The position numbers and the translations under genes were made by a program. From assembly GCF_032341995.1 (NCBI RefSeq), contig NZ_CP135439.1:2046001-2110000 (forward strand): 64,000 bases of DNA. The letters are read 5' to 3'. The notes under the pieces were generated by a model. It was not told the origin of the DNA, did not search any database, and worked only from the letters and a program-made list of their open reading frames with translations. Positions 1 to 64,000 of this stretch are shown piece by piece. Source of the stretch: Domibacillus sp. DTU_2020_1001157_1_SI_ALB_TIR_016. GTDB taxonomy: Bacteria; Bacillota; Bacilli; Bacillales; Domibacillaceae. Every line of letters begins with the position of its first letter. Position 1 is the stretch's first letter.

Positions 1-59
1 TTTTAACGAGCGGTGTGACACTACCAAACTTCGAAACTCTTAAATTAACAACCTGACTG

Positions 60-284
60 TCATCTACCTAAATGACCTGCTGTGGCTGCTTTCTTTTTTC
101 TGAAGCTTTTCAGTGTTGACTCGAATACCCGGTCAGTATTTCCAATGGAACTTCTAGAAGCTGAACGGGTCAGCGCTGGGAAGCAGCGAACTTTACGCAC
201 TTCTTGATTTTTGTGGATCATATATTTGAACTTTGCCACGAAAAGACGAAGCTCTTGATCGGCCTGGCGCAACCGGCTCTCCAT
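60..284 (-). CDS. Possible small hypothetical protein, 74 aa
   Basis: A short basic reading frame (many Lys/Arg, no membrane segment, no motif I recognise). No convincing ribosome binding site lies upstream of its ATG, and no neighbour gives it context. It may be a gene remnant or chance; listed because no other gene covers 1-493. Confidence 0.2.
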   Translation of the reverse strand: MESRLRQADQELRLFVAKFKYMIHKNQEVRKVRCFPALTRSASRSSIGNTDRVFESTLKSFRKKKAATAGHLGR

Positions 285-493
285 TTACTGCAAATGTAAT
301 GAATCAACCCAATCTCCTTTTCCACTCTCACCATGCTTTTTATTCAAGAAACACAACGATCATTTTTGTCATCTGACTTATCTATATCTTTTAATGTTCA
401 GCTTTTGTTTCCTCATAAAAGCTCCATACGTATTCATGCATAATACACCTGGAATGAAACAAGCTACTCAAAAATAGAAAGGAGCTGTTCACT

Positions 494-643
494 CTGGAAG
501 ATCTATTCATCATTTTTTCTGCTGAGATTGGCCGTCTTGTAGATGACTATCATAAATGTGAAGATGAGAACCTTAAGGAACTCATCCACAATGACATTCA
601 ACTTTTGAGTAAAGCATTGCTGGAATGCGAACAGGAAAAGTAG
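494..643 (+). CDS. Small acidic hypothetical protein with CTG start, 49 aa
   Basis: An AAAGGAG ribosome binding site at about 478-484 is followed, nine bases on, by CTG at 494 that opens a 49-residue frame ending at TAG 641-643. No ATG, GTG or TTG lies at a suitable distance. The product is acidic and helical-looking (EIGRLVDDYHKCEDENLKEL). Its two-helix layout faintly recalls Spo0E-like phosphatases, but the SQELD signature is absent, so I do not assign that function. Confidence 0.35.
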   Translation: MEDLFIIFSAEIGRLVDDYHKCEDENLKELIHNDIQLLSKALLECEQEK

Positions 644-1067
644 GATATATTACCTTTTTCTTTCTCAGATTCAATTATTGAATTTTGCACATTATTTATT
701 TTGTTCATTTATTTGACCCATGTTCCTTTAGCTTTAAACTGCCGCATCGGTTAAATACTTGAATTGGTCTTATGCTGTCCCCCCTCCAACCGTCTACATA
801 ACTGCTGAATTTATGAACAGCATCGATGATAGGAGTTCTTCGCTGACAGCTAAAATCATTTGCAGAGAAGTCATTGTATGACCTGTTTTTTATGATGCTC
901 CTTGAGCATTTCGCACACTTCATGCCGCCTCATCGCCTTTCAAGATTTCCAAATTCGCTATATTCCTTCATGAAAGCAACCACCACAGTACTGATTGGTC
1001 CATTCCATTGTTTTACTAAAATGACCTCCGCTACATTTTTAGCTTTGCTTTCCTTACTCCACAAAAA
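644..1067. other. No gene recognised
   Basis: Reading frames exist on both strands (minus 705-923, plus 874-1119) but overlap each other, have no good ribosome binding sites and show no recognisable motif. I see nothing reliable here. Confidence 0.4.
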
Positions 1068-1119
1068 ATACCCACTATCAATAACGGGTAGCGGGCCTAA
1101 AAGAATCAAGTTAAAATAG

Positions 1120-1203
1120 TTATTTATTTTTTGCTGGTGTTTCTTCTGGTGACTTTGTTGGAGTTTCTGCTGGCAGCTTCAGTATTTCTGCAAAATCGCT
1201 CAA
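1120..1203 (-). CDS. Minimal PETP-repeat small protein, 27 aa (paralogue of 14314-14517)
   Basis: A TTG start at 1203 sits behind AAGGAGA and opens a 27-residue frame starting SDFAEIL and continuing with two Pro-Glu/Lys-Thr-Pro units before ending PAKNK. The protein at 14314-14517 has the same SDFAEIL start, the same PAKNK end and the same flanks, but with many more units. This copy is either a contracted paralogue or the unexpanded form. Function unknown; no signal peptide or membrane segment. Confidence 0.5.
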   Translation of the reverse strand: MSDFAEILKLPAETPTKSPEETPAKNK

Positions 1204-1509
1204 ATTAATTCTCCTTACCTGTATAGCATGTTGTATTTAATTTGATTAATTTACTCTATCCTTGTGTTTTAAACCCGTGTTTCAAAAAAGGACCTGTCGT
1301 ACACAGCAGGTCCGAAACTCCTGATATTTACGCAAAGAAGAGCAACGAAAAGACGGCATTGCATGTGAACAATAAAATTAAGCAGTCAACTAAGTAAAGC
1401 TGCATCAGCAATGAATACTTAAATACCTAACCTACGAAAAATAACAGCAAATAATAAAGGACCTGCTCCACAAGTAAGCAAGCCCTTATCATTTATCTCT
1501 ATCCATTAT
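1204..1509. other. Intergenic with weak hairpin
   Basis: Holds an inverted repeat (GGACCTG at 1290-1296, CAGGTCC at 1307-1313) in a stretch whose flanks resemble 14560-14640. No gene seen. Confidence 0.4.
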
Positions 1510-2850
1510 TTATTTGAAATTCTTTAAAGGTAAATCGTTGCTGGATGCTTTAGGCGTCATACTAACAGGCTCAATTTCAATACGGCCGGCCAATACGTCT
1601 TTTGCACGTTTTATATCGAGCAGTCTTTCCCAGCGTGCGATGACAAATGTTGCTACTGCATAACCAATAATGTTGACAGTTGTACGGTAATTACCCATAA
1701 AGCGGTCTGGAGCAAGCATCAGCGCTACCGCAGCAACAGGAATAGAGCCTGTGGCTGCTGCGGTTGCAGAAAGCGCTACGAATGCAGATCCTGGAATACC
1801 GGCCATGCCTTTTGACGTTAATAAAAGAACACCTAAAATCATAAGCTGGTCCATTAAACTTAAATCAATCCCTACTGCCTGCGCAAGGAACACCAAGGCA
1901 AGTGACAGGTAAATAGAAGCACCGTCCAAGTTAAAAGAATAACCAGTTGGAATAACCAGCCCGACTACCGCACGATTACAGCCCGCGTCTTCTAACTTGT
2001 CCATTAGTTGCGGCATGACAGCTTCTGAAGATCCTGTTGCAAAAGCGAGCATAATTTCTTCACGAATGTAGACAATTACTTTCCAAAGGTTTAGACCTAA
2101 AAATACACGTGTGATAACAGCTAATATGACAATAAAAGCAAGACACGCAATGGTCATTGCAATAAATAACTTACCGAAAGATAAAAGTGTCCCCATTCCA
2201 TACTGACTAACGGCAAAAGCCATCGCACCGAATGTGGCAATTGCTGTTAGCTTCATAATGTAATCCATAATCTTAAACAAGACTTCATTCACTTTTTCTA
2301 GTAAATCAAGAATCGTTTCACTTGTACGCCCGCCTACATGAACAAGAGCAAAGCCGAACAAGCAGGAAATAAGTAAAACCTGCAGCATTGAGTTTGTTGT
2401 AAAAGCACCTACCGCACTATCAGGAATAATACTCATTAAAAATTCAGCTTCACTCGGCAATTCAGATCCTTGGGTTTTTTCTTCTACTGCATCTGTAGTT
2501 AAAGTGGAAGGATCCACATTCATTCCTTGACCTGGGTTCATTAGGTTTGCCACTACCATGCCGATAATTAATGCAAGCGTAGTTACAATTTCAAAATACA
2601 GAAGTGTTTTTCCGCCTATCCTGCCTACTGTTTTAATATTCCCTACTTTAGCAATTCCGACTACGACGACACTAAACACAAGCGGAGCAATAATCATCTT
2701 GATCAGTTTTACAAAACCATCGCCCAGCGGCTTTAAAGCAAGTCCAATATCAGGAAATGCATAGCCAACTAAAATCCCCGCTATAATTGCAACCATGATT
2801 TGAAAGAATAGTCCTTTATAAAATGGAACTTTCGCTTTTTCTTTCTTCAT
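1510..2850 (-). CDS. Dicarboxylate/amino acid:cation symporter (DAACS family)
   Basis: A 446-residue polytopic membrane protein of the DAACS family (GltP/DctP type), which imports glutamate, aspartate or C4-dicarboxylates with H+ or Na+. Family hallmarks are visible in order: a hydrophobic N-terminal half with about six membrane segments, a GYSFNLDGASIYLS segment, a re-entrant stretch SKGMAGIPGSAFVAL, and a C-terminal DRFMGNYRTTVNI segment in the position of the substrate-binding helix. I chose the ATG at 2850 because GGGGGAGAGGAAG precedes it; an in-frame ATG 25 codons upstream lacks a ribosome binding site. Length is normal. It stands alone, and substrate choice cannot be settled from sequence. 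Confidence 0.85.
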   Translation of the reverse strand: MKKEKAKVPFYKGLFFQIMVAIIAGILVGYAFPDIGLALKPLGDGFVKLIKMIIAPLVFSVVVVGIAKVGNIKTVGRIGGKTLLYFEIVTTLALIIGMVVANLMNPGQGMNVDPSTLTTDAVEEKTQGSELPSEAEFLMSIIPDSAVGAFTTNSMLQVLLISCLFGFALVHVGGRTSETILDLLEKVNEVLFKIMDYIMKLTAIATFGAMAFAVSQYGMGTLLSFGKLFIAMTIACLAFIVILAVITRVFLGLNLWKVIVYIREEIMLAFATGSSEAVMPQLMDKLEDAGCNRAVVGLVIPTGYSFNLDGASIYLSLALVFLAQAVGIDLSLMDQLMILGVLLLTSKGMAGIPGSAFVALSATAAATGSIPVAAVALMLAPDRFMGNYRTTVNIIGYAVATFVIARWERLLDIKRAKDVLAGRIEIEPVSMTPKASSNDLPLKNFK

Positions 2851-3084
2851 CTTCCTCTCCCCCTTTTGCAATATTTCACCGATCACTAATGTTATAAAAT
2901 GTAACATTAAATATCTCTTAATCATCTTAAACTATGATTAGTGAGATTTCATTGTTTATTATAGCTAATTTTTTTATAATTTTTGGTTGTTTCTTCTATT
3001 TATCTTCCTGAATAAAACTGTATAGTAAACAATTGTAATTGCTTTATGTGATATTTCATCCCACTAAATTTATAATAATAAATA

Positions 3085-3120
3085 AAAAGCCGTACCAGCA
3101 GAATGACTGATACGGCTTTT
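3085..3120. terminator. Dispersed-family hairpin terminator, copy 1
   Basis: Stem AAAGCCGTACCAG / CTGATACGGCTTT with a short loop and flanking A and T runs, so it can act on both strands. One of five near-identical hairpins in the window (others at 4255, 5246, 10479, 15956). It lies upstream of the symporter on the minus strand and before the plus-strand gene at 3499. Confidence 0.7.
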
Positions 3121-3498
3121 ACTCATAATTTAATGAATAGTAAAACCTATTATCCAATATAAGCAGCTAGTGCTGCATCTAAAAAAGAATCGTTTAAAAA
3201 CTGCCTGAACTCCGCAAGAAGTACCCTGACAGCATGACAAAAGATGGATGCAGCCACAAAATAGTTCCCTTATAATTTTATCTACATTTCAACATTGAAC
3301 TTTAAGATGCCTTCTTTTTAACGCGACATAAAAGCGGACGTCCTGTGAAAAATGGCATAGATACGCAGTAAGCCTTTCTTTTTTCTGTTCGTTATAGTTA
3401 ATTTTCCTTACTGAAAATGAGAGGCTTTACCCTTTCTTGGCAAAACAGGAATCTGTTACACTCATGAAATAACAATTGAATACGGAGGTTGTCCCTTA

Positions 3499-3825
3499 AT
3501 GTCTGTCACATTATGCGTGTCCTGTCATACAAGTCAGGCCGTTTTAAAAGAAAATGAAAAACCTTTTTGCCTGCCCTGTTATTCAACTCTAACGGGAATT
3601 AAGTTCCAAGAAGAATCGGAGCCTGCTGAATCTGATCGTCCGTCTTTCTTTTTCGACTCAGGCGCTATCCCCACATTAGAACTTCTTGCTGAAACATTGC
3701 GGTCATTAAAACAAGAAGAGATCGAGACAATCCGCTCGGAAAACATAATGGATGCTGCAAAAGCCAAAAAGCAATTAGACCAATTTATTTATGAAGCAGA
3801 ATCGCTTATCCAAAATTTCAAATAA
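3499..3825 (+). CDS. Hypothetical protein with N-terminal CxxC...CxxC zinc motif, 108 aa
   Basis: Starts at ATG 3499 behind CGGAGG. Residues about 6-27 contain CVSCHTS and CLPCY, a four-cysteine arrangement typical of a small zinc ribbon. The rest is acidic, with a C-terminal helical half ending in a Lys/Gln/Glu-rich helix. Nothing identifies the partner or substrate. It is monocistronic. Probably a genuine conserved Bacillaceae small protein, but the family was not recognised. Confidence 0.65.
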   Translation: MSVTLCVSCHTSQAVLKENEKPFCLPCYSTLTGIKFQEESEPAESDRPSFFFDSGAIPTLELLAETLRSLKQEEIETIRSENIMDAAKAKKQLDQFIYEAESLIQNFK

Positions 3826-4254
3826 GATTCTCTTGTTTTTAGTGAATACATATTATCCAAACAGAAGTTCTCTCTAAAGTTTGTTCATAATTGCGTTTGA
3901 GCCCGAGTTATAATATACCTTTTTTCTCAAGAGCCCCGTATAACATGGAGGCTCTTTGCGTATTGATTGTTTCATTTTGAGCGAATCAGAAAAAGACTAT
4001 CCCCTTATAATCAATAGCGAACCAATTTTCACTTAAAAAATCAAATCCATCAATCCTAAAATCAAGCGATTGGTCATCAGGCATGTCAACGTCACTAGTA
4101 TTGAACTAGCTGAAAAAGCGCACAAGGCGGATCAAAACACACTTCATTTTTGATACAAATCTGTGCAAGAGATATAAGACCACCAAGCTTATAACGCAAG
4201 CGCGACTGTGATAACAGCGGATAGGCTTGCGAAAGGTAATGAATACCCTAAAGT

Positions 4255-4290
4255 AAAAGCCGTATCAGTTAGCATGCTGATACGGCTTTT
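4255..4290. terminator. Dispersed-family hairpin terminator, copy 2
   Basis: Stem AAAAGCCGTATCAG / CTGATACGGCTTTT around a short loop, followed by ACTCAT exactly as in copy 1. It sits in the 3826-4357 gap, in which I see no gene. Confidence 0.7.
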
Positions 4291-4357
4291 ACTCATTGAT
4301 TACGCTTGAGCAGATTCTCTTGGACTTCAATATATAAACAGAAAAGAATAAGCGTTA

Positions 4358-4624
4358 CTAATATTGTGCCAGAATTGATAGATAAATACATACAATTGCC
4401 GCAGTAAATAAGAAAAAAGAATTCAAAAGGTTTTTTCGCATTTTAATGCCATATGCACAAAAAAAGATTGCTGCAGCTAATTTGGAGCCACTTTGATAAT
4501 AGGCATTGTTCGAGAAAAATGAACTGCTAAAAATAATAGAACTTAGTAAAGTGAGAGAGATTAGTATTTTAAACCACAAAGGCTCTGTTGAGAATTGTTT
4601 GATTATAAATTTAAACGAGTGCAT
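4358..4624 (-). CDS. Hypothetical small membrane protein, 88 aa
   Basis: Three hydrophobic segments (around residues 17-37, 47-60 and 68-86) separated by short polar turns, with a basic KMRKN loop before the last. This predicts a small integral membrane protein. GAAGGGAG upstream serves as the ribosome binding site. No family recognised; monocistronic. Confidence 0.55.
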   Translation of the reverse strand: MHSFKFIIKQFSTEPLWFKILISLTLLSSIIFSSSFFSNNAYYQSGSKLAAAIFFCAYGIKMRKNLLNSFFLFTAAIVCIYLSILAQY

Positions 4625-4854
4625 AACGGTATAACTCCCTTCAAGAAGCTCTTGACCTAATTAAATATAAGATTACTTTAATTATTTTATGCATATCTTT
4701 TAGAGTGGGACTCCACTTTTTTAAAGGCTATTCCCCTTATTTATTGAGCATATTAGACAATCATTCATCCTTTGAAAAACAAATGGAACAGACACTTATT
4801 TCAGCGGATCGAAAACTAATTGTACTACGGTTGAGCCCTTAAAAAGTGCATAAT

Positions 4855-4874
4855 AAAAAACCTCAAAAAGAGGC
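4855..4874 (-). terminator. Intrinsic terminator of the 4879-5082 gene
   Basis: On the minus strand a CCTC/GAGG stem is followed by TTTTTT, immediately downstream of the stop codon. Confidence 0.6.
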
Positions 4875-4878
4875 CTTC

Positions 4879-5082
4879 TTATTTGAAAAATATTGATATC
4901 AAGACAAAGCTTATTAAAATTACAAGGATTAAAATGCCGACGCCTTTCCAACCTAAACTACCTGCTAAATCAGCAAGGTTTTCATTAAATGCATCATTCA
5001 TATTTCCGGTTGGATTTCTTTTTAGTTCTTCTCGCCTGAGTCTTTCTCTTGTTCTTTCAGGAGTTTCTTTATCTTTACTCAT
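4879..5082 (-). CDS. DUF6366-like small tail-anchored protein, 67 aa
   Basis: The N-terminal half is highly charged (RTRERLRREELKRNPTG); a conserved-looking LAGSLGWKGVGILILVIL stretch leads into one C-terminal membrane helix, so the product should be anchored with its charged part in the cytoplasm. The arrangement matches DUF6366 proteins of Bacillus as I remember them; the function of that family is unknown. A strong GGGGGTG ribosome binding site precedes the ATG, and its own terminator follows. Confidence 0.6.
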   Translation of the reverse strand: MSKDKETPERTRERLRREELKRNPTGNMNDAFNENLADLAGSLGWKGVGILILVILISFVLISIFFK

Positions 5083-5245
5083 TTTAGCACCCCCTATTCT
5101 TTATAATTCTAACATAATTTGTTAATTATGAAATAATCGATTTTGTTTAAATGGATATATCAGGTAATCGCACAATGTTATAAAAAGTTCTCAATTACCT
5201 GTAGCCAAAGTAATATTCTTTATGAAAAAAGCCTTTTTAAGAAAC

Positions 5246-5282
5246 AAAAAGCCGCATCAGCATGTGAACTGATACGGCTTTT
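5246..5282. terminator. Dispersed-family hairpin terminator, copy 3
   Basis: AAAAAGCCGCATCAG pairs with CTGATACGGCTTTT across a short loop; same family as 3085 and 4255, with one changed stem base. Confidence 0.65.
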
Positions 5283-5432
5283 CCACATAACTTAACAGTC
5301 GATAAAGTGAAATTGCAAAGAATTATTACTTATCTTTATAGTCAGCAATAGGCCTATACTGTTGAGCAGGGAAATAACGAGAGAAAGGAAGAGCATATAA
5401 AAATAAAGAGTATGAAAACAACTATAAATATG

Positions 5433-5485
5433 AAAAAACAAAGCCGGAACTGTTGTTAAATCAACGTTACCGGCTTTGTTTTTTT
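5433..5485. terminator. Bidirectional terminator downstream of pnkp
   Basis: AAAACAAAGCCGG and CCGGCTTTGTTTTTTT form a perfect stem, with an inner AACGTT-type pairing in the loop. It lies 50 bases past the pnkp stop codon and ends the RNA repair operon. Confidence 0.75.
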
Positions 5486-5535
5486 ATAAAATTTTAATCT
5501 CAAAGGGATTTTTGGATAATACCTTTATTACTGAA

Positions 5536-8130
5536 TCAAAGTCTTGGATCTATAACAGGGTCCGATTCAAGAGCTAGCACCGCCAGTGTACATTCGTGTA
5601 TTCGTTCAATAGATTCTTTGTTAACGAATCGCTCAATCCCTTCTATCCCAAGTGCAAATTCTTTCAGCGCCATCTTTTGCTTCTTGCCAGTATTTCTTTT
5701 TTTCAGTCTCTCCAGGTTCTGGGGCTCTAAATAATCCATTCCATAAATGATATGCAGATACTTCTGGCCTCTCACTTTGATTGCTGGCTGTATCAGCTTT
5801 CCTTTTCCATGGGCAACGAAGAATTCCGGCTTGATTACAATGCCCTCGTGCCCATCCTTCGTCATTTCCTCCCACCACTTGATTACCTCTTTTTCATCGT
5901 CCTCATTTGTGATCACTTTATAGTCTGTTTCAATGAAATAGTCAGACATGCCGGCAAGCAAACGATTCATCTCCATATGCCATGTATGTGGCTGATCAAA
6001 AAAGGCCTTTCCGCTATGAGCCAAAATGTGAAAAGGGGCAATTTGAATATCGTCCATTGTTTGGACATCCCAACAATATTTCTGAAAAACTTGTTTAAAC
6101 GTATGAGCATTCTCAAGCCTTTGTTCGTACTCTCTCAGCCATTCCTGTACCTGCTCCTGATTTCCATGTGAGGTGCCGAGTTTTTCAACTAATGCTGTCC
6201 GATCCAGCACAGCATTTTCTGCCACATGAGCATACTGGCTGCTAATCAATTCTTTCGCTTTTAAATTCCATGGCATGATTTCCGCATCCATTAGAACAAA
6301 GTCGGTTTCATACTTTTTGAAATAGCCGCCTTTGGTTAAATCAGCGCATAGCTTTGCCAGTAGCTCCGTTTCCTGCTCACGGCTAAAAAAGTGCCGGCCG
6401 CTCCTTGTGTAAATCACACCAAGCGAATCTATTCCTATGTGTTTTTTAGAGGATTCGCAGTCCTTAAACAGAAGCAAGACAGCCCGGCTGCCCATATGCT
6501 TTTTCTCCGCAATCATCGTAGGAATCCCATGGTCCCGATAATACCGAAACGCTTCTGCCGGATGCTCTAGAAAACCAGCTTCAGAAGAGGTCTCAGGTGT
6601 CGGGCTCATCGTCGGCGGGATATAGACAAGCTGCTCGATCGGGACTGTTATATGAGATACTGCATCGATAGCCGGCTTTACGATACTCTCCGCCACTTGA
6701 ACTTCTCCCAGCTCTTTTGTCAGTACGCTGTAGCCGTTCAGAAACGCGCCGATATTTGGGAGATTTAATCGGGTTTTTTCCCACTCTGTCAGCGGATTAT
6801 CCAATACCCCTGAGTAGTCTTCCTTTGCCTGAACAGAAACATATTCTTTCTCTGGATAACGAAATGCTGTCAACTCTCCGCCGAACACAACGCCTTGATC
6901 AATGTTAATTGTATTATTTATCACGAGTGAGCGCGGCTTCGGATCGTGGCCCCAAACAATAAGAGTTTGATGCTTATGACCAGTAAACCAATCTTTTCGT
7001 ACAGGCTTTCCTTTTTCATCAAATCCATCCGTATCACCGTACCGGCAAAAGTCCTGCACAGCAGGTGATTGCCTGCCTATAAATTCATCTTTAATCCCCG
7101 CATGTGTACAAACAAGAACCGGAGACCCGTTTCTCGTTAAGACATAATGGGATGGTGCTTTTAAGAGAAACTCTTTTAAGTCATTTTTTATTTCTTCCGT
7201 CTGCTCTTTTCCGTTCTGCACTTCGAAAAGATCCAGTTCTTCTTTCACTCGCTCATCCCCATGGGACAGTGTAACCTTGCGCTTGTCGAGCCAGCGGGCA
7301 ATCTTCCATCCATGGTTACTGTCGATCATATAAGCAAAGCCTTCCTTTACATGTCGGCAGAAAAACAGCATGGTCTCTAGTGACATTGGCCCGCGGCTCA
7401 TAATATCGCCGAGCGATAAAAAGCGCCTTCCTTCGGGATGAACATAAAAATGCTGTTCATTTTTTTCATATCCCAGCTTTTCAAGCAGCGCAATCATTTC
7501 CTCAAAGCAGCCATGAATATCACCAATCACATCAATGCCCTGACCGATATCAATTTCCAAAGGATTCGGATGGCGATGTACATGTATTTCTTCTGTTGTA
7601 TTAATGGTATACACTGCCTTGTAGCCTTCTTTTTTGACAAAGCGTTTTTCCCGTTTAAACGTTTGGTATTGCTGCCGGACCCGGCGCTTTCCTCGTGGAT
7701 GCTTTCGCGCTTCATCCCGATTTAACAAAACAAATTCTTCTGTATCCAACAGGATCGCTGTGATCGGCAGATGATGTTTCCTGGCAATTCCTGCGTACCG
7801 CTTCCGGTCGTCTGGATGAAGGTTTGTTGCATCAATGATTGACAACTTATTTAAGCGGCACCTTGTTTCAATAAGCGCCTCCATCATCGCAAACGCTTCC
7901 TGCGACACTCTCTGGTACAACTCTTTAGCATAAAGTGCTTCGTCTTTTGACAGATCACGCCACTCCATAAATTCCTCGTCGTTCACCAGCAGCCGAAAGG
8001 CATCCGAACTGATTACTTCTGACTGCTTGATTTCCCCCTGGTCAATCTTTGTTTGGAGAAGCGTTGATTTCCCGCTGTTTGACGGACCAATAAGCAGAAC
8101 TATGCCTGCATGCGGCAAAGAAATGTTCAT
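5536..8130 (-). CDS. pnkp: Polynucleotide kinase-phosphatase-ligase Pnkp (RNA repair)
   Basis: An 864-residue trifunctional RNA end-healing and sealing enzyme of the bacterial Pnkp family (the Clostridium thermocellum enzyme has a similar length). Domains: (1) kinase, residues about 1-170, with P-loop GPSNSGKS at 15-22; (2) metallophosphatase, about 195-480, with GDIHG at 203-207, a GD at 241-242, the NH of the third motif and GHDPKPR; (3) ligase/adenylyltransferase, about 520-864, with EKKHMGSR, whose Lys544 is the expected nucleotidyl-transfer lysine. In this family the enzyme repairs RNAs cut by ribotoxins, healing 2',3'-cyclic phosphate and 5'-OH ends. The start overlaps the end of hen1 by four bases (ATGA), implying translational coupling. 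Oddity: the second phosphatase motif reads GDIMSRGP, with Ser where GDxxDRGP is usual. Confidence 0.93.
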   Translation of the reverse strand: MNISLPHAGIVLLIGPSNSGKSTLLQTKIDQGEIKQSEVISSDAFRLLVNDEEFMEWRDLSKDEALYAKELYQRVSQEAFAMMEALIETRCRLNKLSIIDATNLHPDDRKRYAGIARKHHLPITAILLDTEEFVLLNRDEARKHPRGKRRVRQQYQTFKREKRFVKKEGYKAVYTINTTEEIHVHRHPNPLEIDIGQGIDVIGDIHGCFEEMIALLEKLGYEKNEQHFYVHPEGRRFLSLGDIMSRGPMSLETMLFFCRHVKEGFAYMIDSNHGWKIARWLDKRKVTLSHGDERVKEELDLFEVQNGKEQTEEIKNDLKEFLLKAPSHYVLTRNGSPVLVCTHAGIKDEFIGRQSPAVQDFCRYGDTDGFDEKGKPVRKDWFTGHKHQTLIVWGHDPKPRSLVINNTINIDQGVVFGGELTAFRYPEKEYVSVQAKEDYSGVLDNPLTEWEKTRLNLPNIGAFLNGYSVLTKELGEVQVAESIVKPAIDAVSHITVPIEQLVYIPPTMSPTPETSSEAGFLEHPAEAFRYYRDHGIPTMIAEKKHMGSRAVLLLFKDCESSKKHIGIDSLGVIYTRSGRHFFSREQETELLAKLCADLTKGGYFKKYETDFVLMDAEIMPWNLKAKELISSQYAHVAENAVLDRTALVEKLGTSHGNQEQVQEWLREYEQRLENAHTFKQVFQKYCWDVQTMDDIQIAPFHILAHSGKAFFDQPHTWHMEMNRLLAGMSDYFIETDYKVITNEDDEKEVIKWWEEMTKDGHEGIVIKPEFFVAHGKGKLIQPAIKVRGQKYLHIIYGMDYLEPQNLERLKKRNTGKKQKMALKEFALGIEGIERFVNKESIERIHECTLAVLALESDPVIDPRL

Positions 8131-9479
8131 ATTCCCGCCTCCTTTCTTGTAAATACACAGATCTGTGTCGGAAAACCGTGCTGCTCATGCTCTTCTCCTG
8201 CACCATCAAACCGAAGCTCGTAGGCTTGATCTTTGTTTCGTTCTTTACACCAGTACTCAAATTCAGGTCTTGTCCATTCAAAGCGGTGATCGGTGTGGCG
8301 AAGAGCTTCGTTCATGTCATAGACTCCGTTATATTCACGGTTAGGTGTTGTTACAATAAACGTCTTTGGCTTATATTCATGCAAAATCGTTTCAACAGCT
8401 TTTGGAAGCCTGTATTCGTCAATATGCTCAATGACTTCACAGAGAATGATCACATCTTTTCCTTTTAACCGCTCATCGTAATAAAAAAGCGATCCCCACA
8501 TGGAAATGGGCGGAACAAAGCCGCTTTTCTCCTGCGCTTTTTCAAATCGGCGGATCGCCTGCAAAGAAGCAGATTCAGAAGGCTCCATTGCCAGGATTTC
8601 CTCCACTCCGGGCAAAAATCCAAGCCGGACTGCCAGCTTCCCTTCACCGGATCCGAAATCAACGACGGTTTTCGGCTTTACCTGTTTAACAAGATTAATA
8701 ATTTTCTCATATCTTAAGTCATTCAGCCGCACTTTTTTCTCTTGTTTTACTGCCGCTTTTACTGGTTCTGTGTTTTCAATCATACTGTACAAGTCTTTAA
8801 ATCGAAGTGACTGACGGTAAATATACTCCCGCATCGGGTGATCTTCCAGCCAGCCTTCCCCGTAGCGCTCCAGCTTTTCAATTTCTTTTTCATCGATGTA
8901 ATAATGCTTGTAGTTATCCATTACAGGAATCAGAATAAATAACTGGCGCAGTGTATCACGCAATGTTTTCATCCCGCGTATTGACAGAAAACGGGCCGTA
9001 CTGCGGTCTTTTAATTTTGCTTTGTAATCTGTTTCTCCATATGTAATATCCACACTGAAGCCAAGTGGATCAAACAGCTCCTGCATCTGCTTGTCGGAAA
9101 GTGATGAAACAATAGGGCCAAACTCCACATGAAGATCAAATGGATGATGAACCCATTCAGCATACTCCTCTTTTGGCTGACCGTTCAACGCTGTACCAAG
9201 CGCATTGCGGATAAACGAGCAAAAAATGCTGCTCACCGCAAATTCACGATCATTAATATAATGAGTAATATCGTATGGATTGGAACGGCTATTTGATAAT
9301 TCAATAGGATCAGGTGTGACAAATATCGTCGCCTCTACCTCTTTTTCTTTAAACAGACGATAAAAAAAGCGTACTAGATGCCCTTTTTGTTTTCGCTCGT
9401 ACACATTGTTTGGATTTTTCGCCAGCAGGTGCGACAGAACCTGTGCGTTCTCTCCCACCGCTCGTATTGTCAGCTGCAT
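8127..9479 (-). CDS. hen1: Hen1 3'-terminal RNA ribose 2'-O-methyltransferase
   Basis: A 450-residue partner of Pnkp. The N-terminal half (about 1-240) matches the Pnkp-activating domain; the C-terminal half is an SAM-dependent methyltransferase with DFGSGEG at 274-280 and the Hen1-specific metal site CEVIEHID (Glu348, Glu351, His352) plus HTDH (His398). Bacterial Hen1 methylates the 2'-OH at the cleavage site before sealing, so the repaired RNA resists being cut again, and it is needed for Pnkp ligation. ATG 9479 has an AAAAGGGG ribosome binding site. The two genes form an operon ended by the hairpin at 5433-5485. No ribotoxin gene is adjacent. Confidence 0.92.
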   Translation of the reverse strand: MQLTIRAVGENAQVLSHLLAKNPNNVYERKQKGHLVRFFYRLFKEKEVEATIFVTPDPIELSNSRSNPYDITHYINDREFAVSSIFCSFIRNALGTALNGQPKEEYAEWVHHPFDLHVEFGPIVSSLSDKQMQELFDPLGFSVDITYGETDYKAKLKDRSTARFLSIRGMKTLRDTLRQLFILIPVMDNYKHYYIDEKEIEKLERYGEGWLEDHPMREYIYRQSLRFKDLYSMIENTEPVKAAVKQEKKVRLNDLRYEKIINLVKQVKPKTVVDFGSGEGKLAVRLGFLPGVEEILAMEPSESASLQAIRRFEKAQEKSGFVPPISMWGSLFYYDERLKGKDVIILCEVIEHIDEYRLPKAVETILHEYKPKTFIVTTPNREYNGVYDMNEALRHTDHRFEWTRPEFEYWCKERNKDQAYELRFDGAGEEHEQHGFPTQICVFTRKEAGI

Positions 9480-9563
9480 ATTAAATACCCCTTTTCCGCT
9501 CTCTTCTGTATTTCATGTTATTAAGATCCATTATTGTCTTGTATTGTCTCAATAGCAAGGCTT

Positions 9564-9716
9564 TTAAATATGATCTATCTCGGTATCGATCGCAAAATCA
9601 GCTTTTATCTCTTCATCACGAAACTCAACAATATCACTCCAAAACAGGATATATTTCGGCTGCACATCGTCATCTTCTTTTCCTTTTTTAATCTTAAATT
9701 CCGTCCGACAACATGA
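9564..9716 (-). pseudogene. C-terminal gene fragment upstream of hen1
   Basis: A stop-terminated frame without a usable start reads as a plausible protein tail: EFKIKKGKEDDDVQ, then KYILFWSDIVEFRDEEI and FAIDTEIDHI. Upstream in frame there is only a stop. It looks like the tail of a truncated gene; the parent family was not recognised. Confidence 0.3.
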
Positions 9717-9776
9717 ATAAAGATTTGAGCATTAGTAGATAGAACATGATGTCCGGAAGACTTCATCTACACTCCC

Positions 9777-9805
9777 AGACTGCTTACTCGAAAGCAGTCT
9801 TTTTT
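9777..9805 (+). terminator. Hairpin terminator
   Basis: AGACTGCTT / AAGCAGTCT stem, five-base loop and TTTTT. It insulates the carD-like promoter just downstream. Confidence 0.6.
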
Positions 9806-9820
9806 CGAAAAGAAAACATA

Positions 9821-9850
9821 TTGACAATAAAAAATGAAATATGATATTAT
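9821..9850 (+). promoter_or_regulatory. Sigma-A promoter of the CarD-family gene
   Basis: TTGACA at 9821-9826 and TATTAT at 9845-9850 with an 18-base spacer, about 70 bases before the start codon. Confidence 0.65.
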
Positions 9851-9919
9851 GTAAAATTTGAATAAAAATTCATGTTGTGTTAATCTCAAGAAAGGAATCA
9901 TCCATGGAGGTGGATTAGT

Positions 9920-10414
9920 TTGTTTGAGATTGGTGACAAGATTGTATATCCAATGCATGGGGCAGGCGTAATTGAAGCCATTGAGGAAAAAGAAATTCTA
10001 GGGAAAACACAGCAATATTTCATTATGGCTTTTCCTCTTAGGAAACTGCAGGTAATGATTCCAATCACGAAAGTGAGCGACTATGGGATGCGGCTCGTAT
10101 TGAACATGACGGCTATTGAGCAAGTCATGAACATGTTCGGGCAGGGAGAAATTGATCGGTCTATAACATATAAACAAAGATTTAAGATTAACACCGACAA
10201 AATGAAAACGGGTATGACGAAAGACGGAGCTGAAGTTATCCGCGATTTGGTTATGATCCAAAAGGAAAAACCATTAAATTCAAACGAAAAAATAATGCTC
10301 CGCGATGCAATGCAGTTTCTTGTCAGCGAACTTGAGCTAAGTAACAGCATGACGCAGCCACAGGCGAAAGACTTATTACAAGATCGGCTTAGCCGGGTAA
10401 AAACCGCTGGCTAA
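9920..10414 (+). CDS. CarD-family transcriptional regulator (YdeB-like)
   Basis: A 164-residue protein whose N-terminal 65 residues form a CarD_CdnL_TRCF domain: it opens FEIGDKIVYPMHGAGVI and contains IPITKV. This is the module that contacts the RNA polymerase beta subunit. The remainder is the helical DNA-binding part with KPLNSNEKIMLRDA. CarD/CdnL proteins stabilise open promoter complexes; the Bacillus homologue YdeB has the same size. The start is TTG 9920, eight bases after GGAGG. It has its own sigma-A promoter and a GTCTTC/GAAGAC terminator at 10447-10468. Confidence 0.85.
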   Translation: MFEIGDKIVYPMHGAGVIEAIEEKEILGKTQQYFIMAFPLRKLQVMIPITKVSDYGMRLVLNMTAIEQVMNMFGQGEIDRSITYKQRFKINTDKMKTGMTKDGAEVIRDLVMIQKEKPLNSNEKIMLRDAMQFLVSELELSNSMTQPQAKDLLQDRLSRVKTAG

Positions 10415-10446
10415 AAATATATGTAATAAAAAAGCTTGCAGACATC

Positions 10447-10468
10447 GTCTTCAAAATGAAGACTTTTT
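10447..10468 (+). terminator. Intrinsic terminator of the CarD-family gene
   Basis: GTCTTC-aaaat-GAAGAC followed by TTTTT, 33 bases after the stop codon. Confidence 0.7.
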
Positions 10469-10478
10469 CTACAAACTG

Positions 10479-10514
10479 AAAGCCGTATCAGTAAATAACT
10501 GATACGGCTTTTTT
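10479..10514. terminator. Dispersed-family hairpin terminator, copy 4
   Basis: AAAGCCGTATCAGT / ACTGATACGGCTTT is a perfect 14-bp stem with a short loop. It lies between converging genes (CarD-like on plus, DUF3006 on minus) and can serve both. Confidence 0.75.
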
Positions 10515-10771
10515 CATTTCTTTTCTTCAGTTTGCTTGAGCAACTGTTCTTTCATTGCTCTAGCTTTTTCCTTAATACTTTCTGTTTCCCCTTCTAAAAC
10601 CTCAACTTGGAGCCCTTCTGGCAGAGACACGATTTTGATCAAGTCCCCTTCTCTCACATGAGCCCCCAGCTTTTCAGCCTCTATCAGCTCTTCAATCGAT
10701 TCATCCTCACGCCATAACAGCTTCGCCTGGCCTTTTTCAATGGAATCAATCGTATAAATACCGTTTCTCAT
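10514..10771 (-). CDS. DUF3006 family protein, 85 aa
   Basis: From ATG 10771 the protein opens MRNGIYTIDSIEKGQAKLL, continues with EKLGAHVREGDLIKI, and ends in a Lys/Glu-rich helix. This matches DUF3006, short proteins commonly encoded next to secreted ComEC-like metallo-beta-lactamases, as here. The start codon shares one base with the stop of the upstream hydrolase gene (TGATGA), so the pair is translationally coupled. Role unknown; a beta-barrel-like small partner is inferred from the family. A decayed copy lies at 15992-16222. Confidence 0.75.
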   Translation of the reverse strand: MRNGIYTIDSIEKGQAKLLWREDESIEELIEAEKLGAHVREGDLIKIVSLPEGLQVEVLEGETESIKEKARAMKEQLLKQTEEKK

Positions 10772-12480
10772 CAGTCCATCACGCTCACGATTTCCCAATT
10801 TAAATCAAATAACTGTGCTGGATCTCCGATATTGGCCCACATGTTAGAAGTTGTCCATTTCAGATACGTTGGCAGCTGTTCTTTTGCGTCAGGCCCTGAA
10901 GTCACATAAACGGTCTTCCCTGCTCCGAGGGTATAGCCATCTGGAAATGTGTACGTTTGGTTTCCTTGAACACTGACAAGCTTCCATCCCGACATGCCTA
11001 CGCTGCTAGAGCCGTTATTCTTGATGCCTACTGTTTCTCCACTCAAATCTTTGCTGACAATTTGGACTGTGCTGCTGCCTTCCACTGGATCTTCTACAGT
11101 TGGCGGTACATCAATCCCTTGTGTGAAATGAATCTCCTGGCCTTCTGTCCACGTTTCGATGCTGCCTTCTGGTGTTTTCCACACATTAACACCATAATCA
11201 AGCAGGCGGTTTAGCACTTCAGAATGAGGATGCCCATAGGTGTTTCCTTCTCCATAAGACAAAATCGCATCATTTGGATCGACGGCAGCTAAAAAGGCCG
11301 CTGAAGTTCCTGTTGAAGATCCATGGTGTGAAACTTTCAATACTTCTGCCTCCAGATCATATTTAGCCATCATTTCATTTTCTACTTCAATATCGGCGTC
11401 ACCTGTTAATAAGTAGTCAGCATCACCATAACTCACCTTAAGAACGATTGATCCTTCATTAAGATCTGCTGCCTGGCTGTCTGCGTGCAGTACCTTCACT
11501 GAAACAGATGGATCCGGCGAAATATCCTGGCCTTCTTCTGCTACCTTAAAGTCGGCACCTGACACCTGGATGGCTGCCAGATAATCAAGATACGTATTCG
11601 TCGTATGATCCTGACCGGAATCAATAACGGTTTTTACACCAAAATCTTTAATCACAGCATCAGCCCCACCAATATGGTCAGCATCTGGATGAGTGGCCAC
11701 AAAAGTGTCAACTGCAAAGCCAGGACCAAATCCGCTGACTGCTTCCTTGATATCTGCGTCCGACCGGCCAGCATCCACCATCATCGTCTGCCCATTTGGA
11801 AATCCAAGAAAAATGGCATCCCCCTGGCCAACATTTAAGAAATCTACATATAATGCAGGTCCTTCCGGCAATGGCTCAGAAGTGTCTGCGGCATCTATAG
11901 CACGTGACATAAACGCCGCAAATTCGCCGCGTTTCACTGCTGTATCAGGACGGTATGTATTATCCGGGTAGCCTTGTGTAATACCGGCTGCAATAATCTT
12001 ACCGATATAAGAATAAGCTGCTGAATTCTTTGATACATCTTTAAATACTACTGGTGCTGTTTCTGTCAATTCATAAGCACGTGTTAGCAAAATCGCCAGC
12101 TGTCCCCGGGTAACCGGCTCATTAGGACGAAATGTTCCGTCTGGAAAACCGCTAATAATGCCCCCTTCTACCGCTTGCGCAATATAACCGGACGCGACAC
12201 TGGATGGGCTTACATCATCAAAGACTGTCGATCGCTTCGTACCATCCACATCAAATGCACGGCCAATCATAATCGCCGCCTGAGCACGGGTTACCTGCGT
12301 ATCAGGCATAAAACGGCCATCTGGAAAACCAGAAATAATCCCTGTATTGGATAAATAATCAATGTCCTCATAGAATCTGTAACTTTCAGAAACATCCTTA
12401 AATGTTGCTGCCTGAGCAAGCGGAGCCGCAATGCCAAGCGAAAAAACAATGCTTGATAATAAAGCTAATGGCTTTTTCAA
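10771..12480 (-). CDS. SLH-anchored secreted ComEC-like metallo-beta-lactamase with lamin-tail domain
   Basis: About 569 residues. Order: signal peptide (LKKPLALLSS...APLAQA), three SLH repeats (about 27-75, 87-135, 146-194) for binding pyruvylated wall polymer, a ComEC/Rec2-type metallo-beta-lactamase domain (about 207-445) with HPDADHIGG and SHHGS, and a C-terminal lamin-tail-like beta domain (about 460-569). The hydrolase domain resembles the nuclease part of ComEC, so extracellular nucleic acid or phosphodiester cleavage is a reasonable inference. The start is TTG 12480: the in-frame ATG six codons upstream lies within the GGGAGG ribosome binding site itself. Coupled to DUF3006 downstream. 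Confidence 0.85.
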   Translation of the reverse strand: MKKPLALLSSIVFSLGIAAPLAQAATFKDVSESYRFYEDIDYLSNTGIISGFPDGRFMPDTQVTRAQAAIMIGRAFDVDGTKRSTVFDDVSPSSVASGYIAQAVEGGIISGFPDGTFRPNEPVTRGQLAILLTRAYELTETAPVVFKDVSKNSAAYSYIGKIIAAGITQGYPDNTYRPDTAVKRGEFAAFMSRAIDAADTSEPLPEGPALYVDFLNVGQGDAIFLGFPNGQTMMVDAGRSDADIKEAVSGFGPGFAVDTFVATHPDADHIGGADAVIKDFGVKTVIDSGQDHTTNTYLDYLAAIQVSGADFKVAEEGQDISPDPSVSVKVLHADSQAADLNEGSIVLKVSYGDADYLLTGDADIEVENEMMAKYDLEAEVLKVSHHGSSTGTSAAFLAAVDPNDAILSYGEGNTYGHPHSEVLNRLLDYGVNVWKTPEGSIETWTEGQEIHFTQGIDVPPTVEDPVEGSSTVQIVSKDLSGETVGIKNNGSSSVGMSGWKLVSVQGNQTYTFPDGYTLGAGKTVYVTSGPDAKEQLPTYLKWTTSNMWANIGDPAQLFDLNWEIVSVMD

Positions 12481-12590
12481 CTGATCTTCCTCCCTCATTT
12501 ACCAACCTGTTTATATTTTTAAATTATTTCTTTAGGTGTCAATATTTCGATTTAAAGAGAAAACCGCCAAATAGCTTGGCGGTTTCTCGT

Positions 12591-13826
12591 TTACTTCAAT
12601 GCAGTCATCCCTGCTGCCTCCATGCGCCGGAAGAAAGCAGAGATTTGAGCACGGGTTAACGGTTCATTAAAGTGATAGTCTTCAAATGTTTTAGCTCCCG
12701 TTGTGCCAGAAGAAAGATTATTTTTGTACATAAATCCGACTGCTGAATATGGTCCATAAGCAGCTCCCTGAGAAGCCGCAATGACTTGTGCCAATTGGCC
12801 GCGTGTTACGATACCGTTTTTCGCAGTATCATTTGTGTACCCTTTAAGCGGCAGATTGTACGGTTTAAAGAAATCATAATACTGCTGTGCCCGGTGACCA
12901 TATGTGGCACCTGGCTTAAAGCCGAAATACTTTGCCGCGATAACTGTGAAGTCTGATTCTTTCAACAAGGATAGTGGCTGGAACCGGCCATCCGGGAATC
13001 CTTGAATCAATCCTGTTCGGAATGCCCACGTAATATTTTCACGTGCCCAATGGTCTTTTCGAACATCGATAAATGCTGGATATAGCCAGTTTTCTAATTT
13101 CCAATGCAATCTATCTGGATCATAACTCATTTGAGGCGTTCCGCCAGATGTCAGAAATAGTACACTGCGTAAGTGATACCTTTCCTCTTCAGAAAGTTCA
13201 ATACCGTTGACTGAACCCCATTTTGAAAACACATTAATTCCACCGATCTTCAGCATGTCTACTGGTAATTGTTTATACCAATCGGAATCATCATATAAGG
13301 CAAATTCATACACCTTTGTACCTTCAGGAATTAAAAAATCTTCAGTTAAAAGTACTTCGCCCACTAAATCAGTTGCTTGTGGCTGACCAAAATGAAAATA
13401 TCCATACTGATTATCTTCATCCCAGATATCTTCAAACGCATAATTCCGCAGCGTACGCCAAAGCATTGAGCCATTTTCCGCGTCAATGGCCGCACCCTTT
13501 TCTTTTGTCGTATAAGCAGCGTAAAATCCATCTTTACTTACAAGCATGTAATCTTTTGTATTATGAGGCCGGGCGATAATATAATTGGGTGTTTGCTCAT
13601 AAATTTTAGTAAACCCATACTTCATATTATTAAAGTCAACCGGCTTGTGCGTATGAGTGTAAACAGTCATTCCTGCTCTTTCTCGTAAAATATTGTAAAT
13701 CTCAGCTGGAACTTCCCATTCTGGTTTCTCTGTCACATTTTCCTGTGCTGAGGCAAAAGCTGGCACTAACAAAACAAGCGAAAAAAGCAAAGGTGTCTAA
13801 AACAATGATGTGATAAATTTTTTCAA
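12591..13826 (-). pseudogene. SLH-domain secreted protein with amber stop in its signal peptide
   Basis: The natural start is TTG 13826, eight bases after AAGGAG, opening a typical signal peptide (KKFITSLF-stop-TPLLFSLVLLVPAFASA). TAG at 13797-13799 interrupts it at codon 10; the frame is open on both sides. After cleavage the protein has about 230 residues of unrecognised sequence (contains THTHKPVDFNN and GYFHFGQPQATD) and then three SLH repeats to the C-terminus. Without suppression or re-initiation at TTG 13790, which has no ribosome binding site, no full precursor is made. The rest shows no decay, so the change is recent or a sequence error. Confidence 0.75.
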
Positions 13827-14256
13827 ACTATACTCTCCTTATCAATTTTACAATATATTACCTTATAATATGGTGGGTTCAATGAGCTTAAATACCCATT
13901 ATTGTTACAATCTATATTATTTTTTAAAATAATTGTTAATTAGCATAATACTGTAAAATATAAGCGTCAATTCGGGTAATTAAATATAAGTTTCATTAAC
14001 TGCTGCAAACTCACCAATTATATTTTGCAAGGAAACATGTTCATAAATTACTTTATTTTCCTTTTTACTCCAAATTACTTTTTTGTATACTGTCATCGAA
14101 TAGATACTCCTATACAAATCAAAAGAAGGAAAATTTAAAGAGATGGTAAAAAATACTTATGACTGGCTGTGGCTGGCCTTTTCCCAGATAAGATTATCTT
14201 TCATTCAAGACACGATATAAGAAAGAAGTTAATCAATAATCGATCCCTTGCTCCAC
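13827..14256. other. AT-rich intergenic region
   Basis: Contains the leader of the broken SLH gene. No further gene or clear hairpin seen. Confidence 0.4.
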
Positions 14257-14293
14257 AAAAAAAGCCCACCATCAATAGCAGACAGCGGGCTTA
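14257..14293 (-). terminator. Hairpin downstream of the PETP-repeat gene
   Basis: AAGCCC and GGGCTT arms around a loop, with an A/T-rich edge; a diverged equivalent lies at about 1068-1100 beside the short paralogue. Confidence 0.45.
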
Positions 14294-14313
14294 AAAGAAT
14301 TAAATTAAAATAG

Positions 14314-14517
14314 TTATTTATTTTTTGCGGGTGTTTCTTCTGGTGGCTCAATGGGTGTTTCTGCCGGTGGTTTTGCCGGCGCTTCAGCTGGCGGCTCTAC
14401 TGGTGTCTCTACTGGTGACTTTGTCGGTGCTTCCATTGGCGGCTCTACCGGTGTCTCTGGCGGTGATTTTGTTGGAGTTTCCTCTGGTTGTGTTAGTATT
14501 TCTGCAAAATCGCTCAT
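14314..14517 (-). CDS. Proline-rich PETP-repeat protein, 67 aa
   Basis: ATG 14517 follows AAGGAGA at good spacing. After SDFAEILTQPEE the protein consists almost wholly of repeats of the form P-x-E-T-P and x-E-P-P (for example PPETPVEPPMEAPTKSP), ending PAKNK. There is no signal peptide, so it is probably cytoplasmic and extended in solution. The paralogue at 1120-1203 has only two units. Repeat number is likely to vary by slippage. Function unknown. Confidence 0.6.
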   Translation of the reverse strand: MSDFAEILTQPEETPTKSPPETPVEPPMEAPTKSPVETPVEPPAEAPAKPPAETPIEPPEETPAKNK

Positions 14518-15254
14518 ATTGATTCTCCTTTTCTTTAGCAGCATTTAATATGATTAATTAACTCTATCCTTGTGTTTTAAACTTTTTTCAAAAAAAGCTC
14601 CCGTCACACATAGCAGATCCGGAACTCTTAGTATTCACAGCAAGCACGCCGTCTAATCCGAAAATCTGGTCTGCAATATTAGCTGCAATTATCACTATAA
14701 ACACGCGCGCTTTTCTAGCGTAGCCATATAATACTGTTCGACTGTGCAGTCGTCCTGCTTTGCTGGTTTCTACTTCTACTCGAGGCAGCGCTCGTATTGC
14801 TACATGTTTGGCCTCACTAGAGACAGCTCATCCCTTCTTCTCTGGTTGTTTTTTGAAAAACGAAGAGCATCTCCTCGTTCTGCTTTCTTTACATAAGATA
14901 AGCTCCAATCTTTTCAACCTCTATCAGCGATGAATACTGTATGCAGAAGTTACTCTAGTAACGAAGAAAAAAGTGACAACACCAGCAATATAACTTCTAC
15001 CCCTGCCCCTTTAAAAAAAACCCCTTTACTTATACAGGAACATACTCATGCGTAAATATATTTCTATAAATGGTAATAATTATGTTTAAATACATTATTT
15101 TCAGTTTTATATTAAGGGAAATTATGTAGAAACTCCTAGTTTTTTATAGCATAATAAAGAAGTTGTTTTTTCAATTATAAATTTACTCTTTTAGAATTGA
15201 AAATATCGTTGATTTAGTCTGGGAGAACTATTTTGGATGGAGGTACATACATAA
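14518..15254. other. Long intergenic region without a recognised gene
   Basis: The part up to about 14640 is homologous to 1204-1340. The rest is AT-rich; short frames lack ribosome binding sites. A promoter for the gene at 15255 presumably lies near its right end, but no clear -35/-10 pair stands out. Confidence 0.4.
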
Positions 15255-15941
15255 GTGGATTGGAAAAACAAAAAAGTCATGGTTTTGCTCGGTGCTTTTA
15301 TCTTGGTGACTATTTTACTGGTCACGAATTTAAGTTCTGTATCTGAAAAAGAAGATCAGGTAGCTGCTTTACAACTTAAACTTGATGAAAGTGAAAAAAC
15401 CATCAATGATCAGGACACTAAAATCACTACATTAGAACAGAAAGTCGAAGAGGCACAGCCATGGTTTGAGCTAACAGAAAAAGAACAGCAGCAAAAGATT
15501 GAAGAACAAAAAGCTAAAGACGCCGCTAAAAAAGCTGCTGAAGAAGCTGCTGCGAAGAAAAAAGTTGAAGCTGAAGCTGCCGCCGCTGCTGAAGCTCAAA
15601 GAAAAGCTGAAGAAGAAGAAAAAAGAGGTTACGAGACAGGTATCACTTATGACCAATTAGCTAGAACACCTGATGATTATATCGGTGAGAAAGTTAAATT
15701 TTATGGCAAGGTTGTTCAGGTAATGGAAGGCGATGGAGAAGTCCAAGTAAGGATTGCTGTTAACGAAGATTATGACACCATACTTTTTGGTGCTTACGAT
15801 TCCTACATTACCGATTCTAGAATATTAGAAGATGATTTAATTACTGTGATGGGAACATCGAATGGTCTGTTAACTTATGAGTCTACAATGGGTGGAGATA
15901 TTACTATCCCTAGTATATTTATTGACAAAATCGAGCAATAA
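15255..15941 (+). CDS. Membrane-anchored coiled-coil protein with C-terminal OB-like domain, 228 aa
   Basis: The GTG start at 15255 is ten bases after GGAGG. An N-terminal membrane anchor (residues about 8-26) is followed by a coiled coil with heptads (about 33-66), an Ala/Lys/Glu-rich helical linker (about 70-125) and a compact C-terminal domain (about 130-228) opening TYDQLARTPDDYIGEKVKF and rich in beta strands. Similar modules occur in Firmicutes lipoprotein-like proteins and look like OB folds, but no ligand is known. Single anchor and linker suggest that the domain is displayed outside the membrane. It ends just before a bidirectional hairpin at 15956. Confidence 0.6.
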   Translation: MDWKNKKVMVLLGAFILVTILLVTNLSSVSEKEDQVAALQLKLDESEKTINDQDTKITTLEQKVEEAQPWFELTEKEQQQKIEEQKAKDAAKKAAEEAAAKKKVEAEAAAAAEAQRKAEEEEKRGYETGITYDQLARTPDDYIGEKVKFYGKVVQVMEGDGEVQVRIAVNEDYDTILFGAYDSYITDSRILEDDLITVMGTSNGLLTYESTMGGDITIPSIFIDKIEQ

Positions 15942-15955
15942 TGATTTGCAAAATC

Positions 15956-15991
15956 AAAGGCTGCATCAGTGTTATGCTGACACGGCCTTTT
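15956..15991. terminator. Dispersed-family hairpin terminator, copy 5
   Basis: AAAGGCTGCATCAG / CTGACACGGCCTTT, the most diverged of the five copies. It sits next to the DUF3006 remnant just as copy 4 sits next to the intact DUF3006 gene, so hairpin and gene were duplicated together. Confidence 0.65.
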
Positions 15992-16222
15992 TTAATTATT
16001 TTCGTCATTTCGCTTAAGCAGCTGCTCTTTAATCACTCTGGCTTTTTCCTTAATGTTCTCTGTTTCCTCTTCTAAAAACTCAACCTGAAGCCCTTCTGGA
16101 AGAGACTCGATCTTAATCAAATCCCCTTCCTTCACATGGGCACCAAGCTTTTCAGCCTCTACTGCCTCTTCAACTGATTTGTCTTCACACCATAACAGTT
16201 TCGCCTGGCCTTTTTCAATGGA
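15992..16222 (-). pseudogene. 5'-truncated DUF3006 copy
   Basis: Encodes a sequence closely similar to the DUF3006 protein at 10514-10771 from SIEKGQAKLLW to the C-terminus, but the first residues, start codon and ribosome binding site are missing: nucleotide similarity stops at about 16222. A longer frame running through the junction is not a plausible gene. This is a duplication remnant. Confidence 0.75.
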
Positions 16223-16267
16223 TAATAAAAGCCACGTTATTCTTACTTTTCCACAAAAGTTTAACAA

Positions 16268-16309
16268 TAAAAAAGCTGGCACAAAAGCATGAATGCTTTT
16301 ATGCCAGTT
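16268..16309 (-). terminator. Strong terminator of the subtilase gene
   Basis: On the minus strand CTGGCATAAAAGCAT pairs with ATGCTTTTGTGCCAG and is followed by a run of T, 24 bases past the stop. Confidence 0.75.
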
Positions 16310-16332
16310 TAATCTAGGTACTCCTATAAACA

Positions 16333-18537
16333 TTATTTAGACGACAATCGATAGAGGAAAACGGCCAGCTGACCGCGGGTAATATTACGGGCAACCCCAA
16401 ATTGTGTTGCAGTGTAACCAGATGTGATATTATTTGCAACCAATGCATCCACAGCTTCCTTGTAACGAGAAGACACGTCTGTAAAAGAAGATGACCTTCC
16501 GTCCCCTGTGAGATTAAAAGCCCGCTGTAAAATAAGCGCAACTTCTCCACGTGTCAGCGGATCAGAGGCGCCGAATCTGGTTGCTGTTTTTCCGCCAATA
16601 ATCCCTGCTTGTTTCAGCGCATTTACGGCCCCTGCAGCCCTTGACGGTACATCCACAAAGCCAGATTCCTCTGCACTTTCCGTGTTTAAATTTAGTTCTT
16701 TAGCTAACCAAATAGCAGCGTCTGCACGGATAATATCTTTCTGAACACCAAATTCTGTCCGAGATAAACCCTGGGTAATTTGATTACGAACCAAATATTC
16801 TACGGCCGGCGCATAAAAGGCAGAAACGTCCTGGAAAGAATGAATACCTGTTTCTGATTCTGGCAGCGGCTCTGGGCTATTGACCACAATCATAGTTGAT
16901 TGACCCTCATACGTAACTATGATGGTTGTGCTGCCATAGCCGGTGAACTCTACTCTTCCGTCCTCGACCACGGCAACAGCCGTGTTGGCCGATGACCATG
17001 CTGCCTCATTCGTCACATTTTGCCTATCACCATTTTTGTAGGTGGCGGATGCTGTTACATTAATAGCCTCTCCTGGCTGCCCTATTAGAATGGTTTGGTT
17101 GACTTCAAGGTTGACAACAGGATTTGGTTCTGGATCTGGAGCTGGAACATTTACAATGATCACAGCGGATTGGTCTTCGTATGTCACCGTAATTATTGTG
17201 CTGCCATAGCCTTTCAGTTCCACTCTTCCGTCCTGAACCGTTGCCACAGCGGTGTTAGCCGATGACCACGCTGCCTCGTTCGTCACATTCTGGACTTCGC
17301 CGTTTTTAAATACCGCAGATGCTATGACATTGAGGGTATCTCCCGGCCTTCCTGAGAGGGAACTTTGACTGAGGTTTATACCGGTCAATGGATTCTCTTC
17401 CTCAAATTCTGTAGGCTCTGTAAAGGAAGAAGCCTGAATGAAACCATAGCCAAAAAACGGATCTCTTCCTGCTGAGCCTAAATCTCTTGTATGCTCAATT
17501 AGTACCTGGCGCAATTCTTCAATGGTAAGCCGTGGGTAAGCCTGTTTTAATAAAACCAGTTCCCCTGTTACATAAGGTGCTGCCATGGAAGTGCCACTCA
17601 TATAAGCATACTGGTTCCCTAAATAAGTACTTAGAATTCTTACGCCGGGAGCAGCTACCTCGACAGCTGGCCCTGTAGATGAAAAAGGAGCTCGATTAAA
17701 ATAGCTGTCTACAGCACCGACTCCGATAACCGACGAATAACGCGCCGGAAAGTCTACTGTATCTTCTAGTCCATCTGGCGCTCCATCATTTCCGGCAGCT
17801 GCAACTATAAGCAGGCCGCTTGCATAAGCTCGGTCAATGACAGAGTGTAATACAGCGGATTCTATTTGAGTTCCTGAACTTAAGTTAATGATGTCCATTC
17901 CATTTGAAATGGACCAGTCGATCCCTTCGATCAAATCAGACAAATAAGCTTCACCATTTTGATCAAACGCTTTTACAGCGTAAAGTTCCGATTCGTAAGC
18001 CGCCCCTTTTACACCGAAGTTGTTGTTTCGTGCGCCGATTATACCAGCCACATGTGTTCCATGACCCTGATCATCGTTGTATGAAGTCGTATAGCCAACC
18101 GTTGATACCCCTCCTGCAACCGCCAAATCACTGTGCGGTGCGATACCCGAATCAATCACCGCTACTTTAACCCCTTGACCTGTAAAACCGGAATTCCAGG
18201 CAGAAGGTATATTGGTGGCCTGAATACCCCAATCTTCTATTTGTTCGCTCAGATGAATGAGAATATCTTCCTCTACATGCTTTACAGAAGGAGATTTCTG
18301 TAGCTCATCGATTGAATCTTCTGGTATCTCAATAGATGCAGCCGCCACTTGCTCAAATGCATCTATCACATCACCGTCTACACTCTTCACCGTTTTGTCA
18401 ATCTCTTGCTGGCTAGTTTCCTCATCAAAAATAATAAGCATTTGTTTTTCCTCATTACTATCAGCAAAGACCGGATGGTTTCCGTGAATTGACAGCCACA
18501 ACCCGATACCTATTACTCCGCAGACGAAGTTTTTCAA
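16333..18537 (-). CDS. SLH-anchored subtilisin-like serine protease with two Big_2 domains
   Basis: About 734 residues from TTG 18537, eight bases after AAAGGGA; an ATG seven codons upstream has no ribosome binding site. Order: signal peptide, I9-type inhibitory propeptide (about 30-98), S8 peptidase domain (about 115-375) with Asp129 (AVIDSG), His159 (GHGTHVAG), oxyanion Asn in AAAGNDG, and Ser317 (SGTSMAAP), then two tandem bacterial Ig-like Big_2 domains (about 380-545, each containing TNEAAWSSANTAVA), then three SLH repeats (about 570-734). All catalytic residues are present, so it should be an active, wall-attached protease. The two Big_2 units are nearly identical, suggesting recent internal duplication. 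Confidence 0.92.
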   Translation of the reverse strand: MKNFVCGVIGIGLWLSIHGNHPVFADSNEEKQMLIIFDEETSQQEIDKTVKSVDGDVIDAFEQVAAASIEIPEDSIDELQKSPSVKHVEEDILIHLSEQIEDWGIQATNIPSAWNSGFTGQGVKVAVIDSGIAPHSDLAVAGGVSTVGYTTSYNDDQGHGTHVAGIIGARNNNFGVKGAAYESELYAVKAFDQNGEAYLSDLIEGIDWSISNGMDIINLSSGTQIESAVLHSVIDRAYASGLLIVAAAGNDGAPDGLEDTVDFPARYSSVIGVGAVDSYFNRAPFSSTGPAVEVAAPGVRILSTYLGNQYAYMSGTSMAAPYVTGELVLLKQAYPRLTIEELRQVLIEHTRDLGSAGRDPFFGYGFIQASSFTEPTEFEEENPLTGINLSQSSLSGRPGDTLNVIASAVFKNGEVQNVTNEAAWSSANTAVATVQDGRVELKGYGSTIITVTYEDQSAVIIVNVPAPDPEPNPVVNLEVNQTILIGQPGEAINVTASATYKNGDRQNVTNEAAWSSANTAVAVVEDGRVEFTGYGSTTIIVTYEGQSTMIVVNSPEPLPESETGIHSFQDVSAFYAPAVEYLVRNQITQGLSRTEFGVQKDIIRADAAIWLAKELNLNTESAEESGFVDVPSRAAGAVNALKQAGIIGGKTATRFGASDPLTRGEVALILQRAFNLTGDGRSSSFTDVSSRYKEAVDALVANNITSGYTATQFGVARNITRGQLAVFLYRLSSK

Positions 18538-18708
18538 TTCACTACTCCCTTTCATCACATAATTCGGAAAAATACCCCATTATTTCGTTCCTGCTTGAGA
18601 AAGTAATGAAACCCTAAAAAACGTATCTAAAAATAAAAAATAATAACTAGTAGTATCTAATTCAGCCTCCTCTTTCTAACTAAGTTAATCTTTTTGAGCA
18701 TCTTTTTA

Positions 18709-18882
18709 TTAAGTATTTTTCGGAAGCAAGCCCTGTTTTTCTACGAAGCTTCTATAAAGGTTCCTTTGAAGATGATTTGTAAGTAGTTCTATTTCGCCTG
18801 CTGTACTTTTTAGTAATTCTTTCTTTTCGTCAGTATTTCTCCCTTTTTTTTGAGTAGATGCATTATGTTTATAAATCAGCAT
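18709..18882 (-). CDS. Possible small hypothetical protein, 57 aa
   Basis: An open frame from ATG 18882 with protein-like composition (KKELLKSTAGEIELLTNHL, then RSFVEKQGLLPKNT). No ribosome binding site is seen, and the frame continues upstream without a start, so it may be a fragment. The rest of the 18538-19302 gap shows nothing reliable. Confidence 0.3.
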   Translation of the reverse strand: MLIYKHNASTQKKGRNTDEKKELLKSTAGEIELLTNHLQRNLYRSFVEKQGLLPKNT

Positions 18883-19302
18883 ATCCAGACCAGAAGAGCT
18901 GGATAGTAATCTAACTTCAGCAAAGATGGATATTGAAGCAGACTATATATCCGGTCCCAGCGAGTGCATGGAAGCCGGATCACATACACTTATCTTATTA
19001 ATGATTCCCTTTCTTGTGCCCTGCAATGACCAGAATATGCGCATGAAGCAGCGCATATTCTCCGTCACTCAGGAAACCAATACTTGCTCCCTTATGACTT
19101 TAGAATCTTTCAAGAGTGGCAGCGGGTCATTTCGCTATGCATTTTTATGTACCTCCGGCTTGTCACCATCACACCATGTACTGGCAGTTGGGCATGGATT
19201 GTATATCAGGTTTTAATATCTTATGACTCTACCTCACCTATATAAAACAGACATTGCCGTTCTAGAAGCTATCAAAGGGAAGGAATAATTACAGAGACTC
19301 TT

Positions 19303-19620
19303 TTATACAATGAATGGCACAAGCAGGTTAATGGACTTTAGCTTAGCTGGCTTGTCCATTTCTTTGAATATAATCTTGCTGCCATTCGGAAAGCGAATCT
19401 GCATAAGAGATGTCATACACTTAATGTGATCCTCCAAGCCCAAATCGATAACCAGCTCTTCTAGTAAAGAAAACGTGGAGTCACGGTGTGTATCATAAAC
19501 TTCACGGACAATCAAAGCCGTTCGTTTTTCTTCTAAGCAGCTTCAAAATAATTTTTAAAGCTACATGATAGCTCTTGCTGCTGCCATAGCCGCCGACAAG
19601 AAACTGAAATTTAGTGGACC
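19303..19620 (-). pseudogene. Phage terminase large subunit remnant (XtmB-like)
   Basis: Two adjoining frames give the N-terminal ATPase part of a PBSX-type large terminase: [18 protein letters not shown] (P-loop region), then, after a frameshift near 19510, [18 protein letters not shown] and [19 protein letters not shown]. The C-terminal nuclease part is absent. It follows the small subunit remnant in the usual gene order, with the small subunit's end fused to it. Confidence 0.75.
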
Positions 19621-20240
19621 AATCAAATAAAAAGTCGCGGAGTTCGGCCATCGCTCGAGATTGAGCGTTTAAAAAGGCAGCCTGCCGCTCCCAGGCAAAT
19701 TGAAATTCCCATTCCTGCTTTTCTAAAGTTGAATTAGCATCCGAATAAGTTTCGGCCTTCTTAATCTCTTTGATCAATTCATCTTTATCTTCAACCCACA
19801 TAATTTGTTGAAAGCGGATGATTGCAGTAAATTGGATCTGTATCTGCTGCCGTATCAAATCAGCAGCAGAAAGACCGGTCATTGCATCCGTGATCTCTTT
19901 TGTTTCATCTGGCAGAAACCTAGAGAACAACGCATGCTTCTCAGCAGCCTTGTTCCGTTTTGTAAATTGGTTATTCGGATGTGGATTTACGCTTCTCTTT
20001 CGTTGAGGCCCTTGGTTTTTTCAGTTGTATCCTTTTGTTGAATGGTTGCAACCTATCCACTTTTGGCTGCATCCTTTTTCGTTGGATTCCTCGACCATCC
20101 TTCACAGCTTTTCCGGTTTTTAAGGTACTGAGTTTTATACCCTGCTTTTCCGTTAATGCAGCAAGCATGATCTTTGTTGTTTCCCATTCTGATCTAATGT
20201 CATCCCAGTTAACACCACCACCTCCATTGTTTCTCCACAA
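19621..20240 (-). pseudogene. Phage terminase small subunit remnant (XtmA-like)
   Basis: The N-terminal segment VNWDDIRSEWETTKIMLAAL carries the helix-turn-helix opening of PBSX-type small terminases; after a frameshift near 19960 the C-terminal segment continues ([29 protein letters not shown], then [20 protein letters not shown]). Joined to the large subunit remnant at 19303-19620. No portal, capsid or tail gene follows, so only the packaging locus of a former prophage survives. Confidence 0.75.
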
Positions 20241-20346
20241 TAAAAAGGCCCCCTCCAGGAGCCTTTTTACTTAATACCGTTTTCTATTCCTACCTTTAAA
20301 AACTAACAGTACTCAGATATAAAACCGTCATTTTAAAAGGGGCCAA

Positions 20347-20832
20347 TTAAAATATGACAGGTGCAAAAGTTTTTTCTAAATACCCTTCTAAATGTTCTAT
20401 TTTAAATTCTTCATCATGCCTTTCGCTAAAAAGCTTGCCGTTCTTAACAATGAGCTCATCTAAATATAGTTCTTTTTGATGCTGAAGAATTTTTATTTTG
20501 TTCGTATTTTGTTTTACCTTAATATGTAGTTCTGCATCTCTAATTCTTATTTTCCCGCCTGTTTCAGGTGACATCCTAAAGCTATAACTTCTATTCTCTT
20601 CGAAACCTATTTTACTGTTTAATTCAGAGAGATACGGGAATAACACCTCTTTAAATTCTTTCTTTAAAACAGCTTTATCAGGATCTTCAACCAGATGTTC
20701 TTTAACTTTCCTGGCAAAAATATCTTGAAAATTCAAACGAATCACTCCTTCTGCTGTTTTATAATCATAAGTTCGGCAAAAGGAGATAATTTCCTGCTCT
20801 TCACTAGACACAAAATTTATTATCATGTTCAA
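20347..20832 (-). CDS. Hypothetical protein, 161 aa
   Basis: A soluble, charged protein with mixed alpha/beta composition (IRLNFQDIFARKVKEHL, ELHIKVKQNTNKIKILQ) and no signal or membrane segment. No family recognised and the ribosome binding site is weak. It sits between phage remnants, so a phage or accessory origin is likely. Confidence 0.45.
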   Translation of the reverse strand: MNMIINFVSSEEQEIISFCRTYDYKTAEGVIRLNFQDIFARKVKEHLVEDPDKAVLKKEFKEVLFPYLSELNSKIGFEENRSYSFRMSPETGGKIRIRDAELHIKVKQNTNKIKILQHQKELYLDELIVKNGKLFSERHDEEFKIEHLEGYLEKTFAPVIF

Positions 20833-20850
20833 GTGACTTCATAAGAAAAA

Positions 20851-20958
20851 GTGAGCAGCCAGTGTGATAATTGTAATAATGCGCAGTTTAAGAGTTCGAT
20901 TACAAATATGGTTTTTCTTCATGAGTGCCGTAACTGCGGCATGAAGAAAATGATTTAA
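20851..20958 (+). CDS. Four-cysteine zinc-ribbon microprotein, 35 aa
   Basis: A GTG-started frame (SSQCDNCNNAQFKS, then ECRNCGMKKMI) with two CxxC pairs 17 residues apart, a minimal zinc ribbon of the kind seen in phage Com-like and other small phage proteins. The stop is followed after one base by a perfect palindrome and T run (20960-20989), which supports it being a real transcribed gene. The ribosome binding site is weak. It lies next to the terminase remnant. Confidence 0.5.
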   Translation: MSSQCDNCNNAQFKSSITNMVFLHECRNCGMKKMI

Positions 20959-20959
20959 C

Positions 20960-20989
20960 CCTGTCATGTGACAGGTTTTTATTTTTTTT
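20960..20989 (+). terminator. Terminator of the zinc-ribbon microgene
   Basis: CCTGTCATGTGACAGG perfect palindrome followed by TTTTTATTTTTTTT. Confidence 0.75.
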
Positions 20990-21020
20990 ACGCTATCATA
21001 TATACAGCAACTGCACGACA

Positions 21021-21044
21021 AAAAGCACCATTTAAGGTGCTTTT
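21021..21044. terminator. Terminator of the polysaccharide deacetylase gene
   Basis: AAAAGCACC-atttaa-GGTGCTTTT, self-complementary and able to act on both strands, 20 bases past the minus-strand stop at 21064. Confidence 0.65.
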
Positions 21045-21063
21045 TATGTGCTTGGTATTGCAT

Positions 21064-21762
21064 TTACAATTCCTGAAGCTCATTAACAGTTACAAATTTG
21101 TATCCTTTGTCTGAGAGTGCTTCTAGAATCCCCTCGATTGTTTGAAGTTCTTTTCCATTGCCTTCATACATCGGATGTAACAAGATAATCGAACCTGGTT
21201 TAATATTTTGTTTCACGTAATCCACTTTTTCAGAAACAGTCGTATAATAGCTGTCGGGTTCAAGGTTCCAAGTTATAGTGTCTCTATTGTGTTTATTTAA
21301 ATAATACGGCAGTCCAATAAGCTTTTTTCCATTAGGCGGCCTGAAGCCAATTTCACCCTTATATCCGGCTTTTCGAATTAGTTGATCCGTTTTTTCAATT
21401 TCTTCTTTAATATAAGAAGATTTCTTGAAAACCATTCGATTATGAGAGTAAGTGTGATTTCCAATTTGATGTCCTGCTTCCACAATCCTCTTAGCCCCCT
21501 CTGGATATGTTTCAATGTCTTTACCAATTAGAAAGAAAGTGGCCTTGACATTGTATTTATCCAATAGTCGAAGAATTTCATTTACGTTCTTTGTAGGACC
21601 ATCATCAAAGGTTAAAGCAACTACTTTTTGATTTGTCTCCACCTGCTCGGTTAAACCACCAAATAACTGGTATGTTCTAGCATTCATTAATTTGTAAGTA
21701 CCAAGCAACAAAAGAAATACCAGGAGGATTCCTAATCCAATAAATATTAATTTCCTTTTCAT
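21064..21762 (-). CDS. Membrane-anchored polysaccharide deacetylase (CE4/NodB)
   Basis: About 232 residues: an N-terminal membrane anchor (about 5-24) and a NodB homology domain facing outward. Catalytic motifs are in order: TFDDGP (general base Asp and metal Asp), GNHTYSH (metal His pair), RPPNG (motif 3) and LLHP (motif 5). CE4 enzymes remove N-acetyl groups from peptidoglycan or chitooligosaccharides. Motif 3 ends in Asn-Gly where PdaA/BH-type members often have Gly/Tyr variants, so substrate is open. Start chosen at ATG 21762 because AAGG lies seven bases upstream; the TTG two codons earlier is too close. It has its own terminator. Confidence 0.85.
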   Translation of the reverse strand: MKRKLIFIGLGILLVFLLLLGTYKLMNARTYQLFGGLTEQVETNQKVVALTFDDGPTKNVNEILRLLDKYNVKATFFLIGKDIETYPEGAKRIVEAGHQIGNHTYSHNRMVFKKSSYIKEEIEKTDQLIRKAGYKGEIGFRPPNGKKLIGLPYYLNKHNRDTITWNLEPDSYYTTVSEKVDYVKQNIKPGSIILLHPMYEGNGKELQTIEGILEALSDKGYKFVTVNELQEL

Positions 21763-21947
21763 AATCAAACCTTACTTTCTAGTAGTTTGTTAACACAATA
21801 TTATAATTCTAAATGAAGTTATTAAACAAATCCAAAATAAATAAAGCTCTTCTCAAGAAACAAGGAAAAAGCGTTGTCACATCTTTGTAACCACAAAACG
21901 ATCACTTATACCTGAAAGACAGCTCTTACTGTGTAAAAGACATTGTT

Positions 21948-22184
21948 ATGATCAAATTTGCAGATGGTAATTGACTGATTTATCGCGACTTTACGAATAA
22001 AGGAGCTTCTTGCTACCTTTTTTATAAAGTCGCGGATTATATGTGGAAGAAAAAAGAGAAGATCGTTATGGTCTTTCCTCGATGCCAGGAAGAAACACAG
22101 ATTTGTATTGTGGTGCATGGCCACGAACAGGAGAGAGGATTATTGACGAAGGTTCATACGAAAAATATTAAAAAGTGCTTATAA
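21948..22184 (+). pseudogene. Small phage-like gene interrupted by TGA
   Basis: From ATG 21948 the frame runs to TAA 22182-22184 with a single in-frame TGA at 21972-21974. After it the sequence is clearly protein-like (LIYRDFTNKGASCYLFYK; VADYMWKKKEKIVMVFP; HTKNIKKCL). A CCCGG/CCGGG terminator follows immediately. The TGA probably replaced a Trp or Arg codon. Alternatively translation begins later, at ATG 22041. Function unknown. Confidence 0.4.
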
Positions 22185-22185
22185 A

Positions 22186-22207
22186 CCCGGCCAAACCGGG
22201 GCTTTTT
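22186..22207 (+). terminator. Intrinsic terminator
   Basis: CCCGG-ccaaa-CCGGG plus TTTTT directly after the stop at 22184. Confidence 0.6.
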
Positions 22208-22417
22208 CTACTCCATTTCGATCTCCAACATTCCTATATTAAAGAACAGTGGCCAGTTAAACTTCTCCTTTTCATCCTCCGTAAATTCAGCCAGTTTCTT
22301 TCGTGTAATACTTTCGAGCTTGGCTAAACAGTTCTGCGGAAAGGCACGTGCTCCGTATTGCCAAACAAGACCGGCGACAAATTGGCGGCACATTTTGATA
22401 ATTTCAACATCCTTCAT
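22208..22417 (-). CDS. Small hypothetical protein, 69 aa
   Basis: ATG 22417 lies twelve bases after AAAAGGAG. The protein is soluble (MCRQFVAGLVWQYGARAF, ITRKKLAEFTEDEKEKF), with no recognised domain. It is downstream of the gene at 22503-22730 on the same strand and likely shares its transcript. The surrounding phage fragments suggest an accessory origin. Confidence 0.45.
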   Translation of the reverse strand: MKDVEIIKMCRQFVAGLVWQYGARAFPQNCLAKLESITRKKLAEFTEDEKEKFNWPLFFNIGMLEIEME

Positions 22418-22502
22418 CACTATGCAGCACTCCTTTTCGCTTTTGATGGTGGTGAACTGATTGTCGGCGCAGGTTACTGTTTGCTGGAAAAGATCTTGGG
22501 TT

Positions 22503-22730
22503 TTATTGAGGATTTTGTTTTAGGTAAAGACGTACCGCATCGCGGTATAGTTTAGATCTTTCTCGTTTCGGGACCTTTGCCAACGCATCCATTAAATCCT
22601 TATCATATTCCGGATTGAGCTTCGCTGATAAGGACCGAACAGGGTCTACAGGATGTTCCTTTGCGGGAGTGTTATTTTTTCCGATGTACAAAGGAATGTT
22701 TTTTACGGTCAGCTTTTTTTCTTCGTCCAT
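22503..22730 (-). CDS. Small protein with ribbon-helix-helix-like C-terminus, 75 aa
   Basis: ATG 22730 follows GAGGTGG. The C-terminal third (ALAKVPKRERSKLYRDAVRL) resembles the helix pair of ribbon-helix-helix regulators and partition proteins, while the N-terminal part (LTVKNIPLYIGKN) could supply the strand and a flexible arm. A DNA-binding role is inferred from this pattern only. It precedes the 22208-22417 gene on the same strand. Confidence 0.45.
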   Translation of the reverse strand: MDEEKKLTVKNIPLYIGKNNTPAKEHPVDPVRSLSAKLNPEYDKDLMDALAKVPKRERSKLYRDAVRLYLKQNPQ

Positions 22731-22921
22731 TCCCACCACCTCTTCTCTTATGTTAATTAGTGTTAAATAATGATATGGGCGGGAATGCTTGTGTTATGCC
22801 GAAATAGACGAAAATATTTAAGAAGAAGTGTGAACAAGAGGGAATTGGTGCGACTGGGTGAGAGAGTTTAAAAAGAAAAAAATCCTCTGGTTATGATACA
22901 TTTATTTAAAGGGGGAATTTC

Positions 22922-23077
22922 ATGAAGATATACGAGAATGAAAATATGCTGGGCTGTTATTTGTTGAAGTATGGGCCAGATTTATTACTTGTACAATACC
23001 GTGATTTTAATCCCCAGAGGCAAAAGGAAGCAATTAACTTGGATGAATGGACCGAAATTACTGAACCAAAAGAGTAA
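22922..23077 (+). CDS. Small hypothetical protein, 51 aa
   Basis: ATG 22922 is preceded by AAAGGGGGAA at ideal spacing, and the stop is followed at once by a CCCCGA/TCGGGG terminator (23078-23103), a self-contained transcription unit. The product is hydrophilic-to-aromatic (MLGCYLLKYGPDLLLVQYRD, ending EWTEITEPKE). No family recognised. Confidence 0.55.
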   Translation: MKIYENENMLGCYLLKYGPDLLLVQYRDFNPQRQKEAINLDEWTEITEPKE

Positions 23078-23103
23078 CCCCGACTGAAATCGGGGCTTTT
23101 TTT
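23078..23103 (+). terminator. Terminator of the 51-aa gene
   Basis: CCCCGA-ctgaaa-TCGGGG followed by a T run. Confidence 0.7.
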
Positions 23104-23104
23104 G

Positions 23105-23254
23105 TTATACACTATACGATTTAATTCTTGGATTGTATCCATATTCAACAGCAATAAGTGCCCGCGCTTCTTCTGCTGATTCAAGCGATGTGAACACGCC
23201 TGTGTACAACTCGTTTGTCCTCTGCGCCTTTTCTTGCATTGAAGCCAAGCTCAT
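23105..23254 (-). CDS. Possible small hypothetical protein, 49 aa
   Basis: The C-terminal part (NELYTGVFTSLESAEEARAL, VEYGYNPRIKSYSV) looks like real protein, but no ribosome binding site precedes ATG 23254 and the frame extends upstream over the end of the SLH gene. It may be the tail of a phage gene. Confidence 0.3.
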   Translation of the reverse strand: MSLASMQEKAQRTNELYTGVFTSLESAEEARALIAVEYGYNPRIKSYSV

Positions 23255-23324
23255 TTGTGCCCATTTATGGAGCAAGCAAAAAAAAACCGGTGCAAGATGA
23301 CATTTATCTGCACCGATCCAGTTG

Positions 23325-24947
23325 TTATTTAGTTGTTTCAGCCCGGTGTAAGAACAACGCCATTTCTCCTCGAGTAATAGGTATGCTCGTTCCAAACTGG
23401 GTGGATGATTTGCCTTGCGTCACGTTGTTTTTCACTAAAGCTTTGACCGCTTCTTCATAACGCGGAGATACATCTGTAAATGAAAGTTCGGCGTCATCGC
23501 CGTTTAATTTATATGCCCGTTGGAGCAGCAATGCCATTTCACCGCGGGTCATTGAATCATTGCCCCCGAAATAGGACGATGATTTTCCATTGACTATGTT
23601 TGCCTCTTTTAAAGCATTCACAGCTCCCCATGCCCTTTTTGGCAAATCGGAATAAGGCGTATTCATTGAGTTTGTAATATCCAGATCTAATATTTTGGCG
23701 AGCCAAATAGCTGCATCTACTCGCTTAATGTTGTCATTTATCCCAAATTTATCTTTTGAAAGCCCATTTGTCACTTCTTTATCTAACAAGAAAATGACTG
23801 CAGACGAATAGCGGGCCGTGACATCTTTAAAGTTTGTTTCAGGTTTGAATGACATCGTATACACTCCGCCCTGCCAAAGCACTTGAGCAGCGGGTATAAA
23901 ATAATAAGTGCCTTTTGGAAGTGCCGTTTTCCTTGAGGAAGTTTCCGGATCGCCAACACTTCCACTGCTAACATGAGAATCATATACGATACCTGTTTCA
24001 TTTGTTAATTGGTAGCTACTGAATTCCGATGAAAAATTTATCGTTAAATACCCATCGTATTTCATGTCAATTTTATAGTAATCGAAGTTATCAGTATAAC
24101 TCAAAAAGCCTGTATAGGTTTTCGGGTCATTTAAAGGAATGGGCATCGCTGTATTCTTACTGTTATTCGGTTCGATCTCTTCATTATTTGCCGCAGTAAA
24201 CGAGACGAGCATTTCATAAATCCCTTGATAGAAATCGTTTCCTCGAATACTTATATAGTACGTGCCTGGTTCAAGATCCGCATGTTTTTTCCATTGTAAC
24301 GGCAGACCCCGATAAAATCCTAAAGAATCCCAAAAAATCATCGTTCCTTTCGAATCGTATAAATCAACACTTCCATTTACCATTTTAGAATCAACGTCTA
24401 CTACTAAACGACCCGGTTCACTCAATTCTACTTTATAATAGTCTTCATGATCATTCGCGCTGATAAAACCTCGGAACCTTTTGTCATTCACTTGAATTGG
24501 CATTGCTTCAAGGAATGTTTGATTCGGTTCAATTTCCGTGTTGTGCGCGGGATCAAGTACTACCTTCAAATCATAATTCCCAAAACTGGTTTTATTAAAA
24601 TCTTTCACAAAAACAGTATACACGCCAGGTTCTATATTAACATCTTTGTGAAATGAAGTCGGATTTTCCGGGCGACCGTTAAAAACACCTTCAAAATTAC
24701 CTACTAACGCATTATTCGAATCTCTTAACTCGATTAAAGCAGCCGAAAAGTACACATTAACATCAATTGATAAAACGCCTGCTTCATCAACAGATACAGT
24801 GTATGCATCCATTGGCTCCTGCTCTGATATAGAGCCTGAAACGGTTGAATTCAGTGGCAAAATGGTATCGGCCTGAACGACTGCGGTTATAGATGTCATT
24901 GACAAAAACAGTAAAATGATTGTAACAGTGATGTTGATTTTCTTCAA
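23325..24947 (-). CDS. SLH-anchored secreted protein with three PPC-like domains
   Basis: 540 residues from TTG 24947 behind GGAAGAGAG. A signal peptide (KKINITVTIILLFLS...VVQA) is followed by three bacterial pre-peptidase C-terminal (PPC)-type beta domains (about 30-130, 135-245, 255-370), each with the pattern EPN...A.PI.LND...G.I...D.DYYK and ending in a GTYYI strand, then three SLH repeats (about 375-540). PPC domains usually accompany secreted hydrolases, but no catalytic domain is present, so a structural or binding role at the surface is inferred. A perfect palindrome lies upstream at 24993-25006. Confidence 0.85.
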   Translation of the reverse strand: MKKINITVTIILLFLSMTSITAVVQADTILPLNSTVSGSISEQEPMDAYTVSVDEAGVLSIDVNVYFSAALIELRDSNNALVGNFEGVFNGRPENPTSFHKDVNIEPGVYTVFVKDFNKTSFGNYDLKVVLDPAHNTEIEPNQTFLEAMPIQVNDKRFRGFISANDHEDYYKVELSEPGRLVVDVDSKMVNGSVDLYDSKGTMIFWDSLGFYRGLPLQWKKHADLEPGTYYISIRGNDFYQGIYEMLVSFTAANNEEIEPNNSKNTAMPIPLNDPKTYTGFLSYTDNFDYYKIDMKYDGYLTINFSSEFSSYQLTNETGIVYDSHVSSGSVGDPETSSRKTALPKGTYYFIPAAQVLWQGGVYTMSFKPETNFKDVTARYSSAVIFLLDKEVTNGLSKDKFGINDNIKRVDAAIWLAKILDLDITNSMNTPYSDLPKRAWGAVNALKEANIVNGKSSSYFGGNDSMTRGEMALLLQRAYKLNGDDAELSFTDVSPRYEEAVKALVKNNVTQGKSSTQFGTSIPITRGEMALFLHRAETTK

Positions 24948-24992
24948 AATATACTCTCTTCCATATAAAGTTTTCCATCATTTTTATAGTAC

Positions 24993-25006
24993 AGTACAAT
25001 TGTACT
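24993..25006. promoter_or_regulatory. Perfect palindrome upstream of the PPC-SLH gene
   Basis: AGTACAATTGTACT reads the same on both strands and is partly echoed by TAGTAC next to it. It lies about 46 bases before the TTG start, in operator position. The binding protein is unknown. Confidence 0.4.
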
Positions 25007-25159
25007 ATTCAGCAATAGACTAATTGTCTTTTTTAGTGGCATCCAGTTTCTCCTGCCAGTTCTGTAATGGACTTTCATCACCTAGTTATAAACCATGCCG
25101 GCACACGAAAAAAACTGCCGACAATAGTCGGCAGCTTAGATATTTTGAATGACCAATTG

Positions 25160-27364
25160 CTATTTTTTTGCTTTGATACTTGCAATAACACTATTACCTT
25201 TATATTTGACAGTTACCTTGTAACCACTAGCAGTTACATTATCGAATTTGCCTTTCACCTTGTCGGCAGTCACCAAAGTAATGTCTTTAGCCTTCCCTAT
25301 TTCATAATTAGAAAGATCTAAATTCAGGTCCCCACCATCAAGGTATAACAGTCCATCAACATTTACTTGACTGCTATCATCATCCATTGCAATATCTAAG
25401 TTTCCAGCTTCTATTGTAAAATTGCCATTTAGATTTAAAGGTCCATCTGCATCAACTGAAACTGTTCCATTTTCTAAATAAAGATCGCCTTTACCAAAAG
25501 CAGCCGTAGAAGTAGCTTCTAGCGTTCCTTCTTTTAGCAATGTGCCTCCTGTATAACTGTTATCTCCTGTCAATGTAAGCATTCCTGTCCCTTTCTTGGT
25601 AAGCATACCATTGCCAGTAATATCATTTCTCCACCAATCATGGGCATTAAATCTTCCTTTTGAAGCATCCATATCAACTGTTACATTGTTTAAAAACGCA
25701 CCATATCCATCAGCTGCTGTTACTAAATCAATTCTGCCCCAACCATTTGACTCGTCTATTACAGGGTAGCCTGATTCAATTTCTGTGGTATATAATACTT
25801 CTCTGCGTTGTTGATCTGTTAAATAAGGTTGACGAGTTTCCAATAAAACTTCTGCCCCTTTAGGTACTACAGGGTCTAAACCTTTTGTTCCTGTTTGAGG
25901 TAATCCGTAAGTAAGTTTTTCCCGATAGAAAGCTTTATTTGCTTCATGGTCTTCCCACTTTTCTTCATCGTACGCACTTTTAAACTTATAATCCTCTGTT
26001 ACGGTATGTGCATATTCGTACAAGCTCATTCCTTTTGATTGGGCTAATTCACCGAATACCTCTCCAGCATTTTCATACGCCTTATCCAATACCTCTTTGT
26101 TTTCTGCAAGATTATATGCAAATGCAGTCATTGCTGTAGATTGTATTCTTGCTCCTATCACATCAAGTGGAGAGTGCATTCCGGCCACTATTCTATTTTC
26201 TCCCATTTGAGCTGCTCTTGTTAAAAATTCAGCATATCTTTCCGGTGTTGCATATGCAAACCCGAATGTTGACAAATACGATGCACTTGTATGCCCACTC
26301 GGAAAAGCTCCATCTTTTCCTCTTCCGTCTTCCGCTTTTCTTCTTACATATTCTAATGCAGGAATTACTTCCACATTCGTTTCATATTGTTGGAAATGTC
26401 TTTCTCCTGTTTCTTTTGTACCGCCTGAAGGCAATTTTTCTACTACACTTTCACCACTGCCGATTGTTTCCCAAACAGGTAAACCGTTCTGATCAACAAC
26501 TTCTTTCACTTCTCCATTTGAATTCATTCTGTATGGTCTTGGTGAAGAGAAAAAGTACTTAGCAGGGTTTGACGAAGAAGGACTTCTAAATCTAATTAAA
26601 TGAACTAAATCCATCGCATCTGAAAGTTCAGATTCCTTCCATTGCCCCATTCCCTGGCTTTCGTCTTCAGCGGTTGCTTCTTCCAATACCTTATTCATGT
26701 CCTCTGGTGATCTTACAATACTTGTTGTCGGTTTAATTATATCTACGTATGTATTAGCTAAAGGCCCATAAGCTTCCATCATACTATATATCTTATCTCT
26801 TTGATCATCGTAATAGGCTGCTAATGCCTCTTCATCTGTTCTGTTTTTCGTAACATCTTCTACATATTTTATATTAGCTTCCCAAGTCTCAGCATCTCTG
26901 ATTTCTTCGTTTGCATATGTTTTCTTATCAGCTACTACTTTTGTTTCATCATTTTTATATCCATCAAAATAAACGGTAGGTCCGTCGCCATATTTTGCAA
27001 TCTTACCATTTGCACCTGGTTTAGTTAACGCTGTTCCGTCTCTCCAATCCGGTTGATTCATTGACCAGATTTGATCAAAACCATCTAAAATATTAATAAA
27101 AGGATTGGTCGCAGCTATATTCTTTAAGACAGAATCATTTGCATTTCCGCCATTATCCACTGCGGGTAAAGGTTGCTCAGCTTTAGGAACATCTATATTT
27201 ACTTCTTCAGTAGTTCCTTGTGGTTTTGAAGGTTTTGAAAGCTTATCTTTCGCAACGCTCCCCTCGATATCAGAAGATTGGCTGGCGGCCTGAACAGGAA
27301 GCGCGGAACATCCCATCGTTAACACTGCAAGTGTTGTTACTAAGTTCATTAATTTTCTTTTCAT
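25160..27364 (-). CDS. Secreted PAP2-family acid phosphatase with autotransporter-type repeat
   Basis: About 734 residues. After a signal peptide ending near PVQA and a low-complexity linker comes a class A acid phosphatase/PAP2 domain with all three signature motifs: KYFFSSPRP (about 270), PSGHTSAS (about 355) and RIVAGMHSPLDV (about 392-402). Beyond residue 590 the protein becomes a beta-solenoid-like region with a passenger-associated repeat (GTGMLTLTGDNSYTGGTLL) followed by LYLENGTV-type strands. The family hydrolyses phosphomonoesters outside the cell. That repeat is best known from Gram-negative autotransporters, yet no beta-barrel follows. ATG 27364 is preferred over one three codons upstream on ribosome binding site spacing. 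Confidence 0.85.
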   Translation of the reverse strand: MKRKLMNLVTTLAVLTMGCSALPVQAASQSSDIEGSVAKDKLSKPSKPQGTTEEVNIDVPKAEQPLPAVDNGGNANDSVLKNIAATNPFINILDGFDQIWSMNQPDWRDGTALTKPGANGKIAKYGDGPTVYFDGYKNDETKVVADKKTYANEEIRDAETWEANIKYVEDVTKNRTDEEALAAYYDDQRDKIYSMMEAYGPLANTYVDIIKPTTSIVRSPEDMNKVLEEATAEDESQGMGQWKESELSDAMDLVHLIRFRSPSSSNPAKYFFSSPRPYRMNSNGEVKEVVDQNGLPVWETIGSGESVVEKLPSGGTKETGERHFQQYETNVEVIPALEYVRRKAEDGRGKDGAFPSGHTSASYLSTFGFAYATPERYAEFLTRAAQMGENRIVAGMHSPLDVIGARIQSTAMTAFAYNLAENKEVLDKAYENAGEVFGELAQSKGMSLYEYAHTVTEDYKFKSAYDEEKWEDHEANKAFYREKLTYGLPQTGTKGLDPVVPKGAEVLLETRQPYLTDQQRREVLYTTEIESGYPVIDESNGWGRIDLVTAADGYGAFLNNVTVDMDASKGRFNAHDWWRNDITGNGMLTKKGTGMLTLTGDNSYTGGTLLKEGTLEATSTAAFGKGDLYLENGTVSVDADGPLNLNGNFTIEAGNLDIAMDDDSSQVNVDGLLYLDGGDLNLDLSNYEIGKAKDITLVTADKVKGKFDNVTASGYKVTVKYKGNSVIASIKAKK

Positions 27365-27731
27365 AAACTTCATACCTTTTACATCTCTCCGTTTCTACTG
27401 CGAATTTCTAAATGATTTCTTTTTCAAATACTTTATTTTCACCTTTAATAGTTTATTCAATCTCTTAGCGGACATTTAAGAAGTTGAATACTTATTAACA
27501 GCACAAATTCCAGTATAAGAAGGTTATATTGTATAAATATATTGAATCTGTAAAGATCATGTAAACTTTTGCAGCACACTACTAATTATTTCTTTAATAT
27601 TTCTAACTCCATGATTAATACAGTAACCAGCAAATACACCAAGCAATACTTTGTAATTTTGAATATTAATCTTAATTTTGTTTCTAAACTTCCAGTCTCT
27701 ATTAAATCCTGATATGCAAATTCAAGAAAAA

Positions 27732-27761
27732 AGACTACCTCCTATTTTTAGGAAGTAGTCT
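27732..27761. terminator. Hairpin
   Basis: AGACTAC...GTAGTCT stem with inner TCCT/AGGA pairing and a short loop. It stands between the PAP2 gene's promoter side and the inverted repeats at 27798. Confidence 0.45.
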
Positions 27762-27797
27762 ATAATTTAGAAAAAATTAATTTATTTGAACAGTTCT

Positions 27798-27833
27798 CAT
27801 TTTGAAAAGCAACCGTAACTGCTTTTCAAAATG
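27798..27833. repeat. Perfect 14-bp inverted repeat
   Basis: CATTTTGAAAAGCA and TGCTTTTCAAAATG separated by eight bases, with no T run, so not an ordinary terminator. A second inverted repeat with the same loop size follows at 27853. Confidence 0.6.
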
Positions 27834-27852
27834 AAATGGTGAATAATACTTT

Positions 27853-27876
27853 AAAACGTTAATAATTCAACGTTTT
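27853..27876. repeat. Perfect 8-bp inverted repeat
   Basis: AAAACGTT and AACGTTTT separated by eight bases, 19 bases after the preceding inverted repeat. Confidence 0.5.
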
Positions 27877-27954
27877 AACTTACATCATGCCGCCCATTCA
27901 TTTGGGTATATAATAAGAAGAAACGTAACCGAAAAACCTTTAAATGAGTAAAAT

Positions 27955-27978
27955 AAAAACCCTGCTTAGAGCAGGGTT
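27955..27978 (-). terminator. Terminator of the 27977-28138 fragment
   Basis: On the minus strand AACCCTGCT-cta-AGCAGGGTT is followed by TTATTTT, beginning within the fragment's stop codon. Confidence 0.6.
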
Positions 27979-28138
27979 ACATTCTCCATACATGGTAAAT
28001 AATATCTTTTCTTTTTTCATCAATTGAAAGCATCCCGTATTTATCTTTTGCTTTAAAGATCTTATCCAATCTACGATCCAATTCTTTAAAATCAAAAGAG
28101 AATAGTTCTTTTAACTCATTTACTATACTGCAGAATGT
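27977..28138 (-). pseudogene. C-terminal gene fragment with its own terminator
   Basis: A 53-codon stop-terminated frame without a start codon reads as protein (VNELKELFSFDFKELDRRLD, IDEKRKDIIYHVWRM). A typical terminator overlaps its stop. This appears to be the surviving 3' end of a deleted gene; family unknown. The rest of 27365-28561 holds only hairpins. Confidence 0.4.
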
Positions 28139-28561
28139 CTAATTAGTCAGCATTTGAACAATACTGCAAAGCAAAGGACCCCCGTTTTTTTAGCTGAGGT
28201 CTTTTTAATACAAAAAAATAGTATCTCTACTGCATTAACTACCTTTTAATTTTTGATTTTAAACGGCGCTGCAAGTTTGAAATCTTTGTATTGGGTTACA
28301 CGTGTTGATTATGAATAATCTTCCATAAATAAACGACAAAAAAGAGATGCCCTCTTGTAACTGACATTCCGCATGTCAAAATAAGCTATTTCATATTTTT
28401 TGCTTTTTCCTGTTTTTCGCGCCGCCAACAGGCTGTGGAATTACTTTGGCGGCACAGGTTTTAAATGTTTAAGGCAATTTAATGAAATTATATTAATTGG
28501 TTTACTTGGATTTTACACGCTGGAAAGGCTGAAGGCTGGACAACACTTTTTAATTTACAGA

Positions 28562-29860
28562 TTATCCCTTGATATAGCGTTCCATTTCAAGAGTGGGGCT
28601 GATAAGAATACCAGTGTCAAAGCCGGCCCATTCGATCAGGTGATACATTTGGGGAAGGGGCGGCTCAACGATATGGCGTTCTTCGCCCATGGCCATAATC
28701 AGCAGGCCTTCGGCTTCCTTGATGATTGTTTTCACAGAGGGCGTCCTGGTTTTCTTGTTGCCCTGCCCGATCCAGTGCGTAGCTGCCCCTCCAGCGAGCG
28801 CCGGACACGGTATTCCAGATAGGACAGGTGCGGAAGCACGATGTAGAAGATATAGCCAAGCGACTGGACGCGGCGGCTGTTCTTCAGGTACACATTGTGG
28901 AACAGAAGCGGGTCCTTAAGCAGCCGGAACCATGTTTCGACGCGGATCTGCTTTTTATAGAGCAGGAGCCGCTCTTCCGCTGTCATGTCAAGGCTGGGGC
29001 TGGAAATCAGCACGAAGCAGGAGCCCATCTGCTGCTCCCGCCCAGCGAAGGCAGGATGCACGCCCAGCTTCCTGAACGACAGGAAGTAGGTGGTTTCTTC
29101 TGCAGGAATGTTACCCTTTTTCGGGCGCCCGCGCCCGCTGTGATGCTGGGTGGTGACAGGAAGAACGTCTCCCTTTACAAAGAATCCTTTCGCATATACG
29201 GACCGGATGATGTCATGCAGGGCAGTCTTGGCGTCTGCTTCACAGCTCTAGGCGATCTTTGCTTTTTTGTCCAGCTCTTTCTGGAGGGAAGCGTGCGTTT
29301 TCGCCCATTTCTTCTCCAGGGCTTTCTGTTTTTTCACCGCCAGCTCTTCGGAGTAGACCACCACCACAGGGTAGAAGGTTCTGTTTTTCCCCTCCACTTT
29401 TCCGTCCGTTTCATACAGCCGGTACGTTTTGCCGGCTGCCGTTTTTACGTCTGTCCATTCGTTCTTTTCAAATGCTTCGCCCTTGGCGGATTCATTCAGG
29501 TCGAAGGTATCCGGCAGGCGCGAGAGAAACTGAAGGGCCTCCTTGTCCATGGCAGCCGGGTTGCTCTTTGTGACGAGGCTGCTGTCGAGAATAAAGGGAG
29601 AATCGCTGCCCTTTTCGGCGAAAAACTACTTCATCTGCTGGACGCCAAGGCCAATCTTGATCTGCTTCAGGTCGGGCCGGTGGTCCTTGCTGTAGCCATA
29701 GATAATTTCAAATTCAGGATCATCTTGATTGTCAAATGCACCCTGGACAGAGCGGGAGGTGATGTCCGCATGGATCGCCTGAATCTCGCAGCCCTGCTGC
29801 ATAAGGAGCTAATAGGGGATAGCTGTTCCATGTCCACACTGGCCAGCTTGTCCAATGGAG
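28562..29860 (-). pseudogene. Decayed IS1634-type (IS4-like) transposase
   Basis: Pieces of one transposase appear in order across several frames: AIHADITSRSVQGAFDNQDD and YGYSKDHRPDLKQIKIGLG; then FLSRLPDTFDLNESAKG and KKQKALEKKWAKTHASL; then VHPAFAGREQQMGSCFVLIS, EERLLLYKKQIRVETWFRLL and the end MYHLIEWAGFDTGILISP. At least two frameshifts, an in-frame stop and a missing N-terminus make it inactive. It is visibly GC-richer than its neighbours, consistent with foreign origin. A long plus-strand frame across it (28828-29895) is only its antisense shadow. Confidence 0.85.
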
Positions 29861-29899
29861 GTATCGAACCGTCCCGTACTTCTCAAACACTTTAACGCT

Positions 29900-30655
29900 T
29901 CACACTTTAACAGAGCGGGGGGCAGACCCGGCCACCTGCTGCTTTGTTGTTAACCCTTTATAAGCAACGGCTCCCCCTATCGCACCGATAATCGGTCCAA
30001 TCACATAAACGGGAAACTGTGCCCAGCTGATATTGCCACCTGCTAAGCTATTTATCACATAGGGGCCAAATGTCCGAGCGGGGTTAAACGAAGCGCCAGT
30101 TGCCCCAGCTGTTAACATGATCAGTCCCCCTACCGTCAATCCAATTACAAGCCCTGCCCAATTTCCCGGGGCGTCCGAATCAACAGCAATCCCCATAATC
30201 ACAAACATAAGTACAAATGCTGCGATCGCTTCCACAACCATCCCCTGTACATAGCCTGTACTTGGACCAAGTGATGTTGCACCTAACCCTCCAAGGTGAA
30301 GACCGTCCATTCCAAGAACAGCAACAATCGCCATTGCACCGATGATACCGCCAACGCACTGAGCAATGAGGTATGCGGGAACTTCTTTCCAGGCAAAGTG
30401 ACCGGTGGCTGCTAAACCAATTGTAACGGCAGGATTAATATGGCAGCCGGAGATTTTTCCGATTGTAAAAATCATCGCCATGACGACAATCGCAAAGGCA
30501 ACACTTATTACGCCGATATCCGCAAGTGTCGTCGCCGCATTATTACTTGTTGTAATGACCCCATTAAACGCCGCAGTTCCAGCACCAATGAGTACGAGTA
30601 AAGCAGTTCCGATACCTTCAGCCACACATCGTTTGAACAGAACTGGGGGTTCCAT
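29900..30655 (-). CDS. Aquaporin / glycerol facilitator family (MIP) channel
   Basis: 251 residues with six membrane helices and two half-helices bearing the NPA boxes: GCHINPAVT (Asn74-Ala76) and GASFNPARTFG (Asn191-Ala193, followed by the selectivity Arg194). The short loop after the second NPA and overall size suggest a water or small neutral solute channel; substrate is uncertain. It lies 12 bases downstream of the formaldehyde dehydrogenase gene on the same strand with its own AAAGGAGGT site, so it probably belongs to the same sigma-54-dependent operon. A role in passing a small C1 or polyol compound is inference. Confidence 0.88.
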   Translation of the reverse strand: MEPPVLFKRCVAEGIGTALLVLIGAGTAAFNGVITTSNNAATTLADIGVISVAFAIVVMAMIFTIGKISGCHINPAVTIGLAATGHFAWKEVPAYLIAQCVGGIIGAMAIVAVLGMDGLHLGGLGATSLGPSTGYVQGMVVEAIAAFVLMFVIMGIAVDSDAPGNWAGLVIGLTVGGLIMLTAGATGASFNPARTFGPYVINSLAGGNISWAQFPVYVIGPIIGAIGGAVAYKGLTTKQQVAGSAPRSVKV

Positions 30656-30667
30656 GACAGACCTCCT

Positions 30668-31882
30668 TTATTTTACAAGTCCGTGAGGGTCAATGACATA
30701 CTTTCTCGCTGCACCTTGATCAAACTCTTGGTACCCTCTTGGCGCATCTTCTAAAGCAATAACGGTTGCATTTACGGCTTTCGCAATTTGTGCTCTTCCA
30801 CTTAAAATCGCTGCCATTAAGTCACGGTGGTATTTCATCACAGGTGTTTGCCCAGTTACAAAGGTATGTGCTTTTGCCCAACCAAGGCCAAGACGCACCT
30901 TTAATGTCCCGATTCGTGCATCTTCATCAATTCCACCAGGATCCCCTGTTACATAAAGCCCTGGAATACCAAGTTTCCCGCCAGCACGTGTTACGGTCAT
31001 AATTGAATTAAGTACGGTTGCCGGCGCTTCCCCTGCATTTGCTCCATGTCCTGACGCTTCAAATCCCACGCAGTCAACGGCGCAGTCGACTTCAGGAACC
31101 CCTAAAATTTGTTCGATTTGCTCACCAAGATCCGGATGTTCATGAAGGTTTACGGTTTCACATCCAAAGCTTTTTGCTTGTTGAAGCCGATCCCCGTTCA
31201 GGTCACCGACAATGACAACAGCCGCACCGAGTAATTGAGCTGAGTGCGCTGCTGCTAACCCAACTGGACCTGCTCCAGCAATATAAACCGTCGAACCTGG
31301 TTTGACCCCTGCACTGACTGCACCGTGATAACCTGTTGGAAAAATATCTGAGAGCATTGTTAAATCTTTTATTTTTTCCATTGCCTGATCTTTATCTGGG
31401 AATTTTAATAACTGGAAATCAGCATACGGAACCATAACATATTCAGACTGACCTCCGACCCATCCGCCCATATCAACATAGCCATACGCTGAACCTGGAC
31501 GATCAGGATTTACATTTTCACAAATATGAGTGTCACGCTCTTTACAACTACGACAGCGCCCACAAGCAATATTAAATGGAACAGATACGAGATCGCCTTT
31601 TTTAATGAACTCAACATCGCTTCCAACTTCAATGACTTCACCTGTAATTTCATGTCCAAGAACAAGTCCAGTTGGAGCAGTCGTTCTTCCGCGCACCATA
31701 TGTTGATCGCTTCCACAAATGTTCGTTGTGACAACCTTTAAAATCACACCATGGTTACATTTACGACCAACATTCAGTGGATTAACACCTGGGCCGTCTC
31801 TTAACACTAAATCGGGATAACCTATGTCCTGTATTTCCACCTTGCCTGGCTTCACATACGCGACTGCTTTGTTTCCACTCAT
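30668..31882 (-). CDS. fdhA: Glutathione-independent formaldehyde dehydrogenase (zinc-type, PFDH-like)
   Basis: 404 residues from ATG 31882 behind AAGGGGGAA; an upstream in-frame ATG would start inside the promoter. Zinc medium-chain dehydrogenase: catalytic ligands in TTNICGSDQH and VLGHEITGE, structural zinc cysteines in ACGRCRSCKERDTHIC, nucleotide-binding IAGAGPVGLAAA, and the long insertion (DRPGSAYGYVDMGGWVGGQ) typical of Pseudomonas putida formaldehyde dehydrogenase, which holds NAD tightly and acts as a dehydrogenase or dismutase without glutathione. It heads an operon with the aquaporin and is divergent from an AcoR-type activator. Other aldehydes or alcohols are possible substrates. 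Confidence 0.88.
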   Translation of the reverse strand: MSGNKAVAYVKPGKVEIQDIGYPDLVLRDGPGVNPLNVGRKCNHGVILKVVTTNICGSDQHMVRGRTTAPTGLVLGHEITGEVIEVGSDVEFIKKGDLVSVPFNIACGRCRSCKERDTHICENVNPDRPGSAYGYVDMGGWVGGQSEYVMVPYADFQLLKFPDKDQAMEKIKDLTMLSDIFPTGYHGAVSAGVKPGSTVYIAGAGPVGLAAAHSAQLLGAAVVIVGDLNGDRLQQAKSFGCETVNLHEHPDLGEQIEQILGVPEVDCAVDCVGFEASGHGANAGEAPATVLNSIMTVTRAGGKLGIPGLYVTGDPGGIDEDARIGTLKVRLGLGWAKAHTFVTGQTPVMKYHRDLMAAILSGRAQIAKAVNATVIALEDAPRGYQEFDQGAARKYVIDPHGLVK

Positions 31883-31930
31883 TTTGCAATTCCCCCTTAA
31901 GATAAATGTCAGGCAGTTCACTTTATATCT

Positions 31931-31947
31931 TGCAAGAATTGCGCCAA
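31931..31947 (-). promoter_or_regulatory. Sigma-54 (-24/-12) promoter of fdhA-aquaporin
   Basis: On the minus strand TTGGCGCAATTCTTGCA matches the 17-base consensus YTGGCACGRNNNTTGCW in length and at the invariant GG and GC. It lies about 50 bases upstream of the fdhA start. The adjacent activator has the sigma-54-contacting GAFTGA motif, so the pairing is coherent. Confidence 0.85.
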
Positions 31948-32010
31948 GATCCAAGCTTTTGTTTAAAGCCCCTTTTTATGATGAGTGATTATTAAACCTG
32001 CTTATTTTCT

Positions 32011-32046
32011 GAACAACAACCCTGTCCTATTTTAGGACAGTTGTTC
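32011..32046. promoter_or_regulatory. Palindromic activator binding site (UAS)
   Basis: CTGTCCTA (32022-32029) and TAGGACAG (32033-32040) form a perfect inverted repeat with a 3-base spacer, extended outward by GAACAA and TTGTTC. It lies about 90 bases upstream of the -24/-12 element and just upstream of the activator's own -35 box, so it can serve both activation and autoregulation. Confidence 0.7.
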
Positions 32047-32054
32047 ATTTGAAC

Positions 32055-32082
32055 TTGGAAATATTTATCCAAGTAGTATAAT
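32055..32082 (+). promoter_or_regulatory. Sigma-A promoter of the activator gene
   Basis: TTGGAA (32055-32060), 16-base spacer, TATAAT (32077-32082), 41 bases before the ATG at 32124. An AGTAA-ACG-TTACT element follows at about 32091-32103. Confidence 0.6.
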
Positions 32083-32123
32083 AAATTTAAAGTAAACGTT
32101 ACTATTTAAAGGGGGACAAGCAA

Positions 32124-33887
32124 ATGCCACAGGAGAACCTTGTCGAGCGGGTTGATATAATCAACCGTTCTTGGAAACGTTGTCAAAATTTTGGACTTTC
32201 ACCTTCCGACCCTATGGATGACTCGATTTTAACCGGTAGTGCCTTACAAGAGGTATTAACTGAAAATCAGTCGATGATTCGGCACGCAACATTAATTTTA
32301 GAAAACCTTTATCCCGCCATTCACTCCCAAGGACTCGTCACAGTGATTGTTGATCGGAATGGAACCATTATTCACAAAGTAGGCCATCTGGATAATAATG
32401 AGACGATTGATTATTTGCCAGTTGGTTCCAATTGGTCTGAAAAAAGAAAAGGCACCAATGCGATGGGACTCGCCATCTACGAAAAGAAACCAATCATTAC
32501 GCACGCTGAGCACCATTTCTACGTGAAAAATCACTTTCTTACCTGTGCAGCAAGTCCCATTTATTCTCCAACTGGAGAGTTAATAGGTGCGGTTAATATT
32601 AGTGCAAAAAAAGAGATGTATCACCTTTTTACGATTTCCTTAACAATGATGATGGCCGAAAGTTTACAGACCCGGCTGCTTCTTGACCAGACTAAGCAAG
32701 AAAAGGTGTTAGCATTAAAAGAACTTGAGCTAACATCAAACTTATCAACCGTTCCGCTTCTTACCCTTGACCGTGAAAATACGATTATTCGTGCTAATCA
32801 AAAAGCCCGTTTTATTTTAGGGGAAGATTGCATCGGGGATGAGTTTCATGTCGGAAAAGGTTACTCGGTTGAGCTCATCTCTGATCAATCACAAAAATTT
32901 TACAGCTCCGTTGTTTCTTTAAACGAAGCAAACAAGAAGGACGAGACGGCAAAAAAACTATACAGCACCTCAGATATCATTGGCTCTTGTCCCAAAATAG
33001 AAAAGGTTCGAAACATGATAACAAAGGCGGCTTTTTTTGATTACCCTGTCATTATTTACGGGAAAAGTGGAACAGGAAAGGAACTTATTGCACAATCATT
33101 ACATAGCCATGGCTCACGATTCGGGAAACCATTTGTCGCTGTGAATTGTAGCGCGATCCCAGAAAATCTTATCGAAAGTGAATTATTTGGCTACGAAAAG
33201 GGGGCATTTACAGGGGCGAATCAAAAAGGATCTCCGGGCAAATTTGAAGCAGCAAACGGCGGAACCATCTTTCTCGACGAAATTGGCGATATGTCCTTAA
33301 AGGCCCAAGCAGCTTTACTCCGTGTCTTACAAGAAAGTATTGTTACACGAGTCGGCGGTGTGAAAGTCATCCCGATCAACACAAGGGTTATCGCGGCTAC
33401 AAACAAAAACTTACGTGAAGAAATTAAAGCAGGACGCTTTCGAGAGGACTTATACTACCGGCTTAAAGGGATTTTCATTACCCTCCCGCCGCTGAAAGAC
33501 AGAACCGACATCCTTGAATTAACCGAGCATTTCATTAATACATTAGACCATTCACCAGTCTCGTTATCGGAGGAAGCAAAGCAAAAAATCCTCGCCTATC
33601 ATTGGCCAGGAAACATCAGAGAACTTAAAAGTGTCCTTATCCAAGCCTCCTTTTTGGCCGTAGGAAACGAGATTAAGGCGGATGATTTACACTTTGAAGA
33701 TGTGTATGAACAACAAACTCAGCAATTAGCAATTGTAGAAAAAAAACCGTCTTCACTCAGACAGACGGAAAAAGAGGCCATCACCCAAGCACTAACATCT
33801 GCTGTATGGAATATAAGCAAAGCTGCGAGGATATTGAAGATTAGTCGCAATACACTGTATCTTAAAATGAAGAAGTATGGGTTGTGA
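32124..33887 (+). CDS. AcoR-type sigma-54-dependent transcriptional activator
   Basis: 587 residues. An N-terminal GAF-type sensor (about 60-190, with GSNWSEKRKGTNAMGLAI and TCAASPIYSP) is followed by a PAS-like linker (about 205-280), an AAA+ domain with Walker A GKSGTGKE (313-320) and the sigma-54 loop GAFTGA (360-365), and a C-terminal Fis-type helix-turn-helix (ISKAARILKISRNTLYLKMK). The ATG follows AAAGGGGGAC. This layout is that of AcoR/AcxR activators of alcohol, acetoin or aldehyde catabolism. Divergent placement and the -24/-12 promoter make fdhA-aquaporin its evident target. The inducer is unknown. Confidence 0.9.
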   Translation: MPQENLVERVDIINRSWKRCQNFGLSPSDPMDDSILTGSALQEVLTENQSMIRHATLILENLYPAIHSQGLVTVIVDRNGTIIHKVGHLDNNETIDYLPVGSNWSEKRKGTNAMGLAIYEKKPIITHAEHHFYVKNHFLTCAASPIYSPTGELIGAVNISAKKEMYHLFTISLTMMMAESLQTRLLLDQTKQEKVLALKELELTSNLSTVPLLTLDRENTIIRANQKARFILGEDCIGDEFHVGKGYSVELISDQSQKFYSSVVSLNEANKKDETAKKLYSTSDIIGSCPKIEKVRNMITKAAFFDYPVIIYGKSGTGKELIAQSLHSHGSRFGKPFVAVNCSAIPENLIESELFGYEKGAFTGANQKGSPGKFEAANGGTIFLDEIGDMSLKAQAALLRVLQESIVTRVGGVKVIPINTRVIAATNKNLREEIKAGRFREDLYYRLKGIFITLPPLKDRTDILELTEHFINTLDHSPVSLSEEAKQKILAYHWPGNIRELKSVLIQASFLAVGNEIKADDLHFEDVYEQQTQQLAIVEKKPSSLRQTEKEAITQALTSAVWNISKAARILKISRNTLYLKMKKYGL

Positions 33888-34042
33888 AGCGAGGGGGCGG
33901 TTCGAGCCTAGTGAAAAAAAAGGAAAAATAACTGTAAAGTGAACTGAACCCTGAATATGGAATTAGGTAAACACTGAAAATACAAGTCTTTAAAATCCAT
34001 GTTAGCGATAACATGTCATATTGTTATAAATTTGGAGGATAT

Positions 34043-34576
34043 ATGAAAGTTAGAAAAGGATTGAATTCAGACATTCGGGAGGTGCTCCAACTGGAGTATC
34101 GTCTCTATCCAGAGCAGTGGCATGTCCCTGAAGAAATTATAAGGAAGGTTTTGGCTCGTAATGGGGAAGTGATTCGAGTCCTTGAAACGAACGGTGTTTT
34201 AAAAGGACACTATGCATTTTTACCTTTAGAAAAGGACGTCTATGAAAAAGTTCTGCACGGTACATTGGATGAAAAAGAACTTGCTGATTATATAGTAGAT
34301 TACAAAGAACCAAAAGACATATACTTGTATTGGACAACTGTAATGGTCGATACTGAAGACACAAATCGTTCGCAATTCTCCAAATGCTTATTGAATGACA
34401 TCCCCCTCTATTTAAAGAGTTTACAAGAAAGGGGAATGAACATAATGGAAATTGGCGGCATCTTTATTTCTGACAATGGCGTTCGCGTGGCCCAACGTTT
34501 TGGAATGGTACAGACCGGTACAATCTACTATACGGGTAAAAGCTATCCTGTTTATCGCACTGATGCTATCCACTGA
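34043..34576 (+). CDS. GNAT-family acetyltransferase-like protein, 177 aa
   Basis: ATG 34043 follows TTTGGAGGATAT. Opening KVRKGLNSDIREVLQLEYRL and closing with VRVAQRFGMVQTGTIYYTGK, the protein has the alternating helix/strand pattern of GNAT folds, with the terminal strand and helix of the family. The acetyl-CoA-binding R/QxxGxG/A loop is not clear, so activity is uncertain. Monocistronic. Confidence 0.5.
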   Translation: MKVRKGLNSDIREVLQLEYRLYPEQWHVPEEIIRKVLARNGEVIRVLETNGVLKGHYAFLPLEKDVYEKVLHGTLDEKELADYIVDYKEPKDIYLYWTTVMVDTEDTNRSQFSKCLLNDIPLYLKSLQERGMNIMEIGGIFISDNGVRVAQRFGMVQTGTIYYTGKSYPVYRTDAIH

Positions 34577-34683
34577 TGGATTAGCGGTTCACTCAATGAA
34601 TTAAACAGCTATTGATGCGGCTTCTCCTATTTGATTGTTGCACCTTGTGACAACTTTTTTTGACGTTGGTAAAATGGCCAGGT

Positions 34684-34767
34684 TTAAGCTTTCTCGCGGT
34701 CTGGGCCGACATACGTAGTGTAATGATTTCCGTTGTTTAAGACGCTGTATAACTGATAGATCCTCAT
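34684..34767 (-). CDS. Microprotein, 27 aa
   Basis: ATG 34767 follows AAGGAGG at slightly long spacing. The peptide (RIYQLYSVLNNGNHYTTYV, ending GPDREKA) is followed by a stop. The frame stays open 36 codons upstream without another ribosome binding site. It is part of the micro-ORF zone 34684-35328; function unknown. Confidence 0.35.
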   Translation of the reverse strand: MRIYQLYSVLNNGNHYTTYVGPDREKA

Positions 34768-34883
34768 GCTGTAAATTCCTCCTTGCTGTTTATTGTTCTC
34801 TCGATCGGGTAAAAAATACCATGCAACGATGCACAACATCTTGGATACCTCACCAGTCGTTGCATCATTACTCATCTTTTCCC

Positions 34884-35170
34884 GCCGCGGAGTCGCGACC
34901 GCGGCCTTTTTTTATTTCTTTGGTTTACATTAGTGCCAAAGCGGGTAAATGTTTTCCTGTGGCACACACCCGCCACCCATTCTCCTGAACTCTACATAGT
35001 TCATCTTGTTTGCTGCGGCGGTCACCGCGGCTTTTTTTTGCGTATATAGGTTTGTTTTCACATCAAAGCGGGTAAATTAGCATCAGGGTAGTCCCCAACT
35101 ACCTCCTGCGAGTTTCAACCTTCATTACATAATCAGCCTTTTGCTGCGGAACTCCCTCCGTGGCTTTTTT
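34884..35170. repeat. Tandem hairpin/micro-ORF units, period about 127-131 bases
   Basis: Three GC-rich hairpins ending in T runs on the plus strand recur at 34884-34913, 35012-35039 and 35143-35170 (arms GCCGCGG/CCGCGGC, GCTGCGG/CCGCGGC, GCTGCGG/CCGTGGC). Between them CAAAGCGGGTAAAT recurs at 34937 and 35064. The minus strand carries matching micro-ORFs in each unit, so this is a diverged tandem duplication. Confidence 0.55.
34930..35004 (-). CDS. Micro-ORF of tandem unit, 24 aa
   Basis: ATG 35004 opens NYVEFRRMGGG...ENIYPLWH. The neighbouring unit (35063-35125) encodes a matching KVETRRR-stop-LGTTLMLIYPL, disrupted by TAG. The conserved V-E-x-R-R and IYPL elements suggest a former coding sequence duplicated in tandem. 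Confidence 0.3.
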   Translation of the reverse strand: MNYVEFRRMGGGCVPQENIYPLWH

Positions 35171-35238
35171 GTGCGTTTAACCACGCTTCTTCTGCAAGCA
35201 CACGTACACAACCTTCGAGTACAAAATGGTCAAGCATC

Positions 35239-35328
35239 TTATTTATTCAATACGCCATTGTAGAATCCGACCAGATTGCGGGCTTTCTTCGTTTTCGTAC
35301 GCATAACAGCTGTATATAATGCAGTCAT
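35239..35328 (-). CDS. Micro-ORF, 29 aa, basic
   Basis: ATG 35328 to TAA 35239 encodes a short basic peptide (TALYTAVMRTKTKKARNLVG). No strong ribosome binding site. It lies upstream of the tandem units on the same strand. Confidence 0.3.
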   Translation of the reverse strand: MTALYTAVMRTKTKKARNLVGFYNGVLNK

Positions 35329-35372
35329 AGTGATATTCTTAACGTTTTGCTTATCAAAAGCTCCGCACTTAA

Positions 35373-35870
35373 CTAAATATGGAGACTAATGAACGAAGAC
35401 AAGGTCCGGGATGTCCTTATTGCCAGCTCAGGAACTTTTGCCTGAAGTGACAACCATTTCGTTTCCGAAGTGGATTTTTGAAAAGCCCGGATAAAATAGC
35501 GAGCTCCAATATTATAAGAAGCAGACAAATCCGTATGATAGACTTTGCCAGTTGAAAACGTGGCAAGGTCTTTTTTCGGGTTCCGTTCCACTTTTCCAGA
35601 GCCGTCAAACGCCAGGGTGCTGGTGTTTCACAGATTGATCCGGGAAATGCGCATGCCCAGGAAGTGTGCCATTTCTTCCACTTTGTTCTGGATACTTATT
35701 TTCCGCCACACATGAAGCTTGAAACGAAGTTTCAGTGAAAGCGCTTTGCCCCAATGTCCCGAGAGACCTCTTCGCGCCTCTTTTTAATGTCTTTATTTCT
35801 CATCAAGTAATAGTTCTCTCCTAATTTTCCAGTATACAAGCAATCTAAAGCAAAAAAATATTCTATCGGA
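35373..35870 (-). pseudogene. TnpB (IS200/IS605 OrfB) C-terminal remnant
   Basis: The order GKLGENYYLMRNKDIKKRRE, LRFKLHVWRKISIQNKVEEM, NTSTLAFDGSGKVERNP and YHTDLSASYNIGARYF matches the C-terminal half of TnpB-type proteins, the last piece being the third RuvC-like motif. TGA replaces the expected Trp of the WNTS motif, and frames shift in the middle. The N-terminal half is missing and is replaced by an IS3-type end (35886-35979). Inactive. Confidence 0.75.
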
Positions 35871-35885
35871 ACTGTAATAGAGTGC

Positions 35886-35979
35886 TCGCCACAAAAAATC
35901 CCCTCCAAGCAGAAGTATATACACCCACATGTTAACACACAGGCTTTTTACACTATCTACTTAAAGGGGATCATATCAA
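35886..35979 (-). mobile_element. Solo left end of an IS3-family element
   Basis: The minus strand reads through TTGATATGATCCCCTTTAAG, AGTGTAAAAAGCC, GTTAACATGTGGGTGTATA and CTTGGAGGGGATTTTTT, nearly identical to the left end of the IS3 element at 51228-51312. The match stops at the position of the orfA start codon, where TnpB-like sequence begins: a recombination scar. Confidence 0.8.
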
Positions 35980-36070
35980 CCCTTTATGTTGCATTGGGAA
36001 GTATAAAGATACCTTAATACGACTTAGTCTTTTTCATGCTAAAATATTAATAAAACATTTAATGTGAGGA

Positions 36071-36487
36071 TCAATCGTATATTACATTTTTTCCTTCTTC
36101 ACTTAACTTTTTTAAAGATGTAAGCATATGATTTATTTCTTCATCGGAATGCCTTTCCCATGAACTTAATTCAGCTATTATTTTCAAAGGAGATTTAGAT
36201 CTATAAGAACGTGTTGGGTTTCCAGGAAATTTTTTGTCAGTTAAGTTCGGATCATTTTCAAAATCACCTAATGGTTCTACAATATAAATTCTCTCTTTTG
36301 AATTAGATTTTGCTAATTCAGCACCCCATTTAGCAGCGTTTAATGTTCCAGTAAAATAGATATGGTTAGATTTTTTATCCTGATAATTGGATAAGTACAA
36401 AGGTTCAAGCAGGTCTCCAATTTTCAGTTCTGCTTTAGTACCATGAAAAAACGGGCCAGGATCTAAGACATTTTTTTTGTCATTCAT
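36071..36487 (-). CDS. arr: Rifampin ADP-ribosyltransferase Arr
   Basis: 138 residues, the normal length for Arr. Key motifs: FFHGTKAELKIGDLL at the start (His of the NAD site), NHIYFTGTLNAAKWGAELA (Tyr and following helix), RIYIVEPLGDFENDPNL, and KKFPGNPTRSYRSKSPL. Arr transfers ADP-ribose from NAD+ to rifamycins, inactivating them; some homologues may modify other substrates. AAGGGGTG precedes the ATG. It stands between IS remnants (35373-35979) and immunity-like genes, consistent with acquisition by transfer. Confidence 0.9.
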   Translation of the reverse strand: MNDKKNVLDPGPFFHGTKAELKIGDLLEPLYLSNYQDKKSNHIYFTGTLNAAKWGAELAKSNSKERIYIVEPLGDFENDPNLTDKKFPGNPTRSYRSKSPLKIIAELSSWERHSDEEINHMLTSLKKLSEEGKNVIYD

Positions 36488-36609
36488 ATAGCCACACCCC
36501 TTATACTTTTAGACTTACGTATAACAGTATAAGGCAGGACATGCGTAAAAAAACAGTCTATAAATAAGCCTCAGATAGGGTTATAATGTAAGTAGAGACT
36601 AAGATGTTA

Positions 36610-36762
36610 TCAGAAACAAAAAATCCATTCTCCAACTTCAGAACCATTGGCCAATTTAAACAATTGAACGTACTGGTCCGGGAAACGAATATTCAACTTT
36701 TGTTCTGTTTCTCTTATCGCAGATTCCTCTACGCCTTTTTTATTTGTATCTAATAATTTCAT
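36610..36762 (-). pseudogene. Truncated SUKH (SMI1/KNR4) immunity protein
   Basis: From ATG 36762, with GGAGG upstream, 50 residues match the start of SUKH-superfamily immunity proteins: VEESAIRETEQKLNIRFPDQ then YVQLFKLANGSEVGEW. A stop follows where more than 80 further residues are expected. SUKH proteins neutralise toxins of polymorphic and contact-dependent systems. No toxin gene is adjacent. Confidence 0.6.
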
Positions 36763-36814
36763 GCATGGTCTAACCTCCAAATTTTGATTTAATGGTCAAT
36801 CTGAATGTAACTTA

Positions 36815-36882
36815 ATTGCATTTATGTTGCATTAAGGAGCGAGTTTTACGGTTCACTTTTTCCACTAAAGCACCCCGTTAGC
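36815..36882. repeat. Dispersed repeat, copy 1
   Basis: TTGCATTAAGGAGCGAGTTT, GGTTCACTTTTTCCA and AAAGCACCCCGTTAGCTGAA in order. A second copy begins at 40960 and is split by IS110. Confidence 0.7.
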
Positions 36883-36892
36883 TGAATAAGAA

Positions 36893-37282
36893 TTACTCTA
36901 TAATCAGTGTTACATTTTCGTTATCAAGGATGATTTCTTCTATCCAGTCAAATATAGTTGGACCTTTGTTCATCTTTGCATCTCTTATTTCTTGAATCAC
37001 GCTTTCTTTATTAGTCGGATGGCAATTTTTCAATATTTCATTCAGTTTAATAATGGTTTCTCCGTATCCTAAATCTCTTTTTGATTTAGCAGAATTTTTC
37101 CAAATAATTGTGTATTCTTCTCCAAATTCTATATCTCCAAAACCACCACACAAAATATCATTAAATGCATCTAGACCTTCGTTCCATTCATATTTTCCAG
37201 AGAGAACTACATTCGAAAACTCCTTACAAAACCCCTTAAAATTAGAAAAATTCTCTCCATCAATGATGAAAACTTTGTTCAT
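36893..37282 (-). CDS. Barstar-family ribonuclease inhibitor (orphan immunity protein)
   Basis: 129 residues from ATG 37282 (AGAGGTG upstream; the frame is open for 67 more codons, but that part lies over repeats). It opens NKVFIIDGENFSNFKGFCKE, contains EWNEGLDAFNDILCGGFGDI, the segment that in barstar plugs the barnase active site, and ends NENVTLIIE like the barstar C-terminus. An insertion between the core strands makes it longer than classical barstar. No cognate RNase is present, so it is an orphan immunity gene or a regulator. Confidence 0.8.
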   Translation of the reverse strand: MNKVFIIDGENFSNFKGFCKEFSNVVLSGKYEWNEGLDAFNDILCGGFGDIEFGEEYTIIWKNSAKSKRDLGYGETIIKLNEILKNCHPTNKESVIQEIRDAKMNKGPTIFDWIEEIILDNENVTLIIE

Positions 37283-37410
37283 ACTGGCACCTCTAACTAC
37301 ACTGTTTTTCTTTAGTTTATCATAGTCCCTTATTCCACTAACCTGCCACGTTGGTTTAGGAAGACACATTACAAAAATAATTGCATTTATGTCGCATTTT
37401 ATTTCACTGC

Positions 37411-37434
37411 TCAACAGTAGACCGAAACTGTTGA
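37411..37434. repeat. Palindromic spacer repeat, copy 1
   Basis: TCAACAGT and ACTGTTGA, a perfect inverted repeat around eight bases (AGACCGAA). Lies upstream of the barstar gene. Confidence 0.65.
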
Positions 37435-37701
37435 CTAATAATATGTATTCCCATTTTTCTTTTTCATTTTGTAAAAATGCCAAAGATAAGCCGACATCCT
37501 CTCAAGCATCACGAATGACAATGCCAAAACAAAGAAATACTCTTTCAATGCTCCTCACGTCCTTTTTTAGACTTTCTTTTTATATGTTTCAGTTATTTTT
37601 TTATATATTAATTAAATTTTCAATATATTGTCTTCCCTTTACAATGCTGTTATGATGTATTCTGTTCTTTGTTTATATATTAAAAAAAGGAGGAAAGTTT
37701 T

Positions 37702-38391
37702 TTGAGCAACACCGAGATTAAAAAAAGAGCACGGCAAGTGCTTAAAGGATATTGGGGCAAAGCAATTTCGCTTACTTTTATATTAGGTTTATTGGTTATC
37801 CTTCTGCCAGCTGTGGTAGTAGCTGTGGTAGAAATTTATTTATCGGGCGGGTTTGAAGCCTGGTTTAATACTGACAGCACCCCTCTTGCTTCTGATGTAT
37901 TTAGCACCATCCTTTCTATTTTGACCACTCCTTTGACTATTGCTTCTCTATGGTTTTATTTATCCATTTCTCGCAAAGAGACACCCTCTCTATCAAATGT
38001 ATTTGGGATTTACAGAGATGGCCGTACTTCTTTCAAAACCATTATTGCCTGCTATTGGATGTTTTTGTTGACTATTCTTTGGTCGCTGTTGCTTATCGTA
38101 CCTGGGATCATTAAAAGCTTTTCGTACTCGCAGACTTATTTTATTTTAAAGGATCATCCTTCTTATACGGTAAATGAAGCCATCACAGAAAGCCGTAAAA
38201 TGATGGACGGATTAAAGAATCAGTATTTTACGCTTTGCCTGAGCTTTATTGGCTGGGGAATCCTCTCCCTTCTTACACTCGGGATCGGATTTTTATGGCT
38301 GGTACCGTATATTCAGACATGCCTTGCCGTATTCTATTCAGAAGCTGCTGCAAAACAGAACAATTCAACAACAGAGACGATTACACCTTAA
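37702..38391 (+). CDS. DUF975 family integral membrane protein
   Basis: 229 residues from TTG 37702 behind AAAGGAGG. A cytoplasmic KKRARQVLKGYWGKAI start is followed by about five membrane segments. LLIVPGIIKSFSYSQTYFIL and EAITESRKMMDG are characteristic of DUF975 proteins, which are widespread in Firmicutes and of unknown function. A symmetric terminator (38394-38423) ends the unit. It interrupts the row of immunity-like genes. Confidence 0.8.
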   Translation: MSNTEIKKRARQVLKGYWGKAISLTFILGLLVILLPAVVVAVVEIYLSGGFEAWFNTDSTPLASDVFSTILSILTTPLTIASLWFYLSISRKETPSLSNVFGIYRDGRTSFKTIIACYWMFLLTILWSLLLIVPGIIKSFSYSQTYFILKDHPSYTVNEAITESRKMMDGLKNQYFTLCLSFIGWGILSLLTLGIGFLWLVPYIQTCLAVFYSEAAAKQNNSTTETITP

Positions 38392-38393
38392 CC

Positions 38394-38423
38394 AAAAAAG
38401 AACTTCAGCCGAAGTTCTTTTTT
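38394..38423. terminator. Terminator of the DUF975 gene
   Basis: AAAAAAGAACTTC-agcc-GAAGTTCTTTTTT, a perfect 13-bp stem. Confidence 0.8.
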
Positions 38424-38481
38424 GGTTTCTATTAATTTAAACACTGAAGGAGAAAAACCTCGTGACACGCAAGAAAGTTAC

Positions 38482-38505
38482 CCAACAGTTGACCGATACT
38501 ATTGA
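38482..38505. repeat. Palindromic spacer repeat, copy 2
   Basis: CAACAGT and ACTATTG arms around eight bases (TGACCGAT); lies directly before the DUF4304 gene. Confidence 0.6.
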
Positions 38506-38558
38506 TTGAGGAAGTTAAATTGTCTGATACTGTACTATACAGAAGAGGAGGAATTAAT

Positions 38559-38999
38559 TTGTCTTTAGAAAGAGATGCAATGATAAAGTCACTGAAAGAA
38601 ATTGTTATTCCAGTCTTGAGAGAATTGAGATTTAAAGGATCATTTCCTCATTTCTATAGAAAATTAGAAGAACGTGCTGATTTACTAATGTTTCAATTTA
38701 GTATGTGGGGCGAGGCCTTGTATGTTGAAATTTCTAAATGTCCATCCGAAGGTCATGTAGATAGATCAGGTAAACACATTCCTCTGAATAAGGTAAAAGT
38801 TTACGATGTAGATGTATTTGATGGCGATGGTTTACCTTATAGAATTCGTATTGGGAAAGAAGAAAAAGGGATGTTTGAATTTAACAAAGACAATACAGAC
38901 AAGATTTCCTGGCTAATAAGAAATGCTTTGAGTGAAGCTGAAGAATGGTGGAACTCTTCTCCTAATTGGTGGAGCAGTAAAAATATCGAAAGAAATTAA
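38559..38999 (+). CDS. DUF4304 family protein (immunity-like), 146 aa
   Basis: TTG 38559 is seven bases after AGGAGG; an ATG 19 codons upstream lacks a site. It opens LERDAMIKSLKEIVIPVLRE, then FKGSFPHFYRKLEERADLLM FQ-like sequence, FSMWGEALYVEI, and a Trp-rich C-terminus. DUF4304 proteins are small soluble proteins often found among toxin-immunity genes, function unproven. Bounded on both sides by repeats (38482 and 39001). Confidence 0.65.
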   Translation: MSLERDAMIKSLKEIVIPVLRELRFKGSFPHFYRKLEERADLLMFQFSMWGEALYVEISKCPSEGHVDRSGKHIPLNKVKVYDVDVFDGDGLPYRIRIGKEEKGMFEFNKDNTDKISWLIRNALSEAEEWWNSSPNWWSSKNIERN

Positions 39000-39000
39000 T

Positions 39001-39023
39001 CAACAGTACGTCCATGCTGGTTA
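39001..39023. repeat. Palindromic spacer repeat, degenerate copy 3
   Basis: CAACAGTACGTCCATGCTGG begins two bases after the DUF4304 stop codon. It shares CAACAGT and CGTCCA with the other copies, but the right arm is poorly conserved. Confidence 0.45.
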
Positions 39024-39188
39024 GTTTTGATAGAAACAATGTATTAATAGTAGGCGTTTTGGATGATAAAATTTTATTGTTAGGAAAGCAATGACCATTT
39101 TTGATGGTGGTACAATGATTTAAATGATTTCTTGTTAACCTAACGCAGCCGAAAGTGTACTGTTATTACCTTTTAAGGAGTGAAGATA

Positions 39189-40112
39189 TTGCTGAGTATG
39201 GAGGTGGTGAAATCATTTAACACAAGTTATTCTTTTGCCGTGTCGGATGATTTCAACTTTATATCCCGTGTATCAAATAAAACGTTTATTTACTTAAATA
39301 AAAACTGGGAAGATCCTATTGTTTTAAATAAGCCTAGTCATCCTGGTACTTTAGAATACAACGATGGTTCTAAGTTATTACTAATTCAAAACACTACTGG
39401 AAGTACCTATATTTATGAAACTGAACAGTTTAATCTTGTAAAAACCATTCGAAGTAAAAAAAATTTAAAATTAAAAGAAGGTCAGATTTCTTTCTTGAAG
39501 GAGAAAACCGGATTATTATTTGTGGCAAGTACTAGTTCAAGTGATCAAATCTTTGTATTTGATCTAGATTTAGATCAATATGAGGCAATTTCAGATTTTG
39601 AGGATTCTAGCATTTCGTATATTCAATACCTGGAAGAGGAAAATGCTCATTTGTTTACAATCCGTACCAATAATGAAATGGCTGGGGTCACTGAATTTTC
39701 TATTGTGAAAATTGTGGAGAAAGATTTTTCTTTTATTAAGATTGACAATAGTAAGGGGTTTGTCTGGAAGGGAGTACTTTTTAATGCTGCATTGAATAGT
39801 TACATTCTAGTTGATGGGTATAACGTTGTAATGTTAGACTCGAAATTTGAGAATGTACTACAAGATGTTAAACTCTCTCTTCCAGAAGTTCATGGATTTG
39901 CCCAACAATTTCGACATATAATTTTATCGAACGATGGAAAATTTATATTAATTACTTTTAGCGAGTGTGTAGTCATCTTAGACAGCAAGAGTCTAAACGC
40001 TATTGATATTCAGGACCTGCCTAATGCATGCTATGCTAGTTTCAGTAAAGACGACAAGTATCTCCTAATAGGTACTTGGAATAAAGGTTATATTCTTTTG
40101 AATAATTTATAG
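39189..40112 (+). CDS. Beta-propeller-like hypothetical protein, 307 aa
   Basis: Start TTG 39189 is eight bases after AAGGAG; ATG 39198 is an alternative. The whole protein is built of short beta strands in repeated four-strand blocks (KTFIYLNKNW, SKLLLIQNTTGSTYIYE, QIFVFDLDLDQ, GKFILITFSECVVILDS, KYLLIGTWNKGYILLNN), like a six- or seven-bladed propeller, without a signal peptide. Such intracellular propellers occur among immunity genes of polymorphic toxins, and its position between DUF4304 and SUKH genes fits that, but this is inference only. Confidence 0.55.
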   Translation: MLSMEVVKSFNTSYSFAVSDDFNFISRVSNKTFIYLNKNWEDPIVLNKPSHPGTLEYNDGSKLLLIQNTTGSTYIYETEQFNLVKTIRSKKNLKLKEGQISFLKEKTGLLFVASTSSSDQIFVFDLDLDQYEAISDFEDSSISYIQYLEEENAHLFTIRTNNEMAGVTEFSIVKIVEKDFSFIKIDNSKGFVWKGVLFNAALNSYILVDGYNVVMLDSKFENVLQDVKLSLPEVHGFAQQFRHIILSNDGKFILITFSECVVILDSKSLNAIDIQDLPNACYASFSKDDKYLLIGTWNKGYILLNNL

Positions 40113-40153
40113 GGAAAAGCAAAAAAACTATTTTTAAATCATGAATACATACA

Positions 40154-40192
40154 AAACAGCCATTCTTATTTTATCGGTAGGAAAGGCTGTTT
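40154..40192. terminator. Terminator of the propeller gene
   Basis: AAACAGCC / GGCTGTTT arms with inner pairing, 42 bases past the stop codon. Confidence 0.55.
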
Positions 40193-40233
40193 CTTGTATT
40201 TATTAAACGAATGTAACAATGGGTTCTGCTTCA

Positions 40234-40257
40234 TCAATAGTTGACTGAAACTGTTGA
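40234..40257. repeat. Palindromic spacer repeat, copy 4
   Basis: TCAATAGT and ACTGTTGA arms around eight bases (TGACTGAA), ten bases from the end of the SUKH gene. Confidence 0.65.
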
Positions 40258-40266
40258 TTACGAAGC

Positions 40267-40820
40267 CTATGAAAGCCTATAGTAATTTTCAGCAGTATGT
40301 ATAAACCACCACCAAAATTTTTCACCTTGGCTCATAACAAATCGGTCCAGCCATAGCTCAAAGTTCATCTGTAACGGCTCAGCTTCTGTAAATTGTTCTG
40401 TGTGGTCTTTCCATAGAAGATAATTTTTTTGGTTTTCTGAATAAAGTTTAGAATTAATCACAATGTTATCCTGGTAAATATATGCTATGTCATAACAACC
40501 GTCCAGTTCGTCGTAATGCTCATTTAATTCGAGAATTTGTTCCAAGCTATAAAGCTCAATCTCACCACCATGCTCAATATCATTAAATAACCGGCAGCCA
40601 TTTGTTATTCTTAGAAACGCTTTGTAATCTGGCGGCAATATTAAGCCCGTTTTGTTTTCAAAATCATTTATTTCCTCGTCGCTTGCCGGGTGATTAAATG
40701 TGCATGTCGCTTTATATACATGCCCTGTTCGCTTTGGACATCAATAACGTTATCGTTTTGTTCAAGGCGCGTTTTTAAGGCATTCAAAGTTTTTTGGACT
40801 ATACTTCCTTCTGTTAACAT
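40267..40820 (-). pseudogene. SUKH (SMI1/KNR4) immunity protein, frameshifted
   Basis: ATG 40820 (GGGGG upstream) opens LTEGSIVQKTLNALKTRLEQ and continues to QSEQGMY. A one-base shift near 40697 then moves the family sequence to another frame: YKATCTFNHPASDEEINDFE, followed by LPPDYKAFLRITNGCRLFND and ending near FWWWFIHTAENYYR. Both halves match one SUKH immunity protein of about 180 residues. Broken by a single frameshift unless this is a sequence error. Bounded by repeats at 40234 and 40893. Confidence 0.75.
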
Positions 40821-40892
40821 TTGATATCCCCCATTCTCTAATCTTCTTCCTTTTCTTAACAATAGCATGTATTTACTTCGGAGAGTACGTTA

Positions 40893-40917
40893 ATCAATAG
40901 TTCGTCCAGACTGTATA
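40893..40917. repeat. Palindromic spacer repeat, copy 5
   Basis: TCAATAGT, eight bases (TCGTCCAG), then ACTGTATA; lies upstream of the SUKH gene and just before the terminator at 40921. Confidence 0.5.
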
Positions 40918-40920
40918 TTA

Positions 40921-40955
40921 AAAGCCCCGGCTGTTTTTGACAGCCGGGGCTTTTC
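40921..40955. terminator. Very strong bidirectional hairpin
   Basis: AAAAGCCCCGGCTGT / ACAGCCGGGGCTTTT, a perfect 15-bp stem with a 5-base loop. Confidence 0.8.
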
Positions 40956-40959
40956 TAAC

Positions 40960-41033
40960 ACAACATAATTACATTTTTGTTGCATTAAGGAGCGAGTTTT
41001 ATAGTTCACTTTTTCAATTAAAGCCCCCGTTCG
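40960..41033. repeat. Dispersed repeat, copy 2 (left part)
   Basis: TTGCATTAAGGAGCGAGTTT, GTTCACTTTTTCAAT and AAAGCCCCCGTT match copy 1 at 36815. The match ends at CCCGTT, where the IS110 element begins, and appears to resume at about 42690 (CCCGTTAATTGAACAAG). Confidence 0.7.
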
Positions 41034-41076
41034 TATTATAAGGTCAGCCAGAAAAGAAAATATTTCTGGTTGACCA

Positions 41077-41284
41077 TTTTTTATATGGTTTTATGATAAC
41101 GGTAGCCGGGGTAGAACGTAAGCCCCCGTGGGACTTGAGATCCCGTCAAGTAAACAGTTCGCCCCCTACTTGCTTAAACATGTTTTGGCTGGTTGGGACC
41201 AAGATCTCGTATAACAAGCGAAGCTATGACACTGCAAGAAGGATTAGGGGTTACCGGCAATATTCGTATTGGAGGAGATAAAGA
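41077..41284 (+). ncRNA. Candidate bridge RNA region of the IS110 element
   Basis: About 200 noncoding bases between a GGTCAGCCAGAAA/TTTCTGGTTGACC hairpin (41042-41076) and the transposase start. In IS110 elements this left-end region encodes the bridge RNA that pairs with target and donor DNA. Local stems such as GGGACTTGAGATCCC are visible. The guide loops were not resolved by eye. Confidence 0.5.
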
Positions 41285-42520
41285 ATGGATCCAGTGGTTG
41301 GTCTGGATGTAGCCAAAGGTGAAAGTCAAGTTCAAGCGTTCTTGGAAAAAAAGAAGCCTTACAAAGGCAGTTTTAAAGTGGCACATACCCTTGAAGGACT
41401 AGAGAGCTTACACCAATACCTAAGAGAAATCGAAGACTTAACAGGAATTCGACCTCCGGTCGTTTTAGAGTCTACTGGGCATTATCATACACCCGTTGTT
41501 CAGTATTTCGAGGAAAAAGGTTATTTATTAATTATCATTAACCCACTCATCTCTTATCGAGCAAAGAACTCTTCTTTACGCAAAGTAAAGACGGATGTAC
41601 TTGATGCTTATCATCTTTGTGAGCTGTATTATAAAGAGGATTTGGAGCATCATAAAAAACGAGGAATCCAACTCTTAAATCTTCGTAATCTTACAAGACA
41701 ACACGCAAATATAACAGGCATTTATGTACAAACAAAACTTCAATTTCAAGCAGTGCTCGACCAGGTATTCCCTGAGTATCGAGGCGTTTTTGGGGATTTA
41801 TATTCAGGTGTTTCTTTACTAACTCTATTGGAATATCCTACATCGGAAGATGTTTTGGCAACTGATGAAGCAGTGTTAACCAATAAAATCGATGAATTAT
41901 GTAAAAGCCGTTCTAAGAATTGGGCAAATACTCAGGCAAAGAAGCTGATAGAAGCAGCAACTAGAAATCCCTTTCAGAAAAACCTGTATCAAAGCCATAT
42001 CCTCAGCATCGAAATGTACATCAAAATGCTTATAGAGTACCAAAAGCATCTATCTAAGCTTGAAGATGAGATAGATGCTTTGGCAAAAGAAATGGAAGAA
42101 TATAAGATTATCCAATCAATCCCTGGTATCGGAGAAAAAATCGCGGCAACGATTATTTCTGAAATTGGTGAGATTGATCGGTTTAATCACCCTAAAAAGC
42201 TTGTAGCATTCGCTGGAATCGATCCCAGTATCTATGAGTCTGGTCGATTTAAAGGCACTGTAAACCGGATTACGAAAAGAGGTTCAAGTAGATTACGTCA
42301 TGCCTTGTATATGGCCGTTCGATGTGCCATCCGTGATTGTCGTAAAAAGAAAACAACGAATGAAATCATCCCGAGAAATAAGAAACTGCGTGAGTTCTAT
42401 GATAAAAAACGGGAAGAAGGAAAGCCTTATAAAGTAGCTGTAATCGCATGTGCCAATAAGCTCTTACAGTGGATATATGCCCTTTTAAAAAGCTATTCCA
42501 CATTCCAAGATATAGCTTAA
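41285..42520 (+). CDS. IS110 family transposase (DEDD recombinase)
   Basis: 411 residues, full length, ATG behind GGAGGAG. The N-terminal RuvC-like DEDD domain shows GLDVAKG (first Asp), VLESTGHYH (Glu) and KVKTDVLDAYHL (Asp pair). The C-terminal transposase_20 domain has IIQSIPGIGEKIAATIISEI and FAGIDPSIYESG, with the serine-containing KRGSSRLRHALY. The frame is intact, so the element may be active. It lies right of the repeat-bounded immunity genes. Confidence 0.93.
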   Translation: MDPVVGLDVAKGESQVQAFLEKKKPYKGSFKVAHTLEGLESLHQYLREIEDLTGIRPPVVLESTGHYHTPVVQYFEEKGYLLIIINPLISYRAKNSSLRKVKTDVLDAYHLCELYYKEDLEHHKKRGIQLLNLRNLTRQHANITGIYVQTKLQFQAVLDQVFPEYRGVFGDLYSGVSLLTLLEYPTSEDVLATDEAVLTNKIDELCKSRSKNWANTQAKKLIEAATRNPFQKNLYQSHILSIEMYIKMLIEYQKHLSKLEDEIDALAKEMEEYKIIQSIPGIGEKIAATIISEIGEIDRFNHPKKLVAFAGIDPSIYESGRFKGTVNRITKRGSSRLRHALYMAVRCAIRDCRKKKTTNEIIPRNKKLREFYDKKREEGKPYKVAVIACANKLLQWIYALLKSYSTFQDIA

Positions 42521-42816
42521 ATAAGAAATAAAACAAAACCATACAAAACCTTCCAATTGTTTGAATTAGGAAGGTTATTTGGCATGGCTATTTTTAGTAT
42601 AGCATGAACAATTTCAAGTTTTTATTGAAAAATGTTGACAAACTATTAGCTGGTTTCGTATAAGATGAATACTTCTTTATTGATTTAACCTGCCCGTTAA
42701 TTGAACAAGAAAATTAACAAGATCTTTAACAGTGCCTTTCTTTTAAAATTTTCCAAGTTTAGTATTAAGATTTGGCAGGCAGAGACTGCCCTTATTTAGC
42801 GGCCTGTTCTACTTCT

Positions 42817-43200
42817 TTAGGAATTAGAACGCGTCGGAATAAATGACGTAAACAAAATCAGTAAAGATAAGAATAAACCTGTTTTTCCCCAAATGTAAGA
42901 ATACTGCCATGGAATATAAGATATCCCATTTACAAAATGGTAAAGCCAAAACAACCAAAATAGTGTAATAGGAACACCAGCAAGAAAATAAAAAATCCCT
43001 AGTTCCTTCTTACGAAAAACAGCGTATAAGCCGCATAAAGCAAACACAGGAGCCAAATATAAAACAAACAAGAAATCAATTCGTTCCCAAAGTGGGATTG
43101 TAAAGCCATTTAAACTTCTACCAAAAGATTTATACCAAGGCATCACAAAGAGAATTAGTAACAAAATCAGTAAAACAGCTTTAAAGCGTTTTGGCACCAT
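42817..43200 (-). CDS. Hypothetical four-helix membrane protein, 127 aa
   Basis: ATG 43200 follows AAAAGGAGAG. Four hydrophobic segments (about 8-21, 43-62, 71-90, 105-122) with short polar connections and several Trp. No family recognised. Probably a genuine gene; isolated in the accessory zone. Confidence 0.6.
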   Translation of the reverse strand: MVPKRFKAVLLILLLILFVMPWYKSFGRSLNGFTIPLWERIDFLFVLYLAPVFALCGLYAVFRKKELGIFYFLAGVPITLFWLFWLYHFVNGISYIPWQYSYIWGKTGLFLSLLILFTSFIPTRSNS

Positions 43201-43265
43201 GCTCTCTCCTTTTAATAAATAAAATTACTGTATTTGTTAAGAAAGTAGCCTCAAGAGACTATAGT

Positions 43266-43868
43266 TTAGTTGACTGTAGAGTGTTCTTTTAACTTCTTGT
43301 ACTCTGCATAAATAGTTGAACGAGGAACTCCGGTCAATTTTGAGATATCAGAAATAGTCATTCCTTTTTCCTCTCTTGCTTCGAATAACTTTATAGCTTG
43401 TTTAATGTTCTGCTCCGGTTGTCCCTTTCGCCCCATCTTTTTTCCGTTCTTCATGGCCCTTTTTCGCCCTTCTCCAGTTCTCGAAACAATCATGTCTCTT
43501 TCGAATTGTGCAAAGCTTCCAAGCGTATTAAAGATCAACATCTGAAACGGATCATCTTTGGCATCAGCTTTAAACGTCATATTGTGGTCAATAAACGTTA
43601 TACTTATCCCTTTCTCCATTAACTCACTGACAACTTTATTTAAATCCAAAATGCTTCTGGCTAAACGATCAATCTTAGTTACATAAATATGGTCACCGGA
43701 ACGGGCGTGTTTTAGAAGTGCTTGGATTTGTTCTCGCGCTGCTATTTTTGTTCCGGTCATTTTCTCAATAAATAATTGATCCTTTTATACACCAGCTGCT
43801 TCTAACCGTCCAATCTGAGTTTCTAAATCCTGACCAATTGTACTTACTCTCGCATAGCCTAGCTTCAT
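43266..43868 (-). pseudogene. Serine recombinase (resolvase/invertase) interrupted by TAA
   Basis: ATG 43868 opens KLGYARVST (catalytic Ser in RVST) and runs 27 codons to TAA at 43785-43787. The same frame continues KDQLFIEKMTGTKIAAREQ, then DRLARS, FNTLGSFAQFERDMI and a C-terminal helix-turn-helix (ISKLTGVPRSTIYAEY). So a normal 200-residue resolvase is broken by one nonsense codon. A remnant starting at GTG/ATG 43760 would lack the catalytic serine. Confidence 0.8.
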
Positions 43869-43904
43869 CCTTTACGCCCTTCCCTTTCTTTTAATTGAAT
43901 TGAT

Positions 43905-44255
43905 TTATTTTTCTTTAAGAGCTTCCCAAAGTTGCCGAAGCTTTCGCCAGTCCTCTTCACTTGCATTTGAAAGGTCGTTATACCAATAGTTTAGTTTTGG
44001 ATCTTGAATGACCAAATCATTCTTAGTAGGCTTATATTCATCTCGTCCAATAAGCCAGTCCGTAGTAACATTATAGAAATCTGCTAATATTTTCAATCCA
44101 TTAATAGTAGGGTGCCGCTGCCCTTGTTCATAACTTGACAAAGCAGAAGTCGATAAGCCCAACGCTTTACAAACACCAGTCTGAGACAATCCTTTTTCTA
44201 TTCTGACAGTCCTTAGCCCTGAAGAAAATATAGAATGAGAGTTTTCAGCCTTCAC
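43905..44255 (-). CDS. XRE-family helix-turn-helix regulator, 116 aa
   Basis: An N-terminal HTH_3 domain (LRTVRIEKGLSQTGVCKALG, LSSYEQGQRHPTINGL, DWLIGRDE) typical of phage and mobile-element repressors, followed by a short acidic, Trp-rich C-terminus. It is adjacent to a broken serine recombinase, which suggests both come from a lost prophage or element. No second regulator is seen divergent to it. Confidence 0.8.
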   Translation of the reverse strand: MKAENSHSIFSSGLRTVRIEKGLSQTGVCKALGLSTSALSSYEQGQRHPTINGLKILADFYNVTTDWLIGRDEYKPTKNDLVIQDPKLNYWYNDLSNASEEDWRKLRQLWEALKEK

Positions 44256-44530
44256 ATAAAACAGCTGCTTTCTTTTTTTGGTCCCTTAGAGTACATTGCT
44301 TTATTTTAAACATTCTAAGTTCCACCTCTCTTCAGTGATTAATGCTCAAACCTGCTTCAACTCTTTAAGTAAATTGCCCCTAACATCTTCTATGGAGATA
44401 AGTCCCTTATCAAACTAATATATCCATATTGTCCCACGCAGTATCTATATCACTGTTATATTATAGACATTTAATTTAGACTAATTTTTAGACTCTATCT
44501 TCACCGTGAAATGAACCACTTATTTAAAAT

Positions 44531-44574
44531 AAAAAGAGCGTCTAAAATTTTTAAATTCTAGACACTCTATTTTT
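44531..44574. terminator. Bidirectional hairpin terminator
   Basis: AAAAAGAGCGTCTA...TAGACACTCTATTTTT, with one mismatch and an A/T loop. Ends the minus-strand gene at 44663. Confidence 0.6.
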
Positions 44575-44662
44575 AGTAGTACTGGTAAAAATATTATGGA
44601 CCTAATCAACCACAGCAAGAAGAGAAGGATATACCTTTTTACTGGAGAATGATGCCCCTTTA

Positions 44663-45429
44663 TTACATCATTACCTCTCGCGCCGCTTTTGCCAGTCCAA
44701 GAAATTCAGTTCTAACCGGTTTCATTTTTAAAAGGCGGTTTAAGCTAACTGTCTTTTGATTTTCTTTTTCTTGATTAATCTGCTTAGTTGAAAGAACAAA
44801 AAATTCCCACTGGCTCAGATTCAGTGGATTTATAGCGCTTCGATCCTGTTCATTTAGCAAACAGAAAACATACACATCTGCGTTTCTCCTTGTTTCTACC
44901 GCATATTTATTCGTACTGGCTTCCCATCCCTTTGCAGGAGCAATCCTAAAGCTGATGGCTGAATTTTTTACTTGCTGCCATGACTGCACATAAGCGGCTG
45001 ACTTTACTTCAACCTTGATACCTGTCGGTGTTACAAGGTCAAATGCATTCCACTCAATTCTCATTTTGTTGTTTGCAGTTAAAGCTTTTGCTACAATAAA
45101 CTCCGCAAGTGTTCTGCGAAGAGCATTACTTAGAAGATCTGATTGGTTCCACTGCCAAAATTCCAAAAGTCGCATATCTGTCTCGGTATTCCTAAGCAGG
45201 AATCGTTCTTCATTGGAAAGAGCTGCTTCTTGACCTGAAAGAACGTGGTACAAAAGAAGTTCTTCTGTTTATTTCGGATGGCCTGAAGGGCATCACCAAT
45301 AGTATTTTTAGCGTTTATCCAGACACCCAGTACTAGACATGCCTTGTGCACCTTGCCCGAATGATTGCCCACAAAGTGCGTGTGACAGACCGGGCAGAAA
45401 TCTTCGGTGACTTTAATCATCCTTCCCAC
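44663..45429 (-). pseudogene. Nuclease-like protein with N-terminal zinc motif, frameshifted
   Basis: The 5' part (from about 45429) encodes VTEDFCPVCHTHFVGNHSGK and IGDALQAIRNK. Near 45263 one base appears lost, after which the next frame continues EELLLYHVLSGQEAAL and then LAEFIVAKAL, the segment DLVTPTGIKVEVKSAAYVQS and WEFFVLSTKQINQEK. The D...ExK pattern in DLVTPTGIKVEVK fits a PD-(D/E)XK nuclease core. Together a protein of about 250 residues. Family not recognised; nuclease activity is inference. Confidence 0.5.
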
Positions 45430-45479
45430 TACACTTTATTAATTTCAATATATTATCTTACAAATCCTTCTGTCTAATT

Positions 45480-45524
45480 AAAACAGGCCTCATTCCTTGA
45501 AAAGCAAGGGATGAAGCCTGTTTT
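45480..45524. terminator. Terminator ending the sugar operon
   Basis: AAAACAGGCCTCATTCCTTG pairs with CAAGGGATGAAGCCTGTTTT around a five-base loop, 70 bases past the permease stop codon; works on both strands. Confidence 0.8.
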
Positions 45525-45594
45525 ATTGGGTATTTGCAAATGCAGCAAATCAGAAAACTTATACCCAATTGTAAGTAATGGGACCTTTCTGCCT

Positions 45595-46863
45595 TCAACC
45601 TGTATATTTCTCAGAAAGATAATTTTTTTCGTTTTGTTTTTCTTCATCCGACGATTTCATAAATTTCATTAGTACAGCACCAAGGAAATACAAGCCAGCA
45701 AAAATCCACATTACGCCGTGAACGCCGACAATTCCAATAAAGGCTCCAACGATTGCTGGCGCGATAAAGTAAGACATTCCGGCACCAAAGCTTACCACAG
45801 CCATAGCAGAACCTTTTTGATTAGGTGCTAATGAAGTCACAAGAGCTGTAAGTGGTACAAAGCCACAAAGGACGATTCCAAAAAAGATCCCAACTACCGT
45901 CATTGCCCAGAAACTGTTACCGAAGACCTGAGGGGTATAAAGCATAACCAATGTCATGACACCGCAACCGAAACTACCAATCCACATAACCGTATTACGC
46001 CAGCCTAGCCATCTGTCACTGATGTACGGGATAACAAGGTTAAATAAAATATTCGCCACCCACATTGTTCCCCAAACCTGCAGCCATTGCCCTGTACTAA
46101 ATCCATATTCAGAAGACAGGTATAGAGGAAAGAAGATTGGGAGAGCACCGATACCGGTTGAATTGATGATACGGACGATCCCGCCGATCGCAACTTTCGG
46201 CTTTTCCACACAAATGGTCAACCCGCTCAATAGACTTTTCATTTTTTCTTTTGAATTGCCTTTAGAGCGAATTCCTTCATCTTTCACAACTAAAAGTCCA
46301 ACTATTCCACCAAGAACTACCCAGACAACAGCACTCCACATCAATCCGATGTATCCTATTTTAGGAATCATGTACGCCGGGAAATAACTTCCGACAACAT
46401 ATAGCCCACCACTCCAGGCGGCCCAAAACAAACCGACAGCTGTCGCCATAATACGATCTGGACTGCGATATGTCACCCATACTAAAAACGAGTAACAAAA
46501 TAATGGATATCCAAATCCGCGCAGCGCATAGGTTGGAAGCATCCAAGCATAATTATGGTCTTTCAAGCCAAATTCAATAAAAAGAATTTGCCCAACCAGC
46601 CAGAGAAGCAATCCCGCCAGCATGACTCTTCTTGGCCCCAAAGCTTCTGTCAGTACGCCAGAAAAGTATGAGGCAATGGCCAGCACCGCTCCATACGCTG
46701 TAAATAATGTAGCTGATTGTTGAACAGTCAGCCCCTGTTCAACAAGATATGGAGAGAGCCATCCATGCTCAAGACCGTCGCCAACCATAAAGATTAATGT
46801 TGCGACATAACCCCAAATGACAGCAGCTGGAAGCCCACGTTCCTTTTTTGAAATCGCATTCAT
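45595..46863 (-). CDS. MFS sugar/polyol permease (CsbX/RbtT-like)
   Basis: 422 residues from ATG 46863 behind GAGGTGATAA. Twelve membrane segments. It opens with VIWGYVATLIFMVGDGLEHG and has YALRGFGYPLFCYSFLVWVT, a pattern of the polyol permease branch (RbtT, DalT, CsbX). As the last gene of the minus-strand cluster 45595-50504 it probably imports that pathway's substrate, a sugar or anhydrosugar, by proton symport. Confidence 0.8.
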   Translation of the reverse strand: MNAISKKERGLPAAVIWGYVATLIFMVGDGLEHGWLSPYLVEQGLTVQQSATLFTAYGAVLAIASYFSGVLTEALGPRRVMLAGLLLWLVGQILFIEFGLKDHNYAWMLPTYALRGFGYPLFCYSFLVWVTYRSPDRIMATAVGLFWAAWSGGLYVVGSYFPAYMIPKIGYIGLMWSAVVWVVLGGIVGLLVVKDEGIRSKGNSKEKMKSLLSGLTICVEKPKVAIGGIVRIINSTGIGALPIFFPLYLSSEYGFSTGQWLQVWGTMWVANILFNLVIPYISDRWLGWRNTVMWIGSFGCGVMTLVMLYTPQVFGNSFWAMTVVGIFFGIVLCGFVPLTALVTSLAPNQKGSAMAVVSFGAGMSYFIAPAIVGAFIGIVGVHGVMWIFAGLYFLGAVLMKFMKSSDEEKQNEKNYLSEKYTG

Positions 46864-47080
46864 TTTTATCACCTCAACCTCACATTTTGTTATAGTGCCT
46901 CATGATGTTTATAGAAAATTTGATGAGCAGGAGAGAGTTCTCCTGCAACGGCCGTCAATACTTTAAAGGCGCACTTGCACGTGGCTCCATAAACAAATAT
47001 GACTTGTTATCCCCACTGCATGTTTGTGAATGGTCATTTAAACCATTTCTTGTTCAACAGACTCATAAACGTCTTTCAAT

Positions 47081-48259
47081 TTAACTATGAACTTCCTGTT
47101 TTGTGTTTACTTTCACCCATTTTTGTTGTTGATGGCTTTCTAAAATCGCATCAGTAATGCACATAGATAAATGTCCATCCTTAAATGTAGCAAAATTGGG
47201 TTGATCGCTTAGAGGATCTTTGTTTTCTCTGATAAATGTATAGAAATTTAACATTCCATTTTTCAAAGCATCCGGCCATCCTTCATTATGGCCGCCTGGA
47301 TGGTGAATTGCTTCTCTCGCTTCCTCAGCAAATAAAGCAGGATCGGCTAAGAGAACTTTATTTGGCTGGTCTCGATGTCCAATCCATAATTTCTCAGGTT
47401 CCTCTTGGTTCCAATACGCTGAATGGTGGCTGCCATTAATTTCAAAACTTAATCTGTTTTTTCGGCCTGCACTTACCTGGGAAACCGTGAATACACCTTT
47501 TGTTCCATCTTCAAACCGGATAAGAACCGATGCATAATCTTCTGTATTAATTGGAATATATTCGTATGTTTCTTCCTGGTTGTTTTGTGCACCAAAGGTA
47601 GCTGCGTTTGAAGTGGATTTTTTCCTTACCGGGATAACTGTTGCTAAATCAGCAAAGACTTCCACAATTTTTTTCCCTGTTACGTATTGAACGGTATCAC
47701 ACCAGTGGGAGCCAATATCGGCTACAGCTCGGGATTTCCCTCCAACTTCAGGAGCCAGACGCCAATTAAAGTCTGTTTCAAACAATAGCCAGTCCTGCAA
47801 ATAGCTTCCGTGAACCAAATTGACTTTTCCTAATTCTCCATTTTGTATCATGGTCTCTAACTGCTTTACAATCGGGAATTGCCGGTAATTAAAGTTAACG
47901 CCATGTACGACTTTATGTTCTTTGGCCAACGCTAATAATTCTGCCGATTCCTCGCTGGACATCGCTAAAGGCTTTTCAGACAACACATGCTTGCCTGCGC
48001 GTATGATCTCTTTGTTAATCTCAAAGTGAAGGTGATTAGGGGTACAGTTGTGTATAACTTGAATGTCATTGTCCTGCAACATTTCACGGTAATCACCGTA
48101 GGCTTTAGGAATGCCAAGTTCGGATGCTTTTTCCTCAGCTGACTCTAAGCTGCTCCCTGCTAATGCCACGACTTCTACAAATCCAAGTCTTCTAACAGCC
48201 TCGATATGAGTAGGGCCGATAAAACCTGTACCGATAACTCCGACTTTTATTTTTTCCAT
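47081..48259 (-). CDS. Gfo/Idh/MocA family NAD(P)-dependent oxidoreductase
   Basis: 392 residues: N-terminal Rossmann domain (VGVIGTGFIGPTHIEA) with the catalytic-lysine motif LSEKPLA near residue 95, then HGVNFNYRQFP and an alpha/beta C-terminal domain with DIGSHWCD holding the usual Asp/His pair. Such enzymes oxidise or reduce sugar hydroxyl/keto groups. It shares length and layout with the neighbour at 48369, so the pair may catalyse opposite redox steps of one pathway; in levoglucosan degradation a second oxidoreductase (LgdC) reduces the 3-keto intermediate. The assignment is by context. Confidence 0.85.
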   Translation of the reverse strand: MEKIKVGVIGTGFIGPTHIEAVRRLGFVEVVALAGSSLESAEEKASELGIPKAYGDYREMLQDNDIQVIHNCTPNHLHFEINKEIIRAGKHVLSEKPLAMSSEESAELLALAKEHKVVHGVNFNYRQFPIVKQLETMIQNGELGKVNLVHGSYLQDWLLFETDFNWRLAPEVGGKSRAVADIGSHWCDTVQYVTGKKIVEVFADLATVIPVRKKSTSNAATFGAQNNQEETYEYIPINTEDYASVLIRFEDGTKGVFTVSQVSAGRKNRLSFEINGSHHSAYWNQEEPEKLWIGHRDQPNKVLLADPALFAEEAREAIHHPGGHNEGWPDALKNGMLNFYTFIRENKDPLSDQPNFATFKDGHLSMCITDAILESHQQQKWVKVNTKQEVHS

Positions 48260-48368
48260 GTTCTTTCTCCTTCCTGCGAAATGAAAAGTTTTTTCTTTTA
48301 GAGGAATCCGTATTCACCTTTAATAGATAGAGAGGACGCTGGTTAGCGTCCTTTATAAAATTTTTGAT

Positions 48369-49553
48369 TTATTTTACTTCTGCTGCAACCTTTGTAAGGT
48401 TCACCCATTCGCCTTTTTCGGCTGATTCCAGGATTGCATCTGAAATCACTGCGATTTGGTAGCCGTCCTCAAAGTCTGGTGAGACGCTTGTGTCTTCCGC
48501 AATGGATTTCATAAAGTCATACGTTTCAATAATTTTGGTTTCCCCATAGCCGATTCCAAGTGCCGGGATTGGCCATAAGCCTTCTCCGTATGGATGAGCA
48601 GGGCCTGTATACACGGTTCTGAAACCACGGCTGTCGCCTGGATCATCTGAGAAGCACACCTGAAGTTCGTCACGGCGCTCATAGTTAAAGACGAGCGAGC
48701 CTTTTTCACCGTGAATTTCAAATGTTAAGAAGTTATTGCGTCCCCAGGCGTTACGGGTAGCCTCAATGCTTCCAACAGCACCGTTTTCAAATTTCACGAG
48801 TGTCATGAATTCATCATCTACATCAACCGCTGCTTTTGGTACATCGATATCTGCTTTCACGGTGCCAAGCTTATCAGCACCCCCGCTTTGAATTGGGCGT
48901 TCGCCGATCCATGTTTTTGCAACAGCGTTTACATCGGAGATCTCACCGACAAGGTAGCGGGCAAAGTCAATCACGTGTGTACCAATATCTCCTAAAGCTC
49001 CAGAGCCGGCACGGTCTTTTTGGAAGCGCCATGAAAGCGGGGAATTCGGATCAGCCGACCAGTCCTGCAGGTACGTGCCGCGGAAATTTAAGATTTTCCC
49101 AATCTTGCCTTCTTCAATGTATTTTTTCGCCAAGGCAACAGCTGGTGTTCTGCGGTAGTTGAACGCAACCATGTGCTTTACGCCTGCTTCTTTTACGGCA
49201 TCTAGCATGGTTTTCGCTTCCGCTGCATCACGCGCAAGCGGCTTTTCGGAAATAATATGCTTGCCCGCTTTAGCGGCTGCAATGGCAATTTCTGCGTGGG
49301 AATCATTTGGTGTCACGATATCGATAATATCGATTTCCGGGTCTTCCACTACTTTTCTCCAGTCAGAAGAATAGTTGTCAAAACCAAGGCGTGCCGCTGC
49401 ATCTTTTGCCAATTCGTCTGTTACATCTACTACTGTGTGACGGTGTGGAATTACTGGAGCCGGCCAGAAAAACATTGGCATCCCTGCATACGCAAGTGCA
49501 TGCGCTTTCCCCATAAATCCTCCGCCAATCATGCCTACATTAAGTTTTTTCAT
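48369..49553 (-). CDS. lgdA: Gfo/Idh/MocA oxidoreductase, levoglucosan dehydrogenase-like
   Basis: 394 residues. Rossmann GMIGGGFMGKAHALAYA, catalytic EKP at 103-105, and family-wide features; beyond these, long stretches (MPMFFWPAP, FRGTYLQDWSADPNSPLSWRF, GERPIQSGGADKLGTV, FRTVYTGPAHPYGEGLWPIP, ALGIGYGETKIIE) agree closely with characterised levoglucosan dehydrogenase as I remember it. That enzyme oxidises the C3 hydroxyl of 1,6-anhydroglucose with NAD+. I therefore favour this substrate; related glucosides are possible. AGGAGG-type site upstream. Second gene of the operon. Confidence 0.8.
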   Translation of the reverse strand: MKKLNVGMIGGGFMGKAHALAYAGMPMFFWPAPVIPHRHTVVDVTDELAKDAAARLGFDNYSSDWRKVVEDPEIDIIDIVTPNDSHAEIAIAAAKAGKHIISEKPLARDAAEAKTMLDAVKEAGVKHMVAFNYRRTPAVALAKKYIEEGKIGKILNFRGTYLQDWSADPNSPLSWRFQKDRAGSGALGDIGTHVIDFARYLVGEISDVNAVAKTWIGERPIQSGGADKLGTVKADIDVPKAAVDVDDEFMTLVKFENGAVGSIEATRNAWGRNNFLTFEIHGEKGSLVFNYERRDELQVCFSDDPGDSRGFRTVYTGPAHPYGEGLWPIPALGIGYGETKIIETYDFMKSIAEDTSVSPDFEDGYQIAVISDAILESAEKGEWVNLTKVAAEVK

Positions 49554-49694
49554 TTTAGTTTCCTCCTAAATGGTCATTATTTTTATTTTGCTGCGCTTTG
49601 AATTTCTTCTTTTCCGGCTGCTCGGGCTGCTCTGCTAAAACTCCCTCTCCAGGTACATCCCAAACAGCAAAGCTATATTAATTCTCTTCCTTTA

Positions 49695-50504
49695 TTACTT
49701 TTCAAATGAAGATAAGAAACGCCGGCTTATTTCTGCTCCTTGCTTCGGCACTTCATAGCTGTCCAATTCAACTGTAATCCAATCGTCGTAACCGGCTTCA
49801 TTCAGAAGGCGGAGCATCTCATCAAACTTCTGATGACCTTCACCGAGCGGTAGAAATTCACCATTTTGATAGTCTTTAAAATGAATGTATTTAATTCGGT
49901 CTGCATACTTGCGGACCACCTCAACTGGATCACCGCCGCCAGCTTCAATATGAGCCGTGTCAGGACATAAGCCAATTGTTGTATGCTGCATCAGCTTATC
50001 CAGCTGTTCCGGTGCTTCAACATTTGTTCCAAGATGCGGGTGATAGGTTGGAATGAGCCCTTGCTTTTCAGCAATCTCTTGTACCTTATTAAGTGCTGTC
50101 CCCAAATTTTCGTAATCGCTTTCTAGAATACCCGCCGAACGGACAGCTCCTCCACCGATAACTAAATGACGAGCACTAAATTCAGCAGAAAGTGCAGCTA
50201 CTTCTTCAATTTTTGTAAGTTCTTCTTCTAAAATATCCGAATAAATAAAGTTGCCGCCTGTATAAACACCGATCAGCGTTAACTCGTATTTTTCCATCAG
50301 CGCTTTAAATTCTTCTTTATTGTTCTTATATTGCATTAGGTTTCCATCAAAAATTTCAAATCCTTTAAAACCGGCTTCCGAAATCTCTTTTAATGCTTCT
50401 TCGGTAGACCCATTCGCTAAGTAATAAAGATCTTTTATCGAAGTGACTCCGGCAGGATGACCGACAACCCCGCCCCACGTATTTGTTTGGTATCCAAATT
50501 TCAT
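49695..50504 (-). CDS. Sugar phosphate isomerase/epimerase-like TIM barrel enzyme
   Basis: 269 residues from ATG 50504 behind CGGGGGAAA (the frame is open upstream). AP endonuclease family 2/xylose isomerase-like barrel: opens KFGYQTNTWGG, metal ligands expected in LVIGGGAV, YHPHLGTN, CPDTAHIEAGG, IKYIHFKDY and the closing VELDSYEVP. In levoglucosan and other 3-keto-glycoside pathways, proteins of this fold (LgdB type) carry out elimination or hydration; in inositol catabolism IolE dehydrates. First gene of the operon, below two GTAAACGTTTAC operators. Confidence 0.82.
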   Translation of the reverse strand: MKFGYQTNTWGGVVGHPAGVTSIKDLYYLANGSTEEALKEISEAGFKGFEIFDGNLMQYKNNKEEFKALMEKYELTLIGVYTGGNFIYSDILEEELTKIEEVAALSAEFSARHLVIGGGAVRSAGILESDYENLGTALNKVQEIAEKQGLIPTYHPHLGTNVEAPEQLDKLMQHTTIGLCPDTAHIEAGGGDPVEVVRKYADRIKYIHFKDYQNGEFLPLGEGHQKFDEMLRLLNEAGYDDWITVELDSYEVPKQGAEISRRFLSSFEK

Positions 50505-50623
50505 TGTTTTTCCCCCGTTTTGAAATAGTTTGTAAAAGTGCAACATCGATTGCGAATGCGGCTCCACCACCTCCTTAAAGGAATAACTTAAGATGATCAA
50601 GAATTTTTATCAAAGAGTGTTCC

Positions 50624-50635
50624 GTAAACGTTTAC
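50624..50635. promoter_or_regulatory. LacI/CcpA-type operator 1
   Basis: GTAAACGTTTAC, a perfect palindrome with a central CG, about 120 bases upstream of the first operon gene. Confidence 0.75.
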
Positions 50636-50728
50636 ATCAACTACAAATTTTTTTATAGCATAACTGTCTTTCTCTGCCCAAAAACTCTTTATTAGCAAGA
50701 CCGATCGCAATTGTTCCTTAGGTCTATC

Positions 50729-50742
50729 TGTAAACGTTTACA
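50729..50742. promoter_or_regulatory. LacI/CcpA-type operator 2
   Basis: TGTAAACGTTTACA, a perfect 14-bp palindrome about 106 bases from operator 1, roughly ten helical turns: the arrangement expected for DNA looping. Next to a LacI remnant. Confidence 0.75.
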
Positions 50743-50813
50743 TAACCGTTTTAAAAATGTATGTTTTTAACGGTTGCATTTATGGCATGAATTCCGAAGA
50801 ACAAGCTTGTTCT

Positions 50814-51029
50814 CTAAAATATACTGTATTTTTCTAGCTCCTGCTTTGTCACGAAGTCTATCAGCAATTCCTTCGCTTTTGTACCGATATCAAAAATTGG
50901 TTACGAAATTGTCATTAGTGCCGTTTTTTTGATGGTCTCCTTCGCTACCGTTTCCGGCTTGCTTAACACCCTGGATACTGTAGCGATTAAAATATTTGCC
51001 TGTTTAGCTACCTCTTTAATTCCTGGCAT
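50814..51029 (-). pseudogene. LacI-family regulator reduced to its two ends
   Basis: ATG 51029 opens PGIKEVAKQANILIATVSRV, the helix-turn-helix of a LacI regulator, through KPETVAKETIKK. After a disrupted stretch the frame near 50900 gives DIGTKAKELLIDFVTKQELE, the extreme C-terminus, and stops at 50814. The roughly 270-residue ligand-binding core is missing, so no functional repressor can be made. Confidence 0.75.
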
Positions 51030-51312
51030 GTTAGGATTCTCTTTTCTTTTTTGTTTCTTGTTGTTTGCTATAACCGCATTGTAACCGTATCCAATCTTAG
51101 TGTCTAACCGCTTTCCGACACGATTTTCTTCCATTCAACAATATATTTTTTAGGTTTCAGACTTAAAAATTGTCCTTTTAAACAAAAAAAGTAGAAATTT
51201 AAAAAAAATAAAAAAGCTCAGCAACTTGATATTATCCCCTTTAAGTAGACAGTGTAAAAAGCCCGCGTGTTAACATGTGGGTGTATACACTTTTACTTGG
51301 AGGGGATTTTTT

Positions 51313-51651
51313 ATGGCTAAGAAAGGACAAACCTTTCAGCGTTATACAGAAGACTTTAAGAAAAAAGCGGTTCAGCGCTATGAAAAGGGAGAAGAAAGCT
51401 ATCGGACTATTGCGGCTGATCTTGGCCTTCGGTCTTCTACTCAATTAAGGCAGTGGGTGGAAAAGGGCAAAAAAGGAGAGGCCTTTGATCTGCGTAGAAA
51501 GGAAACAGATTCAAAGGAAAACAATCCACTTAAAGGCCGTCAAAGAACTCATTTTCAGTCCATTGAGGAAGAACGAGACTATCTGAAAGCCCAGGTGGCC
51601 TATTTAAAAAAGCAGTATCCCAATCTACACAAGGAGGACAGATCCCCATAG
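51313..51651 (+). CDS. IS3-family transposase OrfA
   Basis: 112 residues from ATG 51313 behind GGAGGGG. HTH_8-type DNA-binding start (RYTEDFKKKAVQRYEKGEES, YRTIAADLGLRSSTQLRQW) and C-terminal leucine-zipper-like helix (EEERDYLKAQVAYLKKQYPN). The slippery sequence AAAAAAG at 51606-51612 allows a -1 frameshift into orfB: the -1 frame is open from there across the orfA stop, as in IS3 elements making an OrfAB fusion. Confidence 0.9.
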   Translation: MAKKGQTFQRYTEDFKKKAVQRYEKGEESYRTIAADLGLRSSTQLRQWVEKGKKGEAFDLRRKETDSKENNPLKGRQRTHFQSIEEERDYLKAQVAYLKKQYPNLHKEDRSP

Positions 51652-51652
51652 T

Positions 51653-51985
51653 AACCCGTTTTGAAATCATCCATGAATTAAGAAAGAAGCATTCTCTTAG
51701 GAGTTTAATTGAAATCGCCGAGGTATCCCGTTCGGGATATTACAAACGGAATCATACACGGCCCTTAAGAGAAGCTGCCAAAGAGAAGGAACAAGTACTG
51801 AAAGAGCATATGATGGCCATCCACCTTTCTCACCCTTATTACGGCTGTCCCAGAATGAAAATTGCTCTTCAGGAAGAAGGAATGTACCTAAACCATAAAC
51901 GTGTCTATCGATTAATGAAGAACTTAGACATTCAATCAGTGATTCGTAATAAACGGCGGTATTTCGGACAGTCGGGGCCTGTCCT
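51653..51985 (+). pseudogene. IS3-family OrfB, truncated
   Basis: In the -1 frame the sequence reads IVTRFEIIHELRKKHSLRSL, SRSGYYKRNHTR, HLSHPYYGCPRMKIALQEEG and VYRLMKNLDIQSVIRNKRR: the HTH_21 region before the DDE integrase core. The catalytic core is cut off by the TnpB-type element at about 51978. Confidence 0.85.
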
Positions 51986-52209
51986 TTTCCCGAGTTTCTT
52001 TGTTTCCGTTGGTTTCATCAACTCTAACTTCAATGAAATATTTTCCACGTTTGATCCTCCTTTCCAATTTACTTTTATAGAACAAGAATGCCAAATGTGT
52101 GTTCGATACGCAAATGCTAAAATTGAAAAAATAAAAAAATCGAACCTTTGACGTGTCAAGAGACATGCCCGGTTCGACCCCGCTCTCATCCCACTTCTGA
52201 AGAAGTGGG
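51978..52209 (-). mobile_element. End of a TnpB-type (IS200/IS605/IS1341) element
   Basis: A terminal-type hairpin (CCCACTTC/GAAGTGGG, 52190-52209), then on the minus strand AAAGGAGG and a GTG start opening ENISLKLELMKPTETKKLG, the beginning of a TnpB-like protein. After about 20 codons the sequence switches to IS3 orfB in antisense. Only this end and the first codons remain. Confidence 0.6.
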
Positions 52210-52255
52210 CTTTCCCGCTTGGAAAGTCTGTAAAAAAAATTAATCCCTATTTCTA

Positions 52256-53353
52256 TTATGAAAAGGTAGGAGCAGGTAATTCATCGATTCTCATGCGAAG
52301 TAAACTATATGGTTTTTGTCGTAGGTCTTTTCCATAATGAAATCTTGCCTGCCGATGTAATTGGTTCACAATAAAATATAAATATTGATCCGGACCAATC
52401 GAAAAAGTATCCGGCCATAAAATTCTTGGATCATGTGCGATGGTTTCCATTATGCCATTCGGCAATATCTTTCGAATACTGTTGTTTTCATAGTCTCCAG
52501 CATAAATGTTTCCTTTTGTATCGGTGATCATGCCATCAGATGCCCCTTTTTCACCCCAATACTCCACATGATAAAGTAAATCCATGTCCGGTATAGTTCC
52601 GTCTCTTAGGGCTTCTGTTGAGATCGAAAACAGATGACGACTGGTTAGTGGACAAAAAAATAAAATCTTTCCGTCGGGAGAAATCGCTATACCATCAGAC
52701 GCCAATCTAAATGGAGAAGTTGAGCCATCTTTATTTCGATTCATCAAAATTTTGCCTTCTACTTTCGGTAAAAGATAGGGATCGGGTGAAGTTGAATTTG
52801 CTCCATTTAACCGTCTAAACGCGTCTCCATTATCCAAATCTACGACGATAATAGCTCCGGGCCCTTTGGAAGAAGAATCAGTTATATATGCATAACCGGC
52901 TTTTCCAACACGAAAATCAAATCGGACATCATTCAGATAAGTTGTTGGCAGGACAATATCTTCTGTAAAAGTATATACTCTTCTTATTGTATTGGTTTTT
53001 AAATCAACAGCGACTAATTTTGCCCCCCCTTTAATAGGTTCAGAAAAGTTTGGTGCCGCTGTATCTAATACCCAAAGCGTTCCCCGGCCATCAGCAACTA
53101 CACTTTGGACACTGATGAAAGACATTGTAATATTCCCGAGGTTAACCATATTGGTTTCTAAACTAGGGTATGGCTGCAATTTATCCTCAACAATTTCCGC
53201 CACCGTAAATTTAACGTTGTCTCCCCATTTCGGAAAGCAAATAAAAATACGACCGGTTTCTGAAACACTAACACCTGTAGGCATAGCTCCATAAAAGGCA
53301 TAAACCAGTTCCAACTTACCGAAATATTTTTCAAAAGGTAATATAGGTTGCAT
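52256..53353 (-). CDS. Major royal jelly/yellow-type beta-propeller protein
   Basis: 365 residues, ATG behind AAGGAGGAT. A six-bladed propeller of the MRJP/yellow family: PTGVSVSETGRIFICFPKW, then SVVADGRGTLWVLDTAAPNF, LNDVRFDF, GYAYITDSS, DGIAISPDGKILFFCPLTSR and KGASDGMITDTKGNIYAGD. Bacterial members are rare and poorly known; the fold is shared with SMP-30 gluconolactonases, so sugar lactone hydrolysis or binding is possible. No signal peptide is evident. It lies between two IS200/IS605-type hairpins (52190 and 53785), suggesting it moved with them. Confidence 0.8.
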   Translation of the reverse strand: MQPILPFEKYFGKLELVYAFYGAMPTGVSVSETGRIFICFPKWGDNVKFTVAEIVEDKLQPYPSLETNMVNLGNITMSFISVQSVVADGRGTLWVLDTAAPNFSEPIKGGAKLVAVDLKTNTIRRVYTFTEDIVLPTTYLNDVRFDFRVGKAGYAYITDSSSKGPGAIIVVDLDNGDAFRRLNGANSTSPDPYLLPKVEGKILMNRNKDGSTSPFRLASDGIAISPDGKILFFCPLTSRHLFSISTEALRDGTIPDMDLLYHVEYWGEKGASDGMITDTKGNIYAGDYENNSIRKILPNGIMETIAHDPRILWPDTFSIGPDQYLYFIVNQLHRQARFHYGKDLRQKPYSLLRMRIDELPAPTFS

Positions 53354-53548
53354 GATATCCTCCTTAACAAATTCGAACGGGATATCATCTATGTATGGTT
53401 AAAATCTTTTCTGGTGCCTGATTCTTAATAAGTTTTTCTGTCTAAATGTAGTTTTAATTGATTGTTTTCGCAATTTTATTGTTTTAAATTCAAATTAAAT
53501 TCAACTATTTCAGTTGAAATGGCTATTATCTATCGCAGCAGTAAATGA

Positions 53549-53617
53549 TCATGAGATCGCATCCATACCAAGTTGATTATCGTAATTGTTAGCACCAAAA
53601 TGCGCACTTTTTGCCAT
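53549..53617 (-). CDS. Microprotein, 22 aa
   Basis: ATG 53617 follows TGGAGGTTTAATT, an excellent site. The peptide AKSAHFGANNYDNQLG is Asn/Gly/Ala-rich and ends DAIS. No radical SAM or peptidase gene adjoins it. It could be a small spore or signalling peptide, or a truncated gene; function unknown. Confidence 0.4.
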   Translation of the reverse strand: MAKSAHFGANNYDNQLGMDAIS

Positions 53618-53784
53618 AATTAAACCTCCAGGCACTTGAGTATCTTTAAAATCTGTGACGAGTTTCTTCTATTTTGGTTTTTATCATTTTCCTCACCCAC
53701 TGAACATTTGTTCTGTACCTAATTACACCATTTTAGCAATAGAGCGTTCAAGGAAAAAGAATGACTGAAAGAGCAACGATTCAT

Positions 53785-53812
53785 CCCCCACTTAGCAAGC
53801 TTGAAGTGGGGG
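53785..53812. repeat. IS200/IS605-type terminal hairpin
   Basis: CCCCCACTT-agcaagcttg-AAGTGGGGG, preceded by GATTCAT; a form often seen at ends of IS200/IS605 elements in Bacillaceae. No transposase remains here. Confidence 0.5.
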
Positions 53813-53890
53813 TGTTCTCGCCGAAGATGATAAAAGCCCTGTCTTTTGTTTGGTAGAAGAAGCGGGCAAAGCAGGAGGATGGTTCGCTAT

Positions 53891-54184
53891 TTAAACAAGG
53901 TTCTGGCTTGTTTGTGCAACAGCTAGATCAATTTTTGCCTGTTCTTCCAGGTTGTAAGGGTGGTAATATCCCTTTTCCATCATATATTTGCTGATCTGTT
54001 CATGGATTGAAATGGCAGCCATCAGCTGTTCACGCAGGGCTGAACGCAATTCAGGTGTTGCGGCTTCCGTAAGCGCAAATGCTGTATTTTTCACACCGGA
54101 TTTAACAGAAATCAAAAAGTCAGTTGCAATGACCTGATCCGTCATTCCGCTCATTCCCGCAACGTTTTTAAATAATTCATTCAT
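53891..54184 (-). CDS. CotF-type spore coat protein (YraF-like), 97 aa
   Basis: Spore coat protein of the CotF family: DQVIATDFLISVKSGVKNTA, then LTEAATPELRSALREQL and KGYYHPYNLEEQAKIDL, a four-helix-like segment typical of the group. The start overlaps the stop of the 54181-54387 gene by four bases (ATGA), so they are translated together. Expected in the spore coat after mother-cell transcription. Confidence 0.85.
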   Translation of the reverse strand: MNELFKNVAGMSGMTDQVIATDFLISVKSGVKNTAFALTEAATPELRSALREQLMAAISIHEQISKYMMEKGYYHPYNLEEQAKIDLAVAQTSQNLV

Positions 54185-54387
54185 TGTATAATGCCCCCTC
54201 CCGGTAAAAATGTTTTTAGCTGCTGAAGGTGCTGCTGGCCCGCTTGTGCGTCTGCTTCAAGCAGGGTTTTTAATTCCGGATCCTGTGCAAGTTTGCTCAT
54301 CGTCGCTGATTTTGTCGTACAGAGGCTTTTAAAAACGACTAATTCATGCAGTTCCAGAGACTCGTGCTGACCTAAATGATTCCTCAC
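54181..54387 (-). CDS. Spore coat protein (YraG-like), 68 aa
   Basis: GTG 54387 follows GAGGTGATAAAT. Helical HESLELHELVVFKSLCTTKS and LEADAQAGQQHLQQLKTFL resemble the N-terminal module of CotF-like proteins. It pairs with the next gene as B. subtilis YraG with YraF. A diverged, oppositely oriented pair lies across a 150-base gap, so the two pairs arose by duplication. Confidence 0.8.
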   Translation of the reverse strand: MRNHLGQHESLELHELVVFKSLCTTKSATMSKLAQDPELKTLLEADAQAGQQHLQQLKTFLPGGGIIQ

Positions 54388-54540
54388 ATTTATCACCTCT
54401 TCAGTTATTCATACACGCTTCTTATTTTGGCTTTTCATCTGTTCCTTATTCAAACATGCACGAATTGAATGAACCCTCTGAATAAATGAAGAAAATAAAA
54501 GGAAAAATGAATGTTGTGACTAACTAAGGGGGTGATAAAT

Positions 54541-54747
54541 ATGGACCAAAAAGGACTTGCATTTCATGAAACAATGGAGATCCATGAAATGATTAACTTT
54601 AAAACCGTCTGTATGCTGAAATCAAAACTCATGCAGGGGGCGTGCTTTGACAGCGATTTAAAAGCAATGATGGAAAAAGATGCACAGCAGTCGATTCACC
54701 AAATGAATGAATTATTAGAGCTTTACAAGGGAGCCAGAGCATTTTAA
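54541..54747 (+). CDS. Spore coat protein (YraG-like), 68 aa
   Basis: ATG 54541 is eight bases after GGGGG. FHETMEIHEMINFKTVCMLK and LKAMMEKDAQQSIHQMNELL align with the divergent 68-residue protein at 54181-54387. First gene of a plus-strand coat/alcohol dehydrogenase unit. Confidence 0.82.
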   Translation: MDQKGLAFHETMEIHEMINFKTVCMLKSKLMQGACFDSDLKAMMEKDAQQSIHQMNELLELYKGARAF

Positions 54748-54765
54748 TTTTTGGAGGTGGAAAGT

Positions 54766-55125
54766 GTGAACGATTATTTAGATCCGATTAATTCAGTAGG
54801 GATGCCTGAGCTTGCTGATTCCGGTATTGCATTAGAGTTTTTGCTTTCTGTGAAAAATGGAGTAAGAAACTGCGCGGCTGCGATAACAGAAGCCGCTACC
54901 CCAGAAGTCCGCTCTGTCCTTATCAAACATCTGGAGCAAGGCATTGATCTTCATGGTGAAGTAACGGAGCTAATGCTGCATAAAGGCTGGCTCCATCCAT
55001 ATAACGTGGACAAACAGGTTCAAATGGATATCAAATCTGCTGAAACAGCCGTAGATATCGCCCGGCTGCCGCTCTTCCCGACCAATACAAATCGAAAAGG
55101 GTTATTTCCAACCCCGCCAAAATAA
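54766..55125 (+). CDS. CotF-type spore coat protein (YraF-like), 119 aa
   Basis: GTG 54766 is eight bases after GGAGG. Core ALEFLLSVKNGVRNCAAAIT, EAATPEVRSVLIKHLEQG, HKGWLHPYNVDKQVQMDI matches the divergent 97-residue protein, but with an extra Pro/Asn/Lys-rich C-terminal tail. Lies between the YraG-like gene and the alcohol dehydrogenase gene. Confidence 0.85.
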   Translation: MNDYLDPINSVGMPELADSGIALEFLLSVKNGVRNCAAAITEAATPEVRSVLIKHLEQGIDLHGEVTELMLHKGWLHPYNVDKQVQMDIKSAETAVDIARLPLFPTNTNRKGLFPTPPK

Positions 55126-55154
55126 ATATGACCATCGTGGAGGAGGTTTAACAA

Positions 55155-56291
55155 ATGAAAGCTGTCACATTTCAAGGCGTAAAAGAAGTGGTTGTAAAAG
55201 AAGTAAAAGCGCCTACTATTCAAAAACCGGATGATATTATCGTCAAGCCTACATTAACGGCAATCTGCGGTTCTGATTTGCATTTGATTCACGGCATGAT
55301 CCCGAATCTTCAAGAGGATTATATTATCGGACATGAACCGATGGGAGTCGTAGAGGAAGTCGGTCCAGCTGTCACAAAGGTGAAAAAAGGGGACCGTGTG
55401 ATTATTCCGTTTAATATCAGCTGCGGAGAGTGCTGGTTCTGTAAGCATGAGCTTGAAAGCCAATGCGATAATTCCAACGACAATGGCGAAATGGGTGCTT
55501 ATTTTGGATATACCGGCACGACGGGAGGATATCCCGGCGGACAGGCAGAATATATGCGCGTTCCATATGGGAATTTTACACCGTTTAAAATTCCTGAAGA
55601 CAGCGAAGTCGAGGATGAGAAGCTTGTCCTGCTTGCGGACGCCGCTTCAACCGCACACTGGAGTGTTGACAATGCCGGTGTAAAAGAAGGCGACACCGTA
55701 ATTATTCTCGGCTGTGGACCGGTGGGATTGCTTGCCCAAAAATTTGCCTGGCTAAAAGGAGCAAAACGCGTAATTGCGGTTGATTATGTCGGTTACCGCC
55801 TTGAACATGCGAAGAGAACAAACAAAGTGGAAATTGTAAACTTTGAAGATGAACAAAATATTGGAAATCACTTGAAAGAAATGACAAGCGGCGGAGCAGA
55901 TGTGGTTATTGATTGCGTTGGAATGAGCGGGAAAATGACGCCAATCGAGTTTCTCGCAACAGGCATGAAGCTTCACGGCGGTGCTCTGGGCGGTCTTATT
56001 ATTGCCAGCCAGGCTGTTCGAAAAGGCGGCACCGTGCAAGTAACCGGCGTATACGGCGCAGCGTACAATGGTTTTCCAATGGGGGATTTCTTCCAGCGGA
56101 ATATTAATATACGAACAGGCCAGGCACCCGTTATCCACCGCATGCCTCATTTGTATAAGCTGATTGCGGAAGGCAAAGTAGATCCGAGTGATGTGGTTAC
56201 CCACATTCTGCCGCTTGATCAAGCAAAAAAAGGTTATGAATTGTTTGATACAAAAACAGATGACTGCATAAAAGTTGTATTGAAACCATAA
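55155..56291 (+). CDS. adhB: Zinc-dependent alcohol dehydrogenase (AdhB-like)
   Basis: 378 residues, ATG behind GAGGAGG. Medium-chain zinc dehydrogenase: catalytic zinc ligands in AICGSDLHLIHG and IGHEPMG, structural zinc cysteines in SCGECWFCKHELESQC, GGYPGGQAEYMRVPY as in AdhB/FdhA-like enzymes, and nucleotide-binding LGCGPVGLLAQ. It sits 29 bases after CotF-type genes, reproducing the B. subtilis yraGF-adhB-yraED arrangement, so forespore or mother-cell expression is likely. The physiological substrate is unknown. Confidence 0.88.
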   Translation: MKAVTFQGVKEVVVKEVKAPTIQKPDDIIVKPTLTAICGSDLHLIHGMIPNLQEDYIIGHEPMGVVEEVGPAVTKVKKGDRVIIPFNISCGECWFCKHELESQCDNSNDNGEMGAYFGYTGTTGGYPGGQAEYMRVPYGNFTPFKIPEDSEVEDEKLVLLADAASTAHWSVDNAGVKEGDTVIILGCGPVGLLAQKFAWLKGAKRVIAVDYVGYRLEHAKRTNKVEIVNFEDEQNIGNHLKEMTSGGADVVIDCVGMSGKMTPIEFLATGMKLHGGALGGLIIASQAVRKGGTVQVTGVYGAAYNGFPMGDFFQRNINIRTGQAPVIHRMPHLYKLIAEGKVDPSDVVTHILPLDQAKKGYELFDTKTDDCIKVVLKP

Positions 56292-56405
56292 AAACAAAAA
56301 AGAAGCGCCCTCGCCATGATAAGCTGAACCCCGGTAGTTTAAGGTTTCTGTCTATTGTCCAACAATAATTGAATAAGTAGAAAAAGGCTCATAATTACCT
56401 CGTTG

Positions 56406-56448
56406 TTGACACTCCCACGGCTAAAGCCGCAAGCCGTAGGAGTGTCAA
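56406..56448. repeat. IS200/IS605-type terminal hairpin
   Basis: TTGACACTCCCACGGCT pairs with AGCCGTAGGAGTGTCAA (one mismatch), loop AAAGCCGCA. CTCCCACGGCTAAAGCCG is characteristic of IS200/IS605 ends in Bacillus. It lies just after the glcF stop on the antisense side and may act as its terminator. Confidence 0.55.
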
Positions 56449-56466
56449 ACAGGTTAAATATACAAT

Positions 56467-57771
56467 TCATGAAATTCCAGCTGTTTCAGCAAGATACTCG
56501 ATTAAGTGCAGTGCTCTCACAGACTGAGAAAGATTTTCACGTTCAATACCCAGCTTCATCTGCAGCAGGCATCCTGGATTGGTCGTAATTACAACCGATG
56601 CTCCGGTCGCTTTTGTGTCTTTCATCTTTTCATCGAGAATTTCCATAGATGCATCATAGTTAACGATGTTATAAACTCCTGCTGAACCGCAGCACATGTC
56701 TGCCCGCTCCATTTCTATCAATTGAATGCTTGAAATACTTTTTAAAAGCTCTACAGGCTGTTTTGTCACTTTCTGCACATTTGTCATGTGGCAGGAACGT
56801 TGATACGTTACCCGCTCCTCCCGATTTAATCGCAGATTCGGCAAACCGCCGCACGAAATCAGTACCTCGCTGATATCTTTAGATTTTTCAGAGAATGCCG
56901 AAGCTCTAGCTGCCCATTCCTGATCACTTGCAAGCAAATGACCATATTCATACAGCATAGCACCACATCCTCCTGCATTATTCACAACAAAATCAACGTT
57001 CTCTTCTTCAAACGCTGCGATATTTTGCTTAGCCAGACGCTTGGCTTCCTCCATTTCCCCAGAATGTGCATGCAGCGCCCCGCAGCATGTTTGTTTTTGT
57101 ATAACGACAACATCACAGCCCGCTTCAGCCAGCAGCTCAATCGATAACCGGTTAATATGCTGAAACATGGCATCCATAATACATCCAGTAAAAAAGGCGA
57201 CCGTGTATTTCTTTTCTCCTTTTGCTTTTATTCTGTTAGACGTTTTTTTGCGCTCTTTCGGTGAAACGGCCTGTGGCATGACCGCTTCGAATGCCCCTAA
57301 ATGATAGGGCAACTTGTTTGTCATACCAGATTTATGGGCTGCTTTTCGTACTCCGCTTTTTTCATAAAGCCAAACGGCATTACCCGTTAATGTCATAGCC
57401 TGCCTGCTTGGAAATACTTTTTTAAACATGGCCTTTCTCAGCAGCCGGACAGGAACAGAAAATGTCTTGCGTTTCACAATCGCTGCCCGCGCTGCTTCTA
57501 AAAGAGACCCATATTGAACTCCGGTTGGACATGCTGTTTCACAGGCGCGGCAGCCAAGGCACATATTCATTGGCTCTTCCAGAACCGATAAATCTGTTAT
57601 TTTTCCTTCCCCGACCATTTTGATCAGGTTAATTCGGCCGCGCGGAGAATGTGTTTCTTTCCCCATTGTCATATAAGTCGGACAAACCGGCAGACAATAG
57701 CCGCATTGTACGCAGGCATTTGTTTTTTTATACTGTAATTCTTCTTTTAGTTGTTCGAGCGTTTGCTTCAT
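56467..57771 (-). CDS. glcF: Glycolate oxidase iron-sulfur subunit GlcF
   Basis: 434 residues. Two 4Fe-4S clusters are shown by CVQCGYCLPVCPTY (about 20-33) and CLGCRACETACPTG (about 69-82); two cysteine-rich CCG domains follow (TCCGALHAHSGE, DMCCGSAGVYN). This is the electron-transfer subunit that passes electrons from GlcD to the quinone pool. Start one base after the glcD stop, with GGAG inside the end of glcD, so translation is coupled. Confidence 0.9.
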   Translation of the reverse strand: MKQTLEQLKEELQYKKTNACVQCGYCLPVCPTYMTMGKETHSPRGRINLIKMVGEGKITDLSVLEEPMNMCLGCRACETACPTGVQYGSLLEAARAAIVKRKTFSVPVRLLRKAMFKKVFPSRQAMTLTGNAVWLYEKSGVRKAAHKSGMTNKLPYHLGAFEAVMPQAVSPKERKKTSNRIKAKGEKKYTVAFFTGCIMDAMFQHINRLSIELLAEAGCDVVVIQKQTCCGALHAHSGEMEEAKRLAKQNIAAFEEENVDFVVNNAGGCGAMLYEYGHLLASDQEWAARASAFSEKSKDISEVLISCGGLPNLRLNREERVTYQRSCHMTNVQKVTKQPVELLKSISSIQLIEMERADMCCGSAGVYNIVNYDASMEILDEKMKDTKATGASVVITTNPGCLLQMKLGIERENLSQSVRALHLIEYLAETAGIS

Positions 57772-57772
57772 C

Positions 57773-59182
57773 TTAACTCAACTCCAATTTCTGCCCCGGT
57801 TCAGGGAATATTTTTCCAGGGTTCATGATGTTGTTTGGGTCCCACACTTTTTTAATACGCTTCATCATATCCAGACCGGCTGCACCCAGCTCCATTTCCA
57901 TGAATGGGGCTTTCATTAAGCCAATACCGTGTTCCCCCGAAAGTGTTCCGCCGAGTTCCACTGCTGTTGTAAAGATCTCAGCAACCGCCTGCTCAACACG
58001 GCGCATTTCTTCCTTGTCGTTTTTGTCGCAAATAATGTTAGGGTGTAAATTTCCATCCCCTGCATGACCAAATACAACAAGGTGTATGTTGTACTTATCA
58101 CGAATTTCTTGAAGCCTTTGGCACATTTGCGGAATTTTGCTTCTTGGCACCGTGGCATCTTCTGAAATTTTAGTTGGTTTTATACGGACGATAGCTGGCG
58201 ACACCAGCTTACGGGCTCTCCAGATTTCTGCTTCTTCAGCTTTGTTTTGTGGAATACGAATTTCCTCAGCACCAACCGAATGGCATAGTTCATTTATCTT
58301 TTTTACTTCGTCTTCCAAAGCCAGAGGATGCCCATCCAATTCAATTAAGATAATGGCTTCTGCCTCTGTTGGCAGGCCTAACGGTTCGTAATTTTCAACC
58401 GCCGTAATAGAAGACTGATCCATCAGCTCCATTTTTGAAGGCAAAATCCCTGCCGATAAGATTTTTGAAATGGCACTTCCTGCATCAACAAGGCTGTTGA
58501 ACACCGCCATAACCGTGGCAGAAGCGATGGGTTTTGGAATAAGCCGAAGTATCGCTTTTGTAATAATACCCAGCGTTCCCTCTGATCCGACAATCAGTTT
58601 TGTTAAATCATAGCCGGTTACGTTTTTTACTGTTTTTCCACCTGTTTTAATAATCTCCCCTTCCGGCGTGATCACTTCCAACCCAATCACATAATCTTTG
58701 GTTACTCCGTACTTTAATCCTCTGGGCCCGCCTGAATTTTCAGCCAGATTGCCGCCAATGGTAGATACATGAGAACTGCTTGGATCCGGCGGATACATAA
58801 GCCCTCTTTGTTCTGCGGCTTGATGGATAGCGGATGTCAGTACACCCGGAGAAACAACGGCAACCAAATCTTCTTCATAAATTTCAAGCACATCGTTCAT
58901 AACAGATAAATCAAACACAAGTCCCCCTTTTACCGGAAGAGGCCCGCCGCTTAAAGAAGTTGACTGGCCGCGGGGATAAACCGGAATCTGCTCGCGGTTT
59001 GCCAGTTTCACAAGAGCAGCCAGTTCTTCCACACTTTTGGTCTGAATGACTGCATCCGGCAAAAACGTGCCGAAAGAGCCGTCAAATGAATAACTAAAGC
59101 GATCACTTTCATCTATTAGGACTCTTCCTTCTTTCACGATGTTTTGAATTTCTTCAATGTGTTTCGGTTTAACCGCTTTCAT
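57773..59182 (-). CDS. glcD: Glycolate oxidase FAD subunit GlcD
   Basis: 469 residues of the FAD-binding PCMH/vanillyl-alcohol oxidase family: YPRGQSTSLSGGPLPVKGG, STIGGNLAENSGGPRGLKYG and TGYDLTKLIVGSEGTLGI form the FAD site; HAGDGNLHPNI and SGEHGIGLMK form the substrate site. Oxidises glycolate or D-lactate-like 2-hydroxy acids. GGGGAGACGGG precedes the ATG. No GlcE is present; Bacillus uses GlcD plus GlcF only. Confidence 0.92.
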   Translation of the reverse strand: MKAVKPKHIEEIQNIVKEGRVLIDESDRFSYSFDGSFGTFLPDAVIQTKSVEELAALVKLANREQIPVYPRGQSTSLSGGPLPVKGGLVFDLSVMNDVLEIYEEDLVAVVSPGVLTSAIHQAAEQRGLMYPPDPSSSHVSTIGGNLAENSGGPRGLKYGVTKDYVIGLEVITPEGEIIKTGGKTVKNVTGYDLTKLIVGSEGTLGIITKAILRLIPKPIASATVMAVFNSLVDAGSAISKILSAGILPSKMELMDQSSITAVENYEPLGLPTEAEAIILIELDGHPLALEDEVKKINELCHSVGAEEIRIPQNKAEEAEIWRARKLVSPAIVRIKPTKISEDATVPRSKIPQMCQRLQEIRDKYNIHLVVFGHAGDGNLHPNIICDKNDKEEMRRVEQAVAEIFTTAVELGGTLSGEHGIGLMKAPFMEMELGAAGLDMMKRIKKVWDPNNIMNPGKIFPEPGQKLELS

Positions 59183-59201
59183 TTCCCGTCTCCCCTTTTG
59201 T

Positions 59202-59909
59202 CTATACTGTATAGTCTCTCAATAATAAGCTTAATTTCTTTTCCGCATTTTTAAGATGAATCACGCATTGAATCTTGGCCAGTTCCGGTTCTTCTGCTTC
59301 AATGGCCAGCAAAATATTATAATGCTCTTTATAAACAGCCTCACGTCTTTGTTTAAGTTCTGCATTTGGCCGAAGAGTAATGTCTAAAGATCTTTTATAT
59401 AAAGAAGACAAGTTTTCCAACGTTTGAATCATAATGGGATTGTGTGTCGCCAAAATAACAGAACGATGAAAATCGATATCTGCATCGATTGCACTCATAC
59501 CTTTTTGAAGCGACTCATCTTCCATTCTTTTTAATATTTCTTTCATTCGTTCAAGCTGTTCTGGTGTACGTCTGAGTGCTGCTAAGTAGGCTCCTTCAGG
59601 CTCCAAGATTTTTCTCATTTCAAAGAGATGCTTAATACTTTCGACATCATCACTTTCTATTCGTACGCGCTGCAGCAATGTTGAATTGGTTGCCTCTTCT
59701 ACATAAGTCCCCCCGCCCTGCCGTGAAGAGATCATACCTGCAGCCCGGAGCATACTCAATGCTTCGCGTATAGGCACTCTGCTAACACCAAACTGGGCAG
59801 ACAACTCCATCTCAGTGGGCAGCTTTGATCCGGGGGGAAATGTTCCGGATTCAATCTGGTTCAATAATTCACGAGAGATGACTTGCGAGATCTTTTCCTT
59901 TTTTGACAT
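59202..59909 (-). CDS. FadR/LldR-type GntR family regulator
   Basis: 235 residues: N-terminal winged helix (LLNQIESGTFPPGSKLPTE, FGVSRVPIREALSMLRAAGM, RQGGGTYV) and a C-terminal FCD domain with the metal ligands in DIDFHRSVI and H-rich helices (FCD proteins bind small organic acids). It precedes glcD on the same strand and is divergent from an MFS permease. Probably represses both units through the three operators at 59966-60111, relieved by glycolate or lactate. Confidence 0.88.
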   Translation of the reverse strand: MSKKEKISQVISRELLNQIESGTFPPGSKLPTEMELSAQFGVSRVPIREALSMLRAAGMISSRQGGGTYVEEATNSTLLQRVRIESDDVESIKHLFEMRKILEPEGAYLAALRRTPEQLERMKEILKRMEDESLQKGMSAIDADIDFHRSVILATHNPIMIQTLENLSSLYKRSLDITLRPNAELKQRREAVYKEHYNILLAIEAEEPELAKIQCVIHLKNAEKKLSLLLRDYTV

Positions 59910-59965
59910 GTTTCGTTCCTTCCTCTCTCTTCATTGCAACAAGAAGTATTGCTTTATTTATAACA

Positions 59966-60111
59966 AATTTGTATAACAAATTTCAAGTAATTTGTTATAC
60001 ATTTATATTTTAATTTTTCTAAAAGTTGATTTACAAAGCTTTTTATAGACTCTATAATAAATAAAAATGGTAAACAAAACAATATAATCCATTAAATTTG
60101 TATAACAAATT
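59966..60111. promoter_or_regulatory. Triple GntR-type operator region
   Basis: AATTTGTATAACAAATT occurs at 59966-59982 and 60095-60111, and the inverted, imperfect AATTTGTTATACATTT at 59989-60004. Each has AATTTGT and ACAAATT half-sites around three bases, the form used by FadR/LldR regulators. They lie between the regulator and permease genes, about 113 bases apart. Confidence 0.75.
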
Positions 60112-60331
60112 TTCGAAGTTCCATAAATTAGTCATGCAAATTTGTTGTTCATAATGTTATTCTTCTTTGAACTGTATGACCATTGGACTTTGAAAAATTT
60201 CTACCTTTCTTTGTAAACCCTTACATAATAGGTAGAATCCGTTATAGATAAATGAGATTGTTTTTGTTTTGTGTACTTATTTTAAGCAGGAATCCACGGT
60301 CTTTTCATTATGAACATTAGGGGGAATCAGA

Positions 60332-61666
60332 GTGAAAGATTATTCAAAAGATGTAGAAAAACGAACCATCAAAAAAGTAACTATGCGCCTCATCCCATTC
60401 CTTTTTATTCTGTACATCATATCTTATCTGGACAGAGCGAACATTGGATATGCGGCCTTGGACATGAATGCGGATCTTGGCATCACAAGTGAAGTATTTG
60501 GATTTATTTCTGGTATTTTCTTTATTGGTTATTTCTTATTTGAAGTGCCAAGCAACATCTTACTGCAGCGTTATGGTTCAAGAGTGTGGATTGCACGGAT
60601 TTTGATTACCTGGGGGATCGTCTCTGTCGCTACGGCCTTTGCTCAAGAAGCTTCTCACCTTTATATTATCCGCTTCCTGCTTGGTGTCGCTGAAGCCGGC
60701 TTTTTCCCTGGAATTATTCTTTATTTAAACTTCTGGTTTAGAAAAAAAGAACTCGCCCGTACCATCGCTATGTTTATGACAGCTATTCCCGTATCTTATA
60801 TTATCGGCGGGCCATTATCGACATGGATTATGGATAACATTGAGTGGCTTGGTGTTTCAGGCTGGCGCTGGATGTTTATTTTAGAAGGCTCTCCAGCAGT
60901 CATTCTAGGAATTGTTACATATTTTTATTTAACAAATAAACCTGAAGAAGCGAAATGGCTTTCTAAAGAAGAAAAAACCTGGCTGATTGAAGAACTTCGT
61001 AAGGATAAAGAAGAGCATGAAGGAAAGAAAGAAGTGCAAGAAAAAGATCATAAAAAAGCGCTTACTGATAAAAAAGTGTGGCATTTGGCGATCATTTATT
61101 TTGTTTATATTTCAGGAAGCCTTGGTGTTGGCTATTGGATGCCTCAAATTATAAAAGAACTCTCCAGCTTTTTAAGCAATACTCAAATCGGTCTTATATC
61201 CACGATTCCTTTTATTGTGGCTACAATTGCGATGAACTACTGGGCAGTACGCTCTGATCGAACTGGCGAAAGAAAAATGCATTCGGCTATTCCACTGGTC
61301 ATTGGAGCTCTTGCTCTAATTGGAGCTGGATTAACAAGCAATCCATTTCTTTCAATGTTCTTCCTTACTCTGTCTCTTGCTGGAATGTATTGCTTTAAAG
61401 GGCCATTTTTCGCACTTCCGTCCATGTTATTAACTCCATCCACAACAGTTGTAGGTATTGCCGTCATTAACTCCATTGGAAATCTGGGCGGTTTTCTTGG
61501 ACCTTATGCAGTAGGGATGCTTAAGGACTCAACCGGCTCTACAGGTGCAGGACTTATATTCCTTAGCGCCATGCTCCTGATTGGCTTCGTATTAGTATTG
61601 TTTATTAAAAACAGTTCGGCACAAGCCAAATCAACCAGCCAGAAAATAATCAAAAAAACAGTTTAG
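60332..61666 (+). CDS. MFS transporter, anion:cation symporter (ACS) type
   Basis: 444 residues from GTG 60332 behind GGGGGAAT. Twelve membrane segments; the signature DRANIGYAAL after the first helix and EVPSNILLQRYGSRVWIARI are typical of the ACS family (tartrate, galactonate, 4-hydroxyphenylacetate permeases). Divergent from the glc regulator with shared operators, so it probably imports the hydroxy acid oxidised by GlcDF. Confidence 0.85.
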   Translation: MKDYSKDVEKRTIKKVTMRLIPFLFILYIISYLDRANIGYAALDMNADLGITSEVFGFISGIFFIGYFLFEVPSNILLQRYGSRVWIARILITWGIVSVATAFAQEASHLYIIRFLLGVAEAGFFPGIILYLNFWFRKKELARTIAMFMTAIPVSYIIGGPLSTWIMDNIEWLGVSGWRWMFILEGSPAVILGIVTYFYLTNKPEEAKWLSKEEKTWLIEELRKDKEEHEGKKEVQEKDHKKALTDKKVWHLAIIYFVYISGSLGVGYWMPQIIKELSSFLSNTQIGLISTIPFIVATIAMNYWAVRSDRTGERKMHSAIPLVIGALALIGAGLTSNPFLSMFFLTLSLAGMYCFKGPFFALPSMLLTPSTTVVGIAVINSIGNLGGFLGPYAVGMLKDSTGSTGAGLIFLSAMLLIGFVLVLFIKNSSAQAKSTSQKIIKKTV

Positions 61667-61994
61667 TTTAAAAGATATTCCTATAACACATGCTTTCATA
61701 ACATGATGAAAACTCGTTTCTTCGACAAGCTATTATATATGCTTACACAACTAAACATAGGAGCAGAAAAATTAAATTTTTCTATTACGCTGAATGATTA
61801 AACTATTATTTGTGAATGAAGGAAGTTGATTTTTCTGAAGCAGTGGTGTGCTGCACACTGCATTTATGCGATCCCTTTTAAATGTCTTGTAGTAAAGACA
61901 GGTTCACAAAGCACTAAAAGAAAAGCAAACAGCCCAATTCTATGGAGCGGAGAACAAGGTAATCGAGTCAATCGAGTCTTGTTCTCTCTTTTAT
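61667..61994. other. Intergenic, with hairpins
   Basis: Holds GAGAACAAG/CTTGTTCTC (61950-61986) between the convergent permease and TerC genes, a likely shared terminator. No gene seen. Confidence 0.5.
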
Positions 61995-62768
61995 TTATAA
62001 CTTCTCTTTCTCCAATGACTTATTGGCTGGTGCAAACCAGCCGATCAAGGCAATGGCCACTAATACGCCATAAAAAACCAGCGTCCAGGCAGTGCTGTGT
62101 GGAAAGTGATGGTCTAGGACCCCAATATCCTCGTGGGCAAGCGTAATGACAGCCAGTTTGACACCGACCCAGGCTACAATGGCATAAGCCGTTGTTTCCA
62201 ATGCCGGACGCTGGTCAAGAAGTTTCACAAACCAGGTTGCTGCATACTTAATCAGGATCAGGCCGGCAATCCCTCCAATCACAACAACTATAAATTGTCC
62301 TCCATCCATGCCGCCAAAATCCTCAAGCGGTGAATCTGGAAGGCCAAGAGCTAAAGCAACCGCAGCCAGAATCGAATCAATCGCAAAAGCGAGGTCCGCT
62401 AAGGCAATCTTTCCTACTGTAGGCCAGAAACCTTTCCCAGCAGCGTCCTCTTTGATCTCCTCACGAATATTTTCATTTTCTTTCCCGAAACGGGCCTTAA
62501 TCACATGCTTTAAGCCTAAGTAAAGAAGATACGCTGCTCCTATCGCCTGGATCTGCCAGACATTTGCAATAAACGAAATGGCAAAAAGCGCTGCAAATCG
62601 GAAAGCAAATGCCATTATGATTCCATAATTTATCGCTCTTTTTTTCTGATCTTCGGGTAAATGCTTGGCGATAACCGCCAGCACAAGGGCGTTATCAGCC
62701 GATAGCAATCCTTCTAATCCAATTAAAATTAACAATGTCCAGGCATATTCCAGCCAGAGTGACTCCAT
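61995..62768 (-). CDS. TerC family integral membrane protein
   Basis: 257 residues, seven or more membrane segments, start behind GGAGAGGG. Family acid residues are present: GLEGLLSADNALVLAVI in the first helices and ADLAFAIDSILAAVALA later, each with the Asp that binds metal. Bacillus homologues (YkoY, YceF, YjbE types) are linked to manganese export or metalation of secreted enzymes. I looked for a yybP-ykoY manganese riboswitch upstream and did not find its signature. Confidence 0.9.
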   Translation of the reverse strand: MESLWLEYAWTLLILIGLEGLLSADNALVLAVIAKHLPEDQKKRAINYGIIMAFAFRFAALFAISFIANVWQIQAIGAAYLLYLGLKHVIKARFGKENENIREEIKEDAAGKGFWPTVGKIALADLAFAIDSILAAVALALGLPDSPLEDFGGMDGGQFIVVVIGGIAGLILIKYAATWFVKLLDQRPALETTAYAIVAWVGVKLAVITLAHEDIGVLDHHFPHSTAWTLVFYGVLVAIALIGWFAPANKSLEKEKL

Positions 62769-63157
62769 TCATCCCTCTCCTTCCTAAAACGTAAAGTGTG
62801 TTGTAAAAATAGCAATATTAACAGTATTACCCTTCTAATCCGTAGGTAACCATTGAATACGGTGGTTTCTTAGAATGTTTCTTCTCTATACGCTAGCAAA
62901 AAAAGCCCTCCGAGCCGGGGCGTTTCAAACACAGCATAATACCCTTATGTTGAATCGGTTTCGATTTTAATGGATGTTTTCTTATTATTAGAAAAACTGT
63001 TGTGATAGAAAAAGCCCTTTAGGAATTTGCTTATAACTGAAAAGGAACATTCATCATTTTTGTTTTTATCCCTTTTGGTTTAATTTTATCAAGTTACATA
63101 CTTCAGATTGAACTAATGGATAATAACAAGAAAAGAAAATAAATGGAGTGAAATAAG
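62769..63157. other. Intergenic region between divergent genes
   Basis: Contains a GCCCTCCGAGCCGGGGC stem-like segment at about 62906-62923 with a T run on the minus strand, and no gene or riboswitch that I can recognise. Confidence 0.4.
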
Positions 63158-63787
63158 TTGCCGGATTTTTTAAATAATATACCGTCATTGCCATATCCCT
63201 TAAAGATATTACTTTTGTTATTTTATGGTATTTTTCTTCTTCGCACTGCAGGAAAGAAGTCACTTTCAGAAATGACTGTTGCAGAATCTGTAATGAGGAT
63301 TGCAGTCGGCACGATCATTATTGGACCTTTAGCGTTAAAGACGGAGTGGGAAGCCATTTACGGAGGTACGTTGTTTATTATAGGGATTGTCTTATTAATG
63401 AAAATGCAAATATGGTTCCCAAAATTAAGAGAACTGTTCATAGGAGTACCATCTGTATTAATTAAAGATGGAAAGATGAAATTAGATGAATTAAAAAAAG
63501 CGCGATTAACAACTGATGAACTGGAAGTCGCACTTCGCCAGCAAAAAATCGGAAGCATTGAAGACGTAGAACTGGCTATATTAGAATCTAACGGACATTT
63601 ATCGACTGTTCTAAAGCCGGGTAAGGCTCCTGCAACCAAAGAAGATATCCAAAAAATATTGGACCTATTAGCTGAAAACGGGATTCGTTCTTCTTCAACA
63701 AAGGAATCTTCCCCCACTACACCACCCTTGTTTAAAGAGGCTTATGATGAATCGAAGAATTTGGATTTTAAGCCTGAAGAGTCCTGA
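63158..63787 (+). CDS. DUF421 family membrane protein (YetF/YrbG-like)
   Basis: 209 residues from TTG 63158 behind GGAG. Two or three N-terminal membrane segments, with LLRTAGKKSLSEMTVAE as in the family, then a cytoplasmic domain (PSVLIKDGKMKLDELKKARL, LRQQKIGSIEDVELAILESN, LKPGKAPATKEDI). In B. subtilis, YetF and relatives belong to spore germination-related or envelope families; activity undefined. The N-terminus is shorter than most members (one fewer helix), though the start codon is well supported. Confidence 0.82.
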   Translation: MPDFLNNIPSLPYPLKILLLLFYGIFLLRTAGKKSLSEMTVAESVMRIAVGTIIIGPLALKTEWEAIYGGTLFIIGIVLLMKMQIWFPKLRELFIGVPSVLIKDGKMKLDELKKARLTTDELEVALRQQKIGSIEDVELAILESNGHLSTVLKPGKAPATKEDIQKILDLLAENGIRSSSTKESSPTTPPLFKEAYDESKNLDFKPEES

Positions 63788-63921
63788 ATTAAAAAGAAAT
63801 TCCAAGGAATCCATAAATACCTTGGACTATTACCAAATGCAACATAATATCATTTATGTTATATTCGTAAATGAAGTCTTACCGTCTTTAAATCAACAGT
63901 AACGTTTAACAAAACCTTTTC

Positions 63922-64000
63922 CTAAAAAAATGCCCTCTTTGATTTTGTTACCAGCGTGAGAAGAGCAGAAACGATCCATACTGTTAAGGCAAGGCAAATC
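63922..64000 (-). CDS. C-terminus of a membrane protein, cut by window edge
   Basis: A minus-strand frame enters from the window end and reads CLALTVWIVSALLTLVTKSK then RAFF-stop: a membrane helix with a basic cytoplasmic tail. Too short to classify. Confidence 0.4.
   Translation of the reverse strand, partial: ICLALTVWIVSALLTLVTKSKRAFF

Follow-up and report, generated by a model that had tools for sequence, protein, structure and literature searches.

The repeats that border genes in this array are, as judged by comparison, sites of the tyrosine-recombinase type, in which two 13-base arms enclose a 6-base spacer of one of two types, R (GACCGA) or L (CGTCCA). Flank exchange at both R and L sites, a predicted crossover in the R spacer, and differences between strains by whole units indicate that gene modules are very probably exchanged site-specifically at these sites. 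The explanation as a whole, tyrosine-recombinase shuffling of gene modules with Int-A as the presumed enzyme, appears probable; for Int-A itself (a 375-aa XerC/D-like protein whose gene is divergent from that of an HTH_17 partner), the case is evenly balanced. No match to the system was found among the known cassette systems considered, and its modules would be shuffled by a recombinase rather than forming an immunity-only stockpile.

In the window (the whole 64-kb stretch of Domibacillus DNA analyzed here), the pattern TCAACAGT-N8-ACTGTTGA with up to three mismatches matched seven times, compared with 0.26 expected and a maximum of two in 100 shuffles, and five of these matches were at 37411, 38482, 39000, 40234, and 40894. 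The repeats that the original prediction had placed at gene boundaries were therefore real and far above chance. In place of its single shared repeat with an 8-base spacer, R sites were recognized at 37411, 38482, and 40234 and L sites at 39000 and 40894, all with a six-base spacer. An arm-only symmetric model with arms trained on R sites gave 105 matches at spacer length 6 and 0, 5, 1, 0, 0, and 0 at lengths 4, 5, 7, 8, 9, and 10, respectively, while the reversed control gave no match at length 6 and a single one at length 9. When up to two mismatches were allowed, 85 of the 105 spacers were R-like, 19 were L-like, and one was of another kind. R sites scoring at least 14 numbered 142 (two places counted on both strands), with site matrices trained on the same loci as scored. 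For L sites, an iterated matrix came to match all sites, and a fixed pattern was used instead. It yielded 97 sites, compared with 26 in the reversed control, so that a share of the L calls is false.

Two arms with a 6-base spacer also characterize dif modules, and shuffling by host XerC/XerD at dif-like sites would fit this geometry and the placement of modules between sites that partly alternate in type. In the available part of the account of Acinetobacter plasmid dif (pdif) modules, such sites are associated with like-spacer exchange, shuffled module order, and toxin-antitoxin and resistance cargo (PMC13141974). The Domibacillus sites resemble them in bounding gene modules but differ in arm sequence, in having two spacer types, and in being located in chromosomal contigs, in some phage-like stretches, and in one contig that, by eye, carries a replication-initiator-like gene (L057). 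The sole dif-like site in the host genome (up to three mismatches; C2:1831784, ACTTTCTATAATAAATATTATGTTAACT) has other arms. Host XerC/XerD shuffling is therefore very improbable, and the recombinase is likely to be other than that of dif modules.

To place the exchange, we compared the flanks of 125 R sites that scored at least 18 and had 80 bases on both sides (null maximum score, 17; threshold, 28). Among 7750 pairs, 57 shared the left flank only, 88 the right flank only, and 9 both, with 4 ambiguous and 7592 sharing neither, so that one-sided sharing exceeded two-sided sharing by 145 to 9. Sixteen of the 21 multi-member left clusters were joined to more than one right cluster, as were 17 of 21 in the reverse direction. 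The 4656 pairs of L sites comprised 20 left-only, 80 right-only, 13 two-sided, and 3 ambiguous cases. Because the variable R-site position 9 went with the left flank (16 clusters, P = 0.0005) and positions 14 and 16 went with the right flank (17 clusters, P = 0.029 and 0.0045), the R crossover is placed, by flank linkage, inside the spacer between positions 9 and 14. By the same comparison, a crossover limited to a spacer enclosed by inverted arms would be a trait that these sites have in common with tyrosine recombinase sites.

A dispersed mobile repeat (MITE-like or an IS end) inserted between genes by chance could account for the dispersal of R sites, the common occurrence of single copies, and the 18 occurrences of one right flank. 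However, insertion cannot yield one left flank with several right flanks, or the reverse, and the crossover falls within 6 bases while the flanks shared by window units span whole genes, which leaves this explanation very doubtful. The palindromic form of the sites near gene ends would also suit operators of a shared regulator; this is extremely unlikely, given that module genes of either orientation are present on each side of the sites and that flanks recombine at the site.

Table 1. Genes, sites, and other elements of the window array.
Feature	Position	Strand	Evidence or remark
arr, rifampin ADP-ribosyltransferase gene	36071..36487	-	PF12120, E 3.8e-46; not placed as site-bounded
SUKH gene fragment (50 N-terminal codons followed by a stop)	36610..36762	-	Translation; PF09346 (SUKH-1), E 3.6e-6, over cut-off
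Linker relic (TTGCATTTATGTTGCATT-AAGGAGCGAG...)	36809..36875	+	Repeat family D2; 88% like 40962-41028
Barstar-family gene	36893..37282	-	PF01337, E 2.7e-5, just over cut-off
R-type site, spacer GACCGA	37407..37438 (core 37411-37434)	+	Pattern and R-site matrix
DUF975 gene (membrane protein), with an R site on either side	37702..38391	+	PF06161, E 3e-36
R-type site	38478..38509 (core 38482-38505)	+	Pattern and R-site matrix
DUF4304 gene, module R(38482)-L(39000)	38580..38999	+	PF14137, E 5.2e-12 on ORF from 38502
L-type site, spacer CGTCCA	38996..39027 (core 39000-39023)	+	Fixed L pattern
Propeller-like ORF, 310 aa	39180..40112	+	Weak Pfam matches to propeller families
R-type site	40230..40261 (core 40234-40257)	+	Pattern match
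SUKH gene in two frames	40267..40868	-	PF09346, E 3.1e-6 on 3' part 40267-40638
L-type site	40890..40921 (core 40894-40917)	+	Fixed L pattern
Linker: terminator-like hairpin 40920-40954 and repeat	40920..41028	+	No right-hand R site recognized
IS110-type element beside linker; transposase 41285-42520	41021..42670	+	PF01548/PF02371

The window array (Table 1) is a partly decayed example of this arrangement, with one SUKH gene frameshifted, another cut, a linker that lacks an R site, and an IS110 copy. Pfam matches supported the truncated SUKH gene, the barstar and DUF4304 genes, and the frameshifted SUKH gene of the original prediction; in the last, the 5' part (40668-40868) lies in the other frame and had no Pfam match of its own. 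The ORF described as a cytoplasmic beta-propeller is present, while the propeller label is unproven, as its several matches to propeller families were all far below cut-off (best E, 0.001). The stated absence of a toxin gene held for the nine window ORFs scanned with Pfam, among which no toxin family was found. The DUF975 gene between the barstar and DUF4304 genes was absent from that description. Pfam gave no support for a reading of the repeat at 35379-35733 as a remnant of TnpB.

Counterparts of the window modules were found elsewhere with other neighbors. The segment 38996-40258, containing the propeller-like ORF, was 98% identical to G010:C42:47846-49109, and the segment 40236-40987, containing the SUKH gene, was 97% identical to G010:C42:31303-32055, where the SUKH frame is open (200 aa); by this comparison, each segment is one putative exchanged unit, and the two counterparts are 16 kb apart in G010. 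Flanks changed partners at the sites themselves. The R site at 40234 shared its left flank with G010:C42:47847 and its right flank with G010:C42:32034 and G000:C2:1630397. The left flank at 37411 was common with G010:C42:51191 and the right flank differed; at the L site at 39000, the right flank was common with G010:C42:49082 and the left flank differed; and the right flank at 40894 was common with G010:C42:47450 and 71148. The barstar segment 36873-37358 was 95% identical to G007:C7:8043-8527. Outside these modules, the arr region had 87% identical copies in G012 (C4:12281-12737 and C26:3060-3516), and the IS110-type element recurred at 98% identity in G006:C114 and G010:C42.

At the two loci compared (L192/L131 and L008/L132), two strains belonging to the same species differed by whole units at site boundaries. 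Together with the recurrence of window modules beside other neighbors, these differences support the cassette-wise gain and loss that had been proposed for the array. The loci read in G000 contained 29 R-type sites, which were spread over the genome, and G007 carried 18 sites. Searches with the R model, in which 150 candidates were scored per genome, detected no R site at E 5e-4 in 11 genomes of four sister genera of Domibacillus. The sites in L013 and L212 stand among phage-like genes.

We next considered the order of the sites, excluding L sites with two mismatches. Neighboring sites had the same orientation in 81 of 89 cases (44.5 expected; largest value in 2000, 63). R was followed by L 34 times (17 expected; reached in 0 of 2000), and L was never followed by L (7.0 expected, P = 0.001). 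Alternation of R and L appears incomplete or decayed, because L followed by R was not above expectation (19 times; 16.9 expected, P = 0.29), only 19 of the 97 L sites were followed by an R site in the next 250 bases downstream, and R-R neighbors accounted for 28 of the 89 pairs.

L-R linker elements of 69 nt recurred behind different genes, which bears on the relationship with integrons. An attC site is composed of outer arms plus two inner boxes, and the L-linker-R element, with outer arms TCAAC...GTTGA and two inner boxes, is attC-like. A sedentary chromosomal integron or CALIN, in which IntI recombines attC sites in folded, single-stranded form, would also be consistent with the mixed cargo, the 69-nt elements, and the good folding of two class-A linkers (z, -5.9 and -5.4). 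Of the ten elements folded, two had z below -5, two were at -3.1 and -3.3, and six were between -1.7 and +0.9. However, of the seven 69-nt elements, five were at -1.7 or higher and the other two at -3.1 and -3.3. No gene in 13 Domibacillus genomes was over the IntI cut-off (TIGR02249, 265 bits) among many weak matches, and Int-A scored 63 bits against 265. The R crossover is predicted to fall within the spacer, and the linkage of position 16 to the right flank is contrary to a G^TT cut at 20/21. Cassette arrays, site-to-site exchange, and, in some loci, a recombinase gene beside the array are common to integrons or CALINs and the Domibacillus system, which differs in crossover position and in the absence of an IntI over cut-off; we consider the integron explanation very unlikely.

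The cargo of the modules was then classified. The site-bounded ORFs numbered 106 (90 non-redundant); the scan covered 72 with a length of 75 aa or more, and 72 control ORFs were drawn from 261 of 368 non-redundant ORFs (403 in all). SUKH matches were obtained for 3 of the 72 non-redundant site-bounded ORFs. Other families, among the first 25 of 78 for cargo (and the first 25 of 125 for controls), included PhzF, GNAT, SDR, EamA, DUF975, RusA, YkuD, Glyoxalase, and more. Thirteen models of a defense library gave matches, with one member each, and comprised candidate families and regulators. Immunity-type genes are thus a minority class of cargo, and the modules mostly have other jobs, although some are probably protective against rivals' toxins. 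The notion of a repeat dedicated to immunity genes, a defense stockpile, was not sustained, since sites occur genome-wide, largely away from such genes. In this respect the system also differs from rAID of Bacteroidales, in which, according to the available part of a preprint (PMC12247911), a tyrosine recombinase accompanies arrays of short orphan immunity genes, including SUKH, with conserved intergenic motifs. In Domibacillus (Bacillota), the cargo is mixed and lies in both orientations instead of being mainly co-oriented immunity genes, the window array has no adjacent recombinase, and the sites were mapped as 13-6-13 with two spacers.

Each site presents its better conserved arm toward the gene module, and modules of a single or a few genes lie between sites in consistent orientation, mostly as R-gene-L or R-gene-R; some places also have short L-R linkers, in many cases of 69 bases. 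In the proposed mechanism, like-with-like recombination (R x R and L x L) with crossover in the spacer would lead to excision, insertion, or swapping of modules, and the differing spacers would prevent R x L recombination. Catalysis would be by a tyrosine recombinase, specifically Int-A; excised circles may serve as module carriers, prophages may aid their spread, and immunity-type modules would be retained when protective. We tentatively propose, with doubt slightly outweighing confidence, a third natural cassette system beside integrons and dif modules, in which the dedicated, plasmid-derived Int-A and its HTH partner shuffle single-gene modules between chromosome and prophages, and the two-spacer code of R and L fixes orientation and allows gene and linker sides to be exchanged independently.

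Among the papers listed on Domibacillus integrons, Bacillota cassettes, and tyrosine recombinases with immunity genes, none was recognized as describing this system. Complete integrons are almost unknown in Bacillota, to judge from the available part of the IntegronFinder 2.0 paper, which gives one in Firmicutes (Limnochorda pilosa) and a few CALIN (PMC9024848); shuffling of another kind there would allow Gram-positive bacteria to store and rearrange accessory genes, including orphan immunity genes. The two spacer types offer an experimental handle on how cassette systems keep order and direction, and the recurrent 69-base linkers are relevant to how genes acquire a recombination site.

Finally, we examined candidates for the recombinase. 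R210, K238, H316, R319, H342, and Y351 of Int-A, which we take to be the catalytic columns, were invariant in 12 homologues. A site was within 2 kb in five of the nine places with an intact or fragmentary Int-A copy (identity, 78% or higher), a proximity that is post hoc, Int-A having been chosen after many recombinases were viewed. Modules stood between Int-A and its HTH partner on three platforms (L064, L012, and L200), with the recombinase beside the array in L064 and L200 and present as a fragment in L012. Exchange by another tyrosine recombinase, such as the 289-aa plasmid-type enzyme of L057 or a phage integrase, would explain why G007 has its sites and no Int-A homologue above XerC/D level. 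The L057 type was near sites in all three genomes where it was found, intact at 2.6 kb in G010:C42 and 4.7 kb in G006:C55 and in fragments at 1.5 kb in G005:C12. Confidence in Int-A was lowered because of this second type. Nevertheless, the association of Int-A with sites is closer and more frequent, and modules lie within its three platforms, which makes another enzyme rather unlikely. In G005, Int-A was present and the stretch read held no site. The G000 recombinase nearest to any window site was outside the window, and two other recombinase fragments in G000, phage-type by eye, lay within 500 bases of a site.

The R/L sites may not be the ancestral substrate of the Int-A family, because relatives of Int-A in other genera were without them. 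No site was found at 19 loci of relatives outside the subfamily, 15 searched by the arm model (two borderline scores, 13.0 and 14.0) and 4 by the R matrix. In repeat searches, neither the surroundings of a B-type Int nor those of three loci from other genera showed a similar site. No clear family emerged from a de novo palindrome search that covered four plasmids and further loci, although this search reached only 4 copies in the Domibacillus control itself. Plasmid-borne pairs of tyrosine recombinase and HTH genes in Bacillaceae and Planococcaceae resemble the Domibacillus pair, and an Int-A homologue with a divergent HTH gene was present at all four plasmid loci read (of 97 records), with a hypothetical gene between them in one; they differ in the absence of R/L-like sites at the 15 loci covered by the arm model. 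A phage-type integrase near L013 was set aside; its neighbor, by eye, is a glutamine-synthetase-like gene. A Xer-like relic (L122, L085) was rejected as the integrase, being located beside the chromosomal dif in G000, 45 kb from the nearest site. In G012, the Xer-like relic was about 1.5 kb from a site.

The five palindromic repeats in the small-gene array of the window stood at the gene boundaries where the original prediction had placed them and were well above chance (seven matches at ≤3 mismatches in the window against 0.26 expected and at most two in 100 shuffles). The gene content of the array was also as described, except that a DUF975 gene had been missed and the beta-propeller label was left open. 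When the two arms alone were modeled, with the spacer ignored and spacer lengths of 4 to 10 tried, length 6 yielded 105 matches and lengths 4, 5, 7, 8, 9, and 10 together yielded 6; reversed sequence gave none at length 6 and one at length 9. The spacers of the 105 matches (≤2 mismatches) were GACCGA-like in 85 (R sites), CGTCCA-like in 19 (L sites), and other in one. The stronger arm was the right one in R sites and the left one in L sites, where its inner part was a selection criterion and its outer TTA was not.

The loci read (1.01 Mb) contained 142 scored R sites, and at its loosest threshold the R-site matrix, trained on the same sites it scored, found 154 in real versus 0 in reversed sequence. 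Searches with a sequence model built from the R half were positive for 12 of the 13 Domibacillus genomes at E 0.05 and for 11 of them at E 5e-4, and at this stricter threshold for none of 11 genomes from four sister genera. In an exact scan of a named genome collection, which may leave out the window's own genome, the 24-base pattern turned up in Domibacillus sp. PGB-M46 and in D. aminovorans and nowhere else, in line with the placement of the window's genome in Domibacillus. Among 89 neighboring site pairs (≤2.6 kb), 81 had the same orientation (expected 44.5; largest value 63 in 2000). R was followed by L in 34 pairs (expected 17; reached in 0 of 2000 shuffles) and by R in 28, L by R in 19, close to the expected 16.9, and L by L in none (expected 7.0, P 0.001). 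Linkers, the L-to-R stretches, recurred at a length of 69 bases measured from L start to R end.

Next, we focused on the flanks of the sites. With a score threshold of 28 (shuffled maximum 17), pairs among 125 R sites had only the left flank in common in 57 cases, only the right in 88, both in 9, and neither in 7592, with 4 ambiguous. More than one partner cluster on the opposite side was found for 16 of 21 multi-member left clusters and for 17 of 21 right clusters, one of which, with 18 members, could belong to a longer repeat. The 4656 L-site pairs included 20 left-only, 80 right-only, and 13 with both flanks in common; the left-only pairs are the telling ones, because the right side of L sites includes shared linkers, and by this comparison L sites show the same exchange of flanks as R sites. 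At variable positions of R sites, counting one value per flank cluster, position 9 tracked the left flank (0.80 vs 0.47, P 0.0005; right flank, P 0.80), and positions 14 and 16 tracked the right flank (P 0.029 and 0.0045; left flank, P 0.52 and 0.68). This comparison places the exchange point of R sites within the spacer. Had the cut been of the integron type, G^TT at 20/21, position 16 would have followed the left flank rather than the right.

Consistent with the proposed cassette-wise gain and loss, strains differed by whole units at sites in two comparisons of the window's own genome (G000) with G006, which belong to one species. At loci L192/L131, between common flanks of 96–98% identity, G006 had an extra 475-base unit and G000 an unlike 91-base stretch. 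At L008/L132, the common flank (95–96%) broke off, 526 versus 324 bases differed, and identity returned at the site. The propeller-like and SUKH units, adjoining in the window, lay 16 kb apart on a contig of G010. The barstar gene had a 95% match in G007 that ended at 37358, short of the site, and so its border is no proof of exchange.

The idea that the repeat is dedicated to immunity genes was not supported by the site-bounded cargo, which was mixed. In 72 non-redundant ORFs, the first 25 of 78 Pfam families included PhzF (3), Big_14 (3), SUKH (3), GNAT (2), and single members of SDR, EamA, DUF975, CPCC, YxiG, DUF5063, RusA, YkuD, PadR, and others; enrichment is not claimed, because the control table comprises the first 25 of 125 families. 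Twenty proteins were scanned singly, 3 of them HTH partners of recombinases; of the 17 cargo proteins, 6 matched no family at E 0.01, and among the others were SUKH (2), GNAT, Glyoxalase, polyketide cyclase, CPCC, DUF3221, and DUF5063. SUKH, DUF4304, CPCC, and barstar, which we take to be immunity-type from the roles of their families, formed a visible minority.

As for the enzyme, copies or fragments of Int-A, a 375-aa XerC/D-like tyrosine recombinase (≥78% identity), lay <2 kb from a site at five of nine places: G009:C57, G006:C110, and G006:C44, and as fragments G000:C2 and G012:C26. The others were 19 kb (G009:C62) and about 5 kb (G010:C32) from a site or had none on the stretches read (G005:C28 and G000:C1:479210). 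Three loci (L064, L012, and L200) shared one gene order: Int-A, reduced to a fragment in L012, was followed by a 250-aa ORF (or what is left of it), a site, the modules, and the divergent HTH_17 gene. At two further loci, L124 and L162, the recombinase gene and its HTH partner stood together with no site between, the site in L124 being on the opposite side of Int-A. Relatives <60% identical occurred on 97 plasmids (53 from Priestia), with a divergent HTH partner in all four read. No sites were found at 19 loci of relatives outside the Int-A subfamily, scored as one set of 15, in which two scores were borderline (13.0 and 14.0), and one of 4. Counting against Int-A, all three genomes in which a second recombinase type (that of L057) was seen had it near sites, at distances of 1.5 to 4.7 kb, and G007 carries sites and lacks Int-A. 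Int-A is therefore the best candidate, unproven and with about even chances.

Int-A was closer to XerD, XerA, and XerH than to IntI4. No IntI integrase scored over the cut-off in 13 Domibacillus genomes; judged by this and by the crossover in the spacer, the system is not an integron. Its geometry, and its exchange between sites with like spacers, match those of dif modules (PMC13141974), but its arms differ from the host dif, the chromosomal dif of G000 being a sequence other than the R and L sites. The combination of a tyrosine recombinase with orphan SUKH genes recalls rAID (PMC12247911), but the Domibacillus arrays are not mainly immunity genes. For these reasons, by the tests made, the system belongs to neither.

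Several other features were also recorded. The IS110-type element may target linkers, and prophages may carry modules.

Coordinates of units and other features (G, genome; C, contig; L, locus read)
Feature	Location	Remark
Propeller-like unit	window 38996-40258	98% identical to G010:C42:47846-49109
SUKH unit	window 40236-40987	97% identical to G010:C42:31303-32055
R-like site	window 5342-5365	more degenerate, score 27.9, outside array
R-like site	window 28147-28170	more degenerate, score 20.5, outside array
Different palindrome, ~CCGTATCAGC-6-GCTGATACGG	window 3090, 4260, 5252	three copies
355-base repeat	window 35379-35733	full length at at least 19 places in G006 (88-93% identity), further copies in G005, G009, G010; 72-aa ORF with no Pfam match over cut-off
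Decayed Xer-like recombinase gene	L085, G000:C2:1830936-1831811	adjoins sole dif-like chromosomal site, as after integration at dif
Five CRISPR-like repeats	L182 5427-5732	66-base period, beside Int relative in G047
IS110-type element	window 41021-42670; G010:C42:69500-71044	beside same linker repeat in two genomes
Exact R site	L212 4969-4991	phage-like IMG/VR contig (52.5 kb), beside 116-aa DUF3221 ORF; family also in G000 module L005
Three related ORFs (MAYRGAV...)	L013 7274-7606, 10475-10783, 12574-12966	phage-like stretch with several sites
arr	L122 11539-12700; G012:C26:3060-3516	arr and recombinase remnants close together on two G012 contigs; arr likewise adjoins the array in the window
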